64,000 nucleotides of DNA from positions 1 through 64,000 of the forward strand of contig NZ_PDNU01000028.1 of assembly GCF_002631185.1 (NCBI RefSeq), written 5' to 3'. Shown piece after piece: positions 1 through 64,000 of the stretch (its first letter is position 1; every line of letters begins with the position of its first letter). The notes below the pieces were generated by a model that saw nothing but the letters and a program-made list of their open reading frames with translations, was not told the origin of the DNA and searched no databases. This DNA comes from Teichococcus rhizosphaerae. GTDB lineage: Bacteria > Pseudomonadota > Alphaproteobacteria > Acetobacterales > Acetobacteraceae. Both the position numbers and the translations under genes were made by a program.

Positions 1-21
1 GGTCGGCGTGATCTCCAGCAT
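1..21 (-). CDS. start of an unidentified gene (truncated by window edge)
   Basis: Only the first seven codons are inside the window (Met-Leu-Glu-Ile-Thr-Pro-Thr). The ATG is preceded by an AAGGA ribosome binding site about 6 bases upstream, and it begins 10 bases after the stop of the MmgE/PrpD gene on the same strand. It is therefore very probably the next gene of the acyl-CoA degradation operon. Seven residues are too few to assign a family. Confidence 0.55.
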
Positions 22-31
22 GGTTCGTCCT

Positions 32-1417
32 TCAGGCCGCCTCGGCCGGGCTGCGCAACAGGGAGGAGATGTCGTTCAGCCGGTCCATGCGGCCGATCGT
101 GTCGGCCAGCGCGGCGGCGCGCTCGGCGCCCAGCACGGCATCCGCCAGGCCGCTGAACTTGGCGCGCAGCTCGGCGTCGGTGAGGAAGTTGTCCGGCTCG
201 CCCTTCGGCACGATCACCTTGCGCACGAAGTCCTGCCCGCGCGCGCGCACCGTCAGCTTGCCGGACATGTTGGCCGGGAACTCGGCCTCGATCTCGGGGT
301 CGTTCTCGCAGCGCACGCGCCGCATCATCGCCTTGATGGAAGGGTCGTTGAGCAGCGCGTAGCTGTCCCAGCCCATCTGCCCGGTGGACAGCGCGGTCGC
401 GATGACGAAGGGGCCGCTGAACTGGCCATCGACGATGTTCTGCGGGTTGGCCTTGCGCTCGGCGGGCTCGCCCACCAGCAGCATGCCCGCGCGCGAGATG
501 CCCAGCGTGACCGCCTCGATCTCCTCCGCCTTGAAGCCGTGCTCGGCGCGCAGCGCCAGCGCGGCGTCGATGCCGGCATGGCCCCAGCGGCAGGAAGGGT
601 AGGGCTTCACGCCCGTCGCCATCAGCTCCCAGACCTGGCCGAGATCCTGCGTCACGCGCTCCGGCTTCGGCTCCGGCGCATAGGCGCGCAGGAAGCCCTG
701 CTTGCCCTCGATGGCGTCCGCCGCGCCCTTGAAGCCCTCGCGGGCCAGCGTCGCCGCGGCAAGGCCGGCCATGCCCGCCCAGCCCACCTGGAAACGCTTG
801 GTCCAGGCGCCGTTGGCCAGGAACTGCAGGCTGCCCGCGCACTGGCTCAGGGCGATGCCGAGCGCCGACTCCATCCGCGCCGCGTCCAGCCCGAAGACCC
901 GCGCCGCCGCCGCCGCCGCGCCAAAGGCGCCGCAGGTGGCGGAAGGGTGGAAGCCGCGGTCGTAATGCGCGCCGGCCGGCAGGGCGAGCGCCAGGCGCAG
1001 CGCCACCTCGTAGCCGGCGACGATGCCCGCCAGGACCTGCGAGCCCGAGGCGCCCACCATCTCGCCCGCGGTGATGGCGGCGGGGATCACCGGCGCGCCG
1101 GGATGCACCACGGCCACCGCGTGGGTGTCGTCGAAGTCGAGCGAATGGCCGAGGGTCGCGTTGATCAGCACGGCGCCGGCCGGGCTGTAGGTGGCCTCGT
1201 CGGCGAAGACGCGGCTCTCGCCCTTGTCGAGGCCGAGCGCCTTGACCGCCGCCAGCAGGGCCGGCGTGCTCTCCGCCTCGTCCCGCGCGCGCACAATGTT
1301 GCCGACCAGGTCGAGCACCAGGGCCTGGGCCCGCGCCATCACCTCCGGCGGCAACGCCTCCGGCCGCAGACCGGCGGCGAAGGCGGACAGTTCCTGCGTG
1401 ATACCCATTCCCACCAT
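32..1417 (-). CDS. MmgE/PrpD family protein
   Basis: A 461-residue protein of the MmgE/PrpD family, which includes 2-methylcitrate dehydratase and aconitate-decarboxylase-like enzymes. These cytosolic enzymes act on tricarboxylic or related carboxylic acids. Full family length and the typical N-terminal helical region (FAAGLRPEALPPEV, then a VLDLVGN stretch) are visible, as is the mid-protein KPYPSCRWGHAGIDAAL segment that is conserved in the family. It is the last complete gene of a minus-strand operon of beta-oxidation-type genes. The substrate is probably a small branched or dicarboxylic intermediate released by that pathway, but this is inference. A short hairpin separates it from the upstream SDR gene. 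Methylcitrate dehydratase proper is less likely because no prpB or prpC is nearby. Confidence 0.88.
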   Translation of the reverse strand: MVGMGITQELSAFAAGLRPEALPPEVMARAQALVLDLVGNIVRARDEAESTPALLAAVKALGLDKGESRVFADEATYSPAGAVLINATLGHSLDFDDTHAVAVVHPGAPVIPAAITAGEMVGASGSQVLAGIVAGYEVALRLALALPAGAHYDRGFHPSATCGAFGAAAAAARVFGLDAARMESALGIALSQCAGSLQFLANGAWTKRFQVGWAGMAGLAAATLAREGFKGAADAIEGKQGFLRAYAPEPKPERVTQDLGQVWELMATGVKPYPSCRWGHAGIDAALALRAEHGFKAEEIEAVTLGISRAGMLLVGEPAERKANPQNIVDGQFSGPFVIATALSTGQMGWDSYALLNDPSIKAMMRRVRCENDPEIEAEFPANMSGKLTVRARGQDFVRKVIVPKGEPDNFLTDAELRAKFSGLADAVLGAERAAALADTIGRMDRLNDISSLLRSPAEAA

Positions 1418-1433
1418 CTCCTCCCAAGCGGAA

Positions 1434-1454
1434 CCGGGGGCGCCTTGCCCCCGG
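1434..1454. repeat. intergenic GC hairpin
   Basis: Perfect inverted repeat CCGGGGGC / GCCCCCGG with a five-base loop, in the 46-base gap between the SDR stop and the MmgE/PrpD start. There is no T-tract, so it more likely affects mRNA stability or partial termination within the operon. It resembles other intergenic hairpins in this window. Confidence 0.6.
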
Positions 1455-1463
1455 GGAGTCTTC

Positions 1464-2375
1464 TTACACCGGATCCCAGGAGAATACGTCGGCGCTGCGG
1501 TCGAGCGCCATGAACTGCGCCTTGAGCGCGGGCATGGCGTGCTCGGCGATCAGCTCCGGCGTCCAGCCCTCGCTGCGGTGCGCGCTGCGCACCGGGCGGG
1601 GCTGGCTGAACAGGAAGATCTCGTTGTTGCGGGCGCCGAAGATCTGGCCGTTCACGTCCTTGGCCGCGTCGCTGGCGAGGAACACGGCGAGCGGCGCGTT
1701 CTTCTCCGGCGTCATGCGCTTCAGCTTCTCGACGCGCGCCTTCTGCTCCGGCGTTTCCGACGGAATGGAGCTGGTCATGCGGCTCCAGGCGAAAGGCGCG
1801 ATGCAGTTGGAGCGGACGCCGAAGCGCTGCATGTCGAGCGCGATGGACTTGGACAGCGCGGCGATGCCGAGCTTGGCCGCCGAGTAGTTGGCCTGGCCGA
1901 AATTGCCGATCAGGCCGGAGGTCGAGGTCATGTGCACGAAGGCGCCCGACCCTTGGGCGCGGAAATGCTCGGCGGCGGCGCGCGAGACGAAGAAGCTGCC
2001 GTTCAGGTGGACGTTGATGACGGCCAGCCATTCCTCGGGCGAGGTCTTGTGGAAGATCTGGTCGCGCAGGATGCCGGCGTTGTTGACGACGATGTCCACC
2101 TTGCCGAAGGCGTCCACGGCCGTCTTGACGATGCGCTTGGCGCTGTCCCAGTCGGCCACGCTGTCGGTGTTGACCACCGCCTGCCCGCCGCGCTGCTCGA
2201 TGATCGCCTGGGTCTGCTGGCCGGGGGTGGCGGAGGTCTCGCCCTCGCCGGTCAGCGAGGCGCCGATGTCGTTCACCACCACCTTGGCCCCGGCCAGCGC
2301 CATGGCCAGCGCGATCTCGCGCCCGATGCCGCCACCGGCGCCCGTGACGATCGCGACCTTGCCTTCAAGCATCAT
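1464..2375 (-). CDS. SDR family NAD(P)-dependent oxidoreductase
   Basis: A 303-residue classical short-chain dehydrogenase. The cofactor motif TGAGGGIG is at residues 11-18, NNAG at 98-101, the catalytic serine near 151-153, and the active-site YSAAK has Tyr164 and Lys168. The sequence resembles the 3-hydroxyacyl-CoA dehydrogenase domain of peroxisomal multifunctional enzyme type 2, including the VNDIG dinucleotide-binding region and a long insert after it. In this operon, with a hydratase-2-type MaoC protein and acyl-CoA dehydrogenases, the likely role is oxidation of the 3-hydroxyacyl-CoA in the third beta-oxidation step. The start has two tandem ATG codons; the first is used here. It lies 62 bases downstream of the DUF35 gene with a hairpin between. 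Confidence 0.9.
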   Translation of the reverse strand: MMLEGKVAIVTGAGGGIGREIALAMALAGAKVVVNDIGASLTGEGETSATPGQQTQAIIEQRGGQAVVNTDSVADWDSAKRIVKTAVDAFGKVDIVVNNAGILRDQIFHKTSPEEWLAVINVHLNGSFFVSRAAAEHFRAQGSGAFVHMTSTSGLIGNFGQANYSAAKLGIAALSKSIALDMQRFGVRSNCIAPFAWSRMTSSIPSETPEQKARVEKLKRMTPEKNAPLAVFLASDAAKDVNGQIFGARNNEIFLFSQPRPVRSAHRSEGWTPELIAEHAMPALKAQFMALDRSADVFSWDPV

Positions 2376-2402
2376 GCGTTGTCTTCCTTGTGCATTACAC
2401 GG

Positions 2403-2425
2403 GCCGGGGAGGCATGCTCCCCGGC
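2403..2425. repeat. intergenic GC hairpin
   Basis: Inverted repeat GCCGGGGAG / CTCCCCGGC with the loop GCATG, located between the DUF35 and SDR genes of the same operon. No T-tract follows on the coding strand. It is probably an mRNA-stability or processing hairpin. Confidence 0.6.
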
Positions 2426-2437
2426 ATCATTCCCTGT

Positions 2438-2827
2438 TCAGGCGGGCGTGAACATCGGCACCGGCGGGCCTTCGCCGTCCGTCGGCTGGAACTGCAGCCT
2501 GACCTTCTGGCCGATGCGGATGCTCTCGAACGGCGCGCCGATGATGTTGGTCATCATCCGCGGCCCCTCGTCCAGCTCCACATACGCGATGGCGTAGGGG
2601 ACCTTGGCGCGCATGATGCTGAAGCTGTAGACGGTGCCGGTGCCCTTGGCGGGAACCAGCTCCACCTCGCCCTCGTCGTCGAAGGGGCAGACCGGGCGCG
2701 GCGGGTAGTGCAGCTTGCCGGTCTTGGTGTTGCGGCCGATCAGCAGCGTGCCCTGGCGCGCGGCGTCCCAGAACTGCTGGGTCGAGGGATCGGGGGTGGG
2801 CGCGGGCGGGATGCGGGTCTCGGACAT
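2438..2827 (-). CDS. OB-fold (DUF35) acyl-CoA-associated protein with degenerate zinc ribbon
   Basis: A 129-residue DUF35 protein. The family has an N-terminal rubredoxin-like zinc ribbon and a C-terminal OB-fold, and it partners thiolases, HMG-CoA synthases and aldolases. The OB-fold strands (GTVYSFSIM, YAIAYVELDEGPRMMTNI) are clear. In the ribbon, only one cysteine of the usual four remains (LHYPPRPVCPFDD), so zinc is probably not bound. The start ATG at 2827 is 4 bases after the thiolase stop. An upstream in-frame start would overlap the thiolase by about 65 bases and adds sequence unlike the family. Tight spacing supports a complex with the thiolase-like protein. Confidence 0.85.
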   Translation of the reverse strand: MSETRIPPAPTPDPSTQQFWDAARQGTLLIGRNTKTGKLHYPPRPVCPFDDEGEVELVPAKGTGTVYSFSIMRAKVPYAIAYVELDEGPRMMTNIIGAPFESIRIGQKVRLQFQPTDGEGPPVPMFTPA

Positions 2828-2831
2828 GCGC

Positions 2832-4004
2832 TCAGTTCCTTTCCAGCACCAGCGTGGCGCTGCCGTGGCGGGTGCCGAGCGAGCCGCCCGTGCCATGCGC
2901 CAGCGCCAGGTCGCAGTTCTTCACCTGCACGGCGGGATGCGCCTCGCCACGCAGCTGCCGCACCGCCTCGATCACCTTGGTGATGCCGCCGCGGTTGGCG
3001 GGATGGTTGTTGCAGAGCCCGCCGCCATCCGTGTTGAAGGGCAGCTTGCCGACGCCGGAGATCAGGTTGCCGTCGGACACGAACTTGCCGCCCTGGCCGC
3101 GCTCGCAGAAGCCGAGGTCCTCAAGCTGCATCAGCACGGTGATGGTGAAGCTGTCATAGATGCTGGCGTACTTGATGTCGGAGGGCTTCACGCCCGCCAT
3201 CTCGAAGGCGCGCGCGCCGGCATAGCGGGCGCCGGTGTAGCTCAGGTCGATGCGCCCGCCATCGGTGTGCTTGATCGCCTCGCCGGCGCCGCGGATGGTG
3301 ACCACGGGGCGCTTCAGCGTGCGGGCGATCTCGGGGCTGGTCACCACCAGCGCGCCGCCGCCATCGCTGATGACGCAGCAATCGAGCCGGTGCAGCGGGT
3401 CCGCCACCAGCGGCGAGTTCACCACGTCCTCCACCGTCACCACCTTGCGCAGCATGGCGTGCTCGTTGTGCTGCGCGTGGTGGCTGGCGGCGACCTTGAT
3501 CCAGGCGAGCTGCTCGGAGGTGGTGCCGAACTCGTGCATGTGGCGCTGCGCGCACATGGCGTACATGTTGGCGATCGCCGGCCCGAAGGGATACTCGAAC
3601 TGCACGTCCGGCTGGCGCGGGTCGCCCGGGCGCGGCGCGGTGCCGGTGGCGACCCCTTCCGAGCGCGGCCGCCCGGCGAGCGTGATCAGCGCCACCTTGC
3701 ACTTGCCCATGGCGATGGCCTCGGCCGCGTGCGCCACATGCGCCAGGTAGGAGCAGCCGCCGACATCGGTCGAGTCGTAGTGCGTCAGCCGGTTCAGGCC
3801 GATGTAGTCGGCCATGCTGAGCGGGCCCATGCCCGGCGCGTCGCCGGCGCAGAAATAGCCGTCCACGTCGGCCCGCGTCAGCCCCGCGTCGCGCAGCGCG
3901 CCGAGCGCCACCTCGGCGTGCAGCTGCGCCACGCTCTTGTTCTCGGCCTTGCGCGTCGGGTGTTCATAGGCGCCCACGATGCAGGCCTTGCCTCGGATGC
4001 TCAC
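2832..4004 (-). CDS. thiolase family protein (SCPx/lipid-transfer type)
   Basis: A 390-residue thiolase-fold protein. The first-half nucleophile position fits Cys84 in VGGCSYL. The second half carries GGGLCNNHPANRGG where thiolases have their NHP catalytic histidine loop. The C-terminal Cys-x-Gly motif of biosynthetic and degradative thiolases is absent; the equivalent stretch reads AHGTGGSLG. This pattern matches the SCPx/Ltp-like branch, some members of which are retro-aldolases that need a DUF35 partner. The next gene encodes exactly such a partner. It either cleaves 3-ketoacyl-CoA or performs retro-aldol cleavage of a branched 3-hydroxyacyl-CoA; the sequence alone does not decide. Confidence 0.85.
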   Translation of the reverse strand: MSIRGKACIVGAYEHPTRKAENKSVAQLHAEVALGALRDAGLTRADVDGYFCAGDAPGMGPLSMADYIGLNRLTHYDSTDVGGCSYLAHVAHAAEAIAMGKCKVALITLAGRPRSEGVATGTAPRPGDPRQPDVQFEYPFGPAIANMYAMCAQRHMHEFGTTSEQLAWIKVAASHHAQHNEHAMLRKVVTVEDVVNSPLVADPLHRLDCCVISDGGGALVVTSPEIARTLKRPVVTIRGAGEAIKHTDGGRIDLSYTGARYAGARAFEMAGVKPSDIKYASIYDSFTITVLMQLEDLGFCERGQGGKFVSDGNLISGVGKLPFNTDGGGLCNNHPANRGGITKVIEAVRQLRGEAHPAVQVKNCDLALAHGTGGSLGTRHGSATLVLERN

Positions 4005-4030
4005 TGGCTCTTCCTTCTGCCGTTGCAGGA

Positions 4031-5041
4031 TTACTGGACGCTGATGTTGCCCGCCCGGGCCACCTCGGCCCAGCGGGTGATCTCAGCGGCGATGAATTCG
4101 GCGAACGCCTCAGGCGTGGTGCCGCCCTGCGGCGTCAGTCCCGGCGGCTGCGCCGCGAAGGCGCCCACGCGCTCGGCCCATTCGGCGCTGCGCACCACCT
4201 CGTCCATGGCCGCGCCCAGCTTCGCGACGATGGGCGCGGGCGTGGCCGCGGCGGCCTGCAGGCCGAACCAGGCGGTGGCGTCGAAATCCGCCAGCCCGCA
4301 CTCGGCCAGCGTCGGCACGTCGGGCAGCAGCTTCACGCGCTCGCGGCTGGTCACGGCGAGGGCGCGGATCTGCCCCTCGCGCACGAAGTTCAGCGCCGAG
4401 GGGATGTTGTCCATCGCCGTCTGGATCCGCCCCGCCACCAGCTCCGTCAGCATCGGCCCGGAGCCGCGATAGGGCACATGGGTGATGTCGATGCCGGTGC
4501 GCGCCTTCACCAGCTCCATGCAGGCATGCGGGCTGCCGCCGATGCCGGAGGTGCCGTAGTTCAGCCGCCCCGGCGCCTCGCGCGCCGCCTTCAGCATCGC
4601 CTCGAAGCTGTCGAGGCCGGAGGCGCGCGAGGCGAGCACCAGGTTCGGCACCCGCACCGCCAGCCCCACCGCCGCCAGGTCCTGCGGCTTGTAGGGCATG
4701 TTGGCGCCATAGGCGGCGTAGTTGATGGCCGCCGTGCCGATCGAGCACATCACCACCGTGTAGCCGTCCGGCGCCGACTTCGCGACGGCATCGGCGCCGA
4801 TGTTGCCGCCGGCGCCGCCACGGTTCTCCACCACCACCGGCTGGCCGAGCTTCGCGGAAAGGCGCTCGGCCAGCAGCCGCCCCATCAGGTCGGTCGTGCC
4901 GCCGGGGGGAAAGGGGATGATCATGCGGATCGGGCGCGAGGGCCACGCCTCGGCGGCGGCCCGCGCGCCGGCCGGCAGCAATGCCGCCGCCGCCAGCCCG
5001 CCCGGCAGCCACATCGCCCGCCTTCTGCTCCAATCGCTCAT
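4031..5041 (-). CDS. tripartite tricarboxylate transporter substrate-binding protein (Bug family), orphan
   Basis: A 336-residue periplasmic binding protein of the Bug/TctC family. The N-terminus has a twin-arginine-like SRRRAMW followed by a hydrophobic stretch ending in ARAAA, consistent with export. The mature protein starts with the signature PSRPIRMIIPFPPGGTTD and contains VENRGGAGGNIGAD, both typical of the family. No TctA/TctB membrane genes are adjacent, so it is an orphan binding protein, common in Burkholderiales and Roseomonas-like genomes. Its position inside a beta-oxidation operon suggests that it captures the carboxylate substrate of that pathway, possibly working with membrane subunits encoded elsewhere. 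Confidence 0.92.
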   Translation of the reverse strand: MSDWSRRRAMWLPGGLAAAALLPAGARAAAEAWPSRPIRMIIPFPPGGTTDLMGRLLAERLSAKLGQPVVVENRGGAGGNIGADAVAKSAPDGYTVVMCSIGTAAINYAAYGANMPYKPQDLAAVGLAVRVPNLVLASRASGLDSFEAMLKAAREAPGRLNYGTSGIGGSPHACMELVKARTGIDITHVPYRGSGPMLTELVAGRIQTAMDNIPSALNFVREGQIRALAVTSRERVKLLPDVPTLAECGLADFDATAWFGLQAAAATPAPIVAKLGAAMDEVVRSAEWAERVGAFAAQPPGLTPQGGTTPEAFAEFIAAEITRWAEVARAGNISVQ

Positions 5042-5094
5042 GCTCTGCTTCCTCCTCCCGCCGGAGCCGCCTTGTGCCGGCGGTCTCCCGAACC

Positions 5095-6240
5095 TCAGCC
5101 TGGCAGCTCCAGCACGGCCTTGGCCAGGATGCCGCGCTGGATCTCGGAGCTGCCGCCATAGATCGTGGTCGGCCGCGCCTCGATGAACTGGCCGGCCGGG
5201 TGCAGGTCCCGGTTGCCCTCCATCGGCTTCAGCAGCCCGGCATTCTCGCCGCCGATCTCCAGCATCAGCTCGGTGATGCGCTGGAACAGGTCCGACTGGT
5301 GCAGCTTCAGCATCGACACGTCGGCGCCGAGCGACTCGCCCCGCCGCAGCACCGCGACGAAGGTCTCGTAGAGGGCCTTGTGGTCCTCCAGGTCGCAGCG
5401 CAGCTTGGTGTAGCGGTCCTGGAACTCCGGCTCGTCGAACACGCCCATGCGCTCGGCCAGCGTCTTCAGCCGCGAAAGGGCGTAGGCGGACTGGCGCGGG
5501 GAGCCCAGGAAGATGCGCTCGAAGCCGAGCAGCGCCTTGGCCATGCTCCAGCCCTTGTTGGGCTCGCCGACCAGGTTCTCCTTCGGCACACGGACATTGT
5601 CGAAGAACACCTCGCAGAACTCGTCATGCAGCGCGAGGTTGATGATCGGCCGCACCGTGACGCCCGGCGTATTCATGTCGATCAGCAGGAAGGAGATGCC
5701 CTCCTGCTTCTTGGCGGCCTTGTCGGTGCGGACGAGGCAGAAGATCCAGTTGGCGTCGGTCGCCAGCGTGGTCCAGATCTTCTGGCCGTTGACCACATAG
5801 TGGTCGCCGTCCAGCACCGCCTCGGTGCGCAGCGAGGCGAGGTCGGAGCCGGCGCCGGGCTCGGAATAGCCCTGGCACCAGATGTCCTCGCCGGCCAGGA
5901 TGCGCGGCAGGAAGCGCGCGCGCTGCTCCTCCGTGCCGAAGCGGATCAGCAGCGGCCCGAGCATGATCACGCCATGGTCCGGCAGGCGCGCCACGCCGTG
6001 CCGCTCGTATTCCTCGATCAGGATGATCTGCTTCGAGGCATCGAGCCCCATGCCGCCCAGCTCGCGCGGCCAGCCTGGCGCCACCCAGCCCTTCTTCTGG
6101 ACGATGCGGAACCATTCCTCGCCCTCGTCCCAGTGCAGGCGGTTGGGCGGGTTGCGCAGGTGGGTGGGGTATTCGCTCTCGACGAAGCGGCGCACCTCGG
6201 CGCGGAATTCGTCGTCGGTCATCGCGTTGTAGTCGGTCAT
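5095..6240 (-). CDS. acyl-CoA dehydrogenase, subunit-like 1
   Basis: A 381-residue acyl-CoA dehydrogenase (FAD, oxidises acyl-CoA to 2-enoyl-CoA). The flavin-binding stretch CQGYSEPGAGSDLASL and the segment GQKIWTT are present. Near the C-terminus the family motif reads IYGGSSEIQR, with Gly where many members have the catalytic Glu of the YEG motif. It overlaps the upstream dehydrogenase by 4 bases (ATGA), indicating translational coupling. Adjacent unequal dehydrogenases are typical of heteromeric alpha2beta2 enzymes that act on bulky acyl chains such as steroid side chains. The substrate here is unknown. Confidence 0.92.
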   Translation of the reverse strand: MTDYNAMTDDEFRAEVRRFVESEYPTHLRNPPNRLHWDEGEEWFRIVQKKGWVAPGWPRELGGMGLDASKQIILIEEYERHGVARLPDHGVIMLGPLLIRFGTEEQRARFLPRILAGEDIWCQGYSEPGAGSDLASLRTEAVLDGDHYVVNGQKIWTTLATDANWIFCLVRTDKAAKKQEGISFLLIDMNTPGVTVRPIINLALHDEFCEVFFDNVRVPKENLVGEPNKGWSMAKALLGFERIFLGSPRQSAYALSRLKTLAERMGVFDEPEFQDRYTKLRCDLEDHKALYETFVAVLRRGESLGADVSMLKLHQSDLFQRITELMLEIGGENAGLLKPMEGNRDLHPAGQFIEARPTTIYGGSSEIQRGILAKAVLELPG

Positions 6241-7319
6241 GCCTCGACCTCCGGCTGGGCGGCGGCGAAACGGCGGCGGTGCAGCCCGGCCGAGCCGAAC
6301 TGGTTGGCCAGCACCATCGCGCGGCGCATGTAGAGGCCGATATCGGCCTCGTCGGTGTAGCCGATGCCACCATGCAACTGAATCGCCTGCCGTGTCACCA
6401 GCAGCGCCGCGTCGGCGGCGCGCGCCTTGGCGCGGGCGATGGCGGCACGGCGCTGGGCGGCGGGCGCGTCCTCGCGGTCGCCCCCGCGGTCACAGATCGC
6501 GGCGGCGGCCTCGACGCTGGCCCGGCTGAGCGCGATCTGCACCTTGAGGTCGGCCGCGCGGTGCTGCAGCGCCTGGAAGCTGCCGATCGGCTTGCCGAAT
6601 TGCTGGCGGGTGCGGAGATAGTCCAGCGTCATCGCGAAGGCCTGGTCCATCACGCCGAGCAGCATGGCGGCGGTGCCGAGCGCCGCCTCCTCCAGCGCCG
6701 CCTCCATCTGGGCGGCGGAGACGGTGCCGACCTCCTCGCCGCCGGCCGGGCGGAGCGTGCCGTAGCTGCCGCCATCCTGCGTCGGCTCCAGCGCCAGGTC
6801 GGCGCCCTCGGCGGGCTGCAAGCGGAGCGAGAAGCCATCCCCCGCGCGCACCGGCACCAGGAAGGACCGGGCGCCATCCGCCATGGGCAGGAAGAGGCGC
6901 GGCGCGTCCGGCGTGCCGGGCACCTCGAAGCTGTTGGCGCGCTCCTGCCAGGCGGCCAGCACCAGCGCCTCGCCCGAGACCAGCGCCTCCAGCGGCGCGC
7001 TGGCGCCGGCGGCGGCCAGCAGCCGCGCGGCGAGCGCGCCGGGCACCAGCGGCTCCGGCGCCAGCGCCGCGCCCAGCTCCTCGGCCAGGGCGCAGAAGGC
7101 GCCCATGCCGAGCCCGGCACCGCCCTGCTCCTCCGGCACGCGCAGGCCGATCCAGCCCTGCTCGCCCATCTGCCGCCACACGGCGGGGTCGAAGCCCGGG
7201 GACTTGAAGCGCAGCGCGCGGATGCGCTTGCGGTCGCCGGCGCGCGGCGCGATGCCCACCGCGCTGTCGCGGATCATGCGGATGGCTTCGTCGCGCTCAT
7301 CCTGCAGGGTGGCGCTCAT
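6237..7319 (-). CDS. acyl-CoA dehydrogenase, subunit-like 2
   Basis: A 360-residue acyl-CoA dehydrogenase homologue. The N-terminal domain includes WRQMGEQGWIGLRVPEEQGGAG, and the C-terminal domain has YLRTRQQFGKPIGSFQALQH and the FAD-contacting QLHGGIGYTDEADIGLYMRR. It lacks the central flavin-binding SEPGAGSD-type stretch in recognisable form, and the middle region is poorly conserved and Ala-rich. Divergence between this and the following gene suggests a two-subunit enzyme in which each polypeptide supplies part of the active site. It begins 37 bases after the MaoC gene and overlaps the next gene by 4 bases. Confidence 0.9.
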   Translation of the reverse strand: MSATLQDERDEAIRMIRDSAVGIAPRAGDRKRIRALRFKSPGFDPAVWRQMGEQGWIGLRVPEEQGGAGLGMGAFCALAEELGAALAPEPLVPGALAARLLAAAGASAPLEALVSGEALVLAAWQERANSFEVPGTPDAPRLFLPMADGARSFLVPVRAGDGFSLRLQPAEGADLALEPTQDGGSYGTLRPAGGEEVGTVSAAQMEAALEEAALGTAAMLLGVMDQAFAMTLDYLRTRQQFGKPIGSFQALQHRAADLKVQIALSRASVEAAAAICDRGGDREDAPAAQRRAAIARAKARAADAALLVTRQAIQLHGGIGYTDEADIGLYMRRAMVLANQFGSAGLHRRRFAAAQPEVEA

Positions 7320-7356
7320 GCGGTCCTCGTCGTCATCTTGCGGGAAGCGGGGCGGG

Positions 7357-8205
7357 TCATGCGAGAACCGCCGCGCCGTTGTTCACCACCACCACGTCGC
7401 GCTCCACCACGCGGGCGCGGAAGGCGCCGCTGCGCCAGATCTCGGCGCGGATGGTCTCGCCCGGATAGACCGGCGAGGAGAAGCGCAGCGAGAGACCCTT
7501 CAGCGCCTCGGCGCGGTAGTCGCACAGCTCGCGCAGGATGGCGTGCGTCACCACGCCCAGCGTGCACAGCCCGTGCAGGATGGGGCGCGGGAAGCCGGCG
7601 CGGGCGGCCACCTCGGGGTCGGTGTGCAACGGGTTGTCGTCGCCGTTCAGGCGGTAATAGAAGGCCTGCTCGGGCCGTGTCGGCAGGTCGAGCACGATGT
7701 CGGGCGCGCCTTCCGGCATCGGGTTGGGCGGGATGACGGGGCCGGAAGGGCCGCCGAAGCCGCCATCGGCGCGCAGGAAGGTGGTGCTGCCGGTCACCGC
7801 CAGCAGCTCGCCCGTGGCGGCGTCGGTGATCTCCTTCTCGGAATAGAGCAGCGCGCCCTTGCCCTCGCCCTTGTCGACGATGCCGGTGACGCGGGTGCGG
7901 CCGATCACCTCGCCATCGGCCGGCAGCGGGCGGTGCAGGGTGATGCGCTGCTCGCCATGCACCAGCCGCACCGCGTCCACCCCCGTCTCGGGATTGCCCA
8001 GCCAGAAGCCGGGGTGTCCCAGCACCACCGCCATGGCCGGCATCACCACCGGTCCCTTCTGGGTGGTGATGTAGGGGAGCTGGCGCGTGTCCATGGGGTC
8101 CTGCCCCATGCCGACGGACAGGGCGTAGAACACCGCGTCCTGCGGCCGGACGCGCTGGCGCACCTCGGGGATGGGGAAGTTCAGCAGCTTCTCGTGGTTG
8201 ATCAC
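7357..8205 (-). CDS. MaoC family dehydratase (hydratase 2 type)
   Basis: About 282 residues with two hot-dog folds, as in peroxisomal 2-enoyl-CoA hydratase 2. The C-terminal half has the hydratase-2 motif, reading YRLNGDDNPLHTDPEVAARA, with the catalytic Asp and His. The N-terminal half has the substrate tunnel segment (GMGQDPMDTRQL). It adds water to a trans-2-enoyl-CoA to give the (R)-3-hydroxyacyl-CoA. The chosen start is a GTG at 8205 that overlaps the ligase stop in a GTGA arrangement; residues after it (INHEKLLNFPIPEVRQ) match the usual family N-terminus. The longer reading frame upstream is the ligase gene in another frame. Confidence 0.9.
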   Translation of the reverse strand: MINHEKLLNFPIPEVRQRVRPQDAVFYALSVGMGQDPMDTRQLPYITTQKGPVVMPAMAVVLGHPGFWLGNPETGVDAVRLVHGEQRITLHRPLPADGEVIGRTRVTGIVDKGEGKGALLYSEKEITDAATGELLAVTGSTTFLRADGGFGGPSGPVIPPNPMPEGAPDIVLDLPTRPEQAFYYRLNGDDNPLHTDPEVAARAGFPRPILHGLCTLGVVTHAILRELCDYRAEALKGLSLRFSSPVYPGETIRAEIWRSGAFRARVVERDVVVVNNGAAVLA

Positions 8206-10349
8206 GCGTCGTTCTCCGCGATGTCGATCACCGCGTCGGCGGCGAAGGCGCCCTGCCCCGCGGGCATGGCGAAGACGGGGTTGAGGTCGATGCCCGACAG
8301 GCGCGGCCCGGCCTGGTGGGCGAAGAGGGACAGGCGCGACAGCATCCGCGCCAGCGCCGGGATGTCGGCCGGCGGCCGGCCACGGGCGCCCTGCAGCAGC
8401 GGCGCGCCCTTGATGGAGAGGATCATCCGCTCCGCCTCCGCCTCGCCGAAGGGGCAGCGGCGGAAGGACACGTCCTTCAGGATCTCGACGAAGATGCCGC
8501 CCAGCCCGAACATCGCGACAGGCCCGAAGACCGGGTCGCGGTGCACGCCGAGGATGCACTCGACGCCGCCCGAGAGCTGCTTCGCCACCAGCGCGCCCTC
8601 GATGCGCGCCTGCGGCGCCGCCTTGGCCGCGCGCTCCATCAGCAGGGAGAAGCCCTCGCGCACCGCGGCCGCGTCCGCCACGTTCAGCAGCACGCCGCCG
8701 ATCTCCGACTTGTGGAGGATGTCGGGCGACAGGATCTTCATCACCACGGGGAAGCCGATCGCCTCCGCCGCCGCCACCGCGGCTTCCGCATCGGCGCAGG
8801 CGCGCTCGGGCGCCGCCTCGATGCCGGCCTCGGCCAGGATGCGCTTGGCCTCCGCCTCGCTCGGCGTGGAGGCCGGCAGCGCCACCGCGCCGCCGGCGGG
8901 CGGCGCCTCGCGCGGCGGCGCCGCGAAGGCATCCCCGAAGCGGCCCATGGCGTGGATCGCCGCCACGGCGCGCGAGGGGTCCTCGAACACGGTGAAGCCG
9001 TCCGCCTCGAACTGCTCCACCAGCGGCGGATCCGCCAGCACGGAGAGCACGAAGAGCCGGTCCGGATGCGCCTCGCGCACGCCGCGCATCTGCTCGCGCA
9101 GCTTGGGCGCCACGGAGGCGGCGCCGCCCGCATGGGTGAAGAAGGCGAGGATGGAGCCGTAGCCGCCATCCTCGACCAGCGACTTGGCGAAGCGGCCGAT
9201 GAGCGAGAAGTCGTTCAGGGCCTGGGCGGTGCAGTCCACCGGGTTCTGCGGCGCGCAGAAGGGCAGCGCCGCGCGCAGCTCGTCCTGGGCCGCCTGCGGC
9301 ATCTCCGGCATGGGCAGGCCGATGGCCTCGGCCGCGTCGGAGATCAGCACGCCGGCGCCGCCGCTGATGGTCAGCACGCCGAGCGAGTTGCCGGCCGGAT
9401 AAACCCGCCGGGTGGCAAGCCGGGCGATGTCCAGCATCTCCTCCGTGGTGCGGGCGCGCACCACGCCGTACTCGGCCAGCACCGCGTCCGTCACCGCGTC
9501 GTCGCCGGCGATGGAGGCGGTGTGGGAGCGGGCGGCGGCGCTGCCGACCGCGCTGCGCCCCACCTTCATCATCACCACCGGCTTGCGGTTGCGCCGCGCC
9601 AGCTCCAGCGCGGCGAGGAAGCTTTCCGCGTCGCGGATGCCCTCGGCATAGGCGGCGATCACCTCGGTGCCCGGGTCCTGCGCCATCCAGCCGATCATGT
9701 GGCCGATGTTGAGGTCGGCCTCGTTGCCGGTGGTCACCACGCAGGACAGGCCGAGCCCGTGGTCCCGCGCCAGGCCGAACAGGTGCATGCCATAGGCGCC
9801 GGACTGGCTGGCGATGCCGATCGGCCCCGGCACGGGCGAGCCGCGCTCCAGGCTGGTGGTGAAGGTGCCGTAGAAGCCGGTGCGGGCGTTGAACAGGCCG
9901 AGGCAGTTGGGGCCCAGCAGCCGCATGCCGTGGCGGTGCGCGCTGGCCAGGATGGCCTCCTGCGCCGCCGCGCCGTCATCGCCCATCTCGGCGAAGCCGG
10001 CGCTGAACATGATGGCGGCCTTGGTGCCGCGCGCGCCCAGCTCCTCCACCGCCTGCGCCGCCGCGCTGGCCGGCACGGCGATGATGGCGACGTCCGGCGT
10101 CTCGGGCAGGGCGCCGATGCTCTGATAGGCTTCCAGCCCCTGAACCACCTTGTGCTTCGGGTTCACCGGCAGGATGCGGCCCTGGTAGCCCAGCTGCGTC
10201 ATGTAGTCGATCGGCCGGCCGCCGATGCGCGAGGCGTCGCCCGAGGCGCCGATCACCGCCACCGTGCGCGGGTCCAGCAGCGCCGAGAGCGTCTCCATGG
10301 GCAGAACCTGGCCCTGTGGCGTGGTGGAGCTGTCCGGCAATGGCGTCAT
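8202..10349 (-). CDS. acetate--CoA ligase family protein (NDP-forming acyl-CoA synthetase)
   Basis: A 715-residue fused NDP-forming acyl-CoA synthetase. Domain order: CoA-binding Rossmann domain (VAVIGASGD near residue 33), succinyl-CoA-ligase-like domains with the phosphohistidine region ARSHTASIAGDD near residue 270, then a C-terminal ATP-grasp domain (FPVVMKILSPDILHKSEIGGV). It activates a carboxylic acid to its CoA thioester using ATP and CoA. As the first gene of the minus-strand operon it would prime the substrate for the downstream dehydrogenases, hydratase and thiolase. Acetate is only the name-giving substrate; relatives accept aromatic or branched acids. Confidence 0.92.
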   Translation of the reverse strand: MTPLPDSSTTPQGQVLPMETLSALLDPRTVAVIGASGDASRIGGRPIDYMTQLGYQGRILPVNPKHKVVQGLEAYQSIGALPETPDVAIIAVPASAAAQAVEELGARGTKAAIMFSAGFAEMGDDGAAAQEAILASAHRHGMRLLGPNCLGLFNARTGFYGTFTTSLERGSPVPGPIGIASQSGAYGMHLFGLARDHGLGLSCVVTTGNEADLNIGHMIGWMAQDPGTEVIAAYAEGIRDAESFLAALELARRNRKPVVMMKVGRSAVGSAAARSHTASIAGDDAVTDAVLAEYGVVRARTTEEMLDIARLATRRVYPAGNSLGVLTISGGAGVLISDAAEAIGLPMPEMPQAAQDELRAALPFCAPQNPVDCTAQALNDFSLIGRFAKSLVEDGGYGSILAFFTHAGGAASVAPKLREQMRGVREAHPDRLFVLSVLADPPLVEQFEADGFTVFEDPSRAVAAIHAMGRFGDAFAAPPREAPPAGGAVALPASTPSEAEAKRILAEAGIEAAPERACADAEAAVAAAEAIGFPVVMKILSPDILHKSEIGGVLLNVADAAAVREGFSLLMERAAKAAPQARIEGALVAKQLSGGVECILGVHRDPVFGPVAMFGLGGIFVEILKDVSFRRCPFGEAEAERMILSIKGAPLLQGARGRPPADIPALARMLSRLSLFAHQAGPRLSGIDLNPVFAMPAGQGAFAADAVIDIAENDA

Positions 10350-10615
10350 CCCTCTTCAACGGGGGTCGGCCTCACGGAGCCGGAAGCGATCCGCCCGCTC
10401 GCCGCCGGCCCTTGCCGGCCGGGGCGCCGCGCAGCGTCTCGCCGCCTTTGCCCGTTTCCTTCCCCTGGCCTCCCGGCCCGCGCGGGAGGCTAGACCCCTC
10501 CGCGCAGGCATTCAATATGGAGAATGGTATTCCGCGCCCGGAAAAAGCACCCCTCTCGACGCGCCGCCAGCCCTGGCCCAGGATCGGCCGCCGGAAACAG
10601 CGGAGGGGGAGCGGC
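10350..10615. promoter_or_regulatory. divergent intergenic region between ligase operon and serine hydrolase
   Basis: A 266-base divergent spacer that must hold the promoter of the long minus-strand catabolic operon and that of the serine hydrolase gene. Most of it is GC-rich and featureless. A lower-GC island around 10510-10535 (CAATATGGAGAATGGTATTC) is the best candidate for promoter or operator elements. I could not define a convincing -35/-10 pair. Confidence 0.4.
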
Positions 10616-11830
10616 ATGATCGTGGAGAATCCGGGTTCGGTGGGGCTCTGCCCGGCGCGGCTGGCCCGCATCGGCCACTGGGCGGAGGCGCTGGTGGAAA
10701 GCGGCAGGCTGCCGGGGGTGACGACGCTGGTGGCGCGGCGCGGCCAGGTGGCCTGGCTGCACAGCACCGGCCTGGCCGACCGCGAGCGCGCCACGCCGAT
10801 GACGCCCGGGACCATCGTCCGCATCTATTCGATGACCAAGCCGCTCACCAGCCTGGCCATCCTGATGCTCTACGAGGAAGGCCACTTCCAGCTCGACGAC
10901 CCGATCACCCGCTTCCTGCCCTGCTTCGGCGACATGCGCGTGGCGGTGGGCGGCGGGCGCGGCAAGATCGACACCGTGCCGGCCGGGCGGGACATCACCT
11001 TCCGCGACCTGCTGACCCACACCTCGGGCCTGACCTACGGCTTCATGCAGGCGACCCTGGTCGATGCGCTCTACCGCGAGCACGGCGTGGACTTCCAGAC
11101 CGCCGAGACCAGCCTGGAGGAGGTGGTGCAGCGCGCAAGTGCCCTGCCGCTGATCGCCCAGCCGGGCCAGGCGTGGAACTACAGCATCGCCACCGACGTG
11201 CTGGGCCACCTGGTGGCGGTCATCTCCGGCCGGCCCTTCGAGGATTTCCTGCGCGAGCGCGTGCTGCGGCCGCTGCGGATGGAGGACACCGACTTCCATG
11301 TCCCGGAAGCCAAGCATCCCCGCCTCGCCGCCAACTACGCGCGCGGCCCGGGCGACAGCCTCGCCCTGATCGACGACCCCGCCACCAGCCGCTACCTGCG
11401 GCCGCGCGGCGTCTGCTCCGGCGGCGGCGGGCTGGTCTCCACCGCGGCGGATTACTGGCGCTTCTGCCGCCTCATGCTGAACAAGGGGGAGCTGGACGGC
11501 GTCCGCCTGCTCGGCCGCAAGACGGTGGAGCTGATGACGGCCAACCACCTGCGCGGCGACATGGCGGCGATGGGCCAGCCGCGCTGGTCGGAAAGCACGG
11601 CGGAAGGCATCGGCTTCGGCCTCGGCTTCTCCGTCATGCTGGACCCGGCGCGGGCGCAGATCCTCGGCACGCCGGGGGAATATGCCTGGGGCGGCGCCGC
11701 CTCCACCGCCTTCTGGATCGACCCGGCGGAGGAGATGGCGGTGATCCTGCTCACCCAGCTCATGCCCTCCTCGGCCTACCCGATCCGGCGGGAGCTGCGG
11801 GTGCTGACGTATCAGGCGGTGATCGACTGA
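10616..11830 (+). CDS. serine hydrolase (class C beta-lactamase fold)
   Basis: A 404-residue penicillin-binding-protein-like hydrolase. The nucleophile motif SMTK is at residues 72-75, the Tyr of the second motif is in WNYSIATDVLG, and the third motif is WGG in AWGGAAS. No signal peptide is seen, so the enzyme is probably cytosolic and an esterase or peptidase of the EstB type rather than a secreted beta-lactamase. The start at 10616 is supported by the upstream GGAGGGGGAG and by the lack of conserved sequence in the longer frame. It stands alone and ends at a strong hairpin shared with the convergent mntR. Confidence 0.88.
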   Translation: MIVENPGSVGLCPARLARIGHWAEALVESGRLPGVTTLVARRGQVAWLHSTGLADRERATPMTPGTIVRIYSMTKPLTSLAILMLYEEGHFQLDDPITRFLPCFGDMRVAVGGGRGKIDTVPAGRDITFRDLLTHTSGLTYGFMQATLVDALYREHGVDFQTAETSLEEVVQRASALPLIAQPGQAWNYSIATDVLGHLVAVISGRPFEDFLRERVLRPLRMEDTDFHVPEAKHPRLAANYARGPGDSLALIDDPATSRYLRPRGVCSGGGGLVSTAADYWRFCRLMLNKGELDGVRLLGRKTVELMTANHLRGDMAAMGQPRWSESTAEGIGFGLGFSVMLDPARAQILGTPGEYAWGGAASTAFWIDPAEEMAVILLTQLMPSSAYPIRRELRVLTYQAVID

Positions 11831-11841
11831 ACACCAGAAAG

Positions 11842-11882
11842 CCGGGGGGAATGAATTCCCCCCGGACCCCCCATCTTTTTTC
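11842..11882. terminator. bidirectional terminator-like hairpin with T-tract
   Basis: Perfect 11-bp stem (CCGGGGGGAAT / ATTCCCCCCGG) around a 2-base loop at 11842-11865, followed by ACCCCCCATC and six T residues. It sits between the convergent hydrolase and mntR genes. The flank after the stem, GGACCCCCCATC, matches the 3' flank of the two-hairpin elements at 28032, 45528 and (inverted) 50805, so it belongs to the same repeat style. Confidence 0.75.
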
Positions 11883-11884
11883 CA

Positions 11885-12337
11885 TCAGTCAGGGGTTCGT
11901 GCGCGGCCGAGGAAGCGCTCGAAGGCGGCGAGCGTCGCCTCGCTGACATGGTGCTCGATGCCCTCGGCATCCATCTCCGCCACCTCGGGCGGCACGCCGA
12001 GCGCCAGCAGCACGTCCACCACCACCCGGTGCCGCGCCTTCACCTCGGCCGCCAGGGCCTGCCCCTCGGCGGTGAGGAACACCCCCCGGTAGGGCTTGGA
12101 ATGCGCCAGCCCCTCCCGCTTCAGCCGGGCGATCGCCTTGATGGCGGTGGCATGGGAAACGCCGAGGCGGCGGGCGATGTCGGTGGGGCGCGCCTCGCCG
12201 GTGCTCTCCAGCAGGTCGGCGATCAGCTCCACATAGTCGTGCAGCAGGGCGCTGGCGCGGGCCGAGCGCGCGGTGGCGTGGCGGGCCGCCTCCCCCGTCG
12301 CGTCGCCGGCCGGGGCCGCCACCTTGTCATCCGCCAT
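11885..12337 (-). CDS. mntR: DtxR-family manganese-dependent transcriptional regulator
   Basis: About 150 residues of the DtxR/MntR family. A winged helix-turn-helix (ARPTDIARRLGVSHATAIKA) is followed by the wing KPYRGVFLTAEG and the metal-binding dimerisation region containing EMDAEGIEHHVS, the family's core metal-site motif. It lacks the SH3-like third domain of DtxR, as MntR does. It is divergent from a metal ABC importer, which it most likely represses when Mn(II) is plentiful. The start at 12337 (MADDK) gives the usual length; an ATG 24 bases upstream is possible. Confidence 0.85.
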   Translation of the reverse strand: MADDKVAAPAGDATGEAARHATARSARASALLHDYVELIADLLESTGEARPTDIARRLGVSHATAIKAIARLKREGLAHSKPYRGVFLTAEGQALAAEVKARHRVVVDVLLALGVPPEVAEMDAEGIEHHVSEATLAAFERFLGRARTPD

Positions 12338-12427
12338 CGCCACCCTGCGCCCATGCCCCATGACGTTGTCGTGCCGGGAAGTTGTCCTGCGGGCCGCTCT
12401 AGCAGCCGGCGAGCCCCTTGCGCAAAA

Positions 12428-12443
12428 TGTAGCCTTGGCTTCA
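12428..12443. promoter_or_regulatory. candidate MntR operator
   Basis: An imperfect palindrome TGTAGCCTTGGCTTCA with a perfect AGCC-TT-GGCT core and 6 of 7 bases matching between arms. It lies in the 160-base divergent spacer between mntR and the importer genes. Known MntR sites of enterobacteria have an AGC-N-AAGGCT-like core, which this resembles. Assignment to MntR is an inference from position and core similarity. Confidence 0.5.
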
Positions 12444-12497
12444 ACATGGCGCCATCGCTTGAAGGTGGCGCAGCCGGTTCCAGATGAAGGCGGCGCC

Positions 12498-13526
12498 ATG
12501 AGAGCCCCGGAGACCGCCAGCATGACCGAAGCCTGCCCGCCCTCCCGCCGCCGCCTGCTGCTCGGCGCCGCCGCCCTGGCGGCCATGGCGGCCTCGCCCG
12601 CCGGTTCCGGGGCGGGCGAGGCGCGGGCCGAGGCGCCCGTCAGGCGCCCGGTCCTCGCCACCACCGCCATGATCGGCGACCTGGCGCGCCGCGTCGGCGG
12701 CTCCCGCATCGAGCTGAGCGTGCTCATGGGCGAGGGGGTGGACCCGCATCTCTACAAGCCGACCCGGGGCGACATCGCCCGGCTGCTGAAGGCGGAACTG
12801 GTGTTCTACAACGGTCTGCTGCTGGAAGGGCAGATGACCGAGGCCTTCGGGCGCGTCTCCCGCGCCGGCAAGCCGGTGGTGGCGGTGGCCGAGTCGCTGC
12901 CGCCCGAGAGCCTGCTCGTCCCCGAGGACGCCGCCCCGCACCCCGACCCGCATGTGTGGATGGACCCACGCGCCTGGTCGCAGGCGGCCGGCATCATCGC
13001 CCGCGAGCTGGCCAGGCTGGAACCGGCGGGGGCGGCGGAGTTCGAGCGCAACCTCGCCGCGCTCCAGTCCGAGCTGGCGGCGCTGGACGAGTGGGCGGCG
13101 CGGGCCATCGCCTCCATCCCCGCCCGGCAGCGCGTGCTGGTCACGGCGCATGACGCCTTCGGCTACTTCGCCCGCCGCTACGGGCTGGAGGTCATGGGCA
13201 TCCAGGGCCTGTCCACCGAATCCGAGGCCGGGCTGCGCCGCATCCAGGAGCTGGTGGAGCTGCTGGCGGCCCGCAACATCCCCGCCGTATTCGTGGAAAG
13301 CTCCGTCTCGGACCGCAACATCCGCGCCCTGGTGGAAGGCGCCGCCGCCCGCGGCCACCGCGTCGTCATCGGCGGCTCGCTCTTCTCCGACGCCATGGGC
13401 GCGCCCGGCACCTATGAGAGCACCTATCCCGGCATGATCGACCACAACGTGACGACCATGGTGCGCGCCCTGGGCGGCGAGGCGCCGCCGCGCGGCTTCG
13501 CCGGCCGGCTGGCGGAGGCCCGATGA
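12498..13526 (+). CDS. metal ABC transporter substrate-binding protein (Mn/Zn/Fe, cluster A-I)
   Basis: A 342-residue periplasmic metal-binding protein of the ZnuA/MntC/SitA family. The N-terminus has a twin-arginine-like SRRRLLLGAAALAAMAA export signal. Metal ligands are recognisable: His84 in VDPHLY, His152 in DPHVWMDP, a Glu in FVESSVSD and an Asp in MIDHNVTTM. There is no long His-rich loop, which argues against ZnuA. The neighbouring mntR and SitB-like ATPase favour Mn(II) (or Fe(II)) as ligand. The ATG at 12498 has AAGG upstream; a second in-frame ATG at 12522 is also possible. Confidence 0.92.
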   Translation: MRAPETASMTEACPPSRRRLLLGAAALAAMAASPAGSGAGEARAEAPVRRPVLATTAMIGDLARRVGGSRIELSVLMGEGVDPHLYKPTRGDIARLLKAELVFYNGLLLEGQMTEAFGRVSRAGKPVVAVAESLPPESLLVPEDAAPHPDPHVWMDPRAWSQAAGIIARELARLEPAGAAEFERNLAALQSELAALDEWAARAIASIPARQRVLVTAHDAFGYFARRYGLEVMGIQGLSTESEAGLRRIQELVELLAARNIPAVFVESSVSDRNIRALVEGAAARGHRVVIGGSLFSDAMGAPGTYESTYPGMIDHNVTTMVRALGGEAPPRGFAGRLAEAR

Positions 13527-14311
13527 GCCCCACCCCCTCCGCCCTCGAGCTGCGCAACCTCTCGGTCGCCTACCGGGAGGCGCCGGTGCTGCAAGGGGTG
13601 AGCTGGCGCGCGCCGCAGAGCGGCCTCACCGCCATCGTCGGGCCCAACGGCGCCGGCAAGTCCACCCTGCTGAAGGCGGCGCTGGAGCTGGTGCCGCGCC
13701 TGTCCGGCGAGGTGCGCTTCTTCGGCCAGGAACTGCGCCAGGCGCGGCGGCGCATCGGCTACCTGCCGCAGCGCGCCAGCGTGGACTGGGACTTCCCCGC
13801 CACCGTGCTGCAGGTGGCCTCGATGGGCCGCTACCCGCGCGTCGGCTGGTTCCTGCCCCTGCCGCGCGCCGAGCGGGAGCGCGCCCGCGCCGCCCTGGCC
13901 GAGGTCGGCATGGCCGACTTCGCCGGGCGGCAGATCGGCCAGCTCTCGGGCGGGCAGCAGCAGCGCGTCTTCCTCGCCCGCGCCCTGGCGCTGGAAGCCG
14001 ATCTCTACCTGATGGACGAGCCCTTCGCCGGCGTCGACGCCGCCACCGAGCGCGCCATCATCGACGTGCTGCACCGGCTCGGGCGGGATGGGCGCGCGGT
14101 GATCGCCGTGCACCACGACCTCGCCACCGCGCCGCAATACTTCGAGCATGTCTGCCTGCTGAACCGCGAGGTGGTCGCGGCCGGGCCGATGGAGGCGGTG
14201 TTCACGCCGGAGAACCTGTCGCGCACCTATGGCGGCCGGCTCAGCATGCTGGACGAGGCGGCGCTGCGCCCCTCCTCCCCGCTCCGGCAGCCCCTGCGGG
14301 CCGTGCCGTGA
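13523..14311 (+). CDS. metal ABC transporter ATP-binding protein
   Basis: A 262-residue ABC ATPase of the metal-uptake type. Walker A is GPNGAGKST, the Q-loop region reads GYLPQRASVDWDFPATV, the signature is LSGGQQQR, and Walker B is LYLMDEPFAGVD followed by the H-loop HHDL. The DWDFP stretch is typical of Mn/Zn importer ATPases. Its ATG overlaps the stop of the binding-protein gene (ATGA), and its own stop overlaps the first permease start, so the four genes form one translationally coupled operon. Confidence 0.93.
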   Translation: MSPTPSALELRNLSVAYREAPVLQGVSWRAPQSGLTAIVGPNGAGKSTLLKAALELVPRLSGEVRFFGQELRQARRRIGYLPQRASVDWDFPATVLQVASMGRYPRVGWFLPLPRAERERARAALAEVGMADFAGRQIGQLSGGQQQRVFLARALALEADLYLMDEPFAGVDAATERAIIDVLHRLGRDGRAVIAVHHDLATAPQYFEHVCLLNREVVAAGPMEAVFTPENLSRTYGGRLSMLDEAALRPSSPLRQPLRAVP

Positions 14312-15225
14312 TGGAGGCGCTGCTCCAGGCGCTGACCTTCAGCGGCGGCTACAACGCGCGGGTGGTGGCGCTGGGCTGCGCCGCCTTCGGGCTGGCCGCG
14401 GGCGCGCTGGGCTGCTTCGTGCTGCTGCGCGGCCGCGCGCTGATCGCCGACGCCGCGGCCCACGCCACCCTGCCCGGCCTCTGCCTCGCCTTCATCCTCG
14501 CCGCCACGCTGGGCTGGAACCCGCGCTCCCTGCCGCTGCTGATGGGCGGCGCCGCGGCCACGGCGGCGCTCGGCGTGCTGGCCGTGGGCGCGCTGGCCCG
14601 CGGCGGCAGGCTGCGGGACGACGCGGCGATGGCGCTGGTCATCTCCATCGGCTTCGGCACGGGCGTGGCGCTGCTCTCGGTGGTGCAGTCCCTGCCCGTG
14701 GGCGGGCAGGCGGGGTTGTCCAGCTTCATCCTCGGCCAGGCGGCGGGGATGAGCGCGGCCGACGCGCTGCTGATCCTCTGGCTGGCCGTGGCGGCGCTGC
14801 TGGCGGTCGCGGTGCTGTTCCGCCCGCTCGCCGTGCTCTGCTTCGACGCCGATTTCGCCGCCTCGGTGGGCCTGCCGGTGCGCTGGCTCGATCTCGCCCT
14901 GCTCGGGCTGATGCTGGCCGTCACGGTGGCCGGCCTCCGCGCGGTGGGGCTGATCCTGGTTGTGGCGCTGATGGTGGTGCCCGCCGCCACCGCCCGGCTG
15001 GCCACCGAGCGGCTCTCGGTCATGGTGCCGCTGGCGGGGCTGCTCGGCGCCGTCTCGGCCTGGATGGGGGCGGGGCTTTCCGCCGCCGCGCCCGCTTTGC
15101 CCACGGGCGCCACCATCGCGCTGGTGGCCTGCGCGCTGTTCCTGCTGGCGCTGCTCTTCGCGCCGGCGCGCGGCGTGGTGGCCTTCGCGCTGCGCCAGCG
15201 CCGGCTGCGGCGGGAGGCGGCATGA
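14311..15225 (+). CDS. metal ABC transporter permease 1
   Basis: About 304 residues of the ABC-3 permease family (SitC/ZnuB/MntB-like) with about eight hydrophobic segments. The early sequence GCFVLLRGRALIADAAAHATLPGLCLAF is the family hallmark that contacts the ATPase. The ATG at 14311 overlaps the previous stop (TGATG); a GTG at 14308 is an alternative. Two different permease genes follow one another, as in sitABCD operons, implying a heterodimeric membrane channel. Confidence 0.9.
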   Translation: MEALLQALTFSGGYNARVVALGCAAFGLAAGALGCFVLLRGRALIADAAAHATLPGLCLAFILAATLGWNPRSLPLLMGGAAATAALGVLAVGALARGGRLRDDAAMALVISIGFGTGVALLSVVQSLPVGGQAGLSSFILGQAAGMSAADALLILWLAVAALLAVAVLFRPLAVLCFDADFAASVGLPVRWLDLALLGLMLAVTVAGLRAVGLILVVALMVVPAATARLATERLSVMVPLAGLLGAVSAWMGAGLSAAAPALPTGATIALVACALFLLALLFAPARGVVAFALRQRRLRREAA

Positions 15226-16142
15226 CGCTGTTCCTGCAACTGGATTTCGCGGCGCTCTCGGCGGCGGTGCTGGCCTGCCTGGCCTGCGGCCTGCTCGGCA
15301 ACCTGCTGCTGCTGACGCGGCAGAGCCTGCTGGGCGACGCCATCAGCCATTCCGTGCTGCCCGGGCTGGTGATGGGCTTCATCGTCACCGGCACGCGCGC
15401 CACCCTGCCCATGGTGCTGGGCGCGATGGCCGCCGCCGTGATCGCCGCGCTGCTGATCAGCCTGATCCGCCGGCTGGCGCGGCTGGAGGCGGGCGCCGCC
15501 ATGGGCGTGGTGTTCTCCGGCATGTTCGCGCTCGGCATCGTGCTGATCGAGGTGAGCGGCGCCCGCGCCGTGGACCTCGACGTGGACTGCGTGCTCTACG
15601 GCCAGCTCGAGGCGCTGATCTGGCCCGCCGCCACCGGCTTCTCCTCGCTGTGGGACCCGGCCGCGCTGGCCGACATGCCGCAGGAGACGCGCACCCTGGC
15701 CGGCGTGCTGGCGCTCACCCTCGCCGGCCTCGCCCTGCTGTGGAAGGAGCTGCGGCTGGCGGCCTTCGACCCGGACTTCGCCGCCAGCATCGGCTTCGCG
15801 CCGCGCGGCCTGTCGCTGGTGGTGCTGGTGCTGGTCTCGGTGGCCTGCGTGGCGGCCTTCTGGGCGGTGGGGTCGATCCTGGTGATCGCGGCCCTGGTGG
15901 CGCCCGCCGCCATCGCCCGCCTGCTGACGGACAGCTACCGCGGCCAGTTCCTCATCTCCGCCGCCGCCGCCGTGGCGATGGGCGCGGGCGGCTACGGCGC
16001 CGCCATCGCGGTGCCGGCGCTGCTGGGCCTGGACCACGGGCTGAACGCCGCCGGCATGATGGCCGTGGTGGCGGGCTTCCTGCTCGTCCTGGCCTGGGCC
16101 TTCGGCCCCTATGGCCGCTCGCGCCGGGTGGCCATGGCCTGA
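15222..16142 (+). CDS. metal ABC transporter permease 2
   Basis: A 306-residue ABC-3 family permease with about eight membrane segments. The family region CGLLGNLLLLTRQSLLGDAISHSVLPG is near the N-terminus. There is a periplasmic insert (FSSLWDPAALADMPQETR) that fits the SitD/MntD type. Its ATG overlaps the stop of permease 1 by 4 bases. It is the last gene of the metal-import operon, and the GC-rich hairpins and G-run downstream lie between it and the convergent helicase gene. Confidence 0.9.
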   Translation: MTLFLQLDFAALSAAVLACLACGLLGNLLLLTRQSLLGDAISHSVLPGLVMGFIVTGTRATLPMVLGAMAAAVIAALLISLIRRLARLEAGAAMGVVFSGMFALGIVLIEVSGARAVDLDVDCVLYGQLEALIWPAATGFSSLWDPAALADMPQETRTLAGVLALTLAGLALLWKELRLAAFDPDFAASIGFAPRGLSLVVLVLVSVACVAAFWAVGSILVIAALVAPAAIARLLTDSYRGQFLISAAAAVAMGAGGYGAAIAVPALLGLDHGLNAAGMMAVVAGFLLVLAWAFGPYGRSRRVAMA

Positions 16143-16232
16143 GGCGGCGCCGCCCCCCGGGGCGGCACCGCCACCCGGAGGGGGAGGATCGCGGGGGGGG
16201 GGGGGGGAGGCGGCGCTGCCCCCCGCGCGCTT
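16143..16232. repeat. convergent spacer with GC hairpins and a 15-G homopolymer
   Basis: A 90-base spacer between convergent genes. It holds the palindrome GCCGCCCCCCGGGGCGGC (16149-16166), an uninterrupted run of 15 G at 16193-16207, and a degenerate hairpin just after it. No T-tract is seen. The homopolymer would be prone to slippage in replication and to sequencing error. Confidence 0.75.
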
Positions 16233-18659
16233 TCAGGCCGCGCGCCGGCGGCTGGTCACCCGCGCGCGCTCCGGCGCGTTCTCCACCGCCTTGCCGCGCC
16301 GCTGCTGCCGCAGCACGTCCTCGATCCAGGCATCCAGCCGCGCCGTCTCGGCCTCGGCCTCCTCCCGGTCCGGATAGGCGCCCTCGAAGCGCAGCGACAG
16401 CCAGCGCCAGGCGACCAGGCGCTTGTGCACCTTCTCGGCGCGCTGCAGCTCCTCGCCCGAGGCGCGCTCCGGCGCCGGCAGCCGCCCGGCCAGTGGCGGC
16501 GCGACGGGCCGCCCCGCGCCATGGTCCACCGCCCAGCGGGCGAGGCGGGTGATGCCGTTGTCCCGCTCGTCCACCGGGCACATGGCATAGGTCCAGCGGT
16601 CCAGCAGCGACAGGTTGGCGACGCCGTCGATGGCCGAGGCGATGGCCATCTGCTGCGTCAGCTCGCCAAGCCGGTAGTTCGGGTCATCCTTGCGCAGCAC
16701 GGCGCGCTGGATGCGGGCCAGCACGCCGAACAGGCTGTCCGTGCCGATCTCCTTCGCCACGGCGGCGATGATGTCGGCATCGGGCTGCACCTGCGGGCGC
16801 AGCTCGGCCGGCGGCGCGTGCGGCGCCTCCAGCATGGCGCGCATGAACTCCGGGTTGCCCGCGCCCGCCAGCACGGCGACGACGCCGCCCTCGTGGTGGC
16901 CGTAGCGCCCGGCGCGGCCGCCGATCTGCTTCACCTCCTGGCTGTTCAGGTCGCGCCGCTCCTCGCCGTCGAACTTCTTCAGCGTGGAGAAGACGACGCG
17001 GCGGATCGGCAGGTTCAGCCCCATGCCGATGGCGTCGGTGGCCACCAGGATGTCCGCCTCGCCGGAGCGGAAGCGGGCGGCCTCGGCGCGGCGCACCTCG
17101 GGCGAGAGCGCGCCATAGACCACCGCCACCTTGCGGCCGCGCTTCACCAGCTCCTCGCGCAGCCCCATCACGTCGCGGCGGGAAAAGGCCACCAGCGCGT
17201 CGCCCTCCTTCAGCCCGCCGAGCGGCACGGGGGTGGTGGAGGCGTGCAGCGCGCCCTTGCGCTGGAGCGAGACCTCCTCGACCTCGTCGCCGCACAGCTC
17301 GGCGATGCGCTTGACCATCGGCACGCATTCCGGCGCGCCCAGCACGAACACTTCCCGCGCCGGCACGCCCATCAGCGCCGCCGTCCAGGCCGCGCCGCGG
17401 TCGCGGTCGTGCAGCAGCTGCGCCTCGTCGATGATGGCGACATCGACCGGCGTGTGGAACGGGCACATCTCCACCGTGGCGGCGAGGTGCCTGCTGCCGG
17501 GAACGGGGATGCGCTCCTCGCCGGTGGACAGCGCGGCCTCGACGCCGCGCGCCGCCAGCGCCTCGCGGAACTCGTGCGCCAGCAGCCGCAGCGGCGCCAG
17601 CGCCAGGCCGCTCTCGGCGGTGGCCAGCCGGTCCAGCGCCATGTGGCTCTTGCCGCTGTTGGTGGGGCCGGTGACGATGGTGATGCGGCGGATCATCGCC
17701 CGCGCGGTGGCGAAATGCGCGGCATAGCGGTCGAGCGCCGCGACGCGGGCCACGGCGGCGTTGGCCTGCCGGCCGCCACGCCCGGCCAGCGCCGCCGCGC
17801 GCGCCAGGCCCTGCTCGGAGGCGCCACGCTGGGGCGCGCGGCCGCCGCGCTCCGGCTGCCGCATGCGCTCGGCCTCGCGCCAGGCGGAGATCTCGGCGCG
17901 CAGCGGCTTCAGCTCGTCGGGGTCGAACTCCCAACGCTCGCGGCCACCCGACTTCGGCCCGCGCAGCTTGCGCGCCACGGGCACCAGCCCGGCGCCCACC
18001 CAGCGCAGCGCCTCGCGCTCCGAGCAGCCGAGCAGGCCGGGCAGCGCCTCGATGCCGACCAGGCTGCGCTCCCAGTCGCGCAGGCGCCGCACCTCCTCGC
18101 GCCGCTTCTCGCGCGCGGCGGCCTCGGCGGCGCGCAGGTCCTGGCGCCGCCGCTGCTCGACATGCGCGGCGGCGCGGGAGAAGCGGGCCGTCTCCGCCTC
18201 GTCCAGCCCATGCGCCTCGGCCACGGCGCGGGCCAGGGCGGCGTGGCGCTCGGCCGAGAGGGCGGTGCCGGCGATGTCCACCAGCTCGGCCTCCACCGCC
18301 TCCAGCGCGGCGCCGGGGCGCGGCGCGGCATTGCGCAGCCGGGCCAGGATGGCCTCGTCCAGCGCCGCGCGCAGCCGCGCCTCGGAGGGCTCCGGATCGT
18401 CGATCGTGGCGGCGGCGGCCTCGGCCTCGGCGCGGCGGGCCCATACCTCGCCGGCGCGGCTGGCCATGGCCATCATGGCCGAGATCCAGCCCTTGCGGCG
18501 GACCTGGCACAGCAGGTCCCGCACCACCGCGGCATCGGCCGGCAGGCGGCGGGCCACGAGGCGGATGAGCTGCGGCATCTCGCGCTGCTCCACCCTCAGG
18601 CCCGCCGCCAGGATGGCCGCTTCCGCCGGATTGGCGGGGGGCAGGGCGTCGTCATGCAT
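16233..18659 (-). CDS. Suv3-like DEAD/DEAH-box RNA helicase
   Basis: An 808-residue superfamily 2 helicase related to mitochondrial Suv3. An N-terminal alpha-helical region of about 310 residues (Ala/Glu/Arg-rich) precedes the helicase core. Walker A (GPTNSGKSH) is near residue 330, the DEAQ box (IIDEAQLLHD) near 410, and motif VI is QIGGRAGRYG. The C-terminal domain contains DPNYRLGELTQQMAIASAIDG and a basic tail. Suv3 enzymes unwind RNA and feed it to exoribonucleases; alphaproteobacterial orthologues are presumed to act in RNA turnover. It stands alone with a divergent 253-base upstream spacer. Confidence 0.9.
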   Translation of the reverse strand: MHDDALPPANPAEAAILAAGLRVEQREMPQLIRLVARRLPADAAVVRDLLCQVRRKGWISAMMAMASRAGEVWARRAEAEAAAATIDDPEPSEARLRAALDEAILARLRNAAPRPGAALEAVEAELVDIAGTALSAERHAALARAVAEAHGLDEAETARFSRAAAHVEQRRRQDLRAAEAAAREKRREEVRRLRDWERSLVGIEALPGLLGCSEREALRWVGAGLVPVARKLRGPKSGGRERWEFDPDELKPLRAEISAWREAERMRQPERGGRAPQRGASEQGLARAAALAGRGGRQANAAVARVAALDRYAAHFATARAMIRRITIVTGPTNSGKSHMALDRLATAESGLALAPLRLLAHEFREALAARGVEAALSTGEERIPVPGSRHLAATVEMCPFHTPVDVAIIDEAQLLHDRDRGAAWTAALMGVPAREVFVLGAPECVPMVKRIAELCGDEVEEVSLQRKGALHASTTPVPLGGLKEGDALVAFSRRDVMGLREELVKRGRKVAVVYGALSPEVRRAEAARFRSGEADILVATDAIGMGLNLPIRRVVFSTLKKFDGEERRDLNSQEVKQIGGRAGRYGHHEGGVVAVLAGAGNPEFMRAMLEAPHAPPAELRPQVQPDADIIAAVAKEIGTDSLFGVLARIQRAVLRKDDPNYRLGELTQQMAIASAIDGVANLSLLDRWTYAMCPVDERDNGITRLARWAVDHGAGRPVAPPLAGRLPAPERASGEELQRAEKVHKRLVAWRWLSLRFEGAYPDREEAEAETARLDAWIEDVLRQQRRGKAVENAPERARVTSRRRAA

Positions 18660-18912
18660 GCGCGGGGAAATCCTCTGGAACGAAACTCAACATGGCAAGA
18701 TGGCTGACATATCGGAAGCGGAACCCTCGATGCCAATGCCCATGCCGCCGGCAAGCCCCGGCCCCGGCACATGGCGGCCGCAGAGGCGGGGCCGGGCCCG
18801 GCGGGCGCGCAGGTTACGCATTTTCAATAGCAACTCCGCGTGCGGATGTCGCGCAACCCTGCCGGGAGGGGGGTGTTGACCGCTCCAGGGTCGGCGAAAA
18901 GGGGCGAGGACG
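18660..18912. promoter_or_regulatory. divergent spacer upstream of helicase and oxidase genes
   Basis: A 253-base gap between the divergent helicase and the CtaG-type gene. A locally AT-richer patch near 18815-18835 (CGCATTTTCAATAGCAACTC) is the likeliest promoter area for the oxidase genes. Short in-frame ATG runs occur (for example from 18701), but they look like composition artefacts. No clear operator is visible. Confidence 0.35.
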
Positions 18913-19674
18913 ATGTGGAGCGCTATTCCCTATTGTGGCGTGGGCCCCGTGCCGGGCGAGCTGTGGGGCCGCTGGAACCTCGACCCCTACCTGCTGAGCC
19001 TGCTGGCGCTGCTGCTGGGCTGGGCCGCGCTGCGGCCGGCGGGCCTGCCGCGCCGGGCGGCGCTGGGCGGCTGGCTGGTGCTGGCGCTGGCCTTCGTCTC
19101 GCCGCTCTGCGCGCTCAGCTCGGCGCTGTTCTCGTCGCGCGTGGCGCACCACGTGCTGCTGGTGGGCGCGGCGGCGCCGCTGCTGGCCCTGGCCCTGGCG
19201 TCGCCGCCCCGCGGCGCGGGCGCCGGACCCTGGCGCGCGCTGCAAGGCGCGCTCGGGCTGGCGGTGCCCGCGCACATCCTGGCGCTGTGGCTCTGGCACG
19301 CGCCGCCGCTCTACGCCGCCGCCCTGTCCTCCCATGCCCTCTACTGGGCGATGCAGGCCAGCCTGCTGGGCACCGGGCTGTGGTTCTGGAGCGCCGCCCT
19401 GGCGCGGCGCGATGCCTCCCCGCCCTTTCTGGCCGCGCTGCTGACGATGATGGCGCAGATGGGCCTGCTCGGCGCGCTGATCACCTTCGCCCCCGCCCCG
19501 CTCTACGCACCGCACCTCGGAACGACGCAGGCCTGGGGCCTCTCGCCGTTGCAGGACCAGCAGCTGGGCGGGCTGATCATGTGGGTGCCGGCCAGCCTCG
19601 TCTATCTCGGCGCCGCCCTGCTGCACGCCGCGCAGGGGCTGCGCGAGCCCGCGCCGGACGGAGGCAAGGCCTGA
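18913..19674 (+). CDS. ctaG: cytochrome c oxidase assembly factor, caa3 CtaG type
   Basis: A 253-residue integral membrane protein of the caa3_CtaG family, with about six or seven hydrophobic helices. Conserved histidines lie in SRVAHHVLLVGAAAPLL and LWLWHAPPLY, and a DQQLGGLIMWVPASLVY segment is near the C-terminus; all are family features. These proteins support assembly of the copper centres of heme-copper oxidases. It is the first gene of the oxidase cluster and overlaps the following CopD-like gene by one base (TGATG). This is not the Cox11-type CtaG. Confidence 0.85.
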   Translation: MWSAIPYCGVGPVPGELWGRWNLDPYLLSLLALLLGWAALRPAGLPRRAALGGWLVLALAFVSPLCALSSALFSSRVAHHVLLVGAAAPLLALALASPPRGAGAGPWRALQGALGLAVPAHILALWLWHAPPLYAAALSSHALYWAMQASLLGTGLWFWSAALARRDASPPFLAALLTMMAQMGLLGALITFAPAPLYAPHLGTTQAWGLSPLQDQQLGGLIMWVPASLVYLGAALLHAAQGLREPAPDGGKA

Positions 19675-20192
19675 TGCCCTTGCCGGAGGCGGCGTGGCTG
19701 AAGGCGGCGCACATCGTCGCGCTCTGCGTCTGGTGCGCCGGGCTGATCTTCCTGCCCGGACTGTTCGCCGGCCGCGCCCGCCGCCCCGACACGCCGACGC
19801 TGAAGCGGCTCTGGCGCTTCACCTGGGTGGGCTACCGCGTGGTGCTCTCGCCGGCCGCCGTGCTCGCCATCGCCACCGGCACGGGGCTGATCTTCGCCTA
19901 CCGGGTCTTCGTGCCCTGGCTGTTCCTGAAGCTCCTGGTCGTCGGCTGCATGGTGGCGCTGCACATGTATTACGGGCTGGTGCTGGTGGCGCTGGCCGAG
20001 CCGGAGCGCTGCTATCCGCGCTGGCGCTCCGTCGCGCTCGCCGTCACCGCCAACATCCTCATCCTCGGCGTGCTGCTGCTGGTGCTGGGCAAGCCGGAGA
20101 TCGGCATCTCCCTCTTCCCGGACTGGCTGCTGCGGCCCGGGGCGGGGCGCGAGATCTTTCAGTCGTCGTTCGAGAGCATGAGGCCGATCTGA
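19674..20192 (+). CDS. CopD/HemJ-like membrane protein
   Basis: A 172-residue protein with four hydrophobic helices. The N-terminus WLKAAHIVALCVWCAGLIFLP and the central WLFLKLLVVGCMVALHMYYG carry the conserved His and Lys of the HemJ/CopD superfamily. HemJ is a protoporphyrinogen IX oxidase; CopD proteins take part in copper uptake. Either would suit an oxidase cluster that needs heme and copper. The ATG overlaps the ctaG stop. Its last 34 bases overlap, on the opposite strand, the end of the convergent DUF2231 gene. Confidence 0.75.
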   Translation: MPLPEAAWLKAAHIVALCVWCAGLIFLPGLFAGRARRPDTPTLKRLWRFTWVGYRVVLSPAAVLAIATGTGLIFAYRVFVPWLFLKLLVVGCMVALHMYYGLVLVALAEPERCYPRWRSVALAVTANILILGVLLLVLGKPEIGISLFPDWLLRPGAGREIFQSSFESMRPI

Positions 20193-20641
20193 TGCTCGAA
20201 CACCAGCTTGCCGCCATGCCAGCCCGCCAGCCCCACGAAGAACGCCGCCAGCACCGACAGGAACATCCCCCAGGGCAGCGGCGTGATGTCCGCCCCCGCC
20301 AGGCGCAGGCCCCAGTTGGCGCCGGCCACCGAGAGCAGCATCACGGCGGCGACGAAGTGCGTCCAGCCCGCGCTGTGGCGGCGGATGCCGCGCACCAGCA
20401 GCAGCTCCGCCGTGCCCGACAGCCCGGCCAGCAGCCCCAGCCAGAAGGCGAAGCCGCTGGCCCACAGCCCGGCGCGCACCCAGAAGGGGTCGGCCGTCCA
20501 CCAGTAGAAGACGTCGCAGCCCAGCGTGGCCATGATCAGCGCGATGGGAAAGGCCACCAGCATGGCGTGGATCGGGTGGCCGGCGACCGCCACCTTGGAG
20601 CTGACGCCCTGGCTGGTGAGTTCGGGGATCGGGTCGGCCAT
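20159..20641 (-). CDS. DUF2231 domain membrane protein
   Basis: A 160-residue membrane protein of the DUF2231 family with about four helices. The characteristic start AVAGHPIHAMLVAFPIALIMATLGCDVFYW holds the conserved His-Pro-His. Members are often near cytochrome or metal-related genes; no function is established. It is encoded opposite to the oxidase genes, lying between the CopD/HemJ-like gene and coxB, with a 34-base tail-to-tail overlap with the former. The start at 20641 (MADPIPE) gives the normal length. Confidence 0.82.
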   Translation of the reverse strand: MADPIPELTSQGVSSKVAVAGHPIHAMLVAFPIALIMATLGCDVFYWWTADPFWVRAGLWASGFAFWLGLLAGLSGTAELLLVRGIRRHSAGWTHFVAAVMLLSVAGANWGLRLAGADITPLPWGMFLSVLAAFFVGLAGWHGGKLVFEHQIGLMLSNDD

Positions 20642-20743
20642 GCGCTGCGCGCTCCTCGGTTGGGGCCTGGCGGGCGCCATGGCCGGGACGCTGCTGTAAG
20701 TGGTGGCGGGCGCGCAGGGTTCCACCGTGCCCTGCGCGCGGGG

Positions 20744-21700
20744 TTGCGGCGCCTGGCGCCGGGCGCGGCCCTCGCCCTCGCCGGCTGCTCCGGCCCGCTT
20801 TCCACGCTGGACCCCGCGGGGCCTGGCGCGGCATCGGTGGCGGCGCTGTGGTGGGTGATGTTCTTCGCCGCCAGCGCCATCCTGCTCGGCGTCTGCGCCG
20901 TGGCGCTCTACGCGCTGCGGCGGGAGCGGCGCGGGCGGGGGCTGGATGCGGGCCGCTTCGTCGCCGGCTGGGGCGTGGCCTTTCCCGTCACCGTGCTGGC
21001 GGTGCTGCTGGTCATCGCGCTGCGCACCGGCGAGGGGATGCTGCCGAAGCCCGGGCCGGAAGGGGCGCTCCGCGTCGAGGCGCGGGGGCAGCAATGGTGG
21101 TGGGGCTTCACCCAGCACGACGCGGCGGGCGGCCCGGTGCACACGGCGGGCGAGCTGCACATCCCCGCCGGCCGCGCCGTGGATGTCCACATCACCGCGG
21201 CCGATGTCATCCACAGCTTCTGGGTGCCGCGCCTGACCGGCAAGCTGGACGCCATCCCCGGCCATGAGAACGTGCTGCGCCTGCGGGCCGACGCGCCCGG
21301 CGTGTATGAGGGCCAGTGCGCCGAGTTCTGCGGCCTGCAGCACGCGCAGATGGATTTCCGCGTCATCGTCCACCCGGCCGGAGCCTATGAGGCGGCGCTG
21401 GCGGCGCTGGCGGCGGCGCGCCCGGACCCCTCGCATCCCGGCGCCGCCGACTTCGCCGCCAGCTGCGCCGGCTGCCACGCGGCGGATGCGCGGCAGGACG
21501 GCGCGGCCCCCAACCTCGCCGGCCTCGCCCGGCGCGGGCGCATCGGCGGCGGCACGCTGGAGAACGAGGGGCGGGAGAGCATCCTGCTCTGGCTGCGCCG
21601 GCACGAGACATTGAAGCCGGGCAGCCGCGAGCCCTCCCACGCGGCGCTGGACGACGCGGCGCTCTCGCGCATCGCCGATTACCTGGAGACCGCCCGATGA
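20744..21700 (+). CDS. coxB: cytochrome c oxidase subunit II with C-terminal cytochrome c domain
   Basis: About 318 residues. A lipoprotein-type signal (RRLAPGAALALAGC) is followed by two membrane helices, then the cupredoxin domain. CuA ligands are visible in VIHSFWVP and in GQCAEFCGLQHAQM (Cys, Glu, Cys, His, Met), so the donor is cytochrome c rather than quinol. The C-terminal domain has one heme c site, CAGCH, making it a caa3-like fusion. No in-frame ATG exists near the start; TTG at 20744 is chosen because it precedes the signal directly, and CTG at 20732 is an alternative. Its stop overlaps the next gene (ATGA). Confidence 0.88.
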   Translation: MRRLAPGAALALAGCSGPLSTLDPAGPGAASVAALWWVMFFAASAILLGVCAVALYALRRERRGRGLDAGRFVAGWGVAFPVTVLAVLLVIALRTGEGMLPKPGPEGALRVEARGQQWWWGFTQHDAAGGPVHTAGELHIPAGRAVDVHITAADVIHSFWVPRLTGKLDAIPGHENVLRLRADAPGVYEGQCAEFCGLQHAQMDFRVIVHPAGAYEAALAALAAARPDPSHPGAADFAASCAGCHAADARQDGAAPNLAGLARRGRIGGGTLENEGRESILLWLRRHETLKPGSREPSHAALDDAALSRIADYLETAR

Positions 21701-24249
21701 GCAGGACGCAACCGGGCGTGACGGGTCCGGCCACGCCGCCGACGGAGCCGGCCATGAGCCCGCTCCGCCGGCACCGCCTGCTCGACGCCATCTGGCGCAC
21801 GCCGCCCGGCCTCGGGCGGCTGGGGGCGGTGAACCACAGCATCGTCGGCGCGCGGTTCATGATGACCGCCTTCGTGTTCTTCGCCATCGGCGGCATCCTG
21901 GCCATGCTGATCCGCGCGCAGCTCGCGCGGCCGGGCCACGTGTTCATGCCGCCCGAGCAGTACAACCAGGTCTTCACCATGCATGGCACGGTGATGATGT
22001 TCCTGTTCGCCATCCCGATGTTCGAGGGGCTGGCGATGTATCTGCTGCCGAAGATGCTGGGCGCGCGCGACCTCGCCTTTCCGCGCCTCTCGGCCTATGG
22101 CTACTGGTGCTACCTGCTGGGCGGCGGCTTCATCATCGGCGCCATGCTGGCGGGTGTCGCGCCGGATGGCGGCTGGTTCATGTACACGCCGCTCTCCTCC
22201 TCCACCCACACGCCGGGCATCAACGCCGATGTCTGGCTGCTCGGCATCACCTTCGTCGAGATCTCGGCGATCGGCGCGGCGGTCGAGATCACCGCCAGCA
22301 TCCTCAAGATGCGCGGCGCCGGCATGGCGCTGCGGCGGATGCCGATCCTCGCCTGGTACTTCCTCGTCACCGCCGTGATGATGCTGGTGGGCTTCCCGCC
22401 CCTCATCCTCGGCAGCATCCTGCTGGAGGTGGAGCGCGCCTTCGGCCTGCCCTTCTTCGACCCGGCGCGCGGCGGCGACCCGCTGCTGTGGCAGCACCTG
22501 TTCTGGCTGTTCGGCCACCCGGAGGTGTACATCATCTTCCTGCCGGCGGCGGGCGTCATCTCCACCGTGCTGCCGGTCTTCGCGCGGCACCGGCTGGTGG
22601 GCTACAACGCCATCGTGCTGGCGCTCGTCGCCATGGGCTTCCTGAGCTTCGGGCTGTGGGTGCACCACATGTTCGCGGTCGGCATCCCGCACATCGCGCA
22701 GGGCTTCTTCTCGGCCGCCAGCATGGCGGTGGCCATCCCGACCGCGGTGCAGATCTTCGCCTGGCTCGCCACGCTGCTGAAGGGCCGCCCGCGCCTCGAC
22801 CTGCCGATGCTCTACCTGCTCGGCTTCTTCTTCATCTTCGTCAATGGCGGGCTCACCGGCGTCATGGTCGCCGTCGTGCCCTTCGACTGGCAGGTGCATG
22901 ACAGCTACTTCGTCGTGGCGCACCTGCACTACGTGCTGGTCGGCGGCTTCGTCTTTCCGCTGATGGCCGGCGCCTATTACTGGATGCCGCTGGTGACGGG
23001 CCGGATGCCCATCTACCACCTCGGCCGCGCCGCCTTCTGGCTGATCTTCGTGGGCTTCAACCTCACCTTCCTGCTGATGCACCTGACCGGGCTGCTCGGC
23101 ATGCCGCGCCGCGTCTACACCTATCCCGCCGGCATCGGCTGGGACTGGCTGAACCTGCTCTCCTCCGTGGGCGGCTTCATGACGGCGATCGGCTTCGCGC
23201 TGTTCGCGGTGGACATGCTGATGCAGCGCCGCTTCGGCCGGCACGCGCCGCGCAACCCCTGGGGGGCGGAGAGCCTGGAATGGTCCCTGCCCCTGCCGCC
23301 GCCCAGCTACAACGCCGCCAGCCTGCCGCCCGTGGACAGCCGCGAGCCGCTGGCCGCCCATCCCGGCCTTGGCCGCGCGCTGGCCGCCGGCCAACACTAC
23401 CTCGCCACGCCGCGCCATGGCTGGATGGAGACGCTGGGGGTCGAGGTCGTCAGCGGCCGGCCGGACCAGATCATCCTGCTGCCGCGTCCCACCCTGCTGC
23501 CGCTCTGGACCGCGCTGGCCACCGGCCTGTGCTTCCTCGCCATGCTGCTGAAGCAGTACTGGCTGGTGGGGGCGGGCGCGGCGCTGGTGCTGGCCCTCGC
23601 CCTGTTCTGGCTGTGGTCGATGGGGATGCGGGAGGACCCAGCGCCGCTGCCGATCGGCCATGGCGAGAGCGCCCTGCCGCATCCGGGCGTGGCCTCGCAA
23701 CCCGGCTGGTGGGGCATGGCGCTGCTGCTGGTGGCCGATGGCGCGCTGTTCGGCTCCTTACTGTTCGGCGCGCTGTTCCTGTGGGTGGTGGCGCCGGGCT
23801 GGCCGCCGCCGGCGCTACTGGGCTTCTCCCCCTGGCTGGCGCTGCTGGCCCTGGCCGGGCTGCTGGGCGCGCCGCTGGCCGGGGCGCTGGGGCTGGCGGC
23901 GCTGCGGCGGGGGCGCATGGGCGCCTGCGCCGCGCTGTTCCTGCTGGGCGCTCCCGCCGGGCTGCTGGGAGCGGGCGCCGTGGCGGCGCTGCCGCTCCGG
24001 CACGGCGCGCCGCCCACCAGCCACGCCTATGCCGCCGCCATGCTGGTGCTGGCCCTCTATGTGGCGCTGCACGCCGCGCTGGGCGCGGTGATGGCGGCCT
24101 ACACGGCGGCGCGCTGCGGCAGCGGCCACGTCTCGGCGCTGCGCGACCTGGCGCCGCGCAACACCCTGATGTGGCAGGGCTACACCGCGCTGTGCGGGCT
24201 GGCCGCGCTGCTGCTGCTGCAGTTCTGGCCCTGGATGGCCGCGCCATGA
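21697..24249 (+). CDS. ctaD: cytochrome c oxidase subunit I-III fusion
   Basis: An 850-residue heme-copper oxidase subunit I fused to a subunit III-like region. Ligands are visible: heme a His96 (MHGTVM) and His411, heme a3 His409 (VVAHLHYV), CuB His274 with the cross-linked Tyr278 in FGHPEVYII, and His323-His324. The D-channel entry Asp (GARDLAFPR) and the gating Glu of GHPEVY are present. The K-channel Lys normally in the PTGIK-V-F motif is Gln352 (IPTAVQIFAW). Residues from about 600 onward form a helical subunit III-like tail that is weakly conserved. It forms the proton-pumping core with CoxB in the cytoplasmic membrane. Confidence 0.92.
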   Translation: MSRTQPGVTGPATPPTEPAMSPLRRHRLLDAIWRTPPGLGRLGAVNHSIVGARFMMTAFVFFAIGGILAMLIRAQLARPGHVFMPPEQYNQVFTMHGTVMMFLFAIPMFEGLAMYLLPKMLGARDLAFPRLSAYGYWCYLLGGGFIIGAMLAGVAPDGGWFMYTPLSSSTHTPGINADVWLLGITFVEISAIGAAVEITASILKMRGAGMALRRMPILAWYFLVTAVMMLVGFPPLILGSILLEVERAFGLPFFDPARGGDPLLWQHLFWLFGHPEVYIIFLPAAGVISTVLPVFARHRLVGYNAIVLALVAMGFLSFGLWVHHMFAVGIPHIAQGFFSAASMAVAIPTAVQIFAWLATLLKGRPRLDLPMLYLLGFFFIFVNGGLTGVMVAVVPFDWQVHDSYFVVAHLHYVLVGGFVFPLMAGAYYWMPLVTGRMPIYHLGRAAFWLIFVGFNLTFLLMHLTGLLGMPRRVYTYPAGIGWDWLNLLSSVGGFMTAIGFALFAVDMLMQRRFGRHAPRNPWGAESLEWSLPLPPPSYNAASLPPVDSREPLAAHPGLGRALAAGQHYLATPRHGWMETLGVEVVSGRPDQIILLPRPTLLPLWTALATGLCFLAMLLKQYWLVGAGAALVLALALFWLWSMGMREDPAPLPIGHGESALPHPGVASQPGWWGMALLLVADGALFGSLLFGALFLWVVAPGWPPPALLGFSPWLALLALAGLLGAPLAGALGLAALRRGRMGACAALFLLGAPAGLLGAGAVAALPLRHGAPPTSHAYAAAMLVLALYVALHAALGAVMAAYTAARCGSGHVSALRDLAPRNTLMWQGYTALCGLAALLLLQFWPWMAAP

Positions 24250-24593
24250 CCGGCCTGGACCGCCTGCCGGGCGTGGTGGTGGCCACCCTGGCCTTCATCC
24301 TCTGGAGCCTGGCCTTCGGGCTGCTCTACGTGGCCGTCTCGCTCGGCTGCGCCTGGGGCTGGGACCGCCCCGCCTGGATGGGGCTGAGCCTGCAGCGCTG
24401 GGTGCTGCTCGGCGTCTGGGCGGTGCATCTGGCGGTGCTGGGGGCGCTGCTGGCCCGGAGCTGGCGCGGCACGCGCTGGGGCGATGCCGAGGCGTCCTTC
24501 CGGCCCGTGCTGGCCACGGGCGGCCTCGGCCTCGCCCTGGCCGCCACGGTCTGGTGCGGCCTGCCGGTGCTGCTGGCCTCGGACTGCCTGTAG
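24246..24593 (+). CDS. small three-helix membrane protein of the oxidase cluster
   Basis: A 115-residue protein with about three hydrophobic helices (VVVATLAFILWSLAFGLLYVAV, WVLLGVWAVHLAVLGALLA and a C-terminal segment). The ATG overlaps the stop of the CoxA-CoxC fusion (ATGA), so it is translated with the oxidase. I do not recognise a family. Position and size would fit an accessory subunit or an assembly helper. It is the last gene of the oxidase operon. Confidence 0.75.
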   Translation: MTGLDRLPGVVVATLAFILWSLAFGLLYVAVSLGCAWGWDRPAWMGLSLQRWVLLGVWAVHLAVLGALLARSWRGTRWGDAEASFRPVLATGGLGLALAATVWCGLPVLLASDCL

Positions 24594-24629
24594 GGCGCAA
24601 GGTCTCCCCGGCGCCCGCCGTGCGGCGCC

Positions 24630-24827
24630 TCAGCCGCGGGCCGGCAGGGCCTCCCGCGGCGCGGTGCCCGGCGCCCAGCCATTCGCCGGCCCCGGCGCCG
24701 CCAGCTCCTCCTCCACGAGCCGGGTGATGTCCTGCTGCCGCAGGCTCCCCTGCTGGCCAAGCGCGGCGCGGTGGGCGGCCATCAGCGCGACCAGCGCGGT
24801 GGTGCCGCAGGAGCGGTGATGGAACAT
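24630..24827 (-). CDS. small hypothetical protein downstream of a Fur-type palindrome
   Basis: A 65-residue ORF with a good ribosome binding site (GGGGAGAG, 6-13 bases before the ATG). The protein begins MFHHRSCGTTALVALMAAHR and has an acidic/Gln central segment, LRQQDITRLVEEELAAPG. There is no signal peptide or known domain. A perfect Fur-type palindrome lies 45 bases upstream of the start, a typical position for an iron-controlled promoter. It does not match the HemP family of small iron-regulated proteins. Function unknown. Confidence 0.5.
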   Translation of the reverse strand: MFHHRSCGTTALVALMAAHRAALGQQGSLRQQDITRLVEEELAAPGPANGWAPGTAPREALPARG

Positions 24828-24871
24828 GGCGGCTCTCTCCCCTTCGAGGCGGTGCGCCAGCTTAGACGAGA

Positions 24872-24888
24872 TTGAGAATTATTCTCAA
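24872..24888. promoter_or_regulatory. Fur/Irr-type operator palindrome
   Basis: Perfect palindrome TTGAGAATTATTCTCAA. Its inner 15 bases fit the 7-1-7 Fur model TGATAATNATTATCA at 13 of 15 positions. In this GC-rich window such an AT-rich perfect dyad is striking. It sits 45 bases upstream of the minus-strand small gene and about 100 bases upstream of the tripartite transporter operon, so it could control one or both in response to iron. Confidence 0.75.
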
Positions 24889-24989
24889 CATGCTTTCTCT
24901 ATGCCTTGCCGCCTGCGTCACGGCGCTTGCCTGCCACGGCGGTTCGCCGCATCGTTTCCGCAACCATCATTCGCCCCGGGAAACGTCCA

Positions 24990-25985
24990 ATGCTGCCATC
25001 CCTCCTGCGCTCCGCCTGCCTCGCGGCGCTGGCTCTCGCCGCCTCCATCCCCCCGGCCGGGGCGCAGGGCTTCACGCCGCAGAACCCGGAATGCATCGCC
25101 CCCGCCGCGCCGGGCGGCGGCTTCGACCTCACCTGCCGCACCACGGCCCGCCTGCTGAACGAGTACGGCATCGTCGGCCCCGCCATCCGCACCCAGAACA
25201 TGCCCGGCGGCATCGGCGCCGTGGCGATGAACCAGGTGCTGGCGCAGCGCCGCAACGATCCCAACGTCATCGTCGCCGTGTCCACCGGCTCCTGGGTGAA
25301 CCTGGCGCAGGGCCGCTTCGGCCGCTGGACGGAGAACGACGTGCGCTGGGTGGGCGCCATCGGCGCCGATTTCGGCGTCATCGCCGTGCGCAAGGACAGC
25401 AGGTTCCAGAACCTCTCCGAGCTGATGGCGGCGCTGAAGGCGGACCCCGGCAGCGTGCCCATGGGCGCGGGCGGCGCGGTGGGCAGCCAGGACTGGACCA
25501 AGGCGGCGCTGGTCGCCAAGGGCGCGGGCGCCGACCCGCGCAAGCTGCGCTACGTGCCCTTCGAGGGCGGCGGGCAGGCCATGGCGGCGCTGCTCGGCGG
25601 CCATATCCAGGTCTTTCCGGGCGACGCCTCCGAGGTGCAGGGCCAGCTCCAGGCGGGCGAGATCCGGCTGCTGGCCGTGCTCTCCCCCAACCGCCTGCCC
25701 GGCCCCTTCGCCGACATCCCCACGGCGCGCGAGCAGGGCGCGGAGGTGGAATGGACCATCGTGCGCGGCTTCTACATGCCGCCCGGCGCCTCCGACGCTG
25801 CCTATGAGTTCTGGGTGGACGCGCTGCGCCGCATGCAGGCAGACCCGCGCTACGCCGAGGCGCGCAGCGGCGCCGGCCTGTTCGAGTACAACTCGCTGGG
25901 CGAGGCCTTCACCGCCCTGGCCAAGCAACGCACCGGCGAGTACCGCACCCTGGCGCGCGAGGTCGGGCTGGTGCAGCAGCAGTGA
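24990..25985 (+). CDS. tripartite tricarboxylate transporter substrate-binding protein (TctC-like)
   Basis: A 331-residue Bug/TctC-family binding protein with a cleavable Sec signal (LLRSACLAALALAASIPPAGAQG). The mature protein has CIAPAAPGGGFDLTCRTTARLL and the QNMPGGIGAVAMNQV segment, a divergent version of the usual PGG/ENRPGAGG signature shared with TctC-like proteins that bind citrate-type ligands. It is followed without a gap by TctB and TctA genes, so a complete importer is encoded. A Fur-type palindrome lies about 100 bases upstream, suggesting iron control. The ligand may be an iron-related carboxylate, which is inference. Confidence 0.9.
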   Translation: MLPSLLRSACLAALALAASIPPAGAQGFTPQNPECIAPAAPGGGFDLTCRTTARLLNEYGIVGPAIRTQNMPGGIGAVAMNQVLAQRRNDPNVIVAVSTGSWVNLAQGRFGRWTENDVRWVGAIGADFGVIAVRKDSRFQNLSELMAALKADPGSVPMGAGGAVGSQDWTKAALVAKGAGADPRKLRYVPFEGGGQAMAALLGGHIQVFPGDASEVQGQLQAGEIRLLAVLSPNRLPGPFADIPTAREQGAEVEWTIVRGFYMPPGASDAAYEFWVDALRRMQADPRYAEARSGAGLFEYNSLGEAFTALAKQRTGEYRTLAREVGLVQQQ

Positions 25986-26479
25986 CGGAGATGCCCGCGC
26001 CGCCGCTGCCCGAGGCCGCGCCGCACCCGCCGCGCGCCCTGCCGCGCTCCACCCTGCCCGACCGCGCGCTGGCCCTGCTGCTGCTGCTGCTGGCGGCGCT
26101 GGCCATCTGGAGCGCCCAGGGGCTCGTGGTCCCCTTTGCGGGGGACCCGGTGGGGCCCAAGGCGTTTCCCACCGTGATCGGCGTGGTGCTGGGCCTCGCC
26201 GCCCTGGCGCTGCTGCTGCGGCCGGGGCTGGGCTGGGAATCCGCCGGGCGGCCCTGGCGCGGGATCGTCTGCATCGCCGCCATGCTGGCCTATGCCTTCA
26301 TCGTGGTGCCGCTGGGCTTCATCCTGTCCACCGCCCTGCTCTGCCTCGTCATCGCCCGCGCCTTCGCGGGGAGCTGGGCGCAGAGCCTGCTGGCCGCGGC
26401 GCTGACCGCGCCTGGCCTGTTCCTGCTGCTGGACCGGGTGCTGGATCTGCCCCTGCCGCGCGGCCCCCTCGGATTCTGA
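25982..26479 (+). CDS. tripartite tricarboxylate transporter small membrane subunit TctB
   Basis: A 165-residue protein with four hydrophobic helices, matching the TctB family. The early VPFAGDPVGPKAFPTVIGVVL segment is typical, as is the later YAFIVVPLGFILSTALL. A GTG start overlaps the upstream stop (GTGA); an ATG nine bases later is possible. The protein pairs with TctA in the inner membrane and is driven by an ion gradient. Confidence 0.87.
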   Translation: MTEMPAPPLPEAAPHPPRALPRSTLPDRALALLLLLLAALAIWSAQGLVVPFAGDPVGPKAFPTVIGVVLGLAALALLLRPGLGWESAGRPWRGIVCIAAMLAYAFIVVPLGFILSTALLCLVIARAFAGSWAQSLLAAALTAPGLFLLLDRVLDLPLPRGPLGF

Positions 26480-26498
26480 CGCCCCGGACCCGGACACC

Positions 26499-28019
26499 AT
26501 GGACGCCTTCGGCCACCTGGCGGGCGGCTTCGCCGTCGCCCTCGCGCCGCTCAACCTGCTGCTGGCGCTGTGCGGCAGCGTCGCCGGCACCGCCATCGGC
26601 GCATTGCCCGGGCTCGGGCCGCTCAACGCCATCGCGCTGCTGCTGCCGCTGGTCTTCGCGCTGAAGCTGCCGCCCGAGAGCGCGCTGATCCTGCTCGCCG
26701 CCGTCTATTACGGCTCGGGCTATGGCGGGCGCATCGCCGCCATCCTGCTCAACATGCCGGGCGAGCCCGCCGCCGTGCTCACCACGCTCGATGGCCACCC
26801 CATGGCCAGGGCCGGGCGCGGCGGCGCGGCGCTGGCCATCTCCGGCATCGGCTCCTTCGCCGGCGCCACCCTCTCGGTGGTGCTGCTGACCTTCCTGTCC
26901 GTGCCGCTGTCGCGCGCCGCGGTGGGCTTCTCGCCGGCCGACTACGTGGCGCTGATCGGCTTCGCCCTGTCCCTGCTGGGCGCCGTGGCGGCGGGCAACG
27001 CCGCCAAGACCTGGGCGGCCGCCTGCCTCGGCCTGCTGCTGGCCATGGTGGGCATCGATGGCGGCACGGGCGTCGAGCGCTTCACCTTCGGCACGGTGGA
27101 GCTGCTGGGCGGCATCGACTTCACCGTGCTCGCCATCGGCCTGTTCGCGGTGAGCGAGATCCTGCTGCTGCTGGAAAGCCCGGTGGCGGCGGCCGCCAGC
27201 CACCTCGGCCACGGCGCGCGCCTGACATTGGCGGAAATCCGCCGCTGCGTGCCGACCATGCTGCGCTCCACCGGCATCGGCTTCGTCATCGGCGTGCTGC
27301 CGGGGGCGGGCGCCTCCATCGCCGCCGCCCTGTCCTATTCCACCGAGAAGCGGCTGAACGAGAGGGACGGCACCTTCGGCCGCGGCGACGTGCGCGGCGT
27401 GGCGGCGCCCGAGACGGCCGACAACGCGGCGCAGATCGGCAACATGGTGCCGATGCTGGCGCTGGGCATCCCGGGCTCCGGCACCACCGCCGTGCTGCTG
27501 GGCGCGCTGCTGATGTACAACATCACCCCCGGCCCGCTGCTGTTCACCCAGCGGCCGGAAGTGGCCTGGGGGCTGATCGCCAGCATGTATGTCGGCAACG
27601 TCATGCTGCTGGTGCTGAACCTGCCGCTGGTCGGGCTGTTCGCGCGGCTGCTGATGGTGCCGGCCTGGGCGCTCTACCCGCTGGTCATCGCGCTGTCCTT
27701 CGCAGGCGTCTACGCCGCCTCCAACTCCAGCACCGACCTGCTGCTGGCGGTGGGCTTCGGCGTCGCCGGCTGGATGTTCCGCAAGCTGGGCGTGCCGCTG
27801 GTGCCAATCGTGCTCGGCTTCGTGCTGGGGCGGCTGCTGGAGGACAATCTGCGCCGCGCCCTCTCGCTCAGCGACGGCGACCCGATGATCCTGCTGGCCT
27901 CGCCGGTGTCCGTGGTGCTGTGGGCGCTGACCTTGACGGCGATCCTCTGGCCGGTGATCGGCCTGTGGAAGGCCAGGGGCGCCGCCCCTGGAGCCCCGCC
28001 GGGGTGCCCGCCGGGGTGA
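26499..28019 (+). CDS. tripartite tricarboxylate transporter large permease TctA
   Basis: A 506-residue TctA permease with about 11-12 helices. The family signature GTAIGALPGLGPLNAIALLLPL is near residue 30, the YYGSGYGGRIAAILLNMPGEP segment near 70, and the repeated-half signature VLPGAGASIAAALSY and PETADNAAQ in the middle. The last residues (GAAPGAPPGCPPG) are encoded by the first part of a two-hairpin palindromic element, so this tail is probably not part of the ancestral protein. Its stop is 22 bases from the end of the convergent cobD. Confidence 0.92.
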   Translation: MDAFGHLAGGFAVALAPLNLLLALCGSVAGTAIGALPGLGPLNAIALLLPLVFALKLPPESALILLAAVYYGSGYGGRIAAILLNMPGEPAAVLTTLDGHPMARAGRGGAALAISGIGSFAGATLSVVLLTFLSVPLSRAAVGFSPADYVALIGFALSLLGAVAAGNAAKTWAAACLGLLLAMVGIDGGTGVERFTFGTVELLGGIDFTVLAIGLFAVSEILLLLESPVAAAASHLGHGARLTLAEIRRCVPTMLRSTGIGFVIGVLPGAGASIAAALSYSTEKRLNERDGTFGRGDVRGVAAPETADNAAQIGNMVPMLALGIPGSGTTAVLLGALLMYNITPGPLLFTQRPEVAWGLIASMYVGNVMLLVLNLPLVGLFARLLMVPAWALYPLVIALSFAGVYAASNSSTDLLLAVGFGVAGWMFRKLGVPLVPIVLGFVLGRLLEDNLRRALSLSDGDPMILLASPVSVVLWALTLTAILWPVIGLWKARGAAPGAPPGCPPG

Positions 28020-28045
28020 CAATGTCACCCCGACCCCGCCATCAG
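27973..28045. repeat. two-hairpin palindromic element, copy 1
   Basis: Hairpin 1 is CCAGGGGC-GCC-GCCCCTGG (27973-27991). Hairpin 2 is GGGGTGACA-A-TGTCACCCC (28013-28031). They are separated by 21 bases that include a small CCCCGCCGGGG palindrome, and followed by the flank GACCCCGCCATCAG. Hairpin 1 is inside the tctA coding region and the flank overlaps the cobD stop. It shares hairpin design and flank with copies at 45473 and 50804. It could also act as a bidirectional terminator between tctA and cobD. Confidence 0.85.
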
Positions 28046-29046
28046 ATTAGGGCATTCGAGAGGCGCGCCCAGGCCGCTTCATCGCCGGGCAGGCCGAAGC
28101 GCAGCCAGCGCGGCCGGGCCGAGAAGCGGCGCACCAGGATGCCGGCGCGGCCCAGCCGGTCATGCCAGTGGGCGGCATCGCCCTCGGCCAGCCGGAACAA
28201 GCGCGTGCCGCCCAGCACGCGCAGCCCCGCCCCTTCCAGCAGCGCGTCCAGTCGCGCCGCATCGCGCGCGAGGCGCAGGGCGGCGGCCTCGCGCCACGCC
28301 GCATCGGCCAGCGCGGCACGGCCGATGGCGATCGCCGGGCCGGACACCGCCCAGGGCCCCAGCGCCGCGCGGATCGCCGCCGCCCGCTCCGGCGCGGCCA
28401 GCGCGAAGCCCAGCCGCAGCCCCGCCAGCCCATGGCTCTTGCCGAAGGAGCGCAGCAGGATCAGCGCCGGGTGCGGCAGCAGCCCGGCCAGGCCCGGCAT
28501 GTCCGGCTCCAGCTCGGCAAAGGCCTCGTCCACCACCAGCAGGCCGCCGCGCGCCGCCATCCGCTCGGCCAGGGCGCGCAGCGCCCCGGGCGGGAAGCGG
28601 CGGCCATCGGGGTTGTTGGGGTTGCACAGCAGCGCGGCACCTCCCCTGTCCCCTGCTCCCTCCAGCGCGCCGAACTCCGCCACCTCCTCCACCGCCGTGC
28701 CGGCGGCGCGCCAGCAGGCGGCGTGCTCGGCATAGGTGGGCGACAGCACGCGCAGCGCCGGCCGCGGGAACAGGCGCGGCAGGAGCTGGATCAGAAGCTG
28801 CGTGCCCGGCACCGCGGCCACCATCTCCGGGCTGACGGCGCCGTAGGCCGTGGCGGCCGCGGCACGCAGCGCCGCCTCCTCCTCCGGCTCCGGCAGCCGG
28901 GCGAAGGCCGTGGGCGGCAGCGGCGGCACCGGCCAGGGGATAGGGTTGATGCCGGTGGACAGGTCCAGGAACGGCTCCGGCGCGCCGGGAAACCGCCGCC
29001 GCGCCGCGCCGAGCCGCCCGCCATGTTCCAACCCGTCCGCCACCAT
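28042..29046 (-). CDS. cobD: threonine-phosphate decarboxylase (CobC of Pseudomonas naming)
   Basis: A 334-residue PLP enzyme of aminotransferase class I fold. It makes (R)-1-amino-2-propanol phosphate, the linker that joins the corrin ring to the nucleotide loop. The family N-terminus DLSTGINPIPWPV, the CNPNNPDGR motif and the PLP lysine in RSFGKSHGLAGLRLGF are clear. The gene is divergent from cbiB with only 32 bases between starts; CbiB uses its product. Fold-related histidinol-phosphate aminotransferase is less likely given the STGINP start and context. Confidence 0.93.
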   Translation of the reverse strand: MVADGLEHGGRLGAARRRFPGAPEPFLDLSTGINPIPWPVPPLPPTAFARLPEPEEEAALRAAAATAYGAVSPEMVAAVPGTQLLIQLLPRLFPRPALRVLSPTYAEHAACWRAAGTAVEEVAEFGALEGAGDRGGAALLCNPNNPDGRRFPPGALRALAERMAARGGLLVVDEAFAELEPDMPGLAGLLPHPALILLRSFGKSHGLAGLRLGFALAAPERAAAIRAALGPWAVSGPAIAIGRAALADAAWREAAALRLARDAARLDALLEGAGLRVLGGTRLFRLAEGDAAHWHDRLGRAGILVRRFSARPRWLRFGLPGDEAAWARLSNALI

Positions 29047-29078
29047 GCTAGCCCCTGCCCCTTTCCTCGGACCGCGCC

Positions 29079-30077
29079 ATGGCCCCGTTGCACGTCACCC
29101 TGATGATCCTCGCCGGGGCGCTGCTGCTCGAAGCCGCCCTGGGCTACCCCAGGCCGCTTTATTCCGCCATCCGCCATCCCGTGGTGTGGATGGGCGCGCT
29201 GATCGCGCGGCTGGACCGCGCGCTGAACCGCGAGGCGCATCCCTTCGCCCGCCGCAAGGCGGGCGGCGTGCTGGCGCTGGTTCTGCTGCTGCTGTTCTGC
29301 GGCCTGCCGGCGGCGCTGGCCCAGGCGGCGCTGCTGGCGGCGCTGCCCCTGGCGCTGGCCGTGGCCCTGCTGGCGCTGCTGGCCGCCACCCTACCGGCGC
29401 AGCGCAGCCTGCACGAGCATGTGGCCGCCGTGGCCGAGGGGCTGGAGCAACGGGGGCTGGAAGGCGGCCGCGCCGCCGTGGCGATGATCGTCGGCCGCAA
29501 CCCCGCCACGCTGGACGAGGCGGGCGTGTCGCGCGCCGCCATCGAGAGCCTGGCCGAGAACTTCTCGGACGGCGTGGTGGCGCCGGCCTTCTGGTGCGGC
29601 GCGCTCGGCCTGCCGGGCGCGGTGCTCTACAAGGCCGTCAACACCGCCGACAGCATGATCGGCCACCGCACGCCGCGGCACGAGGCCTTCGGCTGGGCCG
29701 CCGCCCGGCTGGACGACCTGGTGAACCTGCCCGCCTCGCGCCTCGCCGCGCTCTGGATCATCCTGGCGGCGGCGGCGACGCGCGGCGCGGACGCGCGGGG
29801 CGCCTGGCGCGCGGTGCGGCGGGATGCGCGGCACCACCGCTCGCCCAATGCCGGCTGGCCGGAGGCGGCCATGGCGGGGGCGCTGGGCCTGCGCCTGGCC
29901 GGCCCGCGCGTCTATGGCGCCACCCGTGTCGAGGATGGCTGGATGGGGGATGGCCGGGCCGAGGCGAGGCCGGCCGATCTGCGCCGCGCCCTGGCACTCT
30001 ACCGGCGCGCCTGCGCAGCGCAGGGCGCGGCGGTGCTGGCGCTGGCCGGCCTGGCTCTCGCTTTCTGCGGCGGCTGA
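29079..30077 (+). CDS. cbiB: adenosylcobinamide-phosphate synthase CbiB
   Basis: A 332-residue membrane protein that attaches aminopropanol (phosphate) to adenosylcobyric acid. Family landmarks are HPVVWMGALIARLDRALNR near residue 30, GRNPATLDEAGVSRAAIESLAENFSDGVVAP near 140, and KAVNTADSMIGHRT. About five hydrophobic helices are present. It is divergent from cobD; the two share a very short promoter region. In Pseudomonas naming this protein is called CobD. Confidence 0.94.
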   Translation: MAPLHVTLMILAGALLLEAALGYPRPLYSAIRHPVVWMGALIARLDRALNREAHPFARRKAGGVLALVLLLLFCGLPAALAQAALLAALPLALAVALLALLAATLPAQRSLHEHVAAVAEGLEQRGLEGGRAAVAMIVGRNPATLDEAGVSRAAIESLAENFSDGVVAPAFWCGALGLPGAVLYKAVNTADSMIGHRTPRHEAFGWAAARLDDLVNLPASRLAALWIILAAAATRGADARGAWRAVRRDARHHRSPNAGWPEAAMAGALGLRLAGPRVYGATRVEDGWMGDGRAEARPADLRRALALYRRACAAQGAAVLALAGLALAFCGG

Positions 30078-30427
30078 ATGGCGGGCTGTAAAACGGGCCG
30101 CGCTTACTTTGGCCGATCAATCCGAAGATCAGGACAGAAAATGGATAGGCTGCGCCAGAACATGGCGCTCACTTCCACGCGCCGCGCCGCTTCCTGAAAA
30201 GCCGATCCGGCCCGCATTCAGCAAATATACCCCAAATCCATTCCCTCATTCATCTCTGATTTTACTTTCTGCCTCGGATTTGCCTTAATCTTCACTTGAT
30301 TTTTGCGGCGCAGCACAGCAGCTTATCGCCTCAAACCTTTCGAGAGATCTCATCCATCAGCGGCCGAGGCCGCATCTGCTCTGCTCCCTCGCGGCCCTTC
30401 GCGCCCTCGCGTCCCGGCCGCCAAGAC
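30078..30427. promoter_or_regulatory. AT-richer 350-base leader upstream of gpsA-ggpS
   Basis: This gap is distinctly less GC-rich than the surroundings, especially from 30220 to 30310 (for example GCAAATATACCCCAAATCC and TTAATCTTCACTTGATTTTT). It probably carries the promoter and a long 5' leader of the glucosylglycerol operon. In-frame codons upstream of 30428 exist but encode no GpsA-like sequence. No specific operator is recognised. Confidence 0.45.
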
Positions 30428-31591
30428 ATGGAGGCCCTTCCGTTGCCCAACACCGGATCCGCCACCCAGACCACCCCCCTTCACGACCCCACCCCCTTCA
30501 GCCATGTCGCCGTGATCGGCGGCGGCGCCTGGGGCACCGCCCTGGCCCTCACCGCGCACCGCGCCGGCCGCAGCACCAGCCTCTGGATCCGCGAAGAGAG
30601 CGCCGCGGCCGAGATCGGCAGCACCGGGCGCAACCCCTTCCTCCCCGGCCATGAGATCCCCCGCGCCATCGCCGTCACCACCGCGCTGGACGCGGCGCTG
30701 CGCGGCGCCGGGCTGGCCGTGCTGGTGATCCCCTCGCAGCACCTGCGCGCCGTCGCGGCGCGGGTCGAGGCGCTGCTGCCGCCTGGCGTTCCCGTGGTCG
30801 TCTGCTCCAAGGGCGTCGAGGCCGGCAGCGGCGCGCTGATGACCCAGGTGGTGGCCGAGGAGATGCCGGGCCGCCCGCAGGCCGTGCTGTCCGGCCCGAG
30901 CTTCGCCGCCGAGGTGGCGGAGGACCAGCCGACCGCCGTGACCATCGCCGCCGCCGGCCCTGGCGGCCCGCAGGACCTGTTCGCCGAGGACCACCTGGCC
31001 GGCCGCGTCGCCGTCACCTTCGCCAGCGAGACCTTCCGCCCCTACCTGTCCGACGACCCGGTGGGCGTCGAGGTCAGCGGCGCGGTCAAGAACGTGCTCG
31101 CCGTGGCCTCCGGCATCATCGCCGGGCGCGGCATGGGCTCCAACCCGCGCGCCGCCCTGCTGGCGCGGGGGCTGGCCGAGATCAGCCGCCTCAGTGTGGC
31201 GCTGGGCGGCCGGGCAGAGACGGTGCTGGGCCTGTCCGGCGCCGGCGACGTGATGCTCACCTGCTCCTCCGAGCAGTCGCGCAACTTCTCCTTCGGCAAG
31301 GCGCTGGGCGCCGGCCGGGCGCCGGGCGCCGCCCAGGGGGCGATCGGGCGCGCGGTGGTGGAGGGGGTGGCCAATGCCCGCTCCGTGCTGGCGCTCGCCC
31401 AGCGCCTCGGCGTGCAGATGCCGATCTGCGAGGCGGTGGACCGCATCGTCCACCGCGGCCTTCCGGTGGAGCGCGCCATCGCCGCGCTGCTCACCGGCCC
31501 GCTGCGCGCCGAGCCGCGCGCGCTGGAGCACCGCGCCAGCATCGCCCACCCGGCCCTGTCCGCGCCGCAGGCGAGGCGGGTGTTCGCGTGA
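30428..31591 (+). CDS. gpsA: glycerol-3-phosphate dehydrogenase [NAD(P)+]
   Basis: A 387-residue GpsA that reduces dihydroxyacetone phosphate to sn-glycerol 3-phosphate. The Rossmann motif VIGGGAWGTALA is near residue 28, VVCSKGVEAGSG near 125, the LSGPSFAAEVA motif near 155 and the catalytic Lys in SGAVKNVLAVASG near 220. It carries an N-terminal extension of about 25 residues and a C-terminal tail compared with E. coli GpsA. It overlaps the HAD phosphatase gene by 4 bases. Here it most likely supplies glycerol 3-phosphate to GgpS rather than serving only phospholipid synthesis. Confidence 0.93.
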   Translation: MEALPLPNTGSATQTTPLHDPTPFSHVAVIGGGAWGTALALTAHRAGRSTSLWIREESAAAEIGSTGRNPFLPGHEIPRAIAVTTALDAALRGAGLAVLVIPSQHLRAVAARVEALLPPGVPVVVCSKGVEAGSGALMTQVVAEEMPGRPQAVLSGPSFAAEVAEDQPTAVTIAAAGPGGPQDLFAEDHLAGRVAVTFASETFRPYLSDDPVGVEVSGAVKNVLAVASGIIAGRGMGSNPRAALLARGLAEISRLSVALGGRAETVLGLSGAGDVMLTCSSEQSRNFSFGKALGAGRAPGAAQGAIGRAVVEGVANARSVLALAQRLGVQMPICEAVDRIVHRGLPVERAIAALLTGPLRAEPRALEHRASIAHPALSAPQARRVFA

Positions 31592-32340
31592 GCGGGCCGC
31601 GCATGAACCACCTGGGCCTGATCCTCGCCACCGACCTCGACGGCACCTTCCTCGGCGGCTCCGACGCGCAGCGCCGCGCGCTCTATGCCGCGCTGTCGGC
31701 ACGCGACGACGCGCTGCTGATCTTCGTCACCGGCCGCGACATCGGCTTCGTCCGCGAGCTGGTGGCGCAGCCCGGCATGCCGCGGCCGCGCTACATCATC
31801 GGCGATGTCGGCACCTCGGTGTTCGACGGCGCCACCTTCCGGCCGATCCCGACGCTGGAAGCCGAGATCGCCGCGCGCTGGGCGGATTCCGGCGAGCGGG
31901 TGCGCGCCATGCTGGAAGGCGAGCCGGGCCTGCGCCCGCAGCCCACGCCGTTCCGCCACCGCATGAGCTATTACTACGACCCCGCCGTGCTGCGCCCCGG
32001 GACGGTGCGCAAGGTGGAGGAGGCCGGCTTCGACTGCATCCTGTCCGCCGACACCTTTCTCGACGTGCTGCCGCGCGGCATCGCCAAGGGCCCGACGCTG
32101 CTGCGGCTGGTGCAGGCGCTGGGCCTGCCCGCCAGCCGCGTGCTGACGGCGGGCGACACGATGAACGACCTTTCCCTGTTCCAGACGGGGCTGAAGGGCG
32201 TCGCCGTCGGCAATTCCGAGCCGCGCCTTGTGGAGGCGCTGCGCGGGGTGGAGGGCATCTACCGCTCGCCAGAGCCGGGCGCCGCGGGCATCGCGGACGC
32301 CATCCGCCATTTCAACCTGCAGCCGGAGGCCGTGGCATGA
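31588..32340 (+). CDS. HAD-IIB phosphatase, probable glucosylglycerol-phosphate phosphatase
   Basis: A 250-residue HAD subfamily IIB phosphatase resembling sucrose-phosphate phosphatase. Motif I is ATDLDGTFLGG, motif II is FVTGRD, and motif III/IV is AGDTMNDLSLF, preceded by the Lys in GIAKGPTL. It lies between gpsA and ggpS with 4-base overlaps on both sides. In some bacteria a similar HAD domain is fused to GgpS, so removal of phosphate from glucosylglycerol phosphate is the likely role. The start is a GTG at 31588; an ATG at 31603 is an alternative. Confidence 0.83.
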   Translation: MSGPRMNHLGLILATDLDGTFLGGSDAQRRALYAALSARDDALLIFVTGRDIGFVRELVAQPGMPRPRYIIGDVGTSVFDGATFRPIPTLEAEIAARWADSGERVRAMLEGEPGLRPQPTPFRHRMSYYYDPAVLRPGTVRKVEEAGFDCILSADTFLDVLPRGIAKGPTLLRLVQALGLPASRVLTAGDTMNDLSLFQTGLKGVAVGNSEPRLVEALRGVEGIYRSPEPGAAGIADAIRHFNLQPEAVA

Positions 32341-33851
32341 GCACGAAGAAGTCTTCCCTCGTCATCGTCTATCACCGGCAGCCCTATGAGGAGGCGGTGG
32401 AGGACGGCCGCACCGTGTTCCGCCCCAACCGCAGCCCGAACGGCATCGTGCCGACGCTGAAGTCCTTCTTCCAGCGCACCGAGCCGGGCGCCGGCGCCTG
32501 GGTGGCGTGGAAGCACGCGCGGCCCGGCGAGGCGTTCGAGCGAGTGGTTCACATCGACGACGTCAATGGCGGCTACACCGTCTCCCGCCTGCCGCTGACG
32601 CCGGAAGAGGTGGAGAGCTTCTACCACGTCACCTCCAAGGAGGCGCTGTGGCCGGTGCTGCACTCCTTCCCCTGGCTGTTCAGCTACGACAACGTGGACT
32701 GGGACACCTTCCGCGCGGTGAACCGGAAGTTCGCCGAGGCTGCCGCCGCGCAGGCGGAGGACGACGCCGTCATCTGGGTCCACGACTACAATCTGTGGCT
32801 GGTGCCGGCCTATCTGCGCGCGCTGAAGCCGAAGGCGCGGATCGCCTTCTTCCACCACACGCCCTTCCCGGCGGCGGACGTGTTCAACATCCTGCCCTGG
32901 CGGCAGGAGATCCTGGACAGCCTCCTCGCCTGCGACCTGGTGGGCTTCCACATCCCGCGCTACGCCCGCAACTTCGCCGAGCTGGCGCGCGCCCTGGCGG
33001 GGGCCGAGATCGCCGAGAGCGTGCCGGTGGACCCGGCCTTCGGCGCCATGGGGCAGGCGCTGTCGGAGCCCGACATGCCGGTGAGGCTGCGCGTGGGCGG
33101 ACGCGACGTGGCGCTGGACAGCGCGCCCGTCGGCACCGACGCCGCGCTGATCCGCAGCGTCGTGGAGAAGCCCGCCAGCCGCGCCATCCAGCGCGAGATC
33201 CGCGAGGGGCTGGGCGAGCGGCGCATGATCATGGCCGTCGGCCGCACCGACTACACCAAGGGCATGATCGAGGCGATGGAAGGCTTCGAGCGGCTGCTGG
33301 AGCGGCGGCCGGAGCTGGTCGGGCAGGTGAAGCTGGTGGTCACCTCCGTGCGCGCCGCGGCCTCGATGAAGGTCTATGACGACACGCAGCGCGACATCGA
33401 GGCGACGGCGGGCCGCATCAACGGCCGCTTCTCGAAGCTGGACTGGACGCCGGTGGTGCTGTTCAGCAACTCGATCCCCTTCGAGACGCTGCTCTCCTAC
33501 TACCACGCCGCCGACATCTGCCTGACCACGCCGCTGCGCGACGGGCTCAACCTGGTGGCCAAGGAATATGTGGCGGCCAAGGCCGGCACGCCGGGCGCGC
33601 TGGTGCTGTCCGAGTTCGCCGGCTGCGCGGTGGAGCTGCCGGACGCGGTGCTGACCAACCCCTATTCCCGGCGCAACCTCGACCGCGCGCTGGACGAGGC
33701 GCTGGACATGCCGCGGGCCGAGGCCGCCGAGCGGATGCGCCGGATGGAGAAGGCCGTGCAGGGCTGCGACATCGCCTGCTGGGCCGACCATGTGTTCGGC
33801 GAGTTCGGGAAGATCGGCCTCGCCGCGCCGGAATCCCGCGCCGCCGCCTGA
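32337..33851 (+). CDS. ggpS: glucosylglycerol-phosphate synthase
   Basis: A 504-residue GT20-family glycosyltransferase that joins glucose from ADP-glucose (or a related donor) to glycerol 3-phosphate. The N-terminus SSLVIVYHRQPYEEAVEDG with NGIVPTLKSFF and WVAWKHARPGE matches GgpS and differs from trehalose-phosphate synthase OtsA. Shared GT20 motifs are WVHDYNLWLVPAYLR, FFHHTPFPAADVF, GRTDYTKG and TPLRDGLNLVAKEYVAA. The product is a compatible solute precursor for salt or drought stress. A strong hairpin follows the gene. Confidence 0.92.
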   Translation: MSTKKSSLVIVYHRQPYEEAVEDGRTVFRPNRSPNGIVPTLKSFFQRTEPGAGAWVAWKHARPGEAFERVVHIDDVNGGYTVSRLPLTPEEVESFYHVTSKEALWPVLHSFPWLFSYDNVDWDTFRAVNRKFAEAAAAQAEDDAVIWVHDYNLWLVPAYLRALKPKARIAFFHHTPFPAADVFNILPWRQEILDSLLACDLVGFHIPRYARNFAELARALAGAEIAESVPVDPAFGAMGQALSEPDMPVRLRVGGRDVALDSAPVGTDAALIRSVVEKPASRAIQREIREGLGERRMIMAVGRTDYTKGMIEAMEGFERLLERRPELVGQVKLVVTSVRAAASMKVYDDTQRDIEATAGRINGRFSKLDWTPVVLFSNSIPFETLLSYYHAADICLTTPLRDGLNLVAKEYVAAKAGTPGALVLSEFAGCAVELPDAVLTNPYSRRNLDRALDEALDMPRAEAAERMRRMEKAVQGCDIACWADHVFGEFGKIGLAAPESRAAA

Positions 33852-33874
33852 ACCGACAGGGAAAAGACGAGGGA

Positions 33875-33900
33875 GCCCGAGGGAGAATTCATTCTCCCTC
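33875..33900. terminator. bidirectional hairpin between ggpS and cobQ
   Basis: Perfect 12-bp stem CCGAGGGAGAAT / ATTCTCCCTCGG with a 2-base loop, extended by partly complementary flanks (GACGAGG ... CCTCGTT). It separates convergent genes. The core with GAAT-loop-ATTC resembles the hairpin at 11842. Confidence 0.7.
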
Positions 33901-33910
33901 GGTTCCTCGT

Positions 33911-35362
33911 TCAGAGCCCCAGCAGCGCACCGATATCGACGTGTTGCTCCAGATGCGCCCCCAGCGCATCCAGCGTCGCTTCTATTTCCGCCTCGTAGCT
34001 TCCCGGCGCGGCGCTCGCACCCAGCCGCGCCAGCCACGCCCCCCGCTGCGCATCATCGGCGAAGAGCCCGTGCACATAGGTGCCGGCGACCCGCCCGTCG
34101 GCCGAGACCGCGCCGTCCACCCGCCCCTCCAGCGCCAGCAGCGGCCGCGCCGTGTCCGCGCCCGTGCTGCGGCCGATATGCATCTCGTAGCCCTGGAAGG
34201 GGATGCCATCGGCGAGCGTGGTGCCCGCCACGCGCTCCAGCCGCTTGTCGCCCGCCAGCACGGTGTCGATCGCCAGCAGGCCGAGGCCGGGGACGCATCC
34301 GGGCGGGCCTTCGACGCCGCCCGGGTCGTCCAGGCTCATCCCCAGCATCTGGTAGCCGCCGCACAGCCCCAGCACATGCCCGCCGCGCCGGTGGTGCGCG
34401 CGGATGTCGGTGTCCCACCCTTCCGCCCGCAGCGCGGCGAGGTCGGCGATGGTAGCCTTGGAGCCGGGCAGGATGACGAGGTCCACATCCCCCGGCAGCG
34501 GCATGCCGGGGCGCAGCAGGATGAGGTCCACGGCGGGCTCGGCGGCGAGCGGGTCGAGGTCGTCGAAATTGCTGATGCGCGGCAGCACGGGCACGGCGAT
34601 GCGGCAGCGCGCGCCGGGGCGGCGCGGCAGGTGGTCCATCAGGTCCTGCGCGTCCTCGGCGGGCAGGCGGCGCGCGTCGCCGAAGAAGGGCACCAGCCCG
34701 AGCGGCGCCCAGCCGGTGCGCGCGGCGATCTGCGCCATGCCCTCGGCGAAGAGCGAAAGGTCGCCGCGCATGCGGTTGACGATGAAGCCGCGCACCAGCG
34801 CCGCATCCGCCGCCTCCAGCACCGCGCGCGTGCCGACCAGGGCCGCGATGACGCCGCCGCGGTCGATGTCGCCCACCACCACGACGGGCGTTCCCGTGGC
34901 GCGGGCGAAGCCCATATTGGCGATGTCGCCGGCGCGCAGGTTGATCTCGGAGGCGCTGCCGGCGCCCTCCACCAGCACGATGTCCGCCTCGGCGCGCAGG
35001 CGCGCGAAGCTGTCCAGCACGAAGGGCATCAGGAACGGCTTCATCGCCTGGTATTCCCGCGCGCGGGCCGTGGCATGGACGCGGCCCTGCACCACCACCT
35101 GCGCGCCGGTCTCGCTTTGCGGCTTCAGCAGCACGGGGTTCATGTGGACGCTGGGCGGCACGCCCGCCGCGCGCGCCTGCAAGGCTTGCGCGCGGCCGAT
35201 CTCGCCGCCATCCGCCGCCACGGCGGCGTTGTTGGACATGTTCTGGGGCTTGAAGGGCCGCACCCGCAGGCCGCGCCGCGCCAGCGCCCGCGCCAGGCCA
35301 GCCACCAGCAGGGACTTGCCGACGGAGGAGCCGGTGCCCTGGAACATCACCGCCCTGGTCAC
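33911..35362 (-). CDS. cobQ: cobyric acid synthase
   Basis: A 483-residue glutamine-dependent amidotransferase that amidates four side chains of adenosylcobyrinic acid a,c-diamide. The P-loop-like [20 protein letters not shown] is at the N-terminus, followed by [23 protein letters not shown]; the glutaminase domain has [10 protein letters not shown] with the nucleophile Cys and a C-terminal YVHGLF catalytic His. The start is a GTG at 35362, supported by conservation of the N-terminus from [10 protein letters not shown]. It is 31 bases downstream of cobO in the cobU-cobO-cobQ operon. Confidence 0.95.
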
Positions 35363-35393
35363 GGCCGCCAGCTTCCCGGACGCATGCGGCCCC

Positions 35394-35999
35394 TCAGAAC
35401 TCGATGCCTTCCTGCGCCTTCACGCCCGCGGCGAAGTGGTGCTTCACCGGCTTCATCTCGGTCACGGTGTCGGCGGCGTCCAGCAGGGGCTGCGGCGCGT
35501 TGCGGCCGGTCACCACCACATGCAGCCCGGCGGGGCGGGCGGCGAGGCCGGCCAGAACCTCGTCGAGCGGCAGGTAGTCGTAGCGCAGCGCGATGCACAA
35601 CTCGTCCAGCACCAGCAGGCCGAGGCCGGGCTCCGCCATCATGCGCCGCGCCTGCTCCCAGGCGCGGCGGCAGGCGGCGATGTCGCGCGCGCGGTCCTGG
35701 GTTTCCCAGGTGAAGCCCTCGCCCATGCTGTGCCATTCCAGCATGGCATAGGCTTCCAGCAGGCCGCGCTCGCCCGTGCTCCAGGCGCCCTTGATGAACT
35801 GCACGACACCGACGCGCCGGCCGCGCCCCAGCATCCGCAGCGCCAGCCCGAAGGCCGCCGTGCTCTTGCCCTTGCCGGCGCCGGTGTGGACCATCAGCAG
35901 GCCCTTCTCCACCGTCTTGGCCGCCACCTCGGCATCCTGCACGGCCTTGCGCCTCGCCATCTTCTCGCGGTGGCGGGCGGCGTCCTCGTCCCCGGTCAT
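35394..35999 (-). CDS. cobO: cob(I)yrinic acid a,c-diamide adenosyltransferase
   Basis: A 201-residue CobO/CobA-type (BtuR) ATP:corrinoid adenosyltransferase, which puts the upper adenosyl ligand on the cobalt. The P-loop is [18 protein letters not shown], followed by [12 protein letters not shown] and the [15 protein letters not shown] segment; all are family signatures. The ATG overlaps the cobU stop (ATGA). Its place in the pathway is before CobQ, which follows it. Confidence 0.95.
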
Positions 36000-36505
36000 G
36001 CTTCCCCCTTCAGCACCAGCGGCAGCCCGGCCGCGATGAAATGCACATGCGCGGCGCGCGACGCCAGCCGCTGGTTCAGCACGCCGGCCGCGTCGCGGAA
36101 GCGCCGGGCCAGCGCGTTCTCCGGCACAATGCCGAGCCCGACCTCGTTGGCCACCAGCACGGTGGGCGCGCCGCGCGCGGCCAGCGCATCCTCCAGCGCC
36201 TCCGTGGCGGCCTCGGTGTCGTGTTCGCCCAGCATCAGGTTGGTCAGCCACAGCGTCAGGCAATCCACCAGCGCCGGGCGGGTGCCGATCCCGGCCAGGG
36301 CGGCGGGCAGGCCGAGCGGCGCATCCAGCGTTTCCCACCGCCCGTCCCGCCGCGCCCGGTGCTCGGCGATGCGGGCGCGCATCTCGTCGTCCCAGCCCTC
36401 GGCCGTGGCGATGTAGGCCCAAGGGGCGGGATGGCGCGCGACCAGCGCCTCCGCGTGGCGGGACTTGCCGGAGCGCGCGCCGCCCAGGACGAGGGTGAAG
36501 CTCAT
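35996..36505 (-). CDS. cobU: bifunctional adenosylcobinamide kinase/guanylyltransferase (CobP)
   Basis: A 169-residue CobU/CobP protein with the P-loop LGGARSGKSRHAE at the N-terminus, AYIATAEGWDDEMRARIAEHRARR and the VDCLTLWLTNLM motif. It phosphorylates adenosylcobinamide and converts it to the GDP derivative for nucleotide loop assembly. An in-frame ATG four codons earlier is possible; neither start has an obvious ribosome binding site. It heads the three-gene cobU-cobO-cobQ operon. Confidence 0.93.
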   Translation of the reverse strand: MSFTLVLGGARSGKSRHAEALVARHPAPWAYIATAEGWDDEMRARIAEHRARRDGRWETLDAPLGLPAALAGIGTRPALVDCLTLWLTNLMLGEHDTEAATEALEDALAARGAPTVLVANEVGLGIVPENALARRFRDAAGVLNQRLASRAAHVHFIAAGLPLVLKGEA

Positions 36506-36575
36506 GCGGCAGCTCATTACGGCAGATCGCCCTCCGGCGGAATGGCGGAGGGCGGGATGGCGGCGGCACGAAAAA

Positions 36576-36600
36576 GGCCGGGAGGATGATCCTCCCGGCC
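36576..36600 (-). terminator. intrinsic terminator after proX
   Basis: Read on the minus strand, a perfect 12-bp stem GGCCGGGAGGAT / ATCCTCCCGGCC with a one-base loop is followed by TTTTT. It lies 24 bases after the proX stop and is a textbook Rho-independent terminator for the proVWX operon. A second hairpin (CGCCCTCCG ... CGGAGGGCG) lies between it and cobU. Confidence 0.85.
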
Positions 36601-36624
36601 GTTCCGCCTGCCCGCGCGGTGGGG

Positions 36625-37503
36625 TCAGGCCGCTTCCAGCCAGCTGTCCACGCGCTCGGCGCTGTTCTCGATGTAGCGGCCCACGGCCTCGTCGAAGGAC
36701 TTCTCCTGCGCCACCAGCATCGCGCCCTCCAGCTCGTCGAGCGGCATGTTCAGGCGCGACAGGAAGGCGGCGACCTTGGGGTTGGCCTCGCGCAGGCCCT
36801 GGCGGCCGAGCGCCACCACCTCCTCGGCGGCGCCCAGCGCGCCCTTCGGGTCGGCCAGGTAGCGCAGCTCGTACTTGCCGAACATCCAGTGCGGGCTCCA
36901 GGCGGTGGCCACCACCCAGCGCTCGCCGCGCATGGCGCGGTCCACCACGCTCAGCATGGCCGCCTCGCTGGCCTCCTGGAGGGTGTAGTCCTTGAGGCCG
37001 TAGGTCTCGACCGCCTGCTTGGAAAGGCGGGTCAGCCCGGCGCCCGGCTCGATGCCCTGGACGCGGCCGCCGAGCTTGCTCCGCACCTCCGGCTTGGCGA
37101 GGTCGGCGATCGAGGCCAGCTCGGCCTCCGGCACGTAGCGCGGCACCACCCAGCCCAGCTTGGCGCCGGAATACAGCGTGCCGAGGCGCTCGACCTTGCC
37201 TTCCACCCGCTTCCAGTAGTCGGCATGGGTTTCCGGCAGCCAGCACATCAGCATGGCGTCCACGTCGCCGCGGGTCAGGCCCTGGTAGAGCGGGGCGATG
37301 TCGCTCTGCATCAGCTCGACCCTGGTTTCGAGCCGCTCCTCGATCAGCCGGGCGGCGAGGCGGGTGATGAACTCGGCATCCGTCCAGGGGGCGAAGCCGA
37401 GCTTCACGCCGCGCGCGGACTGGGCCCGCAGCAGCCCCGGCGCCGTGAGGGTGGTGGCGAGGCCGGCGGAAAGGCCGAGAAGGGCGCGCTTGTTGATGAG
37501 CAT
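36625..37503 (-). CDS. proX: glycine betaine/proline ABC transporter substrate-binding protein
   Basis: A 292-residue OpuAC/ProX-family periplasmic protein. A signal sequence (LLGLSAGLATTLTAPGLLRAQS) precedes VKLGFAPWTDAEF. Tryptophans that would form the aromatic cage are in FAPWTD, CWLPETHADYW and AWSPHWMF. It binds betaine-type osmoprotectants for the ProVW membrane complex. A ribosome binding site AGGA is upstream. The gene order is proV-proW-proX, with a strong terminator after proX. Confidence 0.9.
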   Translation of the reverse strand: MLINKRALLGLSAGLATTLTAPGLLRAQSARGVKLGFAPWTDAEFITRLAARLIEERLETRVELMQSDIAPLYQGLTRGDVDAMLMCWLPETHADYWKRVEGKVERLGTLYSGAKLGWVVPRYVPEAELASIADLAKPEVRSKLGGRVQGIEPGAGLTRLSKQAVETYGLKDYTLQEASEAAMLSVVDRAMRGERWVVATAWSPHWMFGKYELRYLADPKGALGAAEEVVALGRQGLREANPKVAAFLSRLNMPLDELEGAMLVAQEKSFDEAVGRYIENSAERVDSWLEAA

Positions 37504-37604
37504 GCGTGTTTCCTGTTGCTTGGGGCACATGGCCGGAGCCGGCCCGGGACGTGACAGAAGGAGGAAGGGGCGCCGGGGGAAGTTCCCTTCCCCCCGCAGG
37601 GTTC

Positions 37605-38471
37605 TCACCCGCGCCCCGCGAAGAGCTGGCGGAAGCGGAAGCCGTGCCCCGCCTGGCCGAAGCTCTGGGTGATGCGGTCCAGCAGCACGGCCAGCACCAC
37701 GACGGCGAGCCCGCCCTCGAAGCCGGTGCCGACATCCAGCCGCTGGATGCCGGTGAGCACGGTGTTGCCGAGCCCGCCCGCGCCGATCATCGAGGCGATG
37801 ACGACCATGGACAGCGAGAGCATGATGGTCTGGTTGATGCCGGCCATGATCGAGGGCAGCGCGTTCGGGATCTGCACCTTCAGCAGGAGCTGAGACGGCG
37901 TGCAGCCGAAGGCGAGGCCGGCCTCGATGAACTCGGCATGCACCTGGCGGATGCCGAGATTGGTCAGCCGCACCACCGGCGGCATGGCGAAGATGACGGT
38001 GGCGATGGTGCCCGGCACGGCGCCCAGGCCGAAGAACATGGCGGCCGGGATGAGGTAGACGAAGGCCGGCATGGTCTGCATCAGGTCGAGCGCCGGCCGC
38101 GCCACCATCTGCACCGCGCCGCTGCGCGCCATGGCGATGCCGAGCGGCACGCCGATCGCGATGGCGATGATGGTGGCGGCGAGCACGAGGGAGAGCGTCT
38201 CCATCATCCGCTCCCACAGCCCCATGCCGCCGATCAGCAGCAGCGCGGCGACGGCGAAGATGGCGAACTTCCAGCCCACCCGCCACAGCGCCAGCAGCGC
38301 GATGGCGAGCAGCGCCGCCGGCATGGGCAGCGCGGTGAGGGCATCGCGGATGCCGTCGGTGACGAAGCCGATGCCGGCGGCGATGCCGTCCAGCATGGGC
38401 GTGAAGTGGTCGAGCACGTAGTTGACGGCGGCATCCGCGCCATCGCCGATGCCCAGGTCGAGATCCTGCAT
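37605..38471 (-). CDS. proW: glycine betaine/proline ABC transporter permease
   Basis: A 288-residue ProW-type permease with an N-terminal periplasmic/amphipathic region and about six helices. The ABC-contact loop reads EAGLAFGCTPSQLLLKVQIPNALPSIMAGINQTIMLSLSM as in the family; LIPAAMFFGLGAVPG is also typical. The gap of about 100 bases to proX contains a GGGGGAA/TTCCCCC hairpin that may set the different expression level of the binding protein. Confidence 0.92.
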   Translation of the reverse strand: MQDLDLGIGDGADAAVNYVLDHFTPMLDGIAAGIGFVTDGIRDALTALPMPAALLAIALLALWRVGWKFAIFAVAALLLIGGMGLWERMMETLSLVLAATIIAIAIGVPLGIAMARSGAVQMVARPALDLMQTMPAFVYLIPAAMFFGLGAVPGTIATVIFAMPPVVRLTNLGIRQVHAEFIEAGLAFGCTPSQLLLKVQIPNALPSIMAGINQTIMLSLSMVVIASMIGAGGLGNTVLTGIQRLDVGTGFEGGLAVVVLAVLLDRITQSFGQAGHGFRFRQLFAGRG

Positions 38472-38497
38472 GATGTGCGATCCTTCGGGTTCGGCGC

Positions 38498-39736
38498 TCA
38501 GTTGCCGGAGCGGTCGAGGGACATCAGGAGGGCGGACTTGCTGATCGAGCCGATGTAGCGGCGGTCGGCGTCCACCACCGGCACGGGGTGCGGGCTCTGC
38601 GCCACGCGCCCCATCACGTCGGACAGGGTGTCGGCGGCGTCGATCGGCTGCACATCGGTCAGGAAGGCGCGGTGGTAGGGGTCCGCCTCGCCGCTGCGCG
38701 CGGCGCGGGAAAGCGACTCGGCGCTGACCATGCCGTGGTACTTCTTGTCGCGCCCGACGATGATGGCGAAGTCGCGGTCATGCCGGCGCATCCGCTCGAG
38801 CGCCGCGGGGATGGCCATGCCGCGGCGCTCGATCAGCGTCACCTGCGTCTCGCGCGCGATGTCGCCGGCGCGGAACACCTGGCTCACATCGACGTTGCGG
38901 AAGAAGGAGCGGACATAGTCGTTCGCCGGGTTCATGACGATCTCGTCCGGCGTGCCCACCTGCACCACCACGCCGTGCTGCATGATGGCGATGCGGTCGC
39001 CGATGCGCATGGCCTCGTCGAGGTCGTGGCTGACGAAGATGATGGTGCGGCTCTGCTCGGACTGCAGGCGCAGCAGCTCGTCCTGCATCTCGGTGCGGAT
39101 CAGCGGGTCGAGGGCGGAGAAGGCCTCGTCCATCAGCAGCACGGTGGGCTCGCTCGCCAGGGCGCGGGCGAGGCCGACGCGCTGCTTCATCCCGCCCGAG
39201 AGCTGGTCGGGGCGGCTCTGCGCATAGGCCTCGAGCCCCACGCCCTTCAGCGCGGCAAGCGCCTTGGCATGGCGCTCGGCCTCCGCGACGCCCGCCACCT
39301 CCAGGCCGAAGGCGGCGTTGTCCAGCACGGTGCGGTTGGGCAGCAGGGCGAAGGACTGGAACACCATGCTCATGTCGCGCCGGCGCAGCTCGATCAGCTC
39401 GCGCCGCGACATGCGGGTGATGTCCTGGCCATCGACGAGGATCTCGCCGGCGGAAGGCTCGATCAGCCGGTTGATCAGGCGCAGCAGGGTGGACTTGCCG
39501 GAGCCCGAAAGGCCCATGATGACGAAGATCTCGCCGGCATGGATGTCGAAGCTGGCATCGTTGACGCCGACCGTGCAGCCGGTCTCGGCGTGGATCTCGT
39601 CCTTTCCGCGGCCCTCGCGGACCATCCGGATGGCCTCGTCCGGCTGGTCGCCGAACACCTTGAAGACGTTGCGGAGCGCGATCTTCACCGGGGACGGGGC
39701 ATCGTCCCCTGAAGGGGGGGGAGTTTCTGGTTCCAT
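38498..39736 (-). CDS. proV: glycine betaine/proline ABC transporter ATP-binding protein
   Basis: A 412-residue ProV/OpuAA ATPase. After a short Pro-rich start comes the core: FKVFGDQPDEAIRMV, Walker A GLSGSGKST, signature LSGGMKQRVGLA, Walker B VLLMDEAFSALD, then two C-terminal CBS domains that sense ionic strength in relatives. The first 15 codons contain the palindrome GGGGACG ... CGTCCCC, so the N-terminal PETPPPSGDDAPSP is probably repeat-derived. It is the first gene of the operon. Confidence 0.92.
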   Translation of the reverse strand: MEPETPPPSGDDAPSPVKIALRNVFKVFGDQPDEAIRMVREGRGKDEIHAETGCTVGVNDASFDIHAGEIFVIMGLSGSGKSTLLRLINRLIEPSAGEILVDGQDITRMSRRELIELRRRDMSMVFQSFALLPNRTVLDNAAFGLEVAGVAEAERHAKALAALKGVGLEAYAQSRPDQLSGGMKQRVGLARALASEPTVLLMDEAFSALDPLIRTEMQDELLRLQSEQSRTIIFVSHDLDEAMRIGDRIAIMQHGVVVQVGTPDEIVMNPANDYVRSFFRNVDVSQVFRAGDIARETQVTLIERRGMAIPAALERMRRHDRDFAIIVGRDKKYHGMVSAESLSRAARSGEADPYHRAFLTDVQPIDAADTLSDVMGRVAQSPHPVPVVDADRRYIGSISKSALLMSLDRSGN

Positions 39737-40225
39737 GAGTCGTCTGGCGTCCTCGTGGCCTGCCTTCCGCCTTTGCGGCCGGCATCACCTCCATGGGGTT
39801 GGTCGGAAGGCGGGGCCCGCCCGGGCCATGGGCCGAACGGGCCAATCGGGCTGCAGGCCTCACCGGCCCGCCCCGAAAAAGACACATTTCTGTGCAGCCG
39901 CCTTTGTCTGGTGCGGCCTATCTAGGGGTCACGCGGGAAATTGTCCACCCCAAGCCGCAAATCCTCCCGGGAAAAGCGCATCACCAATAAAATCAAAAAA
40001 TCGCGAAGCCTTAGAATACATCGGAAATCCACCCGTATATTTCTTGGAAAAATAAAACCTTTCCTGGTTTATTTTTGGCGCGGGACTCCTGCCGTTCATT
40101 TACTGTATTCATGAAATCGCTCTCCCGGCTTGCAAGAACTCGGCGCAGGCCAGGAAGTACAGCAGCGGCGCCGGGCGGCGGAGGGAAGGTTTGACTCCCT
40201 CCCCTCCGCCGCCTACCAAACCCGC
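39737..40225. promoter_or_regulatory. divergent 489-base region between proV and the cobalamin riboswitch
   Basis: No gene is supported here. The middle (about 39980-40130) is unusually AT-rich for this window (CACCAATAAAATCAAAAAAT, CTGGTTTATTTTTGG), and it probably contains the promoters for proVWX and for the riboswitch transcript. A 33-codon minus-strand ORF at 40011-40112 lacks support. GC-rich sequence from 40150 onward leads into the riboswitch. Confidence 0.45.
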
Positions 40226-40415
40226 GATGGTCCTTCCCGTTGCGGAAGGTGAAAAGGGAATGCGGTGACGGGCGCCACGCCAGGGGCGCCCCATGCCGCG
40301 GCTGCCCCCGCAACTGTAGGCGGAAAGCGGCTCGCCACCACGCCACTAGGGCCGCCCCGGCCCTGGGAAGGCCGGCGCTCCGCGCCTGATCCGCGAGCCA
40401 GGAGACCTGCCATCA
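40226..40415 (+). ncRNA. cobalamin (B12) riboswitch
   Basis: All core blocks of the adenosylcobalamin riboswitch are present in order. They are a 5' GAAAAGGGAA with a following GGTG, CCCCGCAACTGTAGGCGG, a CCACTAGGG block, GGGAAGGCC, and the 3' B12 box GAGCCAGGAGACCTGCC. The closing helix P1 pairs GATGG (40226-40230) with CCATC (40410-40414). It precedes the DUF1636-cobW-cobN-cobG-H-I-J run, which it would shut off when coenzyme B12 is abundant. Confidence 0.93.
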
Positions 40416-40492
40416 CCCATAGGATCGTGCCACCGGGCGGGGTGCCCCGGCGGGCGGCGATGTGCTCGGGCGTCATCCCCCGGGCGCCTCGA

Positions 40493-40516
40493 CCCGGGCG
40501 GCGCTTTCCGCCCGGG
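40493..40516 (+). promoter_or_regulatory. hairpin in riboswitch expression platform
   Basis: A 9-bp perfect stem CCCGGGCGG / CCGCCCGGG with a 6-base loop, 63 bases upstream of the DUF1636 start. There is no T-tract, so translation control or Rho-assisted termination is more likely than simple intrinsic termination. Confidence 0.5.
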
Positions 40517-40578
40517 CGGTCGGCACCTCATGCGCGCCGGGCCCCTGCGGGTGCCCCTCTTCTGGGCTGAGGTTTCGG

Positions 40579-40992
40579 ATGCCGGATACGCCACAGCACG
40601 ACCTGCCGAAGCCGGTCCTGCTGGTCTGCACCACCTGCCGCGCCGGCCAGCCCCTGGCCGAAGGCGAGACCCCGCCCGGCCGCCACATGCTGGACGCGCT
40701 GGAACACGCCCTGGCCGCCCACCCGGCGCCGCCGGTGGAGCTGCGCCCCGTCACCTGCCTGTCCGTCTGCCGCCAGGGCTGCGCCGCCGCGATGACCCAG
40801 CCGGGCAAGTGGAGCTACCTGCTCGGCCACCTGTCCCCCGCCCTGGCCGGTGACCTGCTGGCCTATGGCGAGACCTATGCGGCGCACGCCACCGGCGCCG
40901 TGCTGCCCTCCCGCCGCCCGGAATCGCTGCGCGGCGCCGTGCTGGGCCGCCTTCCCTCCCTCGCCGAACCCTCAAAGGACAACGCCGCATGA
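40579..40992 (+). CDS. DUF1636 family cysteine-rich protein
   Basis: A 137-residue DUF1636 protein. Five cysteines are arranged as Cys17-x2-Cys20 in LLVCTTCRAG and Cys60-x3-Cys64-x3-Cys68 in CLSVCRQGCAA, a thioredoxin-like ferredoxin pattern likely to bind a metal or an Fe-S cluster. It is the first gene after the B12 riboswitch and overlaps cobW by 4 bases. The context suggests an accessory role in cobalt handling or corrin synthesis; no reaction is known. The ATG at 40579 is preceded by GAGG. Confidence 0.85.
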   Translation: MPDTPQHDLPKPVLLVCTTCRAGQPLAEGETPPGRHMLDALEHALAAHPAPPVELRPVTCLSVCRQGCAAAMTQPGKWSYLLGHLSPALAGDLLAYGETYAAHATGAVLPSRRPESLRGAVLGRLPSLAEPSKDNAA

Positions 40993-42020
40993 GCGCACTC
41001 GAGAAGGTGCCCGCCACCATCGTCACCGGCTTTCTCGGCGCCGGAAAGACCACGCTGCTGCGCCACCTGATGCAGCATGCCGGTGGCCGGCGCATCGCCA
41101 TCATCGTCAACGAGTTCGGCAGCCTCGGCGTCGATGGCGAGACGCTGAAGGATTGCGGCATTCCCGGCTGCGAGGCGGAGAACATCGTCGAGCTGGCCAA
41201 TGGCTGCCTGTGCTGCACCGTGGCCGACGACTTCATCCCCACCATCGAGGCGCTGCTCGGCCGCGAGAACCCGCCCGAGCACATCCTGATCGAGACCTCG
41301 GGCCTGGCGCTGCCCAAGCCGCTGATCAAGGCGTTCAACTGGCCCGCCATCCGCTCCCGCGTCACGGTGGATGGCGTGGTGGCGGTGGTGGACGGCCCCG
41401 CCGCCGCCGAGGGCCGCTTCGCCGACGACCCGGAGGCCGTCGCCGCCCAGCGCGCCGCCGATCCCTCGCTGGACCACGACAACCCGCTGGCCGAGGTGTT
41501 CGAGGACCAGCTTGCCGCGGCCGACATCGTCGTGCTCAACAAGGCCGACCTGCTGGACGAGGCCGCCATCGCCGCGCTGCGCGCCGAGATCGCCACCCAC
41601 TTGCCGCGCGCGGTGAAGGTGGTGCCGGCGAAGGAGGGCGCGCTCGCGCCGGATGTCCTGCTGGGCCTCGCCGCCGCCGCCGAGGACGACCTGGCCAGCC
41701 GCCCCTCCCATCACGACGCGGAGGACGGCGCGCATGAGCACGACGATTTCGAGAGCTTCGTGCTGGTGCTGCCGGAATACGATTCCGCCGACGAACTGCT
41801 GCGTCGCCTTCCCGAGGTCGCCGCGCGGCACGATATCCTGCGCATCAAGGGGTTCGTGCGGCTGAAGGGCAAGCCAATGCGGCTGGCGGTGCAGGGCGTG
41901 GGCCGCCGCTTCCGCCAACATTTCGACCAGCCCTGGAAGGATGACCGCGACGGGCACCTCGTCGTCATCGGGCAGGCGGGGATGGACCAGGAGGCGATCG
42001 CGAAGGCGATCTTGCAGTAA
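40989..42020 (+). CDS. cobW: CobW-type metal-binding P-loop GTPase
   Basis: A 343-residue COG0523 GTPase. The P-loop GFLGAGKT is at residues 14-21, the metal-binding CLCC at 73-76, and the NKAD guanine motif is in VVLNKADLL. A His/Asp-rich linker (HHDAEDGAHEHDD) precedes the C-terminal CobW domain. It is thought to deliver cobalt to the CobN-type chelatase encoded next. It is riboswitch-controlled with the DUF1636 gene. Confidence 0.94.
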   Translation: MSALEKVPATIVTGFLGAGKTTLLRHLMQHAGGRRIAIIVNEFGSLGVDGETLKDCGIPGCEAENIVELANGCLCCTVADDFIPTIEALLGRENPPEHILIETSGLALPKPLIKAFNWPAIRSRVTVDGVVAVVDGPAAAEGRFADDPEAVAAQRAADPSLDHDNPLAEVFEDQLAAADIVVLNKADLLDEAAIAALRAEIATHLPRAVKVVPAKEGALAPDVLLGLAAAAEDDLASRPSHHDAEDGAHEHDDFESFVLVLPEYDSADELLRRLPEVAARHDILRIKGFVRLKGKPMRLAVQGVGRRFRQHFDQPWKDDRDGHLVVIGQAGMDQEAIAKAILQ

Positions 42021-42145
42021 GCATCTTCTTTTTCTGAAGAAAAAGAAGCAAAAAGACTTTTCGAGTTTGGCGTCACGCACATAACAATCGGGCGCCAAAC
42101 TGACAGAAGTTTTTTGGTTCTTTTTTCCAAAAAAGAACGAAAACC
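42021..42145. promoter_or_regulatory. AT-rich spacer with overlapping hairpins before cobN
   Basis: Three palindromes fill this gap. They are CTTCTTTTTC/GAAAAAGAAG (42025-42048), GTTTGGCG/CGCCAAAC (42065-42100), and a pair of mutually exclusive hairpins next to cobN: TTTTTTGG/CCAAAAAA (42110-42134) or GTTCTTTTTT/AAAAAAGAAC (42117-42138). Composition is very unlike the flanking genes. It could terminate part of the riboswitch transcript or attenuate cobN. Confidence 0.65.
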
Positions 42146-45446
<3,301 letters not shown>

Positions 45447-45469
<23 letters not shown>

Positions 45470-46730
45470 GCCCCGGGAGGGCGCCGCCCTCCCGGACCCT
45501 CCCGCCGGGGTGACAGTGTCACCCCGGACCCCGCCATCGGTCAGGGGGTGGTGCCCGCATCTCTTCGCGCCGATGGAAACGGGGGACGGGCTGCTGCTGC
45601 GCGTCAAGCCCTTCGGCAACCGCATCACGGCGGCCCAGGCGCGGCTGCTGGCGGAGATCGCGCCCGGCCCGGTGGAGCTGACCAACCGCGGCAACCTGCA
45701 ACTGCGCGGCGTGACGCAGCCGGACGCCCTGGCCACGCCCATCGTGGCGGCGAGCCTCGCCGATCCCGATCCGGGGCGGGAAGGCCGCCGCAACATCATC
45801 GCCTCCCCGCTCATGGGCGACGACCCGAGCCTTTCCCCCGCCCTGCCCGGATGGCACGCGGCGCTCTCCGCGATCCTCGCCGGATCCGGCCCGCTGCCCG
45901 GCAAGTTCGGCGCCGTGCTGGATGGCGGCGGCGTGCTGCCGCTGGCGGGGGTGGAGTCCGACATCACCCTGCGCCTCGCCCCGGATGGCGGGGCCGTGCT
46001 CCACCTCCCCGGCCTGCCCCTGCCCGGCGTGACACCCGCCGCCCTGGCCCGGTTGACAGAAAATTTCCGCGCCACCGGCGGCCGCCGTCTGCGTGAGGCG
46101 CTGCGCCTCCACGGCGCCGGGGCCCTCCTCGCCGGCACCGGCCTCGCCGGCCTTCCCGCCGCGCCCGAGGCAGCGCCCTCGCCCGCCCCCGTGGGCTTCC
46201 ACCCCTATCCCGGCATGGCGCGCGGCGCCTTCGGCCTCGCCCCTCCGTTCGGTCAGATGAATGCCGCCGCCCTCCGCGCCCTGGCGGAACTCTCAAAGGA
46301 ATTCGGCGACGGCACGCTGCGGCTGACGCCCTGGCGCGCCATCCTGCTGGCGGGCGTCACGCGCCCCGCCGCGCTGCGCGCCGCCGCCCAGGGCTGGATC
46401 ACCGAGCCCGCCGACCCGCGCCTGCGCATCGTCGCCTGCCCCGGCAGCGCGGGCTGCGCCAGCGGCCAGGCCGACACCCGCGCCGATGCCCTGGCGCTGC
46501 TGGCGCGCGGCGCGGTGCCAGAGCGGGGCTTGCTGCATCTCTCCGGCTGCGCCAAAGGCTGCGCGCATCCCGGCGCGGCGGCGGCGGTGCTGGTGGCGGC
46601 GCCGGATGGCTACGCCCTGCTGCGCCACGCCCGCGCCGGAGACACGCCGCGGCGCACCGGGCTCACCCTGGCCGAAGCGGCGGCCGAGCTGGAAAGCGCC
46701 GGGGCGGCGGCCGAACGGGACACGGAATGA
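45447..46730 (+). CDS. cobG: precorrin-3B synthase
   Basis: A 427-residue CobG, the oxygen-dependent enzyme that hydroxylates and lactonises precorrin-3A before ring contraction. Nitrite/sulfite-reductase-like halves and the Fe-S cysteines are visible (ACPGSAGC with Cys-x5-Cys, and SGCAKGC with Cys-x3-Cys). The conserved start of the fold is [20 protein letters not shown]. The ATG at 45447 overlaps cobN by 23 bases; the next 25 codons or so run through a two-hairpin palindromic element. GTG codons inside the element are alternative starts, so the N-terminus is repeat-derived in any case. Confidence 0.9.
45473..45540. repeat. two-hairpin palindromic element, copy 2
   Basis: Hairpin 1 CCGGGAGGGC-GCC-GCCCTCCCGG (45473-45495), a 9-base linker ACCCTCCCG, hairpin 2 CCGGGGTGACA-G-TGTCACCCCGG (45505-45527), then the flank ACCCCGCCATCGG. 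It lies just after the cobN stop and is read in frame as the CobG N-terminus ([20 protein letters not shown]). Confidence 0.9.
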
Positions 46731-47356
46731 GCGGCTACGACTACATCCGCGACGGCGCGGCGATCTACGAGAAGTCCTTCGCCACCATCCGGGCAGAGGC
46801 GGACCTTGCCGGCTTCTCGCCCGCCGAGGCGCGGGTGGCGGTGCGCGTCATCCATGCCTGTGGGCTGGTGAAGGTGGCGCGGCACATCCGCTTCGCCCCC
46901 GGCTTCACCGCCGCCGCCGAGGCCGCGCTGCGCGCCGGCGCGCCGGTGCTGTGCGACGCCAAGATGGTGGCGCAGGGCATCACCCGCCCGCGCCTGCCCG
47001 CCGACAACGAGATCCTCTGCCTGCTGGACGACCCGCGCGTGCCAGAGCATGCGCGCGCCATCGGCAACACCCGCTCCGCCGCCGCGCTGGATTTCTGGGG
47101 GGAAAGGCTGGGCGGCGCGGTGGTGGCCATCGGCAACGCGCCCACCGCCCTGTTCCACCTGCTGGAGCTGGTGGATGCCGGCGCGCCGTTGCCAGCGGCC
47201 ATCATCGGCCTGCCGGTGGGCTTCGTCGGCGCCGCCGAGTCGAAGGCGGCGCTGGCGGCGTGGAACCGCGTGCCCTGGATGATCGTGGAAGGCCGGCAGG
47301 GCGGCAGCGCCATGGCGGTCGCCGCCGTCAACGCGCTGGCGACCGAGCGCGAATGA
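46727..47356 (+). CDS. cobH: precorrin-8X methylmutase
   Basis: A 209-residue CobH/CbiC that moves a methyl group from C11 to C12 to form hydrogenobyrinic acid. The start [24 protein letters not shown], the catalytic-His region [17 protein letters not shown], and [17 protein letters not shown] with [11 protein letters not shown] are characteristic. Its ATG overlaps the cobG stop (ATGA), and its own stop overlaps cobI. Confidence 0.95.
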
Positions 47357-48078
47357 GCGGGACGCTGCACATCCTGGGCGTCGGGCCGGGTGACCCCGAG
47401 CTGGTGACGCTGCGCGCCGCGCGCATCCTGGGGCGGGCGCCGGCCTATGCCTTCTTCGCCCGGCGCGGGCGGGTGGGGCATGCCGTCACCATTGCCGCGC
47501 CGCACCTCAATCCGGCGGCCGAGGCGCTGCGCTTCGAATATCCCCACACCACCGAGATCCCGGTGGAGGATGCCCGATATGCCGAGGGCATGACGGCCTT
47601 CTACGACAACTGCGCCGGGGCGCTGGCCGCGCGCCTCGCGGCCGGGGAGGACGTGGCGCTGCTCTGCGAGGGCGACCCGTTCCTGTACGGCTCGGCCATG
47701 TACCTGTTTGACCGGCTGCGGGCGCGCTTTCCCGTCGCGGTGACGCCGGGCATCACCGCCATGTCCGGCTGCTGGTCGCGCGCCGCCGCCCCCATGGTGC
47801 ATGGCGACGATGTCCTTTCCGTCCTGCCCGCCACCATGCCGGCGGAGGCGCTCGCCAAGGCGCTGCGCGGCTGCGACGCGGCGGTGGTGATGAAGCTCGG
47901 CCGCAACCTGCCCAAGCTGCGCGCCGTGCTGGCGGCGCTGGGCCTGACGGAGCGCGCCATCTATGCCGAGCGCGGCACCATGCCCGGCGAGGTGGTGATG
48001 CCGCTGGCCGCGCGCGACGACAGCCCCGCCCCCTATTTCTCGCTCGTCCTCATCCCCGGCCGCCAGGGCGCCCGCTGA
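47353..48078 (+). CDS. cobI: precorrin-2 C20-methyltransferase
   Basis: A 241-residue SAM-dependent methyltransferase of the CobI/CbiL group, making precorrin-3A from precorrin-2. The family start [22 protein letters not shown] and the SAM-site [20 protein letters not shown] are clear, as is [15 protein letters not shown]. The ATG overlaps the cobH stop, and the stop overlaps the cobJ start by one base (TGATG). Confidence 0.94.
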
Positions 48079-48860
48079 TGCCGGGCGACGCCGCGCCGCC
48101 CTCCTCCTGGCTGAAGGTGATCGGCCTCGGCCCCGGCGCCGGCGCGCTGCGCACGCCGGAGGCCAGCGCGGCCCTGGCGGAGGCCACGGACATCATCGGC
48201 TATGGCCCCTATGTCGCCCGCGTGCCGCTGCTCCCCGGCCAGCGCCGCCACGGGACGGACAACCGCCAGGAGCTGGAGCGCGCCCGCCACGCCCTTTCCC
48301 TGGCGGCGGAGGGCGCGCGGGTGGCGGTGGTCTCCTCCGGCGATGCCGGGGTCTTCGCCATGGCCAGCGCGGTGTTCGAGGCGCTGGAGAGCGGGCCGGA
48401 GGCGTGGCGCGCGCTGGACATCGCGGTGCTGCCGGGGCTTTCGGCCATGTTCGCCGCCGCCGCGCGGCTGGGCGCGCCGCTCGGGCATGATTTCTGCGCC
48501 ATCTCGCTGTCCGACAACCTCAAGCCCTGGGCGCTGGTGGAGCGCAGGCTCCAGGCGGCGGCGGAGGCGGGCTTCGTGGTCGCGCTCTACAACCCCATCT
48601 CGCGCGCGCGGCCCTGGCAGCTCGGGCGCGCCTTCGAGATCCTGCGCGGCATCCTGCCCGGCACGGTGCCGGTGGCCTTCGCCACCGCCGTCAGCCGGCC
48701 GGACGAGGCGCTCGGGATCCAGCCCCTGGCGGAGGCCGACCCGGCGCGGGCGGACATGCGCACCCTGGTGCTGGTGGGCACGGCGCAGAGCCGGCTGATT
48801 TCGCGCGGGAGGGGCCAGCGCCCCTGGCTCTACGCGCCGCGCTCGGCGAGCAGCCCGTGA
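48078..48860 (+). CDS. cobJ: precorrin-3B C17-methyltransferase
   Basis: A 260-residue methyltransferase that methylates C17 with ring contraction. Landmarks are KVIGLGPGAGALRTPEASAAL, DIIGYGPYVARVPLLPGQ, VVSSGDAGVFAMASAV and HDFCAISLSDNLKPW. Its last 31 bases overlap, tail to tail, the end of the antisense cobK gene. It is the last gene of the uninterrupted plus-strand run from cobN. Confidence 0.95.
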   Translation: MPGDAAPPSSWLKVIGLGPGAGALRTPEASAALAEATDIIGYGPYVARVPLLPGQRRHGTDNRQELERARHALSLAAEGARVAVVSSGDAGVFAMASAVFEALESGPEAWRALDIAVLPGLSAMFAAAARLGAPLGHDFCAISLSDNLKPWALVERRLQAAAEAGFVVALYNPISRARPWQLGRAFEILRGILPGTVPVAFATAVSRPDEALGIQPLAEADPARADMRTLVLVGTAQSRLISRGRGQRPWLYAPRSASSP

Positions 48861-49585
48861 AGCCAGGCCAGCGCCGAGGCCGCGTCCGGCACCGTGGCCA
48901 GCCCCGGCGGATCGGGCGGGCGGGCCAGCAGCAGCACCGGCAGCCCGGCCTCGCGCGCCGCCAGGAGCTTGGCCTGCGTGGCGGTGCCGCCGGAATTCTT
49001 GCTGACCAGCACCTCGATGCGGTGCTCGCGCAGCAGGGCGCGCTCGCCGTCCAGCGCGAAGGGGCCGGTGGCGGTGATCACGGTGGCCTGGGGCGGCAGG
49101 CTTTCCGGCGCCGGCGGATCGACGCTGCGGATCAGGTAGCGGTGCCAGGGCGCGGCACGGAAGGGCGCCAGCTCCTTCTGCCCCACCGTCAGCCAGACGC
49201 GGCGCGGCGTTTCCCCCAGGGCGGCGGCGATGGCGGCCATGTCCGGGAACTCGGCCCAGTTGTCGCCGGGGCCGGGGCGCCAGGCGGGGCGCGCCACCCG
49301 CAGCAGCTTCACGCCCGCCACCGCGGCGGCCCCGGCGGCGTTGCGCGTCATCCGCGCGGCGAAGGGGTGGGTGGCGTCCACCAGCGCCCCGATGCCCTCC
49401 GCGCGCAGGAATGCCGCCAGCCCCTCCACGCCGCCGAAGCCGCCCATCCGCGCCGGCAGGGGCTGCGCCAAGGGCGCCCGCGTGGCGCCGGCCAGGGACA
49501 GGGTGGCCCGGAAGCGCGCATCGCCGGCCAGGGAGCGGGCCAGCGCCCGTGCCTCCGTCGTTCCCCCCAGCAGCAGAACCCGCAT
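48830..49585 (-). CDS. cobK: precorrin-6A reductase
   Basis: A 251-residue NADPH-dependent reductase of the CobK/CbiJ family that makes precorrin-6B (dihydro-precorrin-6X). The start VLLLGGTTEARALARSL, DATHPFAARMTRNA, ATGPFALDGERALL and the C-terminal VSKNSGGTATQAKL are signatures. It is encoded against the surrounding cob genes: its end overlaps cobJ by 31 bases and its start is only 11 bases from the cobL start. Its promoter must lie within cobL. The ATG at 49585 begins the conserved Rossmann strand. Confidence 0.94.
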   Translation of the reverse strand: MRVLLLGGTTEARALARSLAGDARFRATLSLAGATRAPLAQPLPARMGGFGGVEGLAAFLRAEGIGALVDATHPFAARMTRNAAGAAAVAGVKLLRVARPAWRPGPGDNWAEFPDMAAIAAALGETPRRVWLTVGQKELAPFRAAPWHRYLIRSVDPPAPESLPPQATVITATGPFALDGERALLREHRIEVLVSKNSGGTATQAKLLAAREAGLPVLLLARPPDPPGLATVPDAASALAWLHGLLAERGA

Positions 49586-49596
49586 CGCGCCTCGCC

Positions 49597-51228
49597 ATGA
49601 ACAGCACACCCTGGCTTTCCATCATCGGGCTGGGCGAGGACGGCGTCGAGGGACTGCCCGCCGCGGCGCGGGCGCTGCTGGAAGGGGCGGAGGCGGTGTT
49701 CGGCGGACAGCGCCACCTGGCGCTGGCGGCGGGGCATATCCGCGGCTCCGCCCATCCCTGGCCCAGCCCGATGCTGGCCGGGCTGCCCACCCTGCTGGCG
49801 CGGCGCGGCCGGCCGACGGCGGTGCTCGCCTCGGGCGATCCCTTCTGCTTCGGCATCGGCGCCACGCTGGCGCGGCACGTTCCGCCGGAGGAGTTCCTGT
49901 GCCTGCCCGCCCCTTCGGCCTTCGCGCTGGCCTGCGCCCGGCTGGGCTGGGCGATGCAGGACTGCGCCACCCTGTCCTTCTGCGGCCGGCCGCTGGAGCG
50001 GCTGGTGCCGCTGCTGCAGCCGGGCGCGCGCATCCTGGCGCTCTCGGCCGATGCGGAGACGCCCGCGCAGGTGGCGGCGCTGCTGCGCGGCCTCGGCCTC
50101 GGCCCGACGCGGATGGCGGTGCTGGAAGCGATGGGCGGCCCGCGCGAGCGCCGCCACGACACCACCGCCGCCGGCTTCGCCCACGCGCCGGACCCGCTGA
50201 ACATGCTGGCGCTGGAGGTGGTGCCCGGCCCCGGCGCGCGGGTGCTGCCGCTGGCGCCCGGCCTGCCGGAGGATGCCTTCGAGCAGGACGGGCAGATCAC
50301 CAAGCGCGAGGTGCGGGCGGTGACGCTGGCCATGCTGGCGCCGCGCCAGGGCGAGCTGCTGTGGGACATCGGCTGCGGCAGCGGCTCGGTGGCCATCGAG
50401 TGGATGCTGCGGCACCCGGCCAACCGCGCCATCGGGCTGGAGCCCCGGCCCGAGCGGGCGGCGCAGGCGGCGCGCAACGCGCTGGCGCTGGGCGTGCCCG
50501 GGCTGCGCCTGGTTCGGCAGGCCGCGCCAGACGGTCTCGCCGGCCTGCCCGCGCCGGACGCCGTGTTCGTGGGCGGCGGCGGCGCCCGGCCCGGCGTGCT
50601 GGAGGCGGCCTGGGAGGCGCTGCGCCCCGGTGGCCGCCTGGTGGCCAATGCCGTGACGCTGGAAACCGAGGCCGTGCTCTACGCCGCCCAGGACCGCTGG
50701 GGTGGCGCGTTGGCGCGCCTCGGCGTGGAGCGCCTGGACCGTGTCGGCGCCATGCGCGCCTTCCGCCCCGCCATGACCGTGACGCAATACGCGGCTGAGA
50801 AACCGATGGCGGGGTCTGGGGAGACACTGTCTCCCCAGCGGTGGGGTCCAGGGGAGGCAGCGCCTCCCCTGGCCGTGGCGGGGTTAGGCGCCCGCCCCGG
50901 CGTTTCTGCTTCTGCTGTGGTCGCCCTGGTCCGCGAGGCCGAGCAGCGCTCCGGCCTGCGCGTCGGCGCCCTGGCCGCCCCCTGGTTCCGCCGCGACGTG
51001 GCCGCGCTGACCGAGGCCGCCGCCACGCTCGGCCTGCCGCTGCACTGGGTGGAGGAGGAGGCGCTGAGCGCCGCGCAGCCCCGCTGCCCCACCCCATCCG
51101 AGACTGCGCGCCGCGCCACCGGCTACGCCGCCATCGCCGAGGGCTGCGCCCTGGCCCTGGGCGGGCGGCTGGCGCTGCCGCGCATCGCCGGGGAGGGCGT
51201 GACCTGCGCGCTCTCGGTGGAGGAATAG
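49597..51228 (+). CDS. cobL: CobL-CobE fusion: precorrin-6Y C5,15-methyltransferase plus CobE/CbiG C-terminal domain
   Basis: A 543-residue fusion. Residues 1-400 are CobL: the CbiE-like N-terminal methyltransferase ([33 protein letters not shown]) and the CbiT-like decarboxylating domain ([32 protein letters not shown]). Residues 428-543 are a CobE/CbiG C-terminal domain ([19 protein letters not shown], then [25 protein letters not shown]). The join, residues about 404-431, is encoded by an inverted two-hairpin palindromic element, giving [24 protein letters not shown] at 50875 could start CobE separately. No stop interrupts the frame. Both activities belong to the same pathway. Confidence 0.88.
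50804..50887. repeat. two-hairpin palindromic element, copy 3 (inverted, inside coding region)
   Basis: On the plus strand: flank GATGGCGGGGT, hairpin 2 CTGGGGAGACA-C-TGTCTCCCCAG (50816-50838), a 9-base linker CGGTGGGGT, hairpin 1 CCAGGGGAGGC-AGC-GCCTCCCCTGG (50848-50872). It is the reverse orientation of the copy at 45473, with the same order and linker length and with compensated base-pair differences. It is read through in frame as the CobL-CobE linker. Confidence 0.9.
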
Positions 51229-51235
51229 GAACGCG

Positions 51236-51997
51236 ATGACCGTGCATTTCATCGGCGCCGGCCCCGGCGCGCCGGACCTGATCACGCTGCGGGGCCGGGA
51301 CCTGCTGGCTGCCTGCCCGGTCTGCCTTTACGCCGGCTCCATCGTGCCGCCGGCGCTGCTGGCGCATTGCCCGCCCGGCGCCCGGCTGGTGGACACGGCG
51401 CCGCTCGACCTCGACGCCATCGAGGCCGAGCTCCTCCGCGCCCACCGGGCGGGGCAGGACGTGGCGCGGCTGCATTCGGGCGACCTGTCCGTGTGGTCGG
51501 CCATGGCGGAGCAGGTGCGGCGGCTGGAGAAGCACGGCATCCCCTACACGGTCACGCCCGGCGTGCCGGCCTTCGCCGCCGCGGCCGCCGCCCTGGGGCG
51601 GGAGCTGACGGTGCCGGAGCTGGCGCAGAGCGTGGTGCTGACGCGCATCTCCGGCCGCGCCTCCGCCATGCCCCCGCGCGAGACGCTGGAAGCCTTCGGC
51701 GCCACGGGCGCCACGCTGGCGCTGCACCTGGCGATCCACGCGCTGGGCCGGATCGTCGAGACGCTGACCCCGCTCTACGGCGCGGACTGCCCGGTGGCCG
51801 TCGTGGTGCGCGCCTCCTGGCCGGATGAGCGGGTGGTGCGCGGCAGGCTGGGCGACATCGTGGCGCGGATGGCGGAGGCCCCGGCCGAGCGCACGGCGCT
51901 GATCCTGGTGGGGCCGGCCCTGGCGCCGGAGGGCTTCCGCGAGAGCGCGCTCTACAGCACGGACTACCAGCGCCGCTTCCGCGGGCGGGGCGAGTAG
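51236..51997 (+). CDS. cobM: precorrin-4 C11-methyltransferase
   Basis: A 253-residue CobM/CbiF methyltransferase making precorrin-5. The start [58 protein letters not shown] and [23 protein letters not shown] are highly typical. It starts 7 bases after the cobL-cobE stop with GGAACGCG upstream. It is the last plus-strand cob gene, followed by palindromes and the convergent cbiD. Confidence 0.95.
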
Positions 51998-52000
51998 CCG

Positions 52001-52080
52001 GAGCATTCTCCGTTCGCCCATGCTCACCGCGAATGCTCTGGCTCATGGTTTGTGCGGGCATCTTCACCCGATCGGGTGAA
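52001..52080. terminator. palindromic region between cobM and cbiD
   Basis: Two inverted repeats lie between these convergent genes: GAGCATTC (52001-52008) with GAATGCTC (52031-52038), and the perfect 18-base palindrome TTCACCCGATCGGGTGAA (52063-52080). Neither has a T-tract. The second could be a terminator stem or a protein-binding dyad. Confidence 0.5.
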
Positions 52081-52101
52081 CCCGCCTGACCGGGATTTGC
52101 T

Positions 52102-53223
52102 CTACCCAGGCGCCACGCTTTCCGCCAGCAGCGCGCCGTCCCGCCCGAACAGGGCGACATCCACGCGGATGGGGCCGCCCTCCACCACGCGCTGCGCGAC
52201 CAGGCGCGCCCGCTCCGCCACCGCCGCCGGCAGGGCGATGCTCTCCTCCCGCGCCAGGGTGAAGGCTTCCAGCGCCGTGTTGGCGGCGGCGATGCGGGCC
52301 GCCAGCGCCTCGCTGCCGCCCCCCTCGTGCGCCAGGGCGGCGAGCGCCGGCAGGTCCACCGCGCCGCGGCGGGAATGCAGGTCCAGCCGCCCCTGGGCCA
52401 GCTTGGTCAGCTTGGCCAGGCCCCCCGCGATTGTGACGCGCGGCACCGGGTGCGCCCGCAGGTATTTCAGCATGCCGCCGACGAAGTCGCCCATGTCGAT
52501 CAGCGCCTGCTCGGGCAGGGCATGGTGGCGGCGGACGGCCTCCTCGCTGGTGCTGCCGGTGGCGCCGGCCACATGGGCGAGGCCCGCCGCCCGCGCCACG
52601 TCGATGCCGCGATGGATGGAGTGGATCCAGGCCGCGCAGGAATAGGGCACCACGATGCCGGTGGTGCCCAGCACGGACAGCCCGCCCAGGATGCCGAGGC
52701 GCGGGTTCATGGTCCGCTCCGCCAGCGCCGCGCCGCCGGGGATGGAGATTTCCACCAGCGCATCGGCCTCGGCGCCGGCCACCTCCGCCAGGGCGGCGCG
52801 GATCATGGCGCGCGGCATGGGGTTGATGGCGGGCTCGCCGGGCGGCAGGGGCAGGCCGGGCAGCGTGACGGTGCCCACCCCTTCCCCGGCGGCGAAGACC
52901 ACGCCGGAGCCGGGCGGCAGCCGATGCACCGTGGCGCGGATCAGGGCGCCATGCGTCACGTCCGGATCGTCGCCGGCATCCTTCACCACGGCGGCCATGG
53001 CGCCGCCATCCGGCAGCAGGGCGTGCTCGGCCAGGGCGAAGGCCGGGCGCTCGCCGCGCGGCAGGGTGATGGCCACCGGGTCGGGGAAGGCGCCGGTGCG
53101 CAGCGCGGCGAAGGCGGCCTTGGCCGCCGCCGTGGCGCAGGCGCCGGTGGTCCAGCCCCGGCGCAGCGGAAGGTTGTCGGGCTGCACGCGCCTAGCTGTA
53201 TCGCCGGCGCCCGTTCCTGTCAT
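52102..53223 (-). CDS. cbiD: cobalt-precorrin-5B C1-methyltransferase CbiD
   Basis: A 373-residue CbiD. The family start LRRGWTTGACATAAAKAAFAAL, VKDAGDDPDVTHGA, GVGTVTLPGLPLPPGEPAINP and GTTGIVVPYSCAAW are hallmarks. It methylates C1 of the precorrin-5 ring. In Pseudomonas-type aerobic synthesis this step is done by CobF, which is not seen here, so CbiD probably replaces it. The ATG at 53223 has AGGGGG upstream; a start nine codons earlier has none. It is the last gene of the cobB-cobT-cobS-cbiD operon. Confidence 0.95.
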   Translation of the reverse strand: MTGTGAGDTARRVQPDNLPLRRGWTTGACATAAAKAAFAALRTGAFPDPVAITLPRGERPAFALAEHALLPDGGAMAAVVKDAGDDPDVTHGALIRATVHRLPPGSGVVFAAGEGVGTVTLPGLPLPPGEPAINPMPRAMIRAALAEVAGAEADALVEISIPGGAALAERTMNPRLGILGGLSVLGTTGIVVPYSCAAWIHSIHRGIDVARAAGLAHVAGATGSTSEEAVRRHHALPEQALIDMGDFVGGMLKYLRAHPVPRVTIAGGLAKLTKLAQGRLDLHSRRGAVDLPALAALAHEGGGSEALAARIAAANTALEAFTLAREESIALPAAVAERARLVAQRVVEGGPIRVDVALFGRDGALLAESVAPG

Positions 53224-53271
53224 GCGCCCCCTGTCACGCGGCGGGAACATCCGGAAGCCGGAGGGGGAAAG

Positions 53272-54024
53272 TCAGCGGCCCAGAAGCAGCGCCGTGAGCG
53301 CCGCGCACTCGGCGAGGACGGCGCAGCCCCCCAGCACGTCGCCCGTATGCCCGCCGACCTGCCGCCTCGCCAGCAGGGCGACGCCCAGCCCCGCCAGCAC
53401 CGCCGCGAGGAGGGCGGAAAGCGCCCCACCCGGCGGCAGCAGCAGGAAGGCCAGCGCTGCGCCCACGGCCAGCCCCGGCGCCACGCCCGCGCGGCCAAGC
53501 CCGGCCGCCAGCCCATCGGCGCGGGCGGGCGGCAGCAGGCCGAGCGGCACCAGCAGCGCGGCGCGGGACAGCGCTCCGGCGGCCGCCATCATGAGCAGGG
53601 GCGAGGGCAGCAGCGCCAGCGCCGTGCCGCGCAGGAACAGGGAGAGCAGCAGCGCCAGGGCGCCGAAGCTGCCGATGCGGCTGTCGCGCATGATGGCCAG
53701 CTTGCGCGCGCGGTCGCGGCCGCCGCCGAAGCCGTCGGCCATGTCGGCCAGGCCGTCCTCGTGCAGGGCGCCGGTCAGCAGCAGCAGGGCGGCCAGCGAC
53801 CAGGGCGCGGCCAGGGCGGGCGGCAGGCCAAGCCCCACCAGCAGCGCCTGCGCCCCGCCCGCGACGCCGCCCGCCAGCGCGCCCACCAGCGGATAGGCCC
53901 AGGCGGCGCGGGCGAAGCCCGCGGCATCGGCCGGCATGGGCCAGCGCCCCAGCGGCAGGCGCGTCAGCAGGCCCAGCGCGGCGCCAAGCTCGCGCCCGCG
54001 CGCCGCCAGCCAGCCGCCGGTCAT
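53272..54024 (-). CDS. cobS: adenosylcobinamide-GDP ribazoletransferase (CobV)
   Basis: A 250-residue membrane protein of the CobS (cobalamin synthase) family. [53 protein letters not shown] with its metal-binding acidic cluster, and about six helices are seen. It joins adenosylcobinamide-GDP with alpha-ribazole (phosphate) in the last steps of the pathway. The ATG overlaps the cobT stop (ATGA). This is CobV in Pseudomonas naming and is not the chelatase subunit CobS. Confidence 0.94.
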
Positions 54025-55178
54025 CCGGCGCCCGTCCCGCCTTGCTCCGCGCGCTCCGCCACATCCTCTTCCGCGCGCTCCGCCACGCCCTCTTCCGCGC
54101 GCTCCGCCACGCCCTCTTCCGCGCGCTCCGCGACGCCCTCTTCCGTGCGCTCCGCGACGCCCGCCTCGGCGAAGGTGGCCATGCCGGCATGGCAGGCGAG
54201 GGCGGCGCGCAGCAGCGGCACGGCGAGGGCGGCGCCCGATGCCTCGCCGAGCCGCATCCCCAGGTCGAGCAGCGGCTCCTGCCCCAGCTCGTCCAGCAGC
54301 CGCGCATGGCCGGCCTCGGCCGAGCGGTGCGCCACCAGCGCGTGATCCAGGCCGCCGGGAGCCAGGCAGGCCAGCGGCGCGGCGGCGGCGGTGCAGACGA
54401 AGCCGTCCAGCAGCACCGGCACGCCACGCCGCCGCGCCTCCAGCGCCGCGCCCAGGATGGCGGCCAGCTCGCGTCCGCCCAGGCGGCGGGCGGCCTCCAG
54501 CGGGTCGGCCAGGGACGCGGCATGGCGCGCCAGGGCCGCGTCGATGGCGGCGCGCTTGCGGTCCAGGCCGGCCGCGTCCACGCCCGTGCCGCGCCCGGCC
54601 CAGGCGGCGCCATCGCCGCCGAACAGCGCCGCCGCCAGCGCCGCCCCCGCCGTGGTGTTGCCGATGCCCATCTCGCCCAGGCAGAGCAGGCCGAGGCCGG
54701 GCTCCAGGGCGGCGGCGCCCTGGTTCAGCGCCGCCAGGAACTCCTCCTCGCCGAGCGCGGGGGCGGCGGTGAAGTCGGCGGTGGGCGCGTCCAGCGCCAG
54801 CGGCACCACGCGCAGCCGGGCGCCTGCGGCCGCGGCGAGCTGGTTGATGGCGGCGCCGCCGGCGGCGAAGTTGGCCACCATCTGCGCCGTCACCGCCGCC
54901 GGATAGGGCGAGACGCCGCGCGCCGCCACGCCATGGTTGCCGGCGAAGACCAGCACCTGCACCCGCTCCAGCACCGGCATGGCGCGGCGCTGCCAGCGCG
55001 CCAGCCAGGCGGCCAGCGCCTCCAGCCGGCCCAGGCTGCCCGGCGGCTTGGTGAGGCGCGCCTGCCGGGCGGCGACGGCGGCGGCGGCGGCCTCGTCGCC
55101 GGCGGGCGGCGCGGTGCAGGCGGCGCGGACGGCCTCCAGGCTGGCAAAGGGAAGCGGGCCGGAAAGGGCGGGCATCAT
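54021..55178 (-). CDS. cobT: nicotinate-nucleotide--dimethylbenzimidazole phosphoribosyltransferase (CobU of Pseudomonas)
   Basis: A 385-residue CobT that makes alpha-ribazole phosphate. Landmarks: [59 protein letters not shown], and the catalytic Glu in [16 protein letters not shown]. The normal protein ends near residue 338 (TFAEAGV). A tail of five 8-residue repeats (GVAERAEE type) plus GGTGAG follows, encoded by a 24-bp tandem repeat. The ATG at 55178 overlaps the cobB stop (ATGA). Confidence 0.93.
54042..54161 (-). repeat. 24-bp tandem repeat, five units, within cobT
   Basis: Five exact-length 24-bp units (120 bases) encode GVAERTEE, three GVAERAEE copies and DVAERAEQ. Units differ at only a few bases, so the expansion is recent or homogenised. 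The charged Ala/Glu/Arg pattern would favour an alpha-helix. Confidence 0.92.
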
Positions 55179-56506
55179 GGCTCCTGCGCGGCGATGACGT
55201 GGAAGAAGCCGCCGCTGACCCGGCCGCGCCGGCCGCCCCCCGGCCCCAGCGGGGTGCCATGGGCGTCGGCCAGCAGGGCGAGCGGCGGATCGGCACCGGG
55301 CGTGGTCACGGTGGCGTAGTGGAACTCGTGGCCGCGCAGCACGGTGCCGGCGGGGCCGAGCACGCCATCGGCCAGCAGCCGCGCCTCGCGATAGCCGAGA
55401 TTCATCTTCCGCCGCGCGAAGCTGGTGGCGTGGCCGAGCAGGCCGGCCATGGCGTGGCGGGTTCCTTCCGCATCCTCCAGCCCCTCGCCCAGCACCATGT
55501 GGCCGCCGCACTCGCCATGCACCGGACGATGCGCGGCGAAGCGGCGCAGCCCGGACAGGAAGCGGGCGGCGGCGGCGATCCGGCCGGCATGCAGCTCCGG
55601 ATAGCCGCCGGGCAGCCAGCAGGCGTCGCAATCCCCCGGGGGCGGCTCGTCGGCCAGGGGGGAGAAGGGCACCAGCTCCGCCCCGCTCCGCCGCCAGCCC
55701 TCGGCCAGATGGGGGTAGAGGAAGCTGAAGGCCGCGTCCTCCGCCACCGCGACGCGCTGGCCCGGAGGCGGCAGGAGCCGGGGCGCGGGGGTGGGCGGGG
55801 AAGCGGAGGCGGCGCGCAGCGGCACGGCGCCGGCCAGGATGGCGTCCAGGTCGAGATGGGCCTCCGCCAGATCGGCCAGGCGGTCCAGCAGCGCGGGCAG
55901 GCTGCCCAGCTCGCGCGCCTGGACCAGCCCGAGATGCCGCTCCGGCAGGGCGATGGCCGGCTCGCGCGGCAGGGCGCCCAGCACCGGCAGGCCGGCTTCC
56001 GCGATGGCCTTGGCGGCGCCGCGCCGGTGCCGGGGGCTGGCCACGCGGTTCAGCACCACGCCCCCCACCCGCACATCGGGCCGGTGGGTGGCGAAGCCGC
56101 GCGCCACCGCGGCGGCCGATTGCGACTGGCCGGAGATGTCGAGCAGCAGCAGCACCGGCAGGCCGAGCCGCGCGGCGAGGTCGGCGGCGCTGCCATCCCG
56201 GCCCGGCGCGCCGCCGGCGCCGTCGAACAGCCCCATGGCGGATTCGACCAGCAGCAGGGAAAGCCCTTCCGCCGCCGCCCGCGCCGTGGCGTCGAGCAGC
56301 GGGCCGGGCATGGCCCAGCTGTCCAGGTTGGGGCTGGGGCGGCCGCAGGCGGCGGCGTGGAAGGCGGGGTCGATGTAGTCGGGGCCGGACTTGGCGGCGC
56401 CCACGGCCAGGCCCCGCCGCCGCAGCGCGGCCAGCAACGCCAGGGTCAGGGTGCTCTTGCCGGCGCCCGAGCGGGGCGCCGCGACGATCCATCCGCGCGT
56501 GGTCAT
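55175..56506 (-). CDS. cobB: hydrogenobyrinic acid a,c-diamide synthase
   Basis: A 443-residue CobB/CbiA amidotransferase. The N-terminal P-loop region [21 protein letters not shown] and [24 protein letters not shown] are diagnostic. The C-terminal glutaminase domain has [11 protein letters not shown] and [16 protein letters not shown] with the nucleophile Cys, and GHEFHYATV. It amidates the a and c side chains using glutamine and ATP. The ATG at 56506 precedes the P-loop; a TTG 15 bases upstream is unlikely. It is the first gene of the minus-strand cob operon. Confidence 0.95.
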
Positions 56507-56993
56507 GCCGGCCTGCTCCAAGCCCTCCCGTTCCTGCCCCTGGCCCGTGCCGCGCCGGGCGGGCCGGGCGCGGGGCGGCGCGGCTTAGCACGATTCGGCG
56601 CCGCCGCGCGCCACCCGCGCTCCTTCAGCCTGATGCGCCGGGAACACAGTGCAGACGCCAGCGCAGCAATACAGCATAACAACTTGATTTCGCGGGAGCA
56701 CAATCGGTGCCGCCCCTCGTTCTCGCCCTTGCCCTGGCCGGGGGCGTCACGGTATTCAGCGCCGGGCACCACCGCGCCGCCGCCCTGATGCCTTCCGGCC
56801 AGCCCGGCCCCGCCGCCCCAGCGCGCGACCGGGCGGGGCGCCCGGAGCCGCATCCGGTCGCGGCGCCTCCCTGCCCCGGGGCGGGGGCCGGACCGGGAAC
56901 GGGCACGGCCCCGCCGCCCACGCATTCCAGGTTTTCCGCAGCCAGTCCGCGGCCAGTCACCGCGCGGTTTTCAAGAACGGAGAGGAGAGGGGC
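56507..56993. promoter_or_regulatory. 487-base divergent region upstream of cobB and an exported-protein gene
   Basis: No gene is convincingly supported. A 133-codon plus-strand frame from a GTG at 56707 is Pro/Ala/Gly-rich without family features. A locally AT-richer patch near 56655-56700 (GCAATACAGCATAACAACTT) is the likeliest promoter area. No B12 riboswitch core was found upstream of cobB. Confidence 0.4.
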
Positions 56994-57581
56994 ATGGTTC
57001 AGCACCACCCGCTTCCAAACACGCGCCCGACCATGCCCCCCGCCGGGGCGTCGTCCGGCCAGGCTCTTCAGGGGGTCCGCCGCGGCGTGGCGGGGCTGCT
57101 CATGCTGAGCACCCTGTTCGCCTCCACCGCCGCCCTGGCCGCGCCCTTCCGCTGCGCCGACCCCGAGGCGCAGGCGATGTTCGAGCTTTCGGCCCTGAAG
57201 ACGGAGCTGATGGTCGTCGCCACCACCTGCGACACCGAGAAGCCCTACAACGACTTCATCACCCGCTACCGCTCGACGCTGAGCAGCAACGACATGGCGG
57301 TGATCAGGCACTTCACCGGGCGCGACCGCCGCGCCGGCCAGCGGGCGAACGACACCTTCATCACCAACCTGGCCAATGCCCGCGCCCAGGAGGCCAACCG
57401 CGTCGGCGCCGATTTCTGCGCCCGCAACGCGCGGCTGTTCCAGGAAGTGATGGCCCTGCCCTCGCATGCCGAGCTGGCGCCCTACGCCGCCGCCAAGGAC
57501 CTGCTGCCGGCGACCCTGGGCAGCTGCGCCAGCAGCGCCTCCGCCCCCGCTCCCGCCGCCACCCGCCGGGCTGCCCGCTGA
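56994..57581 (+). CDS. exported hypothetical protein with four cysteines
   Basis: A 195-residue protein with an extended N-region and a Sec-type signal (GVAGLLMLSTLFASTAALAAPF). The mature part is mostly helical with four cysteines (FRCADPEA, TTCDTEKPYND, DFCARNARLF, GSCASS) that could form two disulfides in the periplasm. I do not recognise a named family. It is co-transcribed with the following lipoprotein gene (one-base TGATG overlap). The start at 56994 follows GGAGAGGAGAGGGGC; a shorter start at 57033 is possible. Confidence 0.75.
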   Translation: MVQHHPLPNTRPTMPPAGASSGQALQGVRRGVAGLLMLSTLFASTAALAAPFRCADPEAQAMFELSALKTELMVVATTCDTEKPYNDFITRYRSTLSSNDMAVIRHFTGRDRRAGQRANDTFITNLANARAQEANRVGADFCARNARLFQEVMALPSHAELAPYAAAKDLLPATLGSCASSASAPAPAATRRAAR

Positions 57582-58132
57582 TGCGCCTTCATGCTGCCTG
57601 GGCCGCCCTGGCCCTGCCGGCCCTGCTCGCCGCCTGCGCCCAGCCGCAGGGCACGCCGGCCGCCCGCTCCACCCGGCCGATCTACGCGGCCGACCTGCAG
57701 GGGGGGGCCCAGCTCTGCACCGTGCAGGACGAGCCGAGGCTGGTCGATGCCCAGCAGACCGAAGTGCCGATGACCGTGCGCAACGATGGCGGCTGGTGCG
57801 GCGTGCGGGTTTCCCGCCCCGGGCCGGAGCCGTTCGACGCCGGGCTGCTGACCAGCCGCCCCGCGCGGGGCCGCGTGCATGTCCACAGCGTGGGCGACTG
57901 GACGCGCATCGACTACACGCCGGACCCGGGCTTCTCGGGCACGGACAGCTTCGTGGTGCGGCTGCTGCCCGGCTCCACCAGCGTGAAGGTGAACGTGACG
58001 GTCGAGCCCGGCGCCGCCGCGGCGACGCCCGCCGCCGTCACCCCGCGCGTGTCCGCGCCGCCGGCCAGCGCCACGCCCGCCCGCAGCGCGGCGCCGGCGC
58101 GCAACGCGGCGCCCGCCCGCCGCGCGCGCTGA
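57581..58132 (+). CDS. putative lipoprotein with Ig-like domain
   Basis: A 183-residue protein with a lipobox (ALPALLAAC, lipidated Cys at residue 19). A single cadherin/Ig-like beta-domain follows, containing RVHVHSVGDWTRIDYTPDPGFSGTDSFVV, a repeat type found in bacterial surface proteins. The C-terminal 45 residues are Ala/Pro/Arg-rich and low complexity, possibly a peptidoglycan- or membrane-spanning tail. It overlaps the previous gene by one base, and a strong hairpin follows. Confidence 0.75.
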   Translation: MRLHAAWAALALPALLAACAQPQGTPAARSTRPIYAADLQGGAQLCTVQDEPRLVDAQQTEVPMTVRNDGGWCGVRVSRPGPEPFDAGLLTSRPARGRVHVHSVGDWTRIDYTPDPGFSGTDSFVVRLLPGSTSVKVNVTVEPGAAAATPAAVTPRVSAPPASATPARSAAPARNAAPARRAR

Positions 58133-58140
58133 CCCGGACC

Positions 58141-58167
58141 GGCCGGCGGGAACCCTTCCCGCCGGCC
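58141..58167. terminator. hairpin between convergent lipoprotein and GNAT genes
   Basis: Perfect 12-bp stem GGCCGGCGGGAA / TTCCCGCCGGCC with loop CCC, filling nearly the whole 39-base gap between the two stops. Probably a bidirectional terminator; no long T-tract is present. Confidence 0.7.
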
Positions 58168-58171
58168 GCGC

Positions 58172-58642
58172 CTACCCGGCCGGAGATGCCGCCAGCAATT
58201 CCGCCGGGGCCACCATGAAGACGCGGCGGAACCCCTTCTCCTCGCGCCGCTCCAGCTCCGCAAAGCCGAGCCGGGCATAGAAGGCGAGGTTGCGCTCCAT
58301 CCGCTCATTGGTCAGCAGCCGCACCTCGGGCAGGCCGCGCCGCAGCGCCTCCCGGGCCACGAAGCGCATCAGCGCGCGGCCGAGGCCGCCCCGCTGCCGC
58401 GCCGGATCGACGGCGACGTTGTCGAGCCAGAGATGGCCGTCCGCCGGCTCCAGCACCAGCAGCGCGGCGAGGCCGCCCTCCTCCGCCTCCAGCACCCAGG
58501 CCTGGCCGGCGGCGATGCGGGCGGCGTAGTCGTCGTCCATGGGCGCCGGGCGGCGGCCGATGAGGGGGACGTAGTCCGCATAGGCCCGCTCGGCCAGGGC
58601 GGCGAGGGCACCCGCCTCCTCCGGCCTGGCGGGGCGGATCAT
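58172..58642 (-). CDS. GNAT family N-acetyltransferase
   Basis: A 156-residue GNAT acetyltransferase. The acetyl-CoA binding segment VAVDPARQRGGLGRALMRFV (motif A, Q/R-x-x-G-x-G/A) is clear, followed by LTNERMERNLAFYARLGFAELERR (motif B). The substrate is not predictable. Its ATG overlaps the tldD stop (ATGA), so it is the last gene of the ctaA-kinase-tldD-GNAT operon. Confidence 0.9.
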   Translation of the reverse strand: MIRPARPEEAGALAALAERAYADYVPLIGRRPAPMDDDYAARIAAGQAWVLEAEEGGLAALLVLEPADGHLWLDNVAVDPARQRGGLGRALMRFVAREALRRGLPEVRLLTNERMERNLAFYARLGFAELERREEKGFRRVFMVAPAELLAASPAG

Positions 58643-60062
58643 ACCGCCGTGCCGCCGATGGTCAGGCCGTTCATCTTCAGCGTCGGCTGGCCGACGCCCA
58701 CCGGCACGCCCTGCCCCTGCTTGCCGCAGGTGCCGATGCCCGGGTCGAGCGCCATGTCGTCGCCGATCATGGAAACCCGGGTCAGCGCCTCCGGGCCGTT
58801 GCCGATCAGCATGGCGCCCTTCACCGGCGCGCCCACCCTGCCATCCTCGACCAGATAGGCCTCGGACATCGAGAAGACGAACTTGCCGCTGGTGATGTCC
58901 ACCTGCCCGCCGCCGAAATTCACGCCCCAGATGCCGCGCTTCACGCTGCGCAGGATCTCCTCCGGCGCCTTGTCGCCGCCCAGCATCACGGTGTTGGTCA
59001 TGCGCGGCATCGGCGCGTGGGCGTGGCTCTGGCGGCGGCCGTTGCCGGTGGCGGCCACCCCCATCAGCCGGGCGTTCTGCCGGTCCTGCAGGAAGCCCAC
59101 CAGGATGCCGTCCTCGATCAGCACGGTGCGGCCGGAGGGGGTGCCCTCGTCATCCACCGTGAGGCTGCCGCGGCGGCCGGGGATGGTGCCGTCATCCACC
59201 ACCGTGACGCCTGGCGCCGCGATCCGCTGGCCCATCAGCCCGGCGAAGGCGGAGGTGCGCTTGCGGTTGAAGTCGCCCTCCAGCCCGTGGCCGATCGCCT
59301 CGTGCAGCAGGATGCCGGGCCAGCCGGGGCCGAGCACCACCTCCATCTCGCCCGCCGGGGCGGGGATGCTGTCGAGGTTCAGCACGGCCTGGCGCAGCGC
59401 CTCGTCCACCGCCGCCCGCCACACCGGCGCCGCCACCACCCGGCCGTAGTCGAAGCGGCCGCCGAGGCCGTGGCTGCCGCTCTCGCGCCGGCCGCCCTGC
59501 TCCACCACCACCGAGACGTTGAGCCGCACCAGCGGGCGGAGGTCGGCCACCCGCTCGCCGCCCGCGCGCAGGATCTGCACCGCCTGCCATTCGCCGGTCA
59601 GGCTCGCCATCACCTGGGTCACGCGGCTGTCGCGGCCGCGCGCATAGGCGTCGATCTCGGCCAGCAGCGCCGTCTTGGCGGGGAACTCCAGGGCCGAGAG
59701 CGGGTTGGCGTCGTCGTAGAGACGGGCATTGGTGGCGCGCGGCGCCACGGCGAGGCGGCCGGAATGCCCGGCCGCCACGGCGCGCACCGTGCCGGCGGCG
59801 CGGGCCAGCGCCGCCTCGGAGATCTCGCCGCCATGCGCGTAGCCCGCCGCCTCGCCGGCCACGGCGCGCAGGCCGAAGCCGCGCGTGGCGTCGAAGCTGG
59901 CCGAGCGGATGCGGCCATCGTCGAGGCTGATCGCCTCGCTTTCCACGTATTCCAGGAACAGCTCGCCATCCTCGGCGCCGGCCAGCGCCTCCGCGAGCCG
60001 GCGCTCCGCCGCGGCGCGGTCGAGGTCGCGGAAGAACAGCCGGTCGGTGGTCTCGATCGCGC

Positions 60063-60066
<4 letters not shown>
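58639..60066 (-). CDS. tldD: metalloprotease TldD
   Basis: A 475-residue TldD. The metal-binding HEAIGHGLEGD motif is near residue 254, with GIWGVNFGGGQVDITSGKFVFSMSEAYLVEDG in the C-terminal half. TldD works with TldE (PmbA) as a heterodimeric protease that processes small peptides and modified peptide substrates. No tldE is in the window. Its start overlaps the stop of the upstream histidine kinase by 4 bases, coupling their translation. Confidence 0.95.
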
Positions 60067-62360
<2,294 letters not shown>

Positions 62361-62382
62361 GGCTCACTCATGGTGGAGGGGG

Positions 62383-63453
62383 TCATCTGGCGGGCATCCG
62401 GGGCGGCCTCAGCATGTGCAGCGCCACCAGCGCCGCGGTGAGGACGCCCACCGCGGCCGTCTGGTGCAGCGTGCCGAGCCAGACCGGCACCACCATCAGC
62501 AGCGTGGCGACGCCGAGCGCGTATTGCAGCGCCACCACGGCGCCCAGCGCCAGCAGGGCGGCGCGGGCGGGGCCGGCCGGCAGGGCGCGCGCGCCCCAGG
62601 CGGCGGCGGCGAGCGCGGCCAGGCCGGCCAGGGTGGCGAGCAGGCGGTGGTTGAACTGCACGGCGGCGATGTTGGCGGTCAGGTTCCGCCAGAAGGGCGA
62701 GAGCTGGGCGTAGCCCTCGGGGACGAGGCGGCCATCCATCAGCGGGAAGGTGTTGTAGGTGAGGCCGGCGCGCAGCCCGGCGACGAAGCCGCCGGCCAGC
62801 ATGGCCAGCACCAGCAGCCCGGCGGTGGCGTGCACCAGCCGGCGCAGCCCGGCGGGCCGGCGCGGCCCGGTCCGCTCCGGCCGCAGCAGGCCGAGCGCCG
62901 TCCAGAGCACCATGCCGTAGAGCACCAGCGCCAGCCCCAGATGCAGCACCAGCCGGTAGGGGGAGACGGCGGTGCGGTCCGCCTCGAAGCCGGAGGCGAC
63001 CATGAACCAGCCCACCGCCCCCTGCAGCCCGCCCAGCGCGAAAAGCAGCAGCAGGCGCGGCTTCAGCCCGGCGGGGATGCGCCCGCGCACCCAGAACCAG
63101 ACCAGCGGCAGCAGGAAGGCGAGCCCGATCAGCCGGCCCCAGAGCCGGTGCGCCCATTCCAGCCAGAAGATCCGCTTGAAGCCCTCGATGCCGAAGCCGC
63201 GGTTGACCAGCTCGTATTGCGGAATGGTGCGGTAGAGGTCGTAGAGGCGCTGCCACTCGGCCTCGCTGAGCGGCGGCAGGGTGCCGGAAAGCGGCGCCCA
63301 TTCCATGATGGAGAGCCCGGAGCCGGTGAGCCGCGTGGCGCCGCCAAGCGCCACCATGGCCCAGATGAGGCCGGCGACGCCGAGCAGCCACCAGGCGATG
63401 GGGCGGCGGTCGTCCTGCCGGGCGGAACGGGGAGGGTGCGGATCGAAAGGCAT
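62383..63453 (-). CDS. ctaA: heme A synthase
   Basis: A 356-residue CtaA/Cox15 with about eight helices. The family motifs GGATRLTGSGLSIMEWAPLSGTLPP, FWLEWAHRLWGRLIGLAFLLPL, AVQFNHRLLATLAGL and GTLHQTAAVGVL hold the conserved histidines that bind heme b and substrate. It converts heme O to heme A for aa3-type oxidases such as the one at 20744-24249. It heads a minus-strand operon with the PAS kinase, tldD and GNAT genes. Confidence 0.95.
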   Translation of the reverse strand: MPFDPHPPRSARQDDRRPIAWWLLGVAGLIWAMVALGGATRLTGSGLSIMEWAPLSGTLPPLSEAEWQRLYDLYRTIPQYELVNRGFGIEGFKRIFWLEWAHRLWGRLIGLAFLLPLVWFWVRGRIPAGLKPRLLLLFALGGLQGAVGWFMVASGFEADRTAVSPYRLVLHLGLALVLYGMVLWTALGLLRPERTGPRRPAGLRRLVHATAGLLVLAMLAGGFVAGLRAGLTYNTFPLMDGRLVPEGYAQLSPFWRNLTANIAAVQFNHRLLATLAGLAALAAAAWGARALPAGPARAALLALGAVVALQYALGVATLLMVVPVWLGTLHQTAAVGVLTAALVALHMLRPPRMPAR

Positions 63454-63697
63454 GGTGGACCCACTCTAGCATATGGTTCGGCGCAAAGGTGGGCCGCGCC
63501 GGGGCATGAGCAATGCAGTGGCGGCAATGCGGCGGCGGCAATGCGGAGTGAGAGGGCGTGGGGGGAGAAGGCGCGGGGAGCGGTGTCGCCCGGGGAGCAC
63601 GCCCTGCCATGCGGGTGGCCCGCCGGGGCTCTGGCCGGGCGTCGGGGCGCGCGCCATGCCTTGTCGGCCCCGCCCGCGGCTGCTACCCCGCGCGGCC
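63454..63697. promoter_or_regulatory. divergent spacer between ctaA and glycosyltransferase
   Basis: A 244-base gap. Near 63465-63480 the minus strand reads CATATGCTAGAG just before the ctaA start, a possible -10 region (TATGCT). The rest is GC-rich with no recognisable site. Confidence 0.35.
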
Positions 63698-64000
63698 ATG
63701 CCGGACCATCCGCGCCCCGCCGCAGCCGAAAGCACCGGCATGAGCCCTGCCGACCCCCATCCCGCCCCCCTCCTCTCGGTGGTCGTCCCCGTGCGGAACG
63801 AGGCGCCCAACATCGCGCCCCTGGTGGCCGAGATCGGCGCCGCCCTGGCCGGCGTGCCGCACGAGATCATCTATGTGGATGACGGCTCGACCGACGCCAC
63901 GGCCGGGGCGCTCGCCGCCCTCCAGGCCACGGTGCCGGCGCTGGTGGTGCTACGGCACGCCGCCTCCTGCGGCCAGTCGGCCGCCATCGTCACCGGCGTG
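63698..64000 (+). CDS. family 2 glycosyltransferase, N-terminal part (window edge)
   Basis: The first 101 codons of a GT2 glycosyltransferase of the dolichyl-phosphate mannose synthase/undecaprenyl-phosphate transferase type. The GT-A start LLSVVVPVRNEAPNIAPLVAEI, the nucleotide-binding EIIYVDDGSTDATAGALAAL and the CGQSAAIVTGV segment (where GKGAAV-like sequence is usual) are present. The C-terminus, including any membrane helices, lies outside. A second in-frame ATG 14 codons later is an alternative start. Confidence 0.88.
   Translation, partial: MPDHPRPAAAESTGMSPADPHPAPLLSVVVPVRNEAPNIAPLVAEIGAALAGVPHEIIYVDDGSTDATAGALAALQATVPALVVLRHAASCGQSAAIVTGV

Follow-up and report, generated by a model that had tools for sequence, protein, structure and literature searches.

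The locus described here raises the question of how two adjacent genes of the B12 pathway, cobL and cobE, came to be read as one frame in Teichococcus rhizosphaerae, and what part a palindromic repeat lying between them has had in this. It is located in a stretch of 64,000 nucleotides (contig NZ_PDNU01000028.1, positions 1 to 64,000), here called the window. A preliminary description of this DNA had proposed that the fusion was created by insertion of an intergenic element with loss of the cobL stop. Comparison with relatives does not support this as it was stated. We consider it probable that cobL and cobE fused once, in the ancestor of the clade, that the linker is a permissive spot of which the element is a tenant, and that the hairpins rather than the peptide have been maintained in it. 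Within one genus, the two adjacent pathway genes occur separately, fused, and fused with the repeat between them, a natural series in which it can be tested whether dispersed repeats trigger gene fusions or settle in tolerant linkers.

The fused frame and its distribution among relatives

The cobL frame, which had been described as passing without a stop through a two-hairpin element into a CobE/CbiG C-terminal domain, was confirmed at 49597-51228 on the forward strand (Table 1), and in its 543-residue product CbiE (residues 9-203), CbiT (233-354) and CbiG_C (427-539) were recognized with Pfam and NCBIfam. CobL is the CbiE-CbiT fusion of the aerobic B12 pathway; both domains occur here in one chain and score above the cut-off (TIGR02467, 150.9 bits; TIGR02469, 109.3 bits), but the protein differs from CobL in having a third domain, CobE, at the C-terminus. 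The CobE part resembles other CobE/CbiG_C proteins in that PF01890 is matched over nearly the whole length (77.2 bits against a cut-off of 27; E 1.9e-21 for the whole protein) and in that it matches by sequence the solved CobE structures 2w6k and 2w6l, whereas it is unlike them in not being a separate frame, the ancestral start position not being a start codon. Compared with its counterpart in Pseudoroseomonas aestuarii, the CobE part has a dN of 0.071 and a dS of 0.391. Against farther relatives dN/dS is high (0.32/0.40, 0.36/0.46 and 0.40/0.58, where dS may be underestimated), so that the constraint on CobE looks weak there.

Table 1. Features of the cobL-cobE locus and copies of the double-hairpin element in the window
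Feature	Position	Strand	Remarks
Fused cobL-cobE open reading frame	49597..51228	+	543 aa; ATG 49597 to TAG 51228; 11 further species share the fusion
CobL part (CbiE + CbiT), residues 1-403	49597..50805	+	TIGR02467 at 9-203, TIGR02469 at 233-354
Linker, residues 404-427, coded by the double-hairpin element	50806..50877	+	covariance-model match 50806-50876, 95.8 bits
Hairpin 1	50816..50838	+	10 bp stem, 3 nt loop; paired in 79/80 cells, 8 coding copies
Hairpin 2	50848..50872	+	11 bp stem, 3 nt loop; paired in 55/55 cells, 5 full-length coding copies
GTG proposed as internal CobE start (codon 427)	50875..50877	+	not a conserved start
CobE (CbiG C-terminal) part, residues 428-543	50878..51225	+	PF01890 at 427-539; PDB CobE 2w6k/2w6l
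cobM, gene after the fused frame	51236..51997	+	TIGR01465, E 5.1e-92
Second copy of the element, read in frame close to the start of cobG	45468..45537	-	
Third copy of the element	27969..28042	-	

When the whole protein was searched against the window's own genome and those of 97 relatives, 98 in all, 47 matched. The 16 other genomes of the same genus divide into nine with the fusion, six with separate genes and one incomplete genome without a match (G015, 71% complete), which is counted among the congeners and is in none of the trees. Together with the window genome (G000) this gives ten fused genomes, namely G000, G016 (P. aestuarii), G012, G003, G005, G014, G009, G010, G008 (KE0001) and G011; in G011 the cobL-cobE junction lies on one contig. 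Among named genomes (the best 80 of 126 relatives) nine were fused, 68 had a cobL stop and three were cut off before the stop, and P. vastitatis and P. oryzae, added from this set, bring the total to 12 fused species, each with one open frame and conserved domains on both sides. Within the family, 170 of 397 genomes had a match, and among the matches listed no frame spanning both domains without a stop was found outside the genus. That CobL and CobE are separate in other bacteria, as had been said, holds for the loci seen outside this clade. Among the open-access papers listed, none dealt with a CobL-CobE fusion.

Read as a pattern, a start codon overlaps the cobL stop (NTGA) in 66 of the 68 separate loci, and in congeners, P. 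wenyumeiae for example, this overlap is plainly the beginning of cobE. Such stop-start overlaps often accompany translational coupling. If the state before the fusion was a cobL stop and a cobE start overlapping by four bases, as in many relatives, one CobL-CobE polypeptide would have replaced two products that were probably translationally coupled before. Such a single polypeptide would be the likely product of the fused frames, and one would expect to find it in the cell. A second CobE-like match was absent from the ten fused genomes (E up to 0.001); the extra matches in G012 and G003 are element peptides corresponding to residues 403-433.

Could the frame be the product of an assembly or sequencing error, or an open frame arising by chance in GC-rich DNA? 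Long spurious frames are common in the window, but 12 species, taken from separate records, share the fusion, and the domains flanking the junction are conserved in them. As a control for chance, 24 long frames (at least 80 residues on each side) were found over other copies of the element, and a single one, with CobG on one side only, had a Pfam domain. Error or chance is so improbable that it can practically be neglected. Likewise, because the frame is open in 12 species, it is very unlikely that a sequencing frameshift hides the true cobL stop, which the preliminary description had named as a way in which the fusion could be spurious.

The linker, its element and the repeat family

The double-hairpin element does code for the linker, as had been described, but over residues 404-427 (24 residues) and not 404-431. 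Linkers are 8, 9, 16, 21, 23 or 24 residues long, and the frame is kept in all 12 fused species. Eight of them carry the element (G000, G012, G003, G005, G014, G009, G010 and G011). The remaining four have short, unrelated linkers: 16 residues in P. aestuarii, nine in KE0001, and eight each in P. vastitatis and P. oryzae. The comparison of this junction in relatives had been suggested beforehand, with the same fusion joined by an unrelated linker in the absence of the element as the outcome that would speak against a causal insertion, and this is what was found, the sister species P. aestuarii included. Because relatives free of the element have the same fusion, the repeat is not needed for it, and the element may not have caused it.

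The preliminary description had also considered that the GTG at 50875 could allow CobE to be made separately. This GTG and the ATG at 50806 are both in frame, and either might serve as an internal start. Codon 427, however, corresponds in the alignment to residue three of unfused CobE (MIVAGLG) and not to its start codon, and across the 12 fused genes it reads GTG in three, ACG in five, ACC in two and CTG in two, while an ATG at the first linker codon is present in two of the 12. The purine-rich stretch upstream of the GTG sits inside hairpin 2. Moreover, all 12 linkers, in six lengths, are in frame, which separate translation would not need. Separate synthesis of CobE from an internal start is therefore improbable, and from GTG 50875 it is unlikely in view of the 3/12 count.

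The two-hairpin element at the junction was confirmed, and the window contains two further copies. When the window was shuffled 100 times, the stem-1 pattern, with up to three mismatches allowed, never turned up, and the RNA folding z-score is -3.1, with two of 200 shuffles folding as well. With a covariance model the linker copy was the highest-scoring match of the genome (95.8 bits, E 4.6e-16). Seven copies, this one included, had gone into the model, and five of the 12 aligned copies (window 27969, L005, L007, L008 and L063) were left out. At E up to 0.01 the window genome has eight matches to the family (two of which are the linker copy, matched on either strand), P. aestuarii 17, KE0001 one, and the eleven other genomes searched 40 to at least 150 each. 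These are matches and not distinct copies, some being the reverse strand of the same palindrome, and since 150 candidates were scored per genome the counts are lower bounds at least for G005, where all 150 candidates matched. The linker element thus belongs to a dispersed repeat family. Nothing in Rfam matched 50000-52500 at E up to 1, and the open-access papers listed included none on this repeat in Roseomonas.

Of 37 copies sampled (30 from G014 and seven from the window genome), 24 are stop-free in all six frames, and none is so in fewer than four. With many copies free of stops, the repeat can be tolerated in frame. The sampled copies, CobG apart, do not lie in recognisable proteins.

Within the coding linkers the stems have been kept. 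In the eight orthologous coding copies, 79 of 80 stem-1 cells are paired, with ten two-sided changes and no one-sided change that kept the pairing; for both stems in the five full-length copies (leaving out G003, G014 and G009), 104 of 105 cells are paired, with 11 double changes and one one-sided. In stem 1 the double changes always link a second codon position to a third, so that the peptide varies (Q/R, E/G/V, T/I) while the stem is kept. In none of 500 shuffles, for the stem-1 count with eight copies or the two-stem count with five, was the observed percentage paired, the number of double-changed cells or the covariation score reached. Shuffles did reach the number of pairs with a double change, in 123/500 and 8/500 cases, respectively, and the number of pair types, in 491/500 and 472/500. 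As the two sides of a stem have changed together and remained paired, whereas the peptide varies, it is the hairpin, and not the peptide, that is kept. The locus is thereby a case of hairpin structure retained within a coding linker while amino acids change. As the sequences are few and related, the comparison shows that pairing is kept and not why.

Only within the pairs G014-G009 and G010-G011 is the linker copy of one genome closest to that of the other, whereas those of G000, G012, G003 and G005 are nearest to non-orthologous copies; this comparison covered 62 copies, few per genome except G014, with locus L215 (contig end) dropped. Because a linker copy does not always have an orthologue as its closest relative, recurrent insertion or conversion accounts for the paired stems as well as selection on RNA structure would, and the copies do not point to a single insertion of the element. 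The hairpins may accordingly be maintained by homogenisation of the repeat, by re-insertion, or by a role in the mRNA. It could also be that the repeat created a three-domain B12 enzyme by replacing the overlap codons, and that the linker has since been selected as folded mRNA or DNA with paired substitutions altering the amino acids; we judge this combination unlikely.

A probable single origin, and the order of fusion and insertion

In our preferred reading, cobL and cobE would have become one reading frame in the ancestor of one Pseudoroseomonas/Roseomonas clade, and the linker would be a permissive spot, taken in eight of the 12 species by the often stop-free double-hairpin repeat. The fusion most likely arose once. 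In a tree of the cob-locus proteins the 12 fused species form one clade (99/97). In this tree R. acroporae was represented by the wrong paralogue of CobJ (28.8% identity), and the fused clade has support of 99/99 when the doubtful CobJ is removed and 98/97 when the species is removed. In the cob DNA trees, from which R. acroporae was dropped, the fused species are split from the six unfused congeners at 100/100, the tree being rooted on those six. Housekeeping DNA (RpoB, RpoC and DnaE) places all ten fused genomes in one clade with an SH-aLRT of 99. By RpoB protein alone they are not one clade (two changes, and one change in 2% of the bootstrap trees); in G014, RpoB lies in two frames, of which the longer piece alone was used in the RpoB and housekeeping trees. 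The position of KE0001 (G008) speaks against a simple single origin: the housekeeping proteins place it outside all 15 other genus members in the tree (SH-aLRT 96), as does the combined DNA tree (support 86). Should this placement be right, there were two separate fusion events, a transfer of the fused gene, or a loss of the fusion in the unfused clade.

Did the element enter before or after the fusion? P. aestuarii is the sister of the window species (100/100 in the cob protein tree), and the eight element bearers without it were rejected as a clade (p-AU 1.6e-42). Since P. aestuarii is grouped with the element bearers, the simplest reading is that in its lineage the element is probably gone and the fusion kept; the linker would then house the element without requiring it. 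The rest of the branch order leaves the two sequences of events undistinguished, with a slight lean towards the fusion coming first.

That the fusion came first has close to an even chance in our estimation. A short indel at the overlap would have given a linker of eight or nine residues, into which the element entered later, once or more. The short linkers of KE0001, P. oryzae and P. vastitatis are in keeping with this, as is the cob protein tree, in which KE0001 and P. oryzae + P. vastitatis fall outside a group of nine species made up of the element bearers and P. aestuarii (82/89; 86/86 without the R. acroporae CobJ, below 80 without that species). On this topology a single gain and a single loss following the fusion are needed, in place of three losses. 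The basal position of KE0001 in the housekeeping protein tree, the affinity of the four linker copies for non-orthologous ones, and the presence of other palindromic repeats between cobL and cobE in the unfused G006, G007 and G004 point the same way. Nevertheless, the supports are modest, and the AU test neither rejects the nine-species group nor establishes it (p 0.28 and 0.30 for the codon trees, 0.44 and 0.27 for housekeeping genes). The combined DNA tree, in addition, sets P. oryzae + P. vastitatis beside the element-bearing G003/G012, with a support of 94.

Alternatively, the element may have been inserted first, into the stop-start overlap, removing both codons and setting the register, and have been lost later in three lineages. 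We hold this to be a credible possibility, if one with less than even chances. It would explain that the element has the same place, orientation and frame in eight of the 12 fused species; the insert supplies the needed frame shift and removes stop and start, and the many copies open in all six frames are compatible with such an event. The element-free KE0001 has one match to the whole family, and the end of the P. aestuarii linker (PLAVAGLG) resembles the end of the window linker. Against an earlier insertion stand the four fused species, in three lineages, that are without the element, and the topology of the cob protein tree, subject to the supports given above.

Precedents and other occupied loci

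Rickettsia palindromic elements (RPEs), which a review describes as inserted in frame in many genes (PMC10969869), appear to be the closest precedent. By the account in that review, the likeness is that of a dispersed palindromic repeat which is translated as part of a metabolic gene that is otherwise intact (PMC10969869). The window element differs in lying between two fused enzymes, a position with a domain on each side that none of its other sampled copies has, and in its size: it measures about 70 bp and has two hairpins, whereas RPEs are given as about 150 bp (PMC10969869). In-frame palindromic repeats, best known from Rickettsia, would thus be extended to another alphaproteobacterial family. 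An in-frame insertion with intact, element-free homologues, as in RPEs, is found both at the cobL-cobE linker and in cobG. There, the P. aestuarii frame reads MSDPAPPSVKGWCP, whereas the window frame has TSEP, then 19 element-derived codons replacing one, then PPSVRGWCP. The ATG start of the sister species is ACG in the window, and an in-frame ATG lies upstream at 45447 (region 45447-45560), from which a longer CobG N-terminus is a candidate.

The family is also like REPs and REPINs, being composed of short GC-rich palindromes in many dispersed copies per genome (although the window genome has only eight matches) with head-to-head pairs, of which G014 has at least 15, a few to about 20 bases apart. 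Such copies are seen, for example, on G014 contig C4 at 3018647-3018785. It differs from them in that a search for the Y1 (RAYT-type) transposase PF01797 left 13 of the 14 genomes, the window's own included, without a match, with one weak partial match in G005, and in that the window element is inside a coding frame; this copy is intragenic, and the 24 long frames over other copies are without domains on both sides.

In the unfused G006, G007 and G004, other palindromic repeats (GGGGGAATTC type) lie between cobL and cobE (L014 2706-2960, L015 2695-2865 and L061), so the junction has been repeatedly occupied. By eye, several different palindromes directly follow the cobL stop in L105, from a proteobacterial bin, starting at about 4195; a cobM-like start comes after them, with no cobE seen between. 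In G012 and G003 a copy of the element is seen in an open frame just upstream of what by eye resembles a transporter permease (L062 1428-1497 and L063 1505-1574), and its peptide resembles the linker. In the window itself, a long minus-strand frame ending at 54021, cobT-like by eye, has a short C-terminal tandem repeat of eight residues (EEGVAERA).
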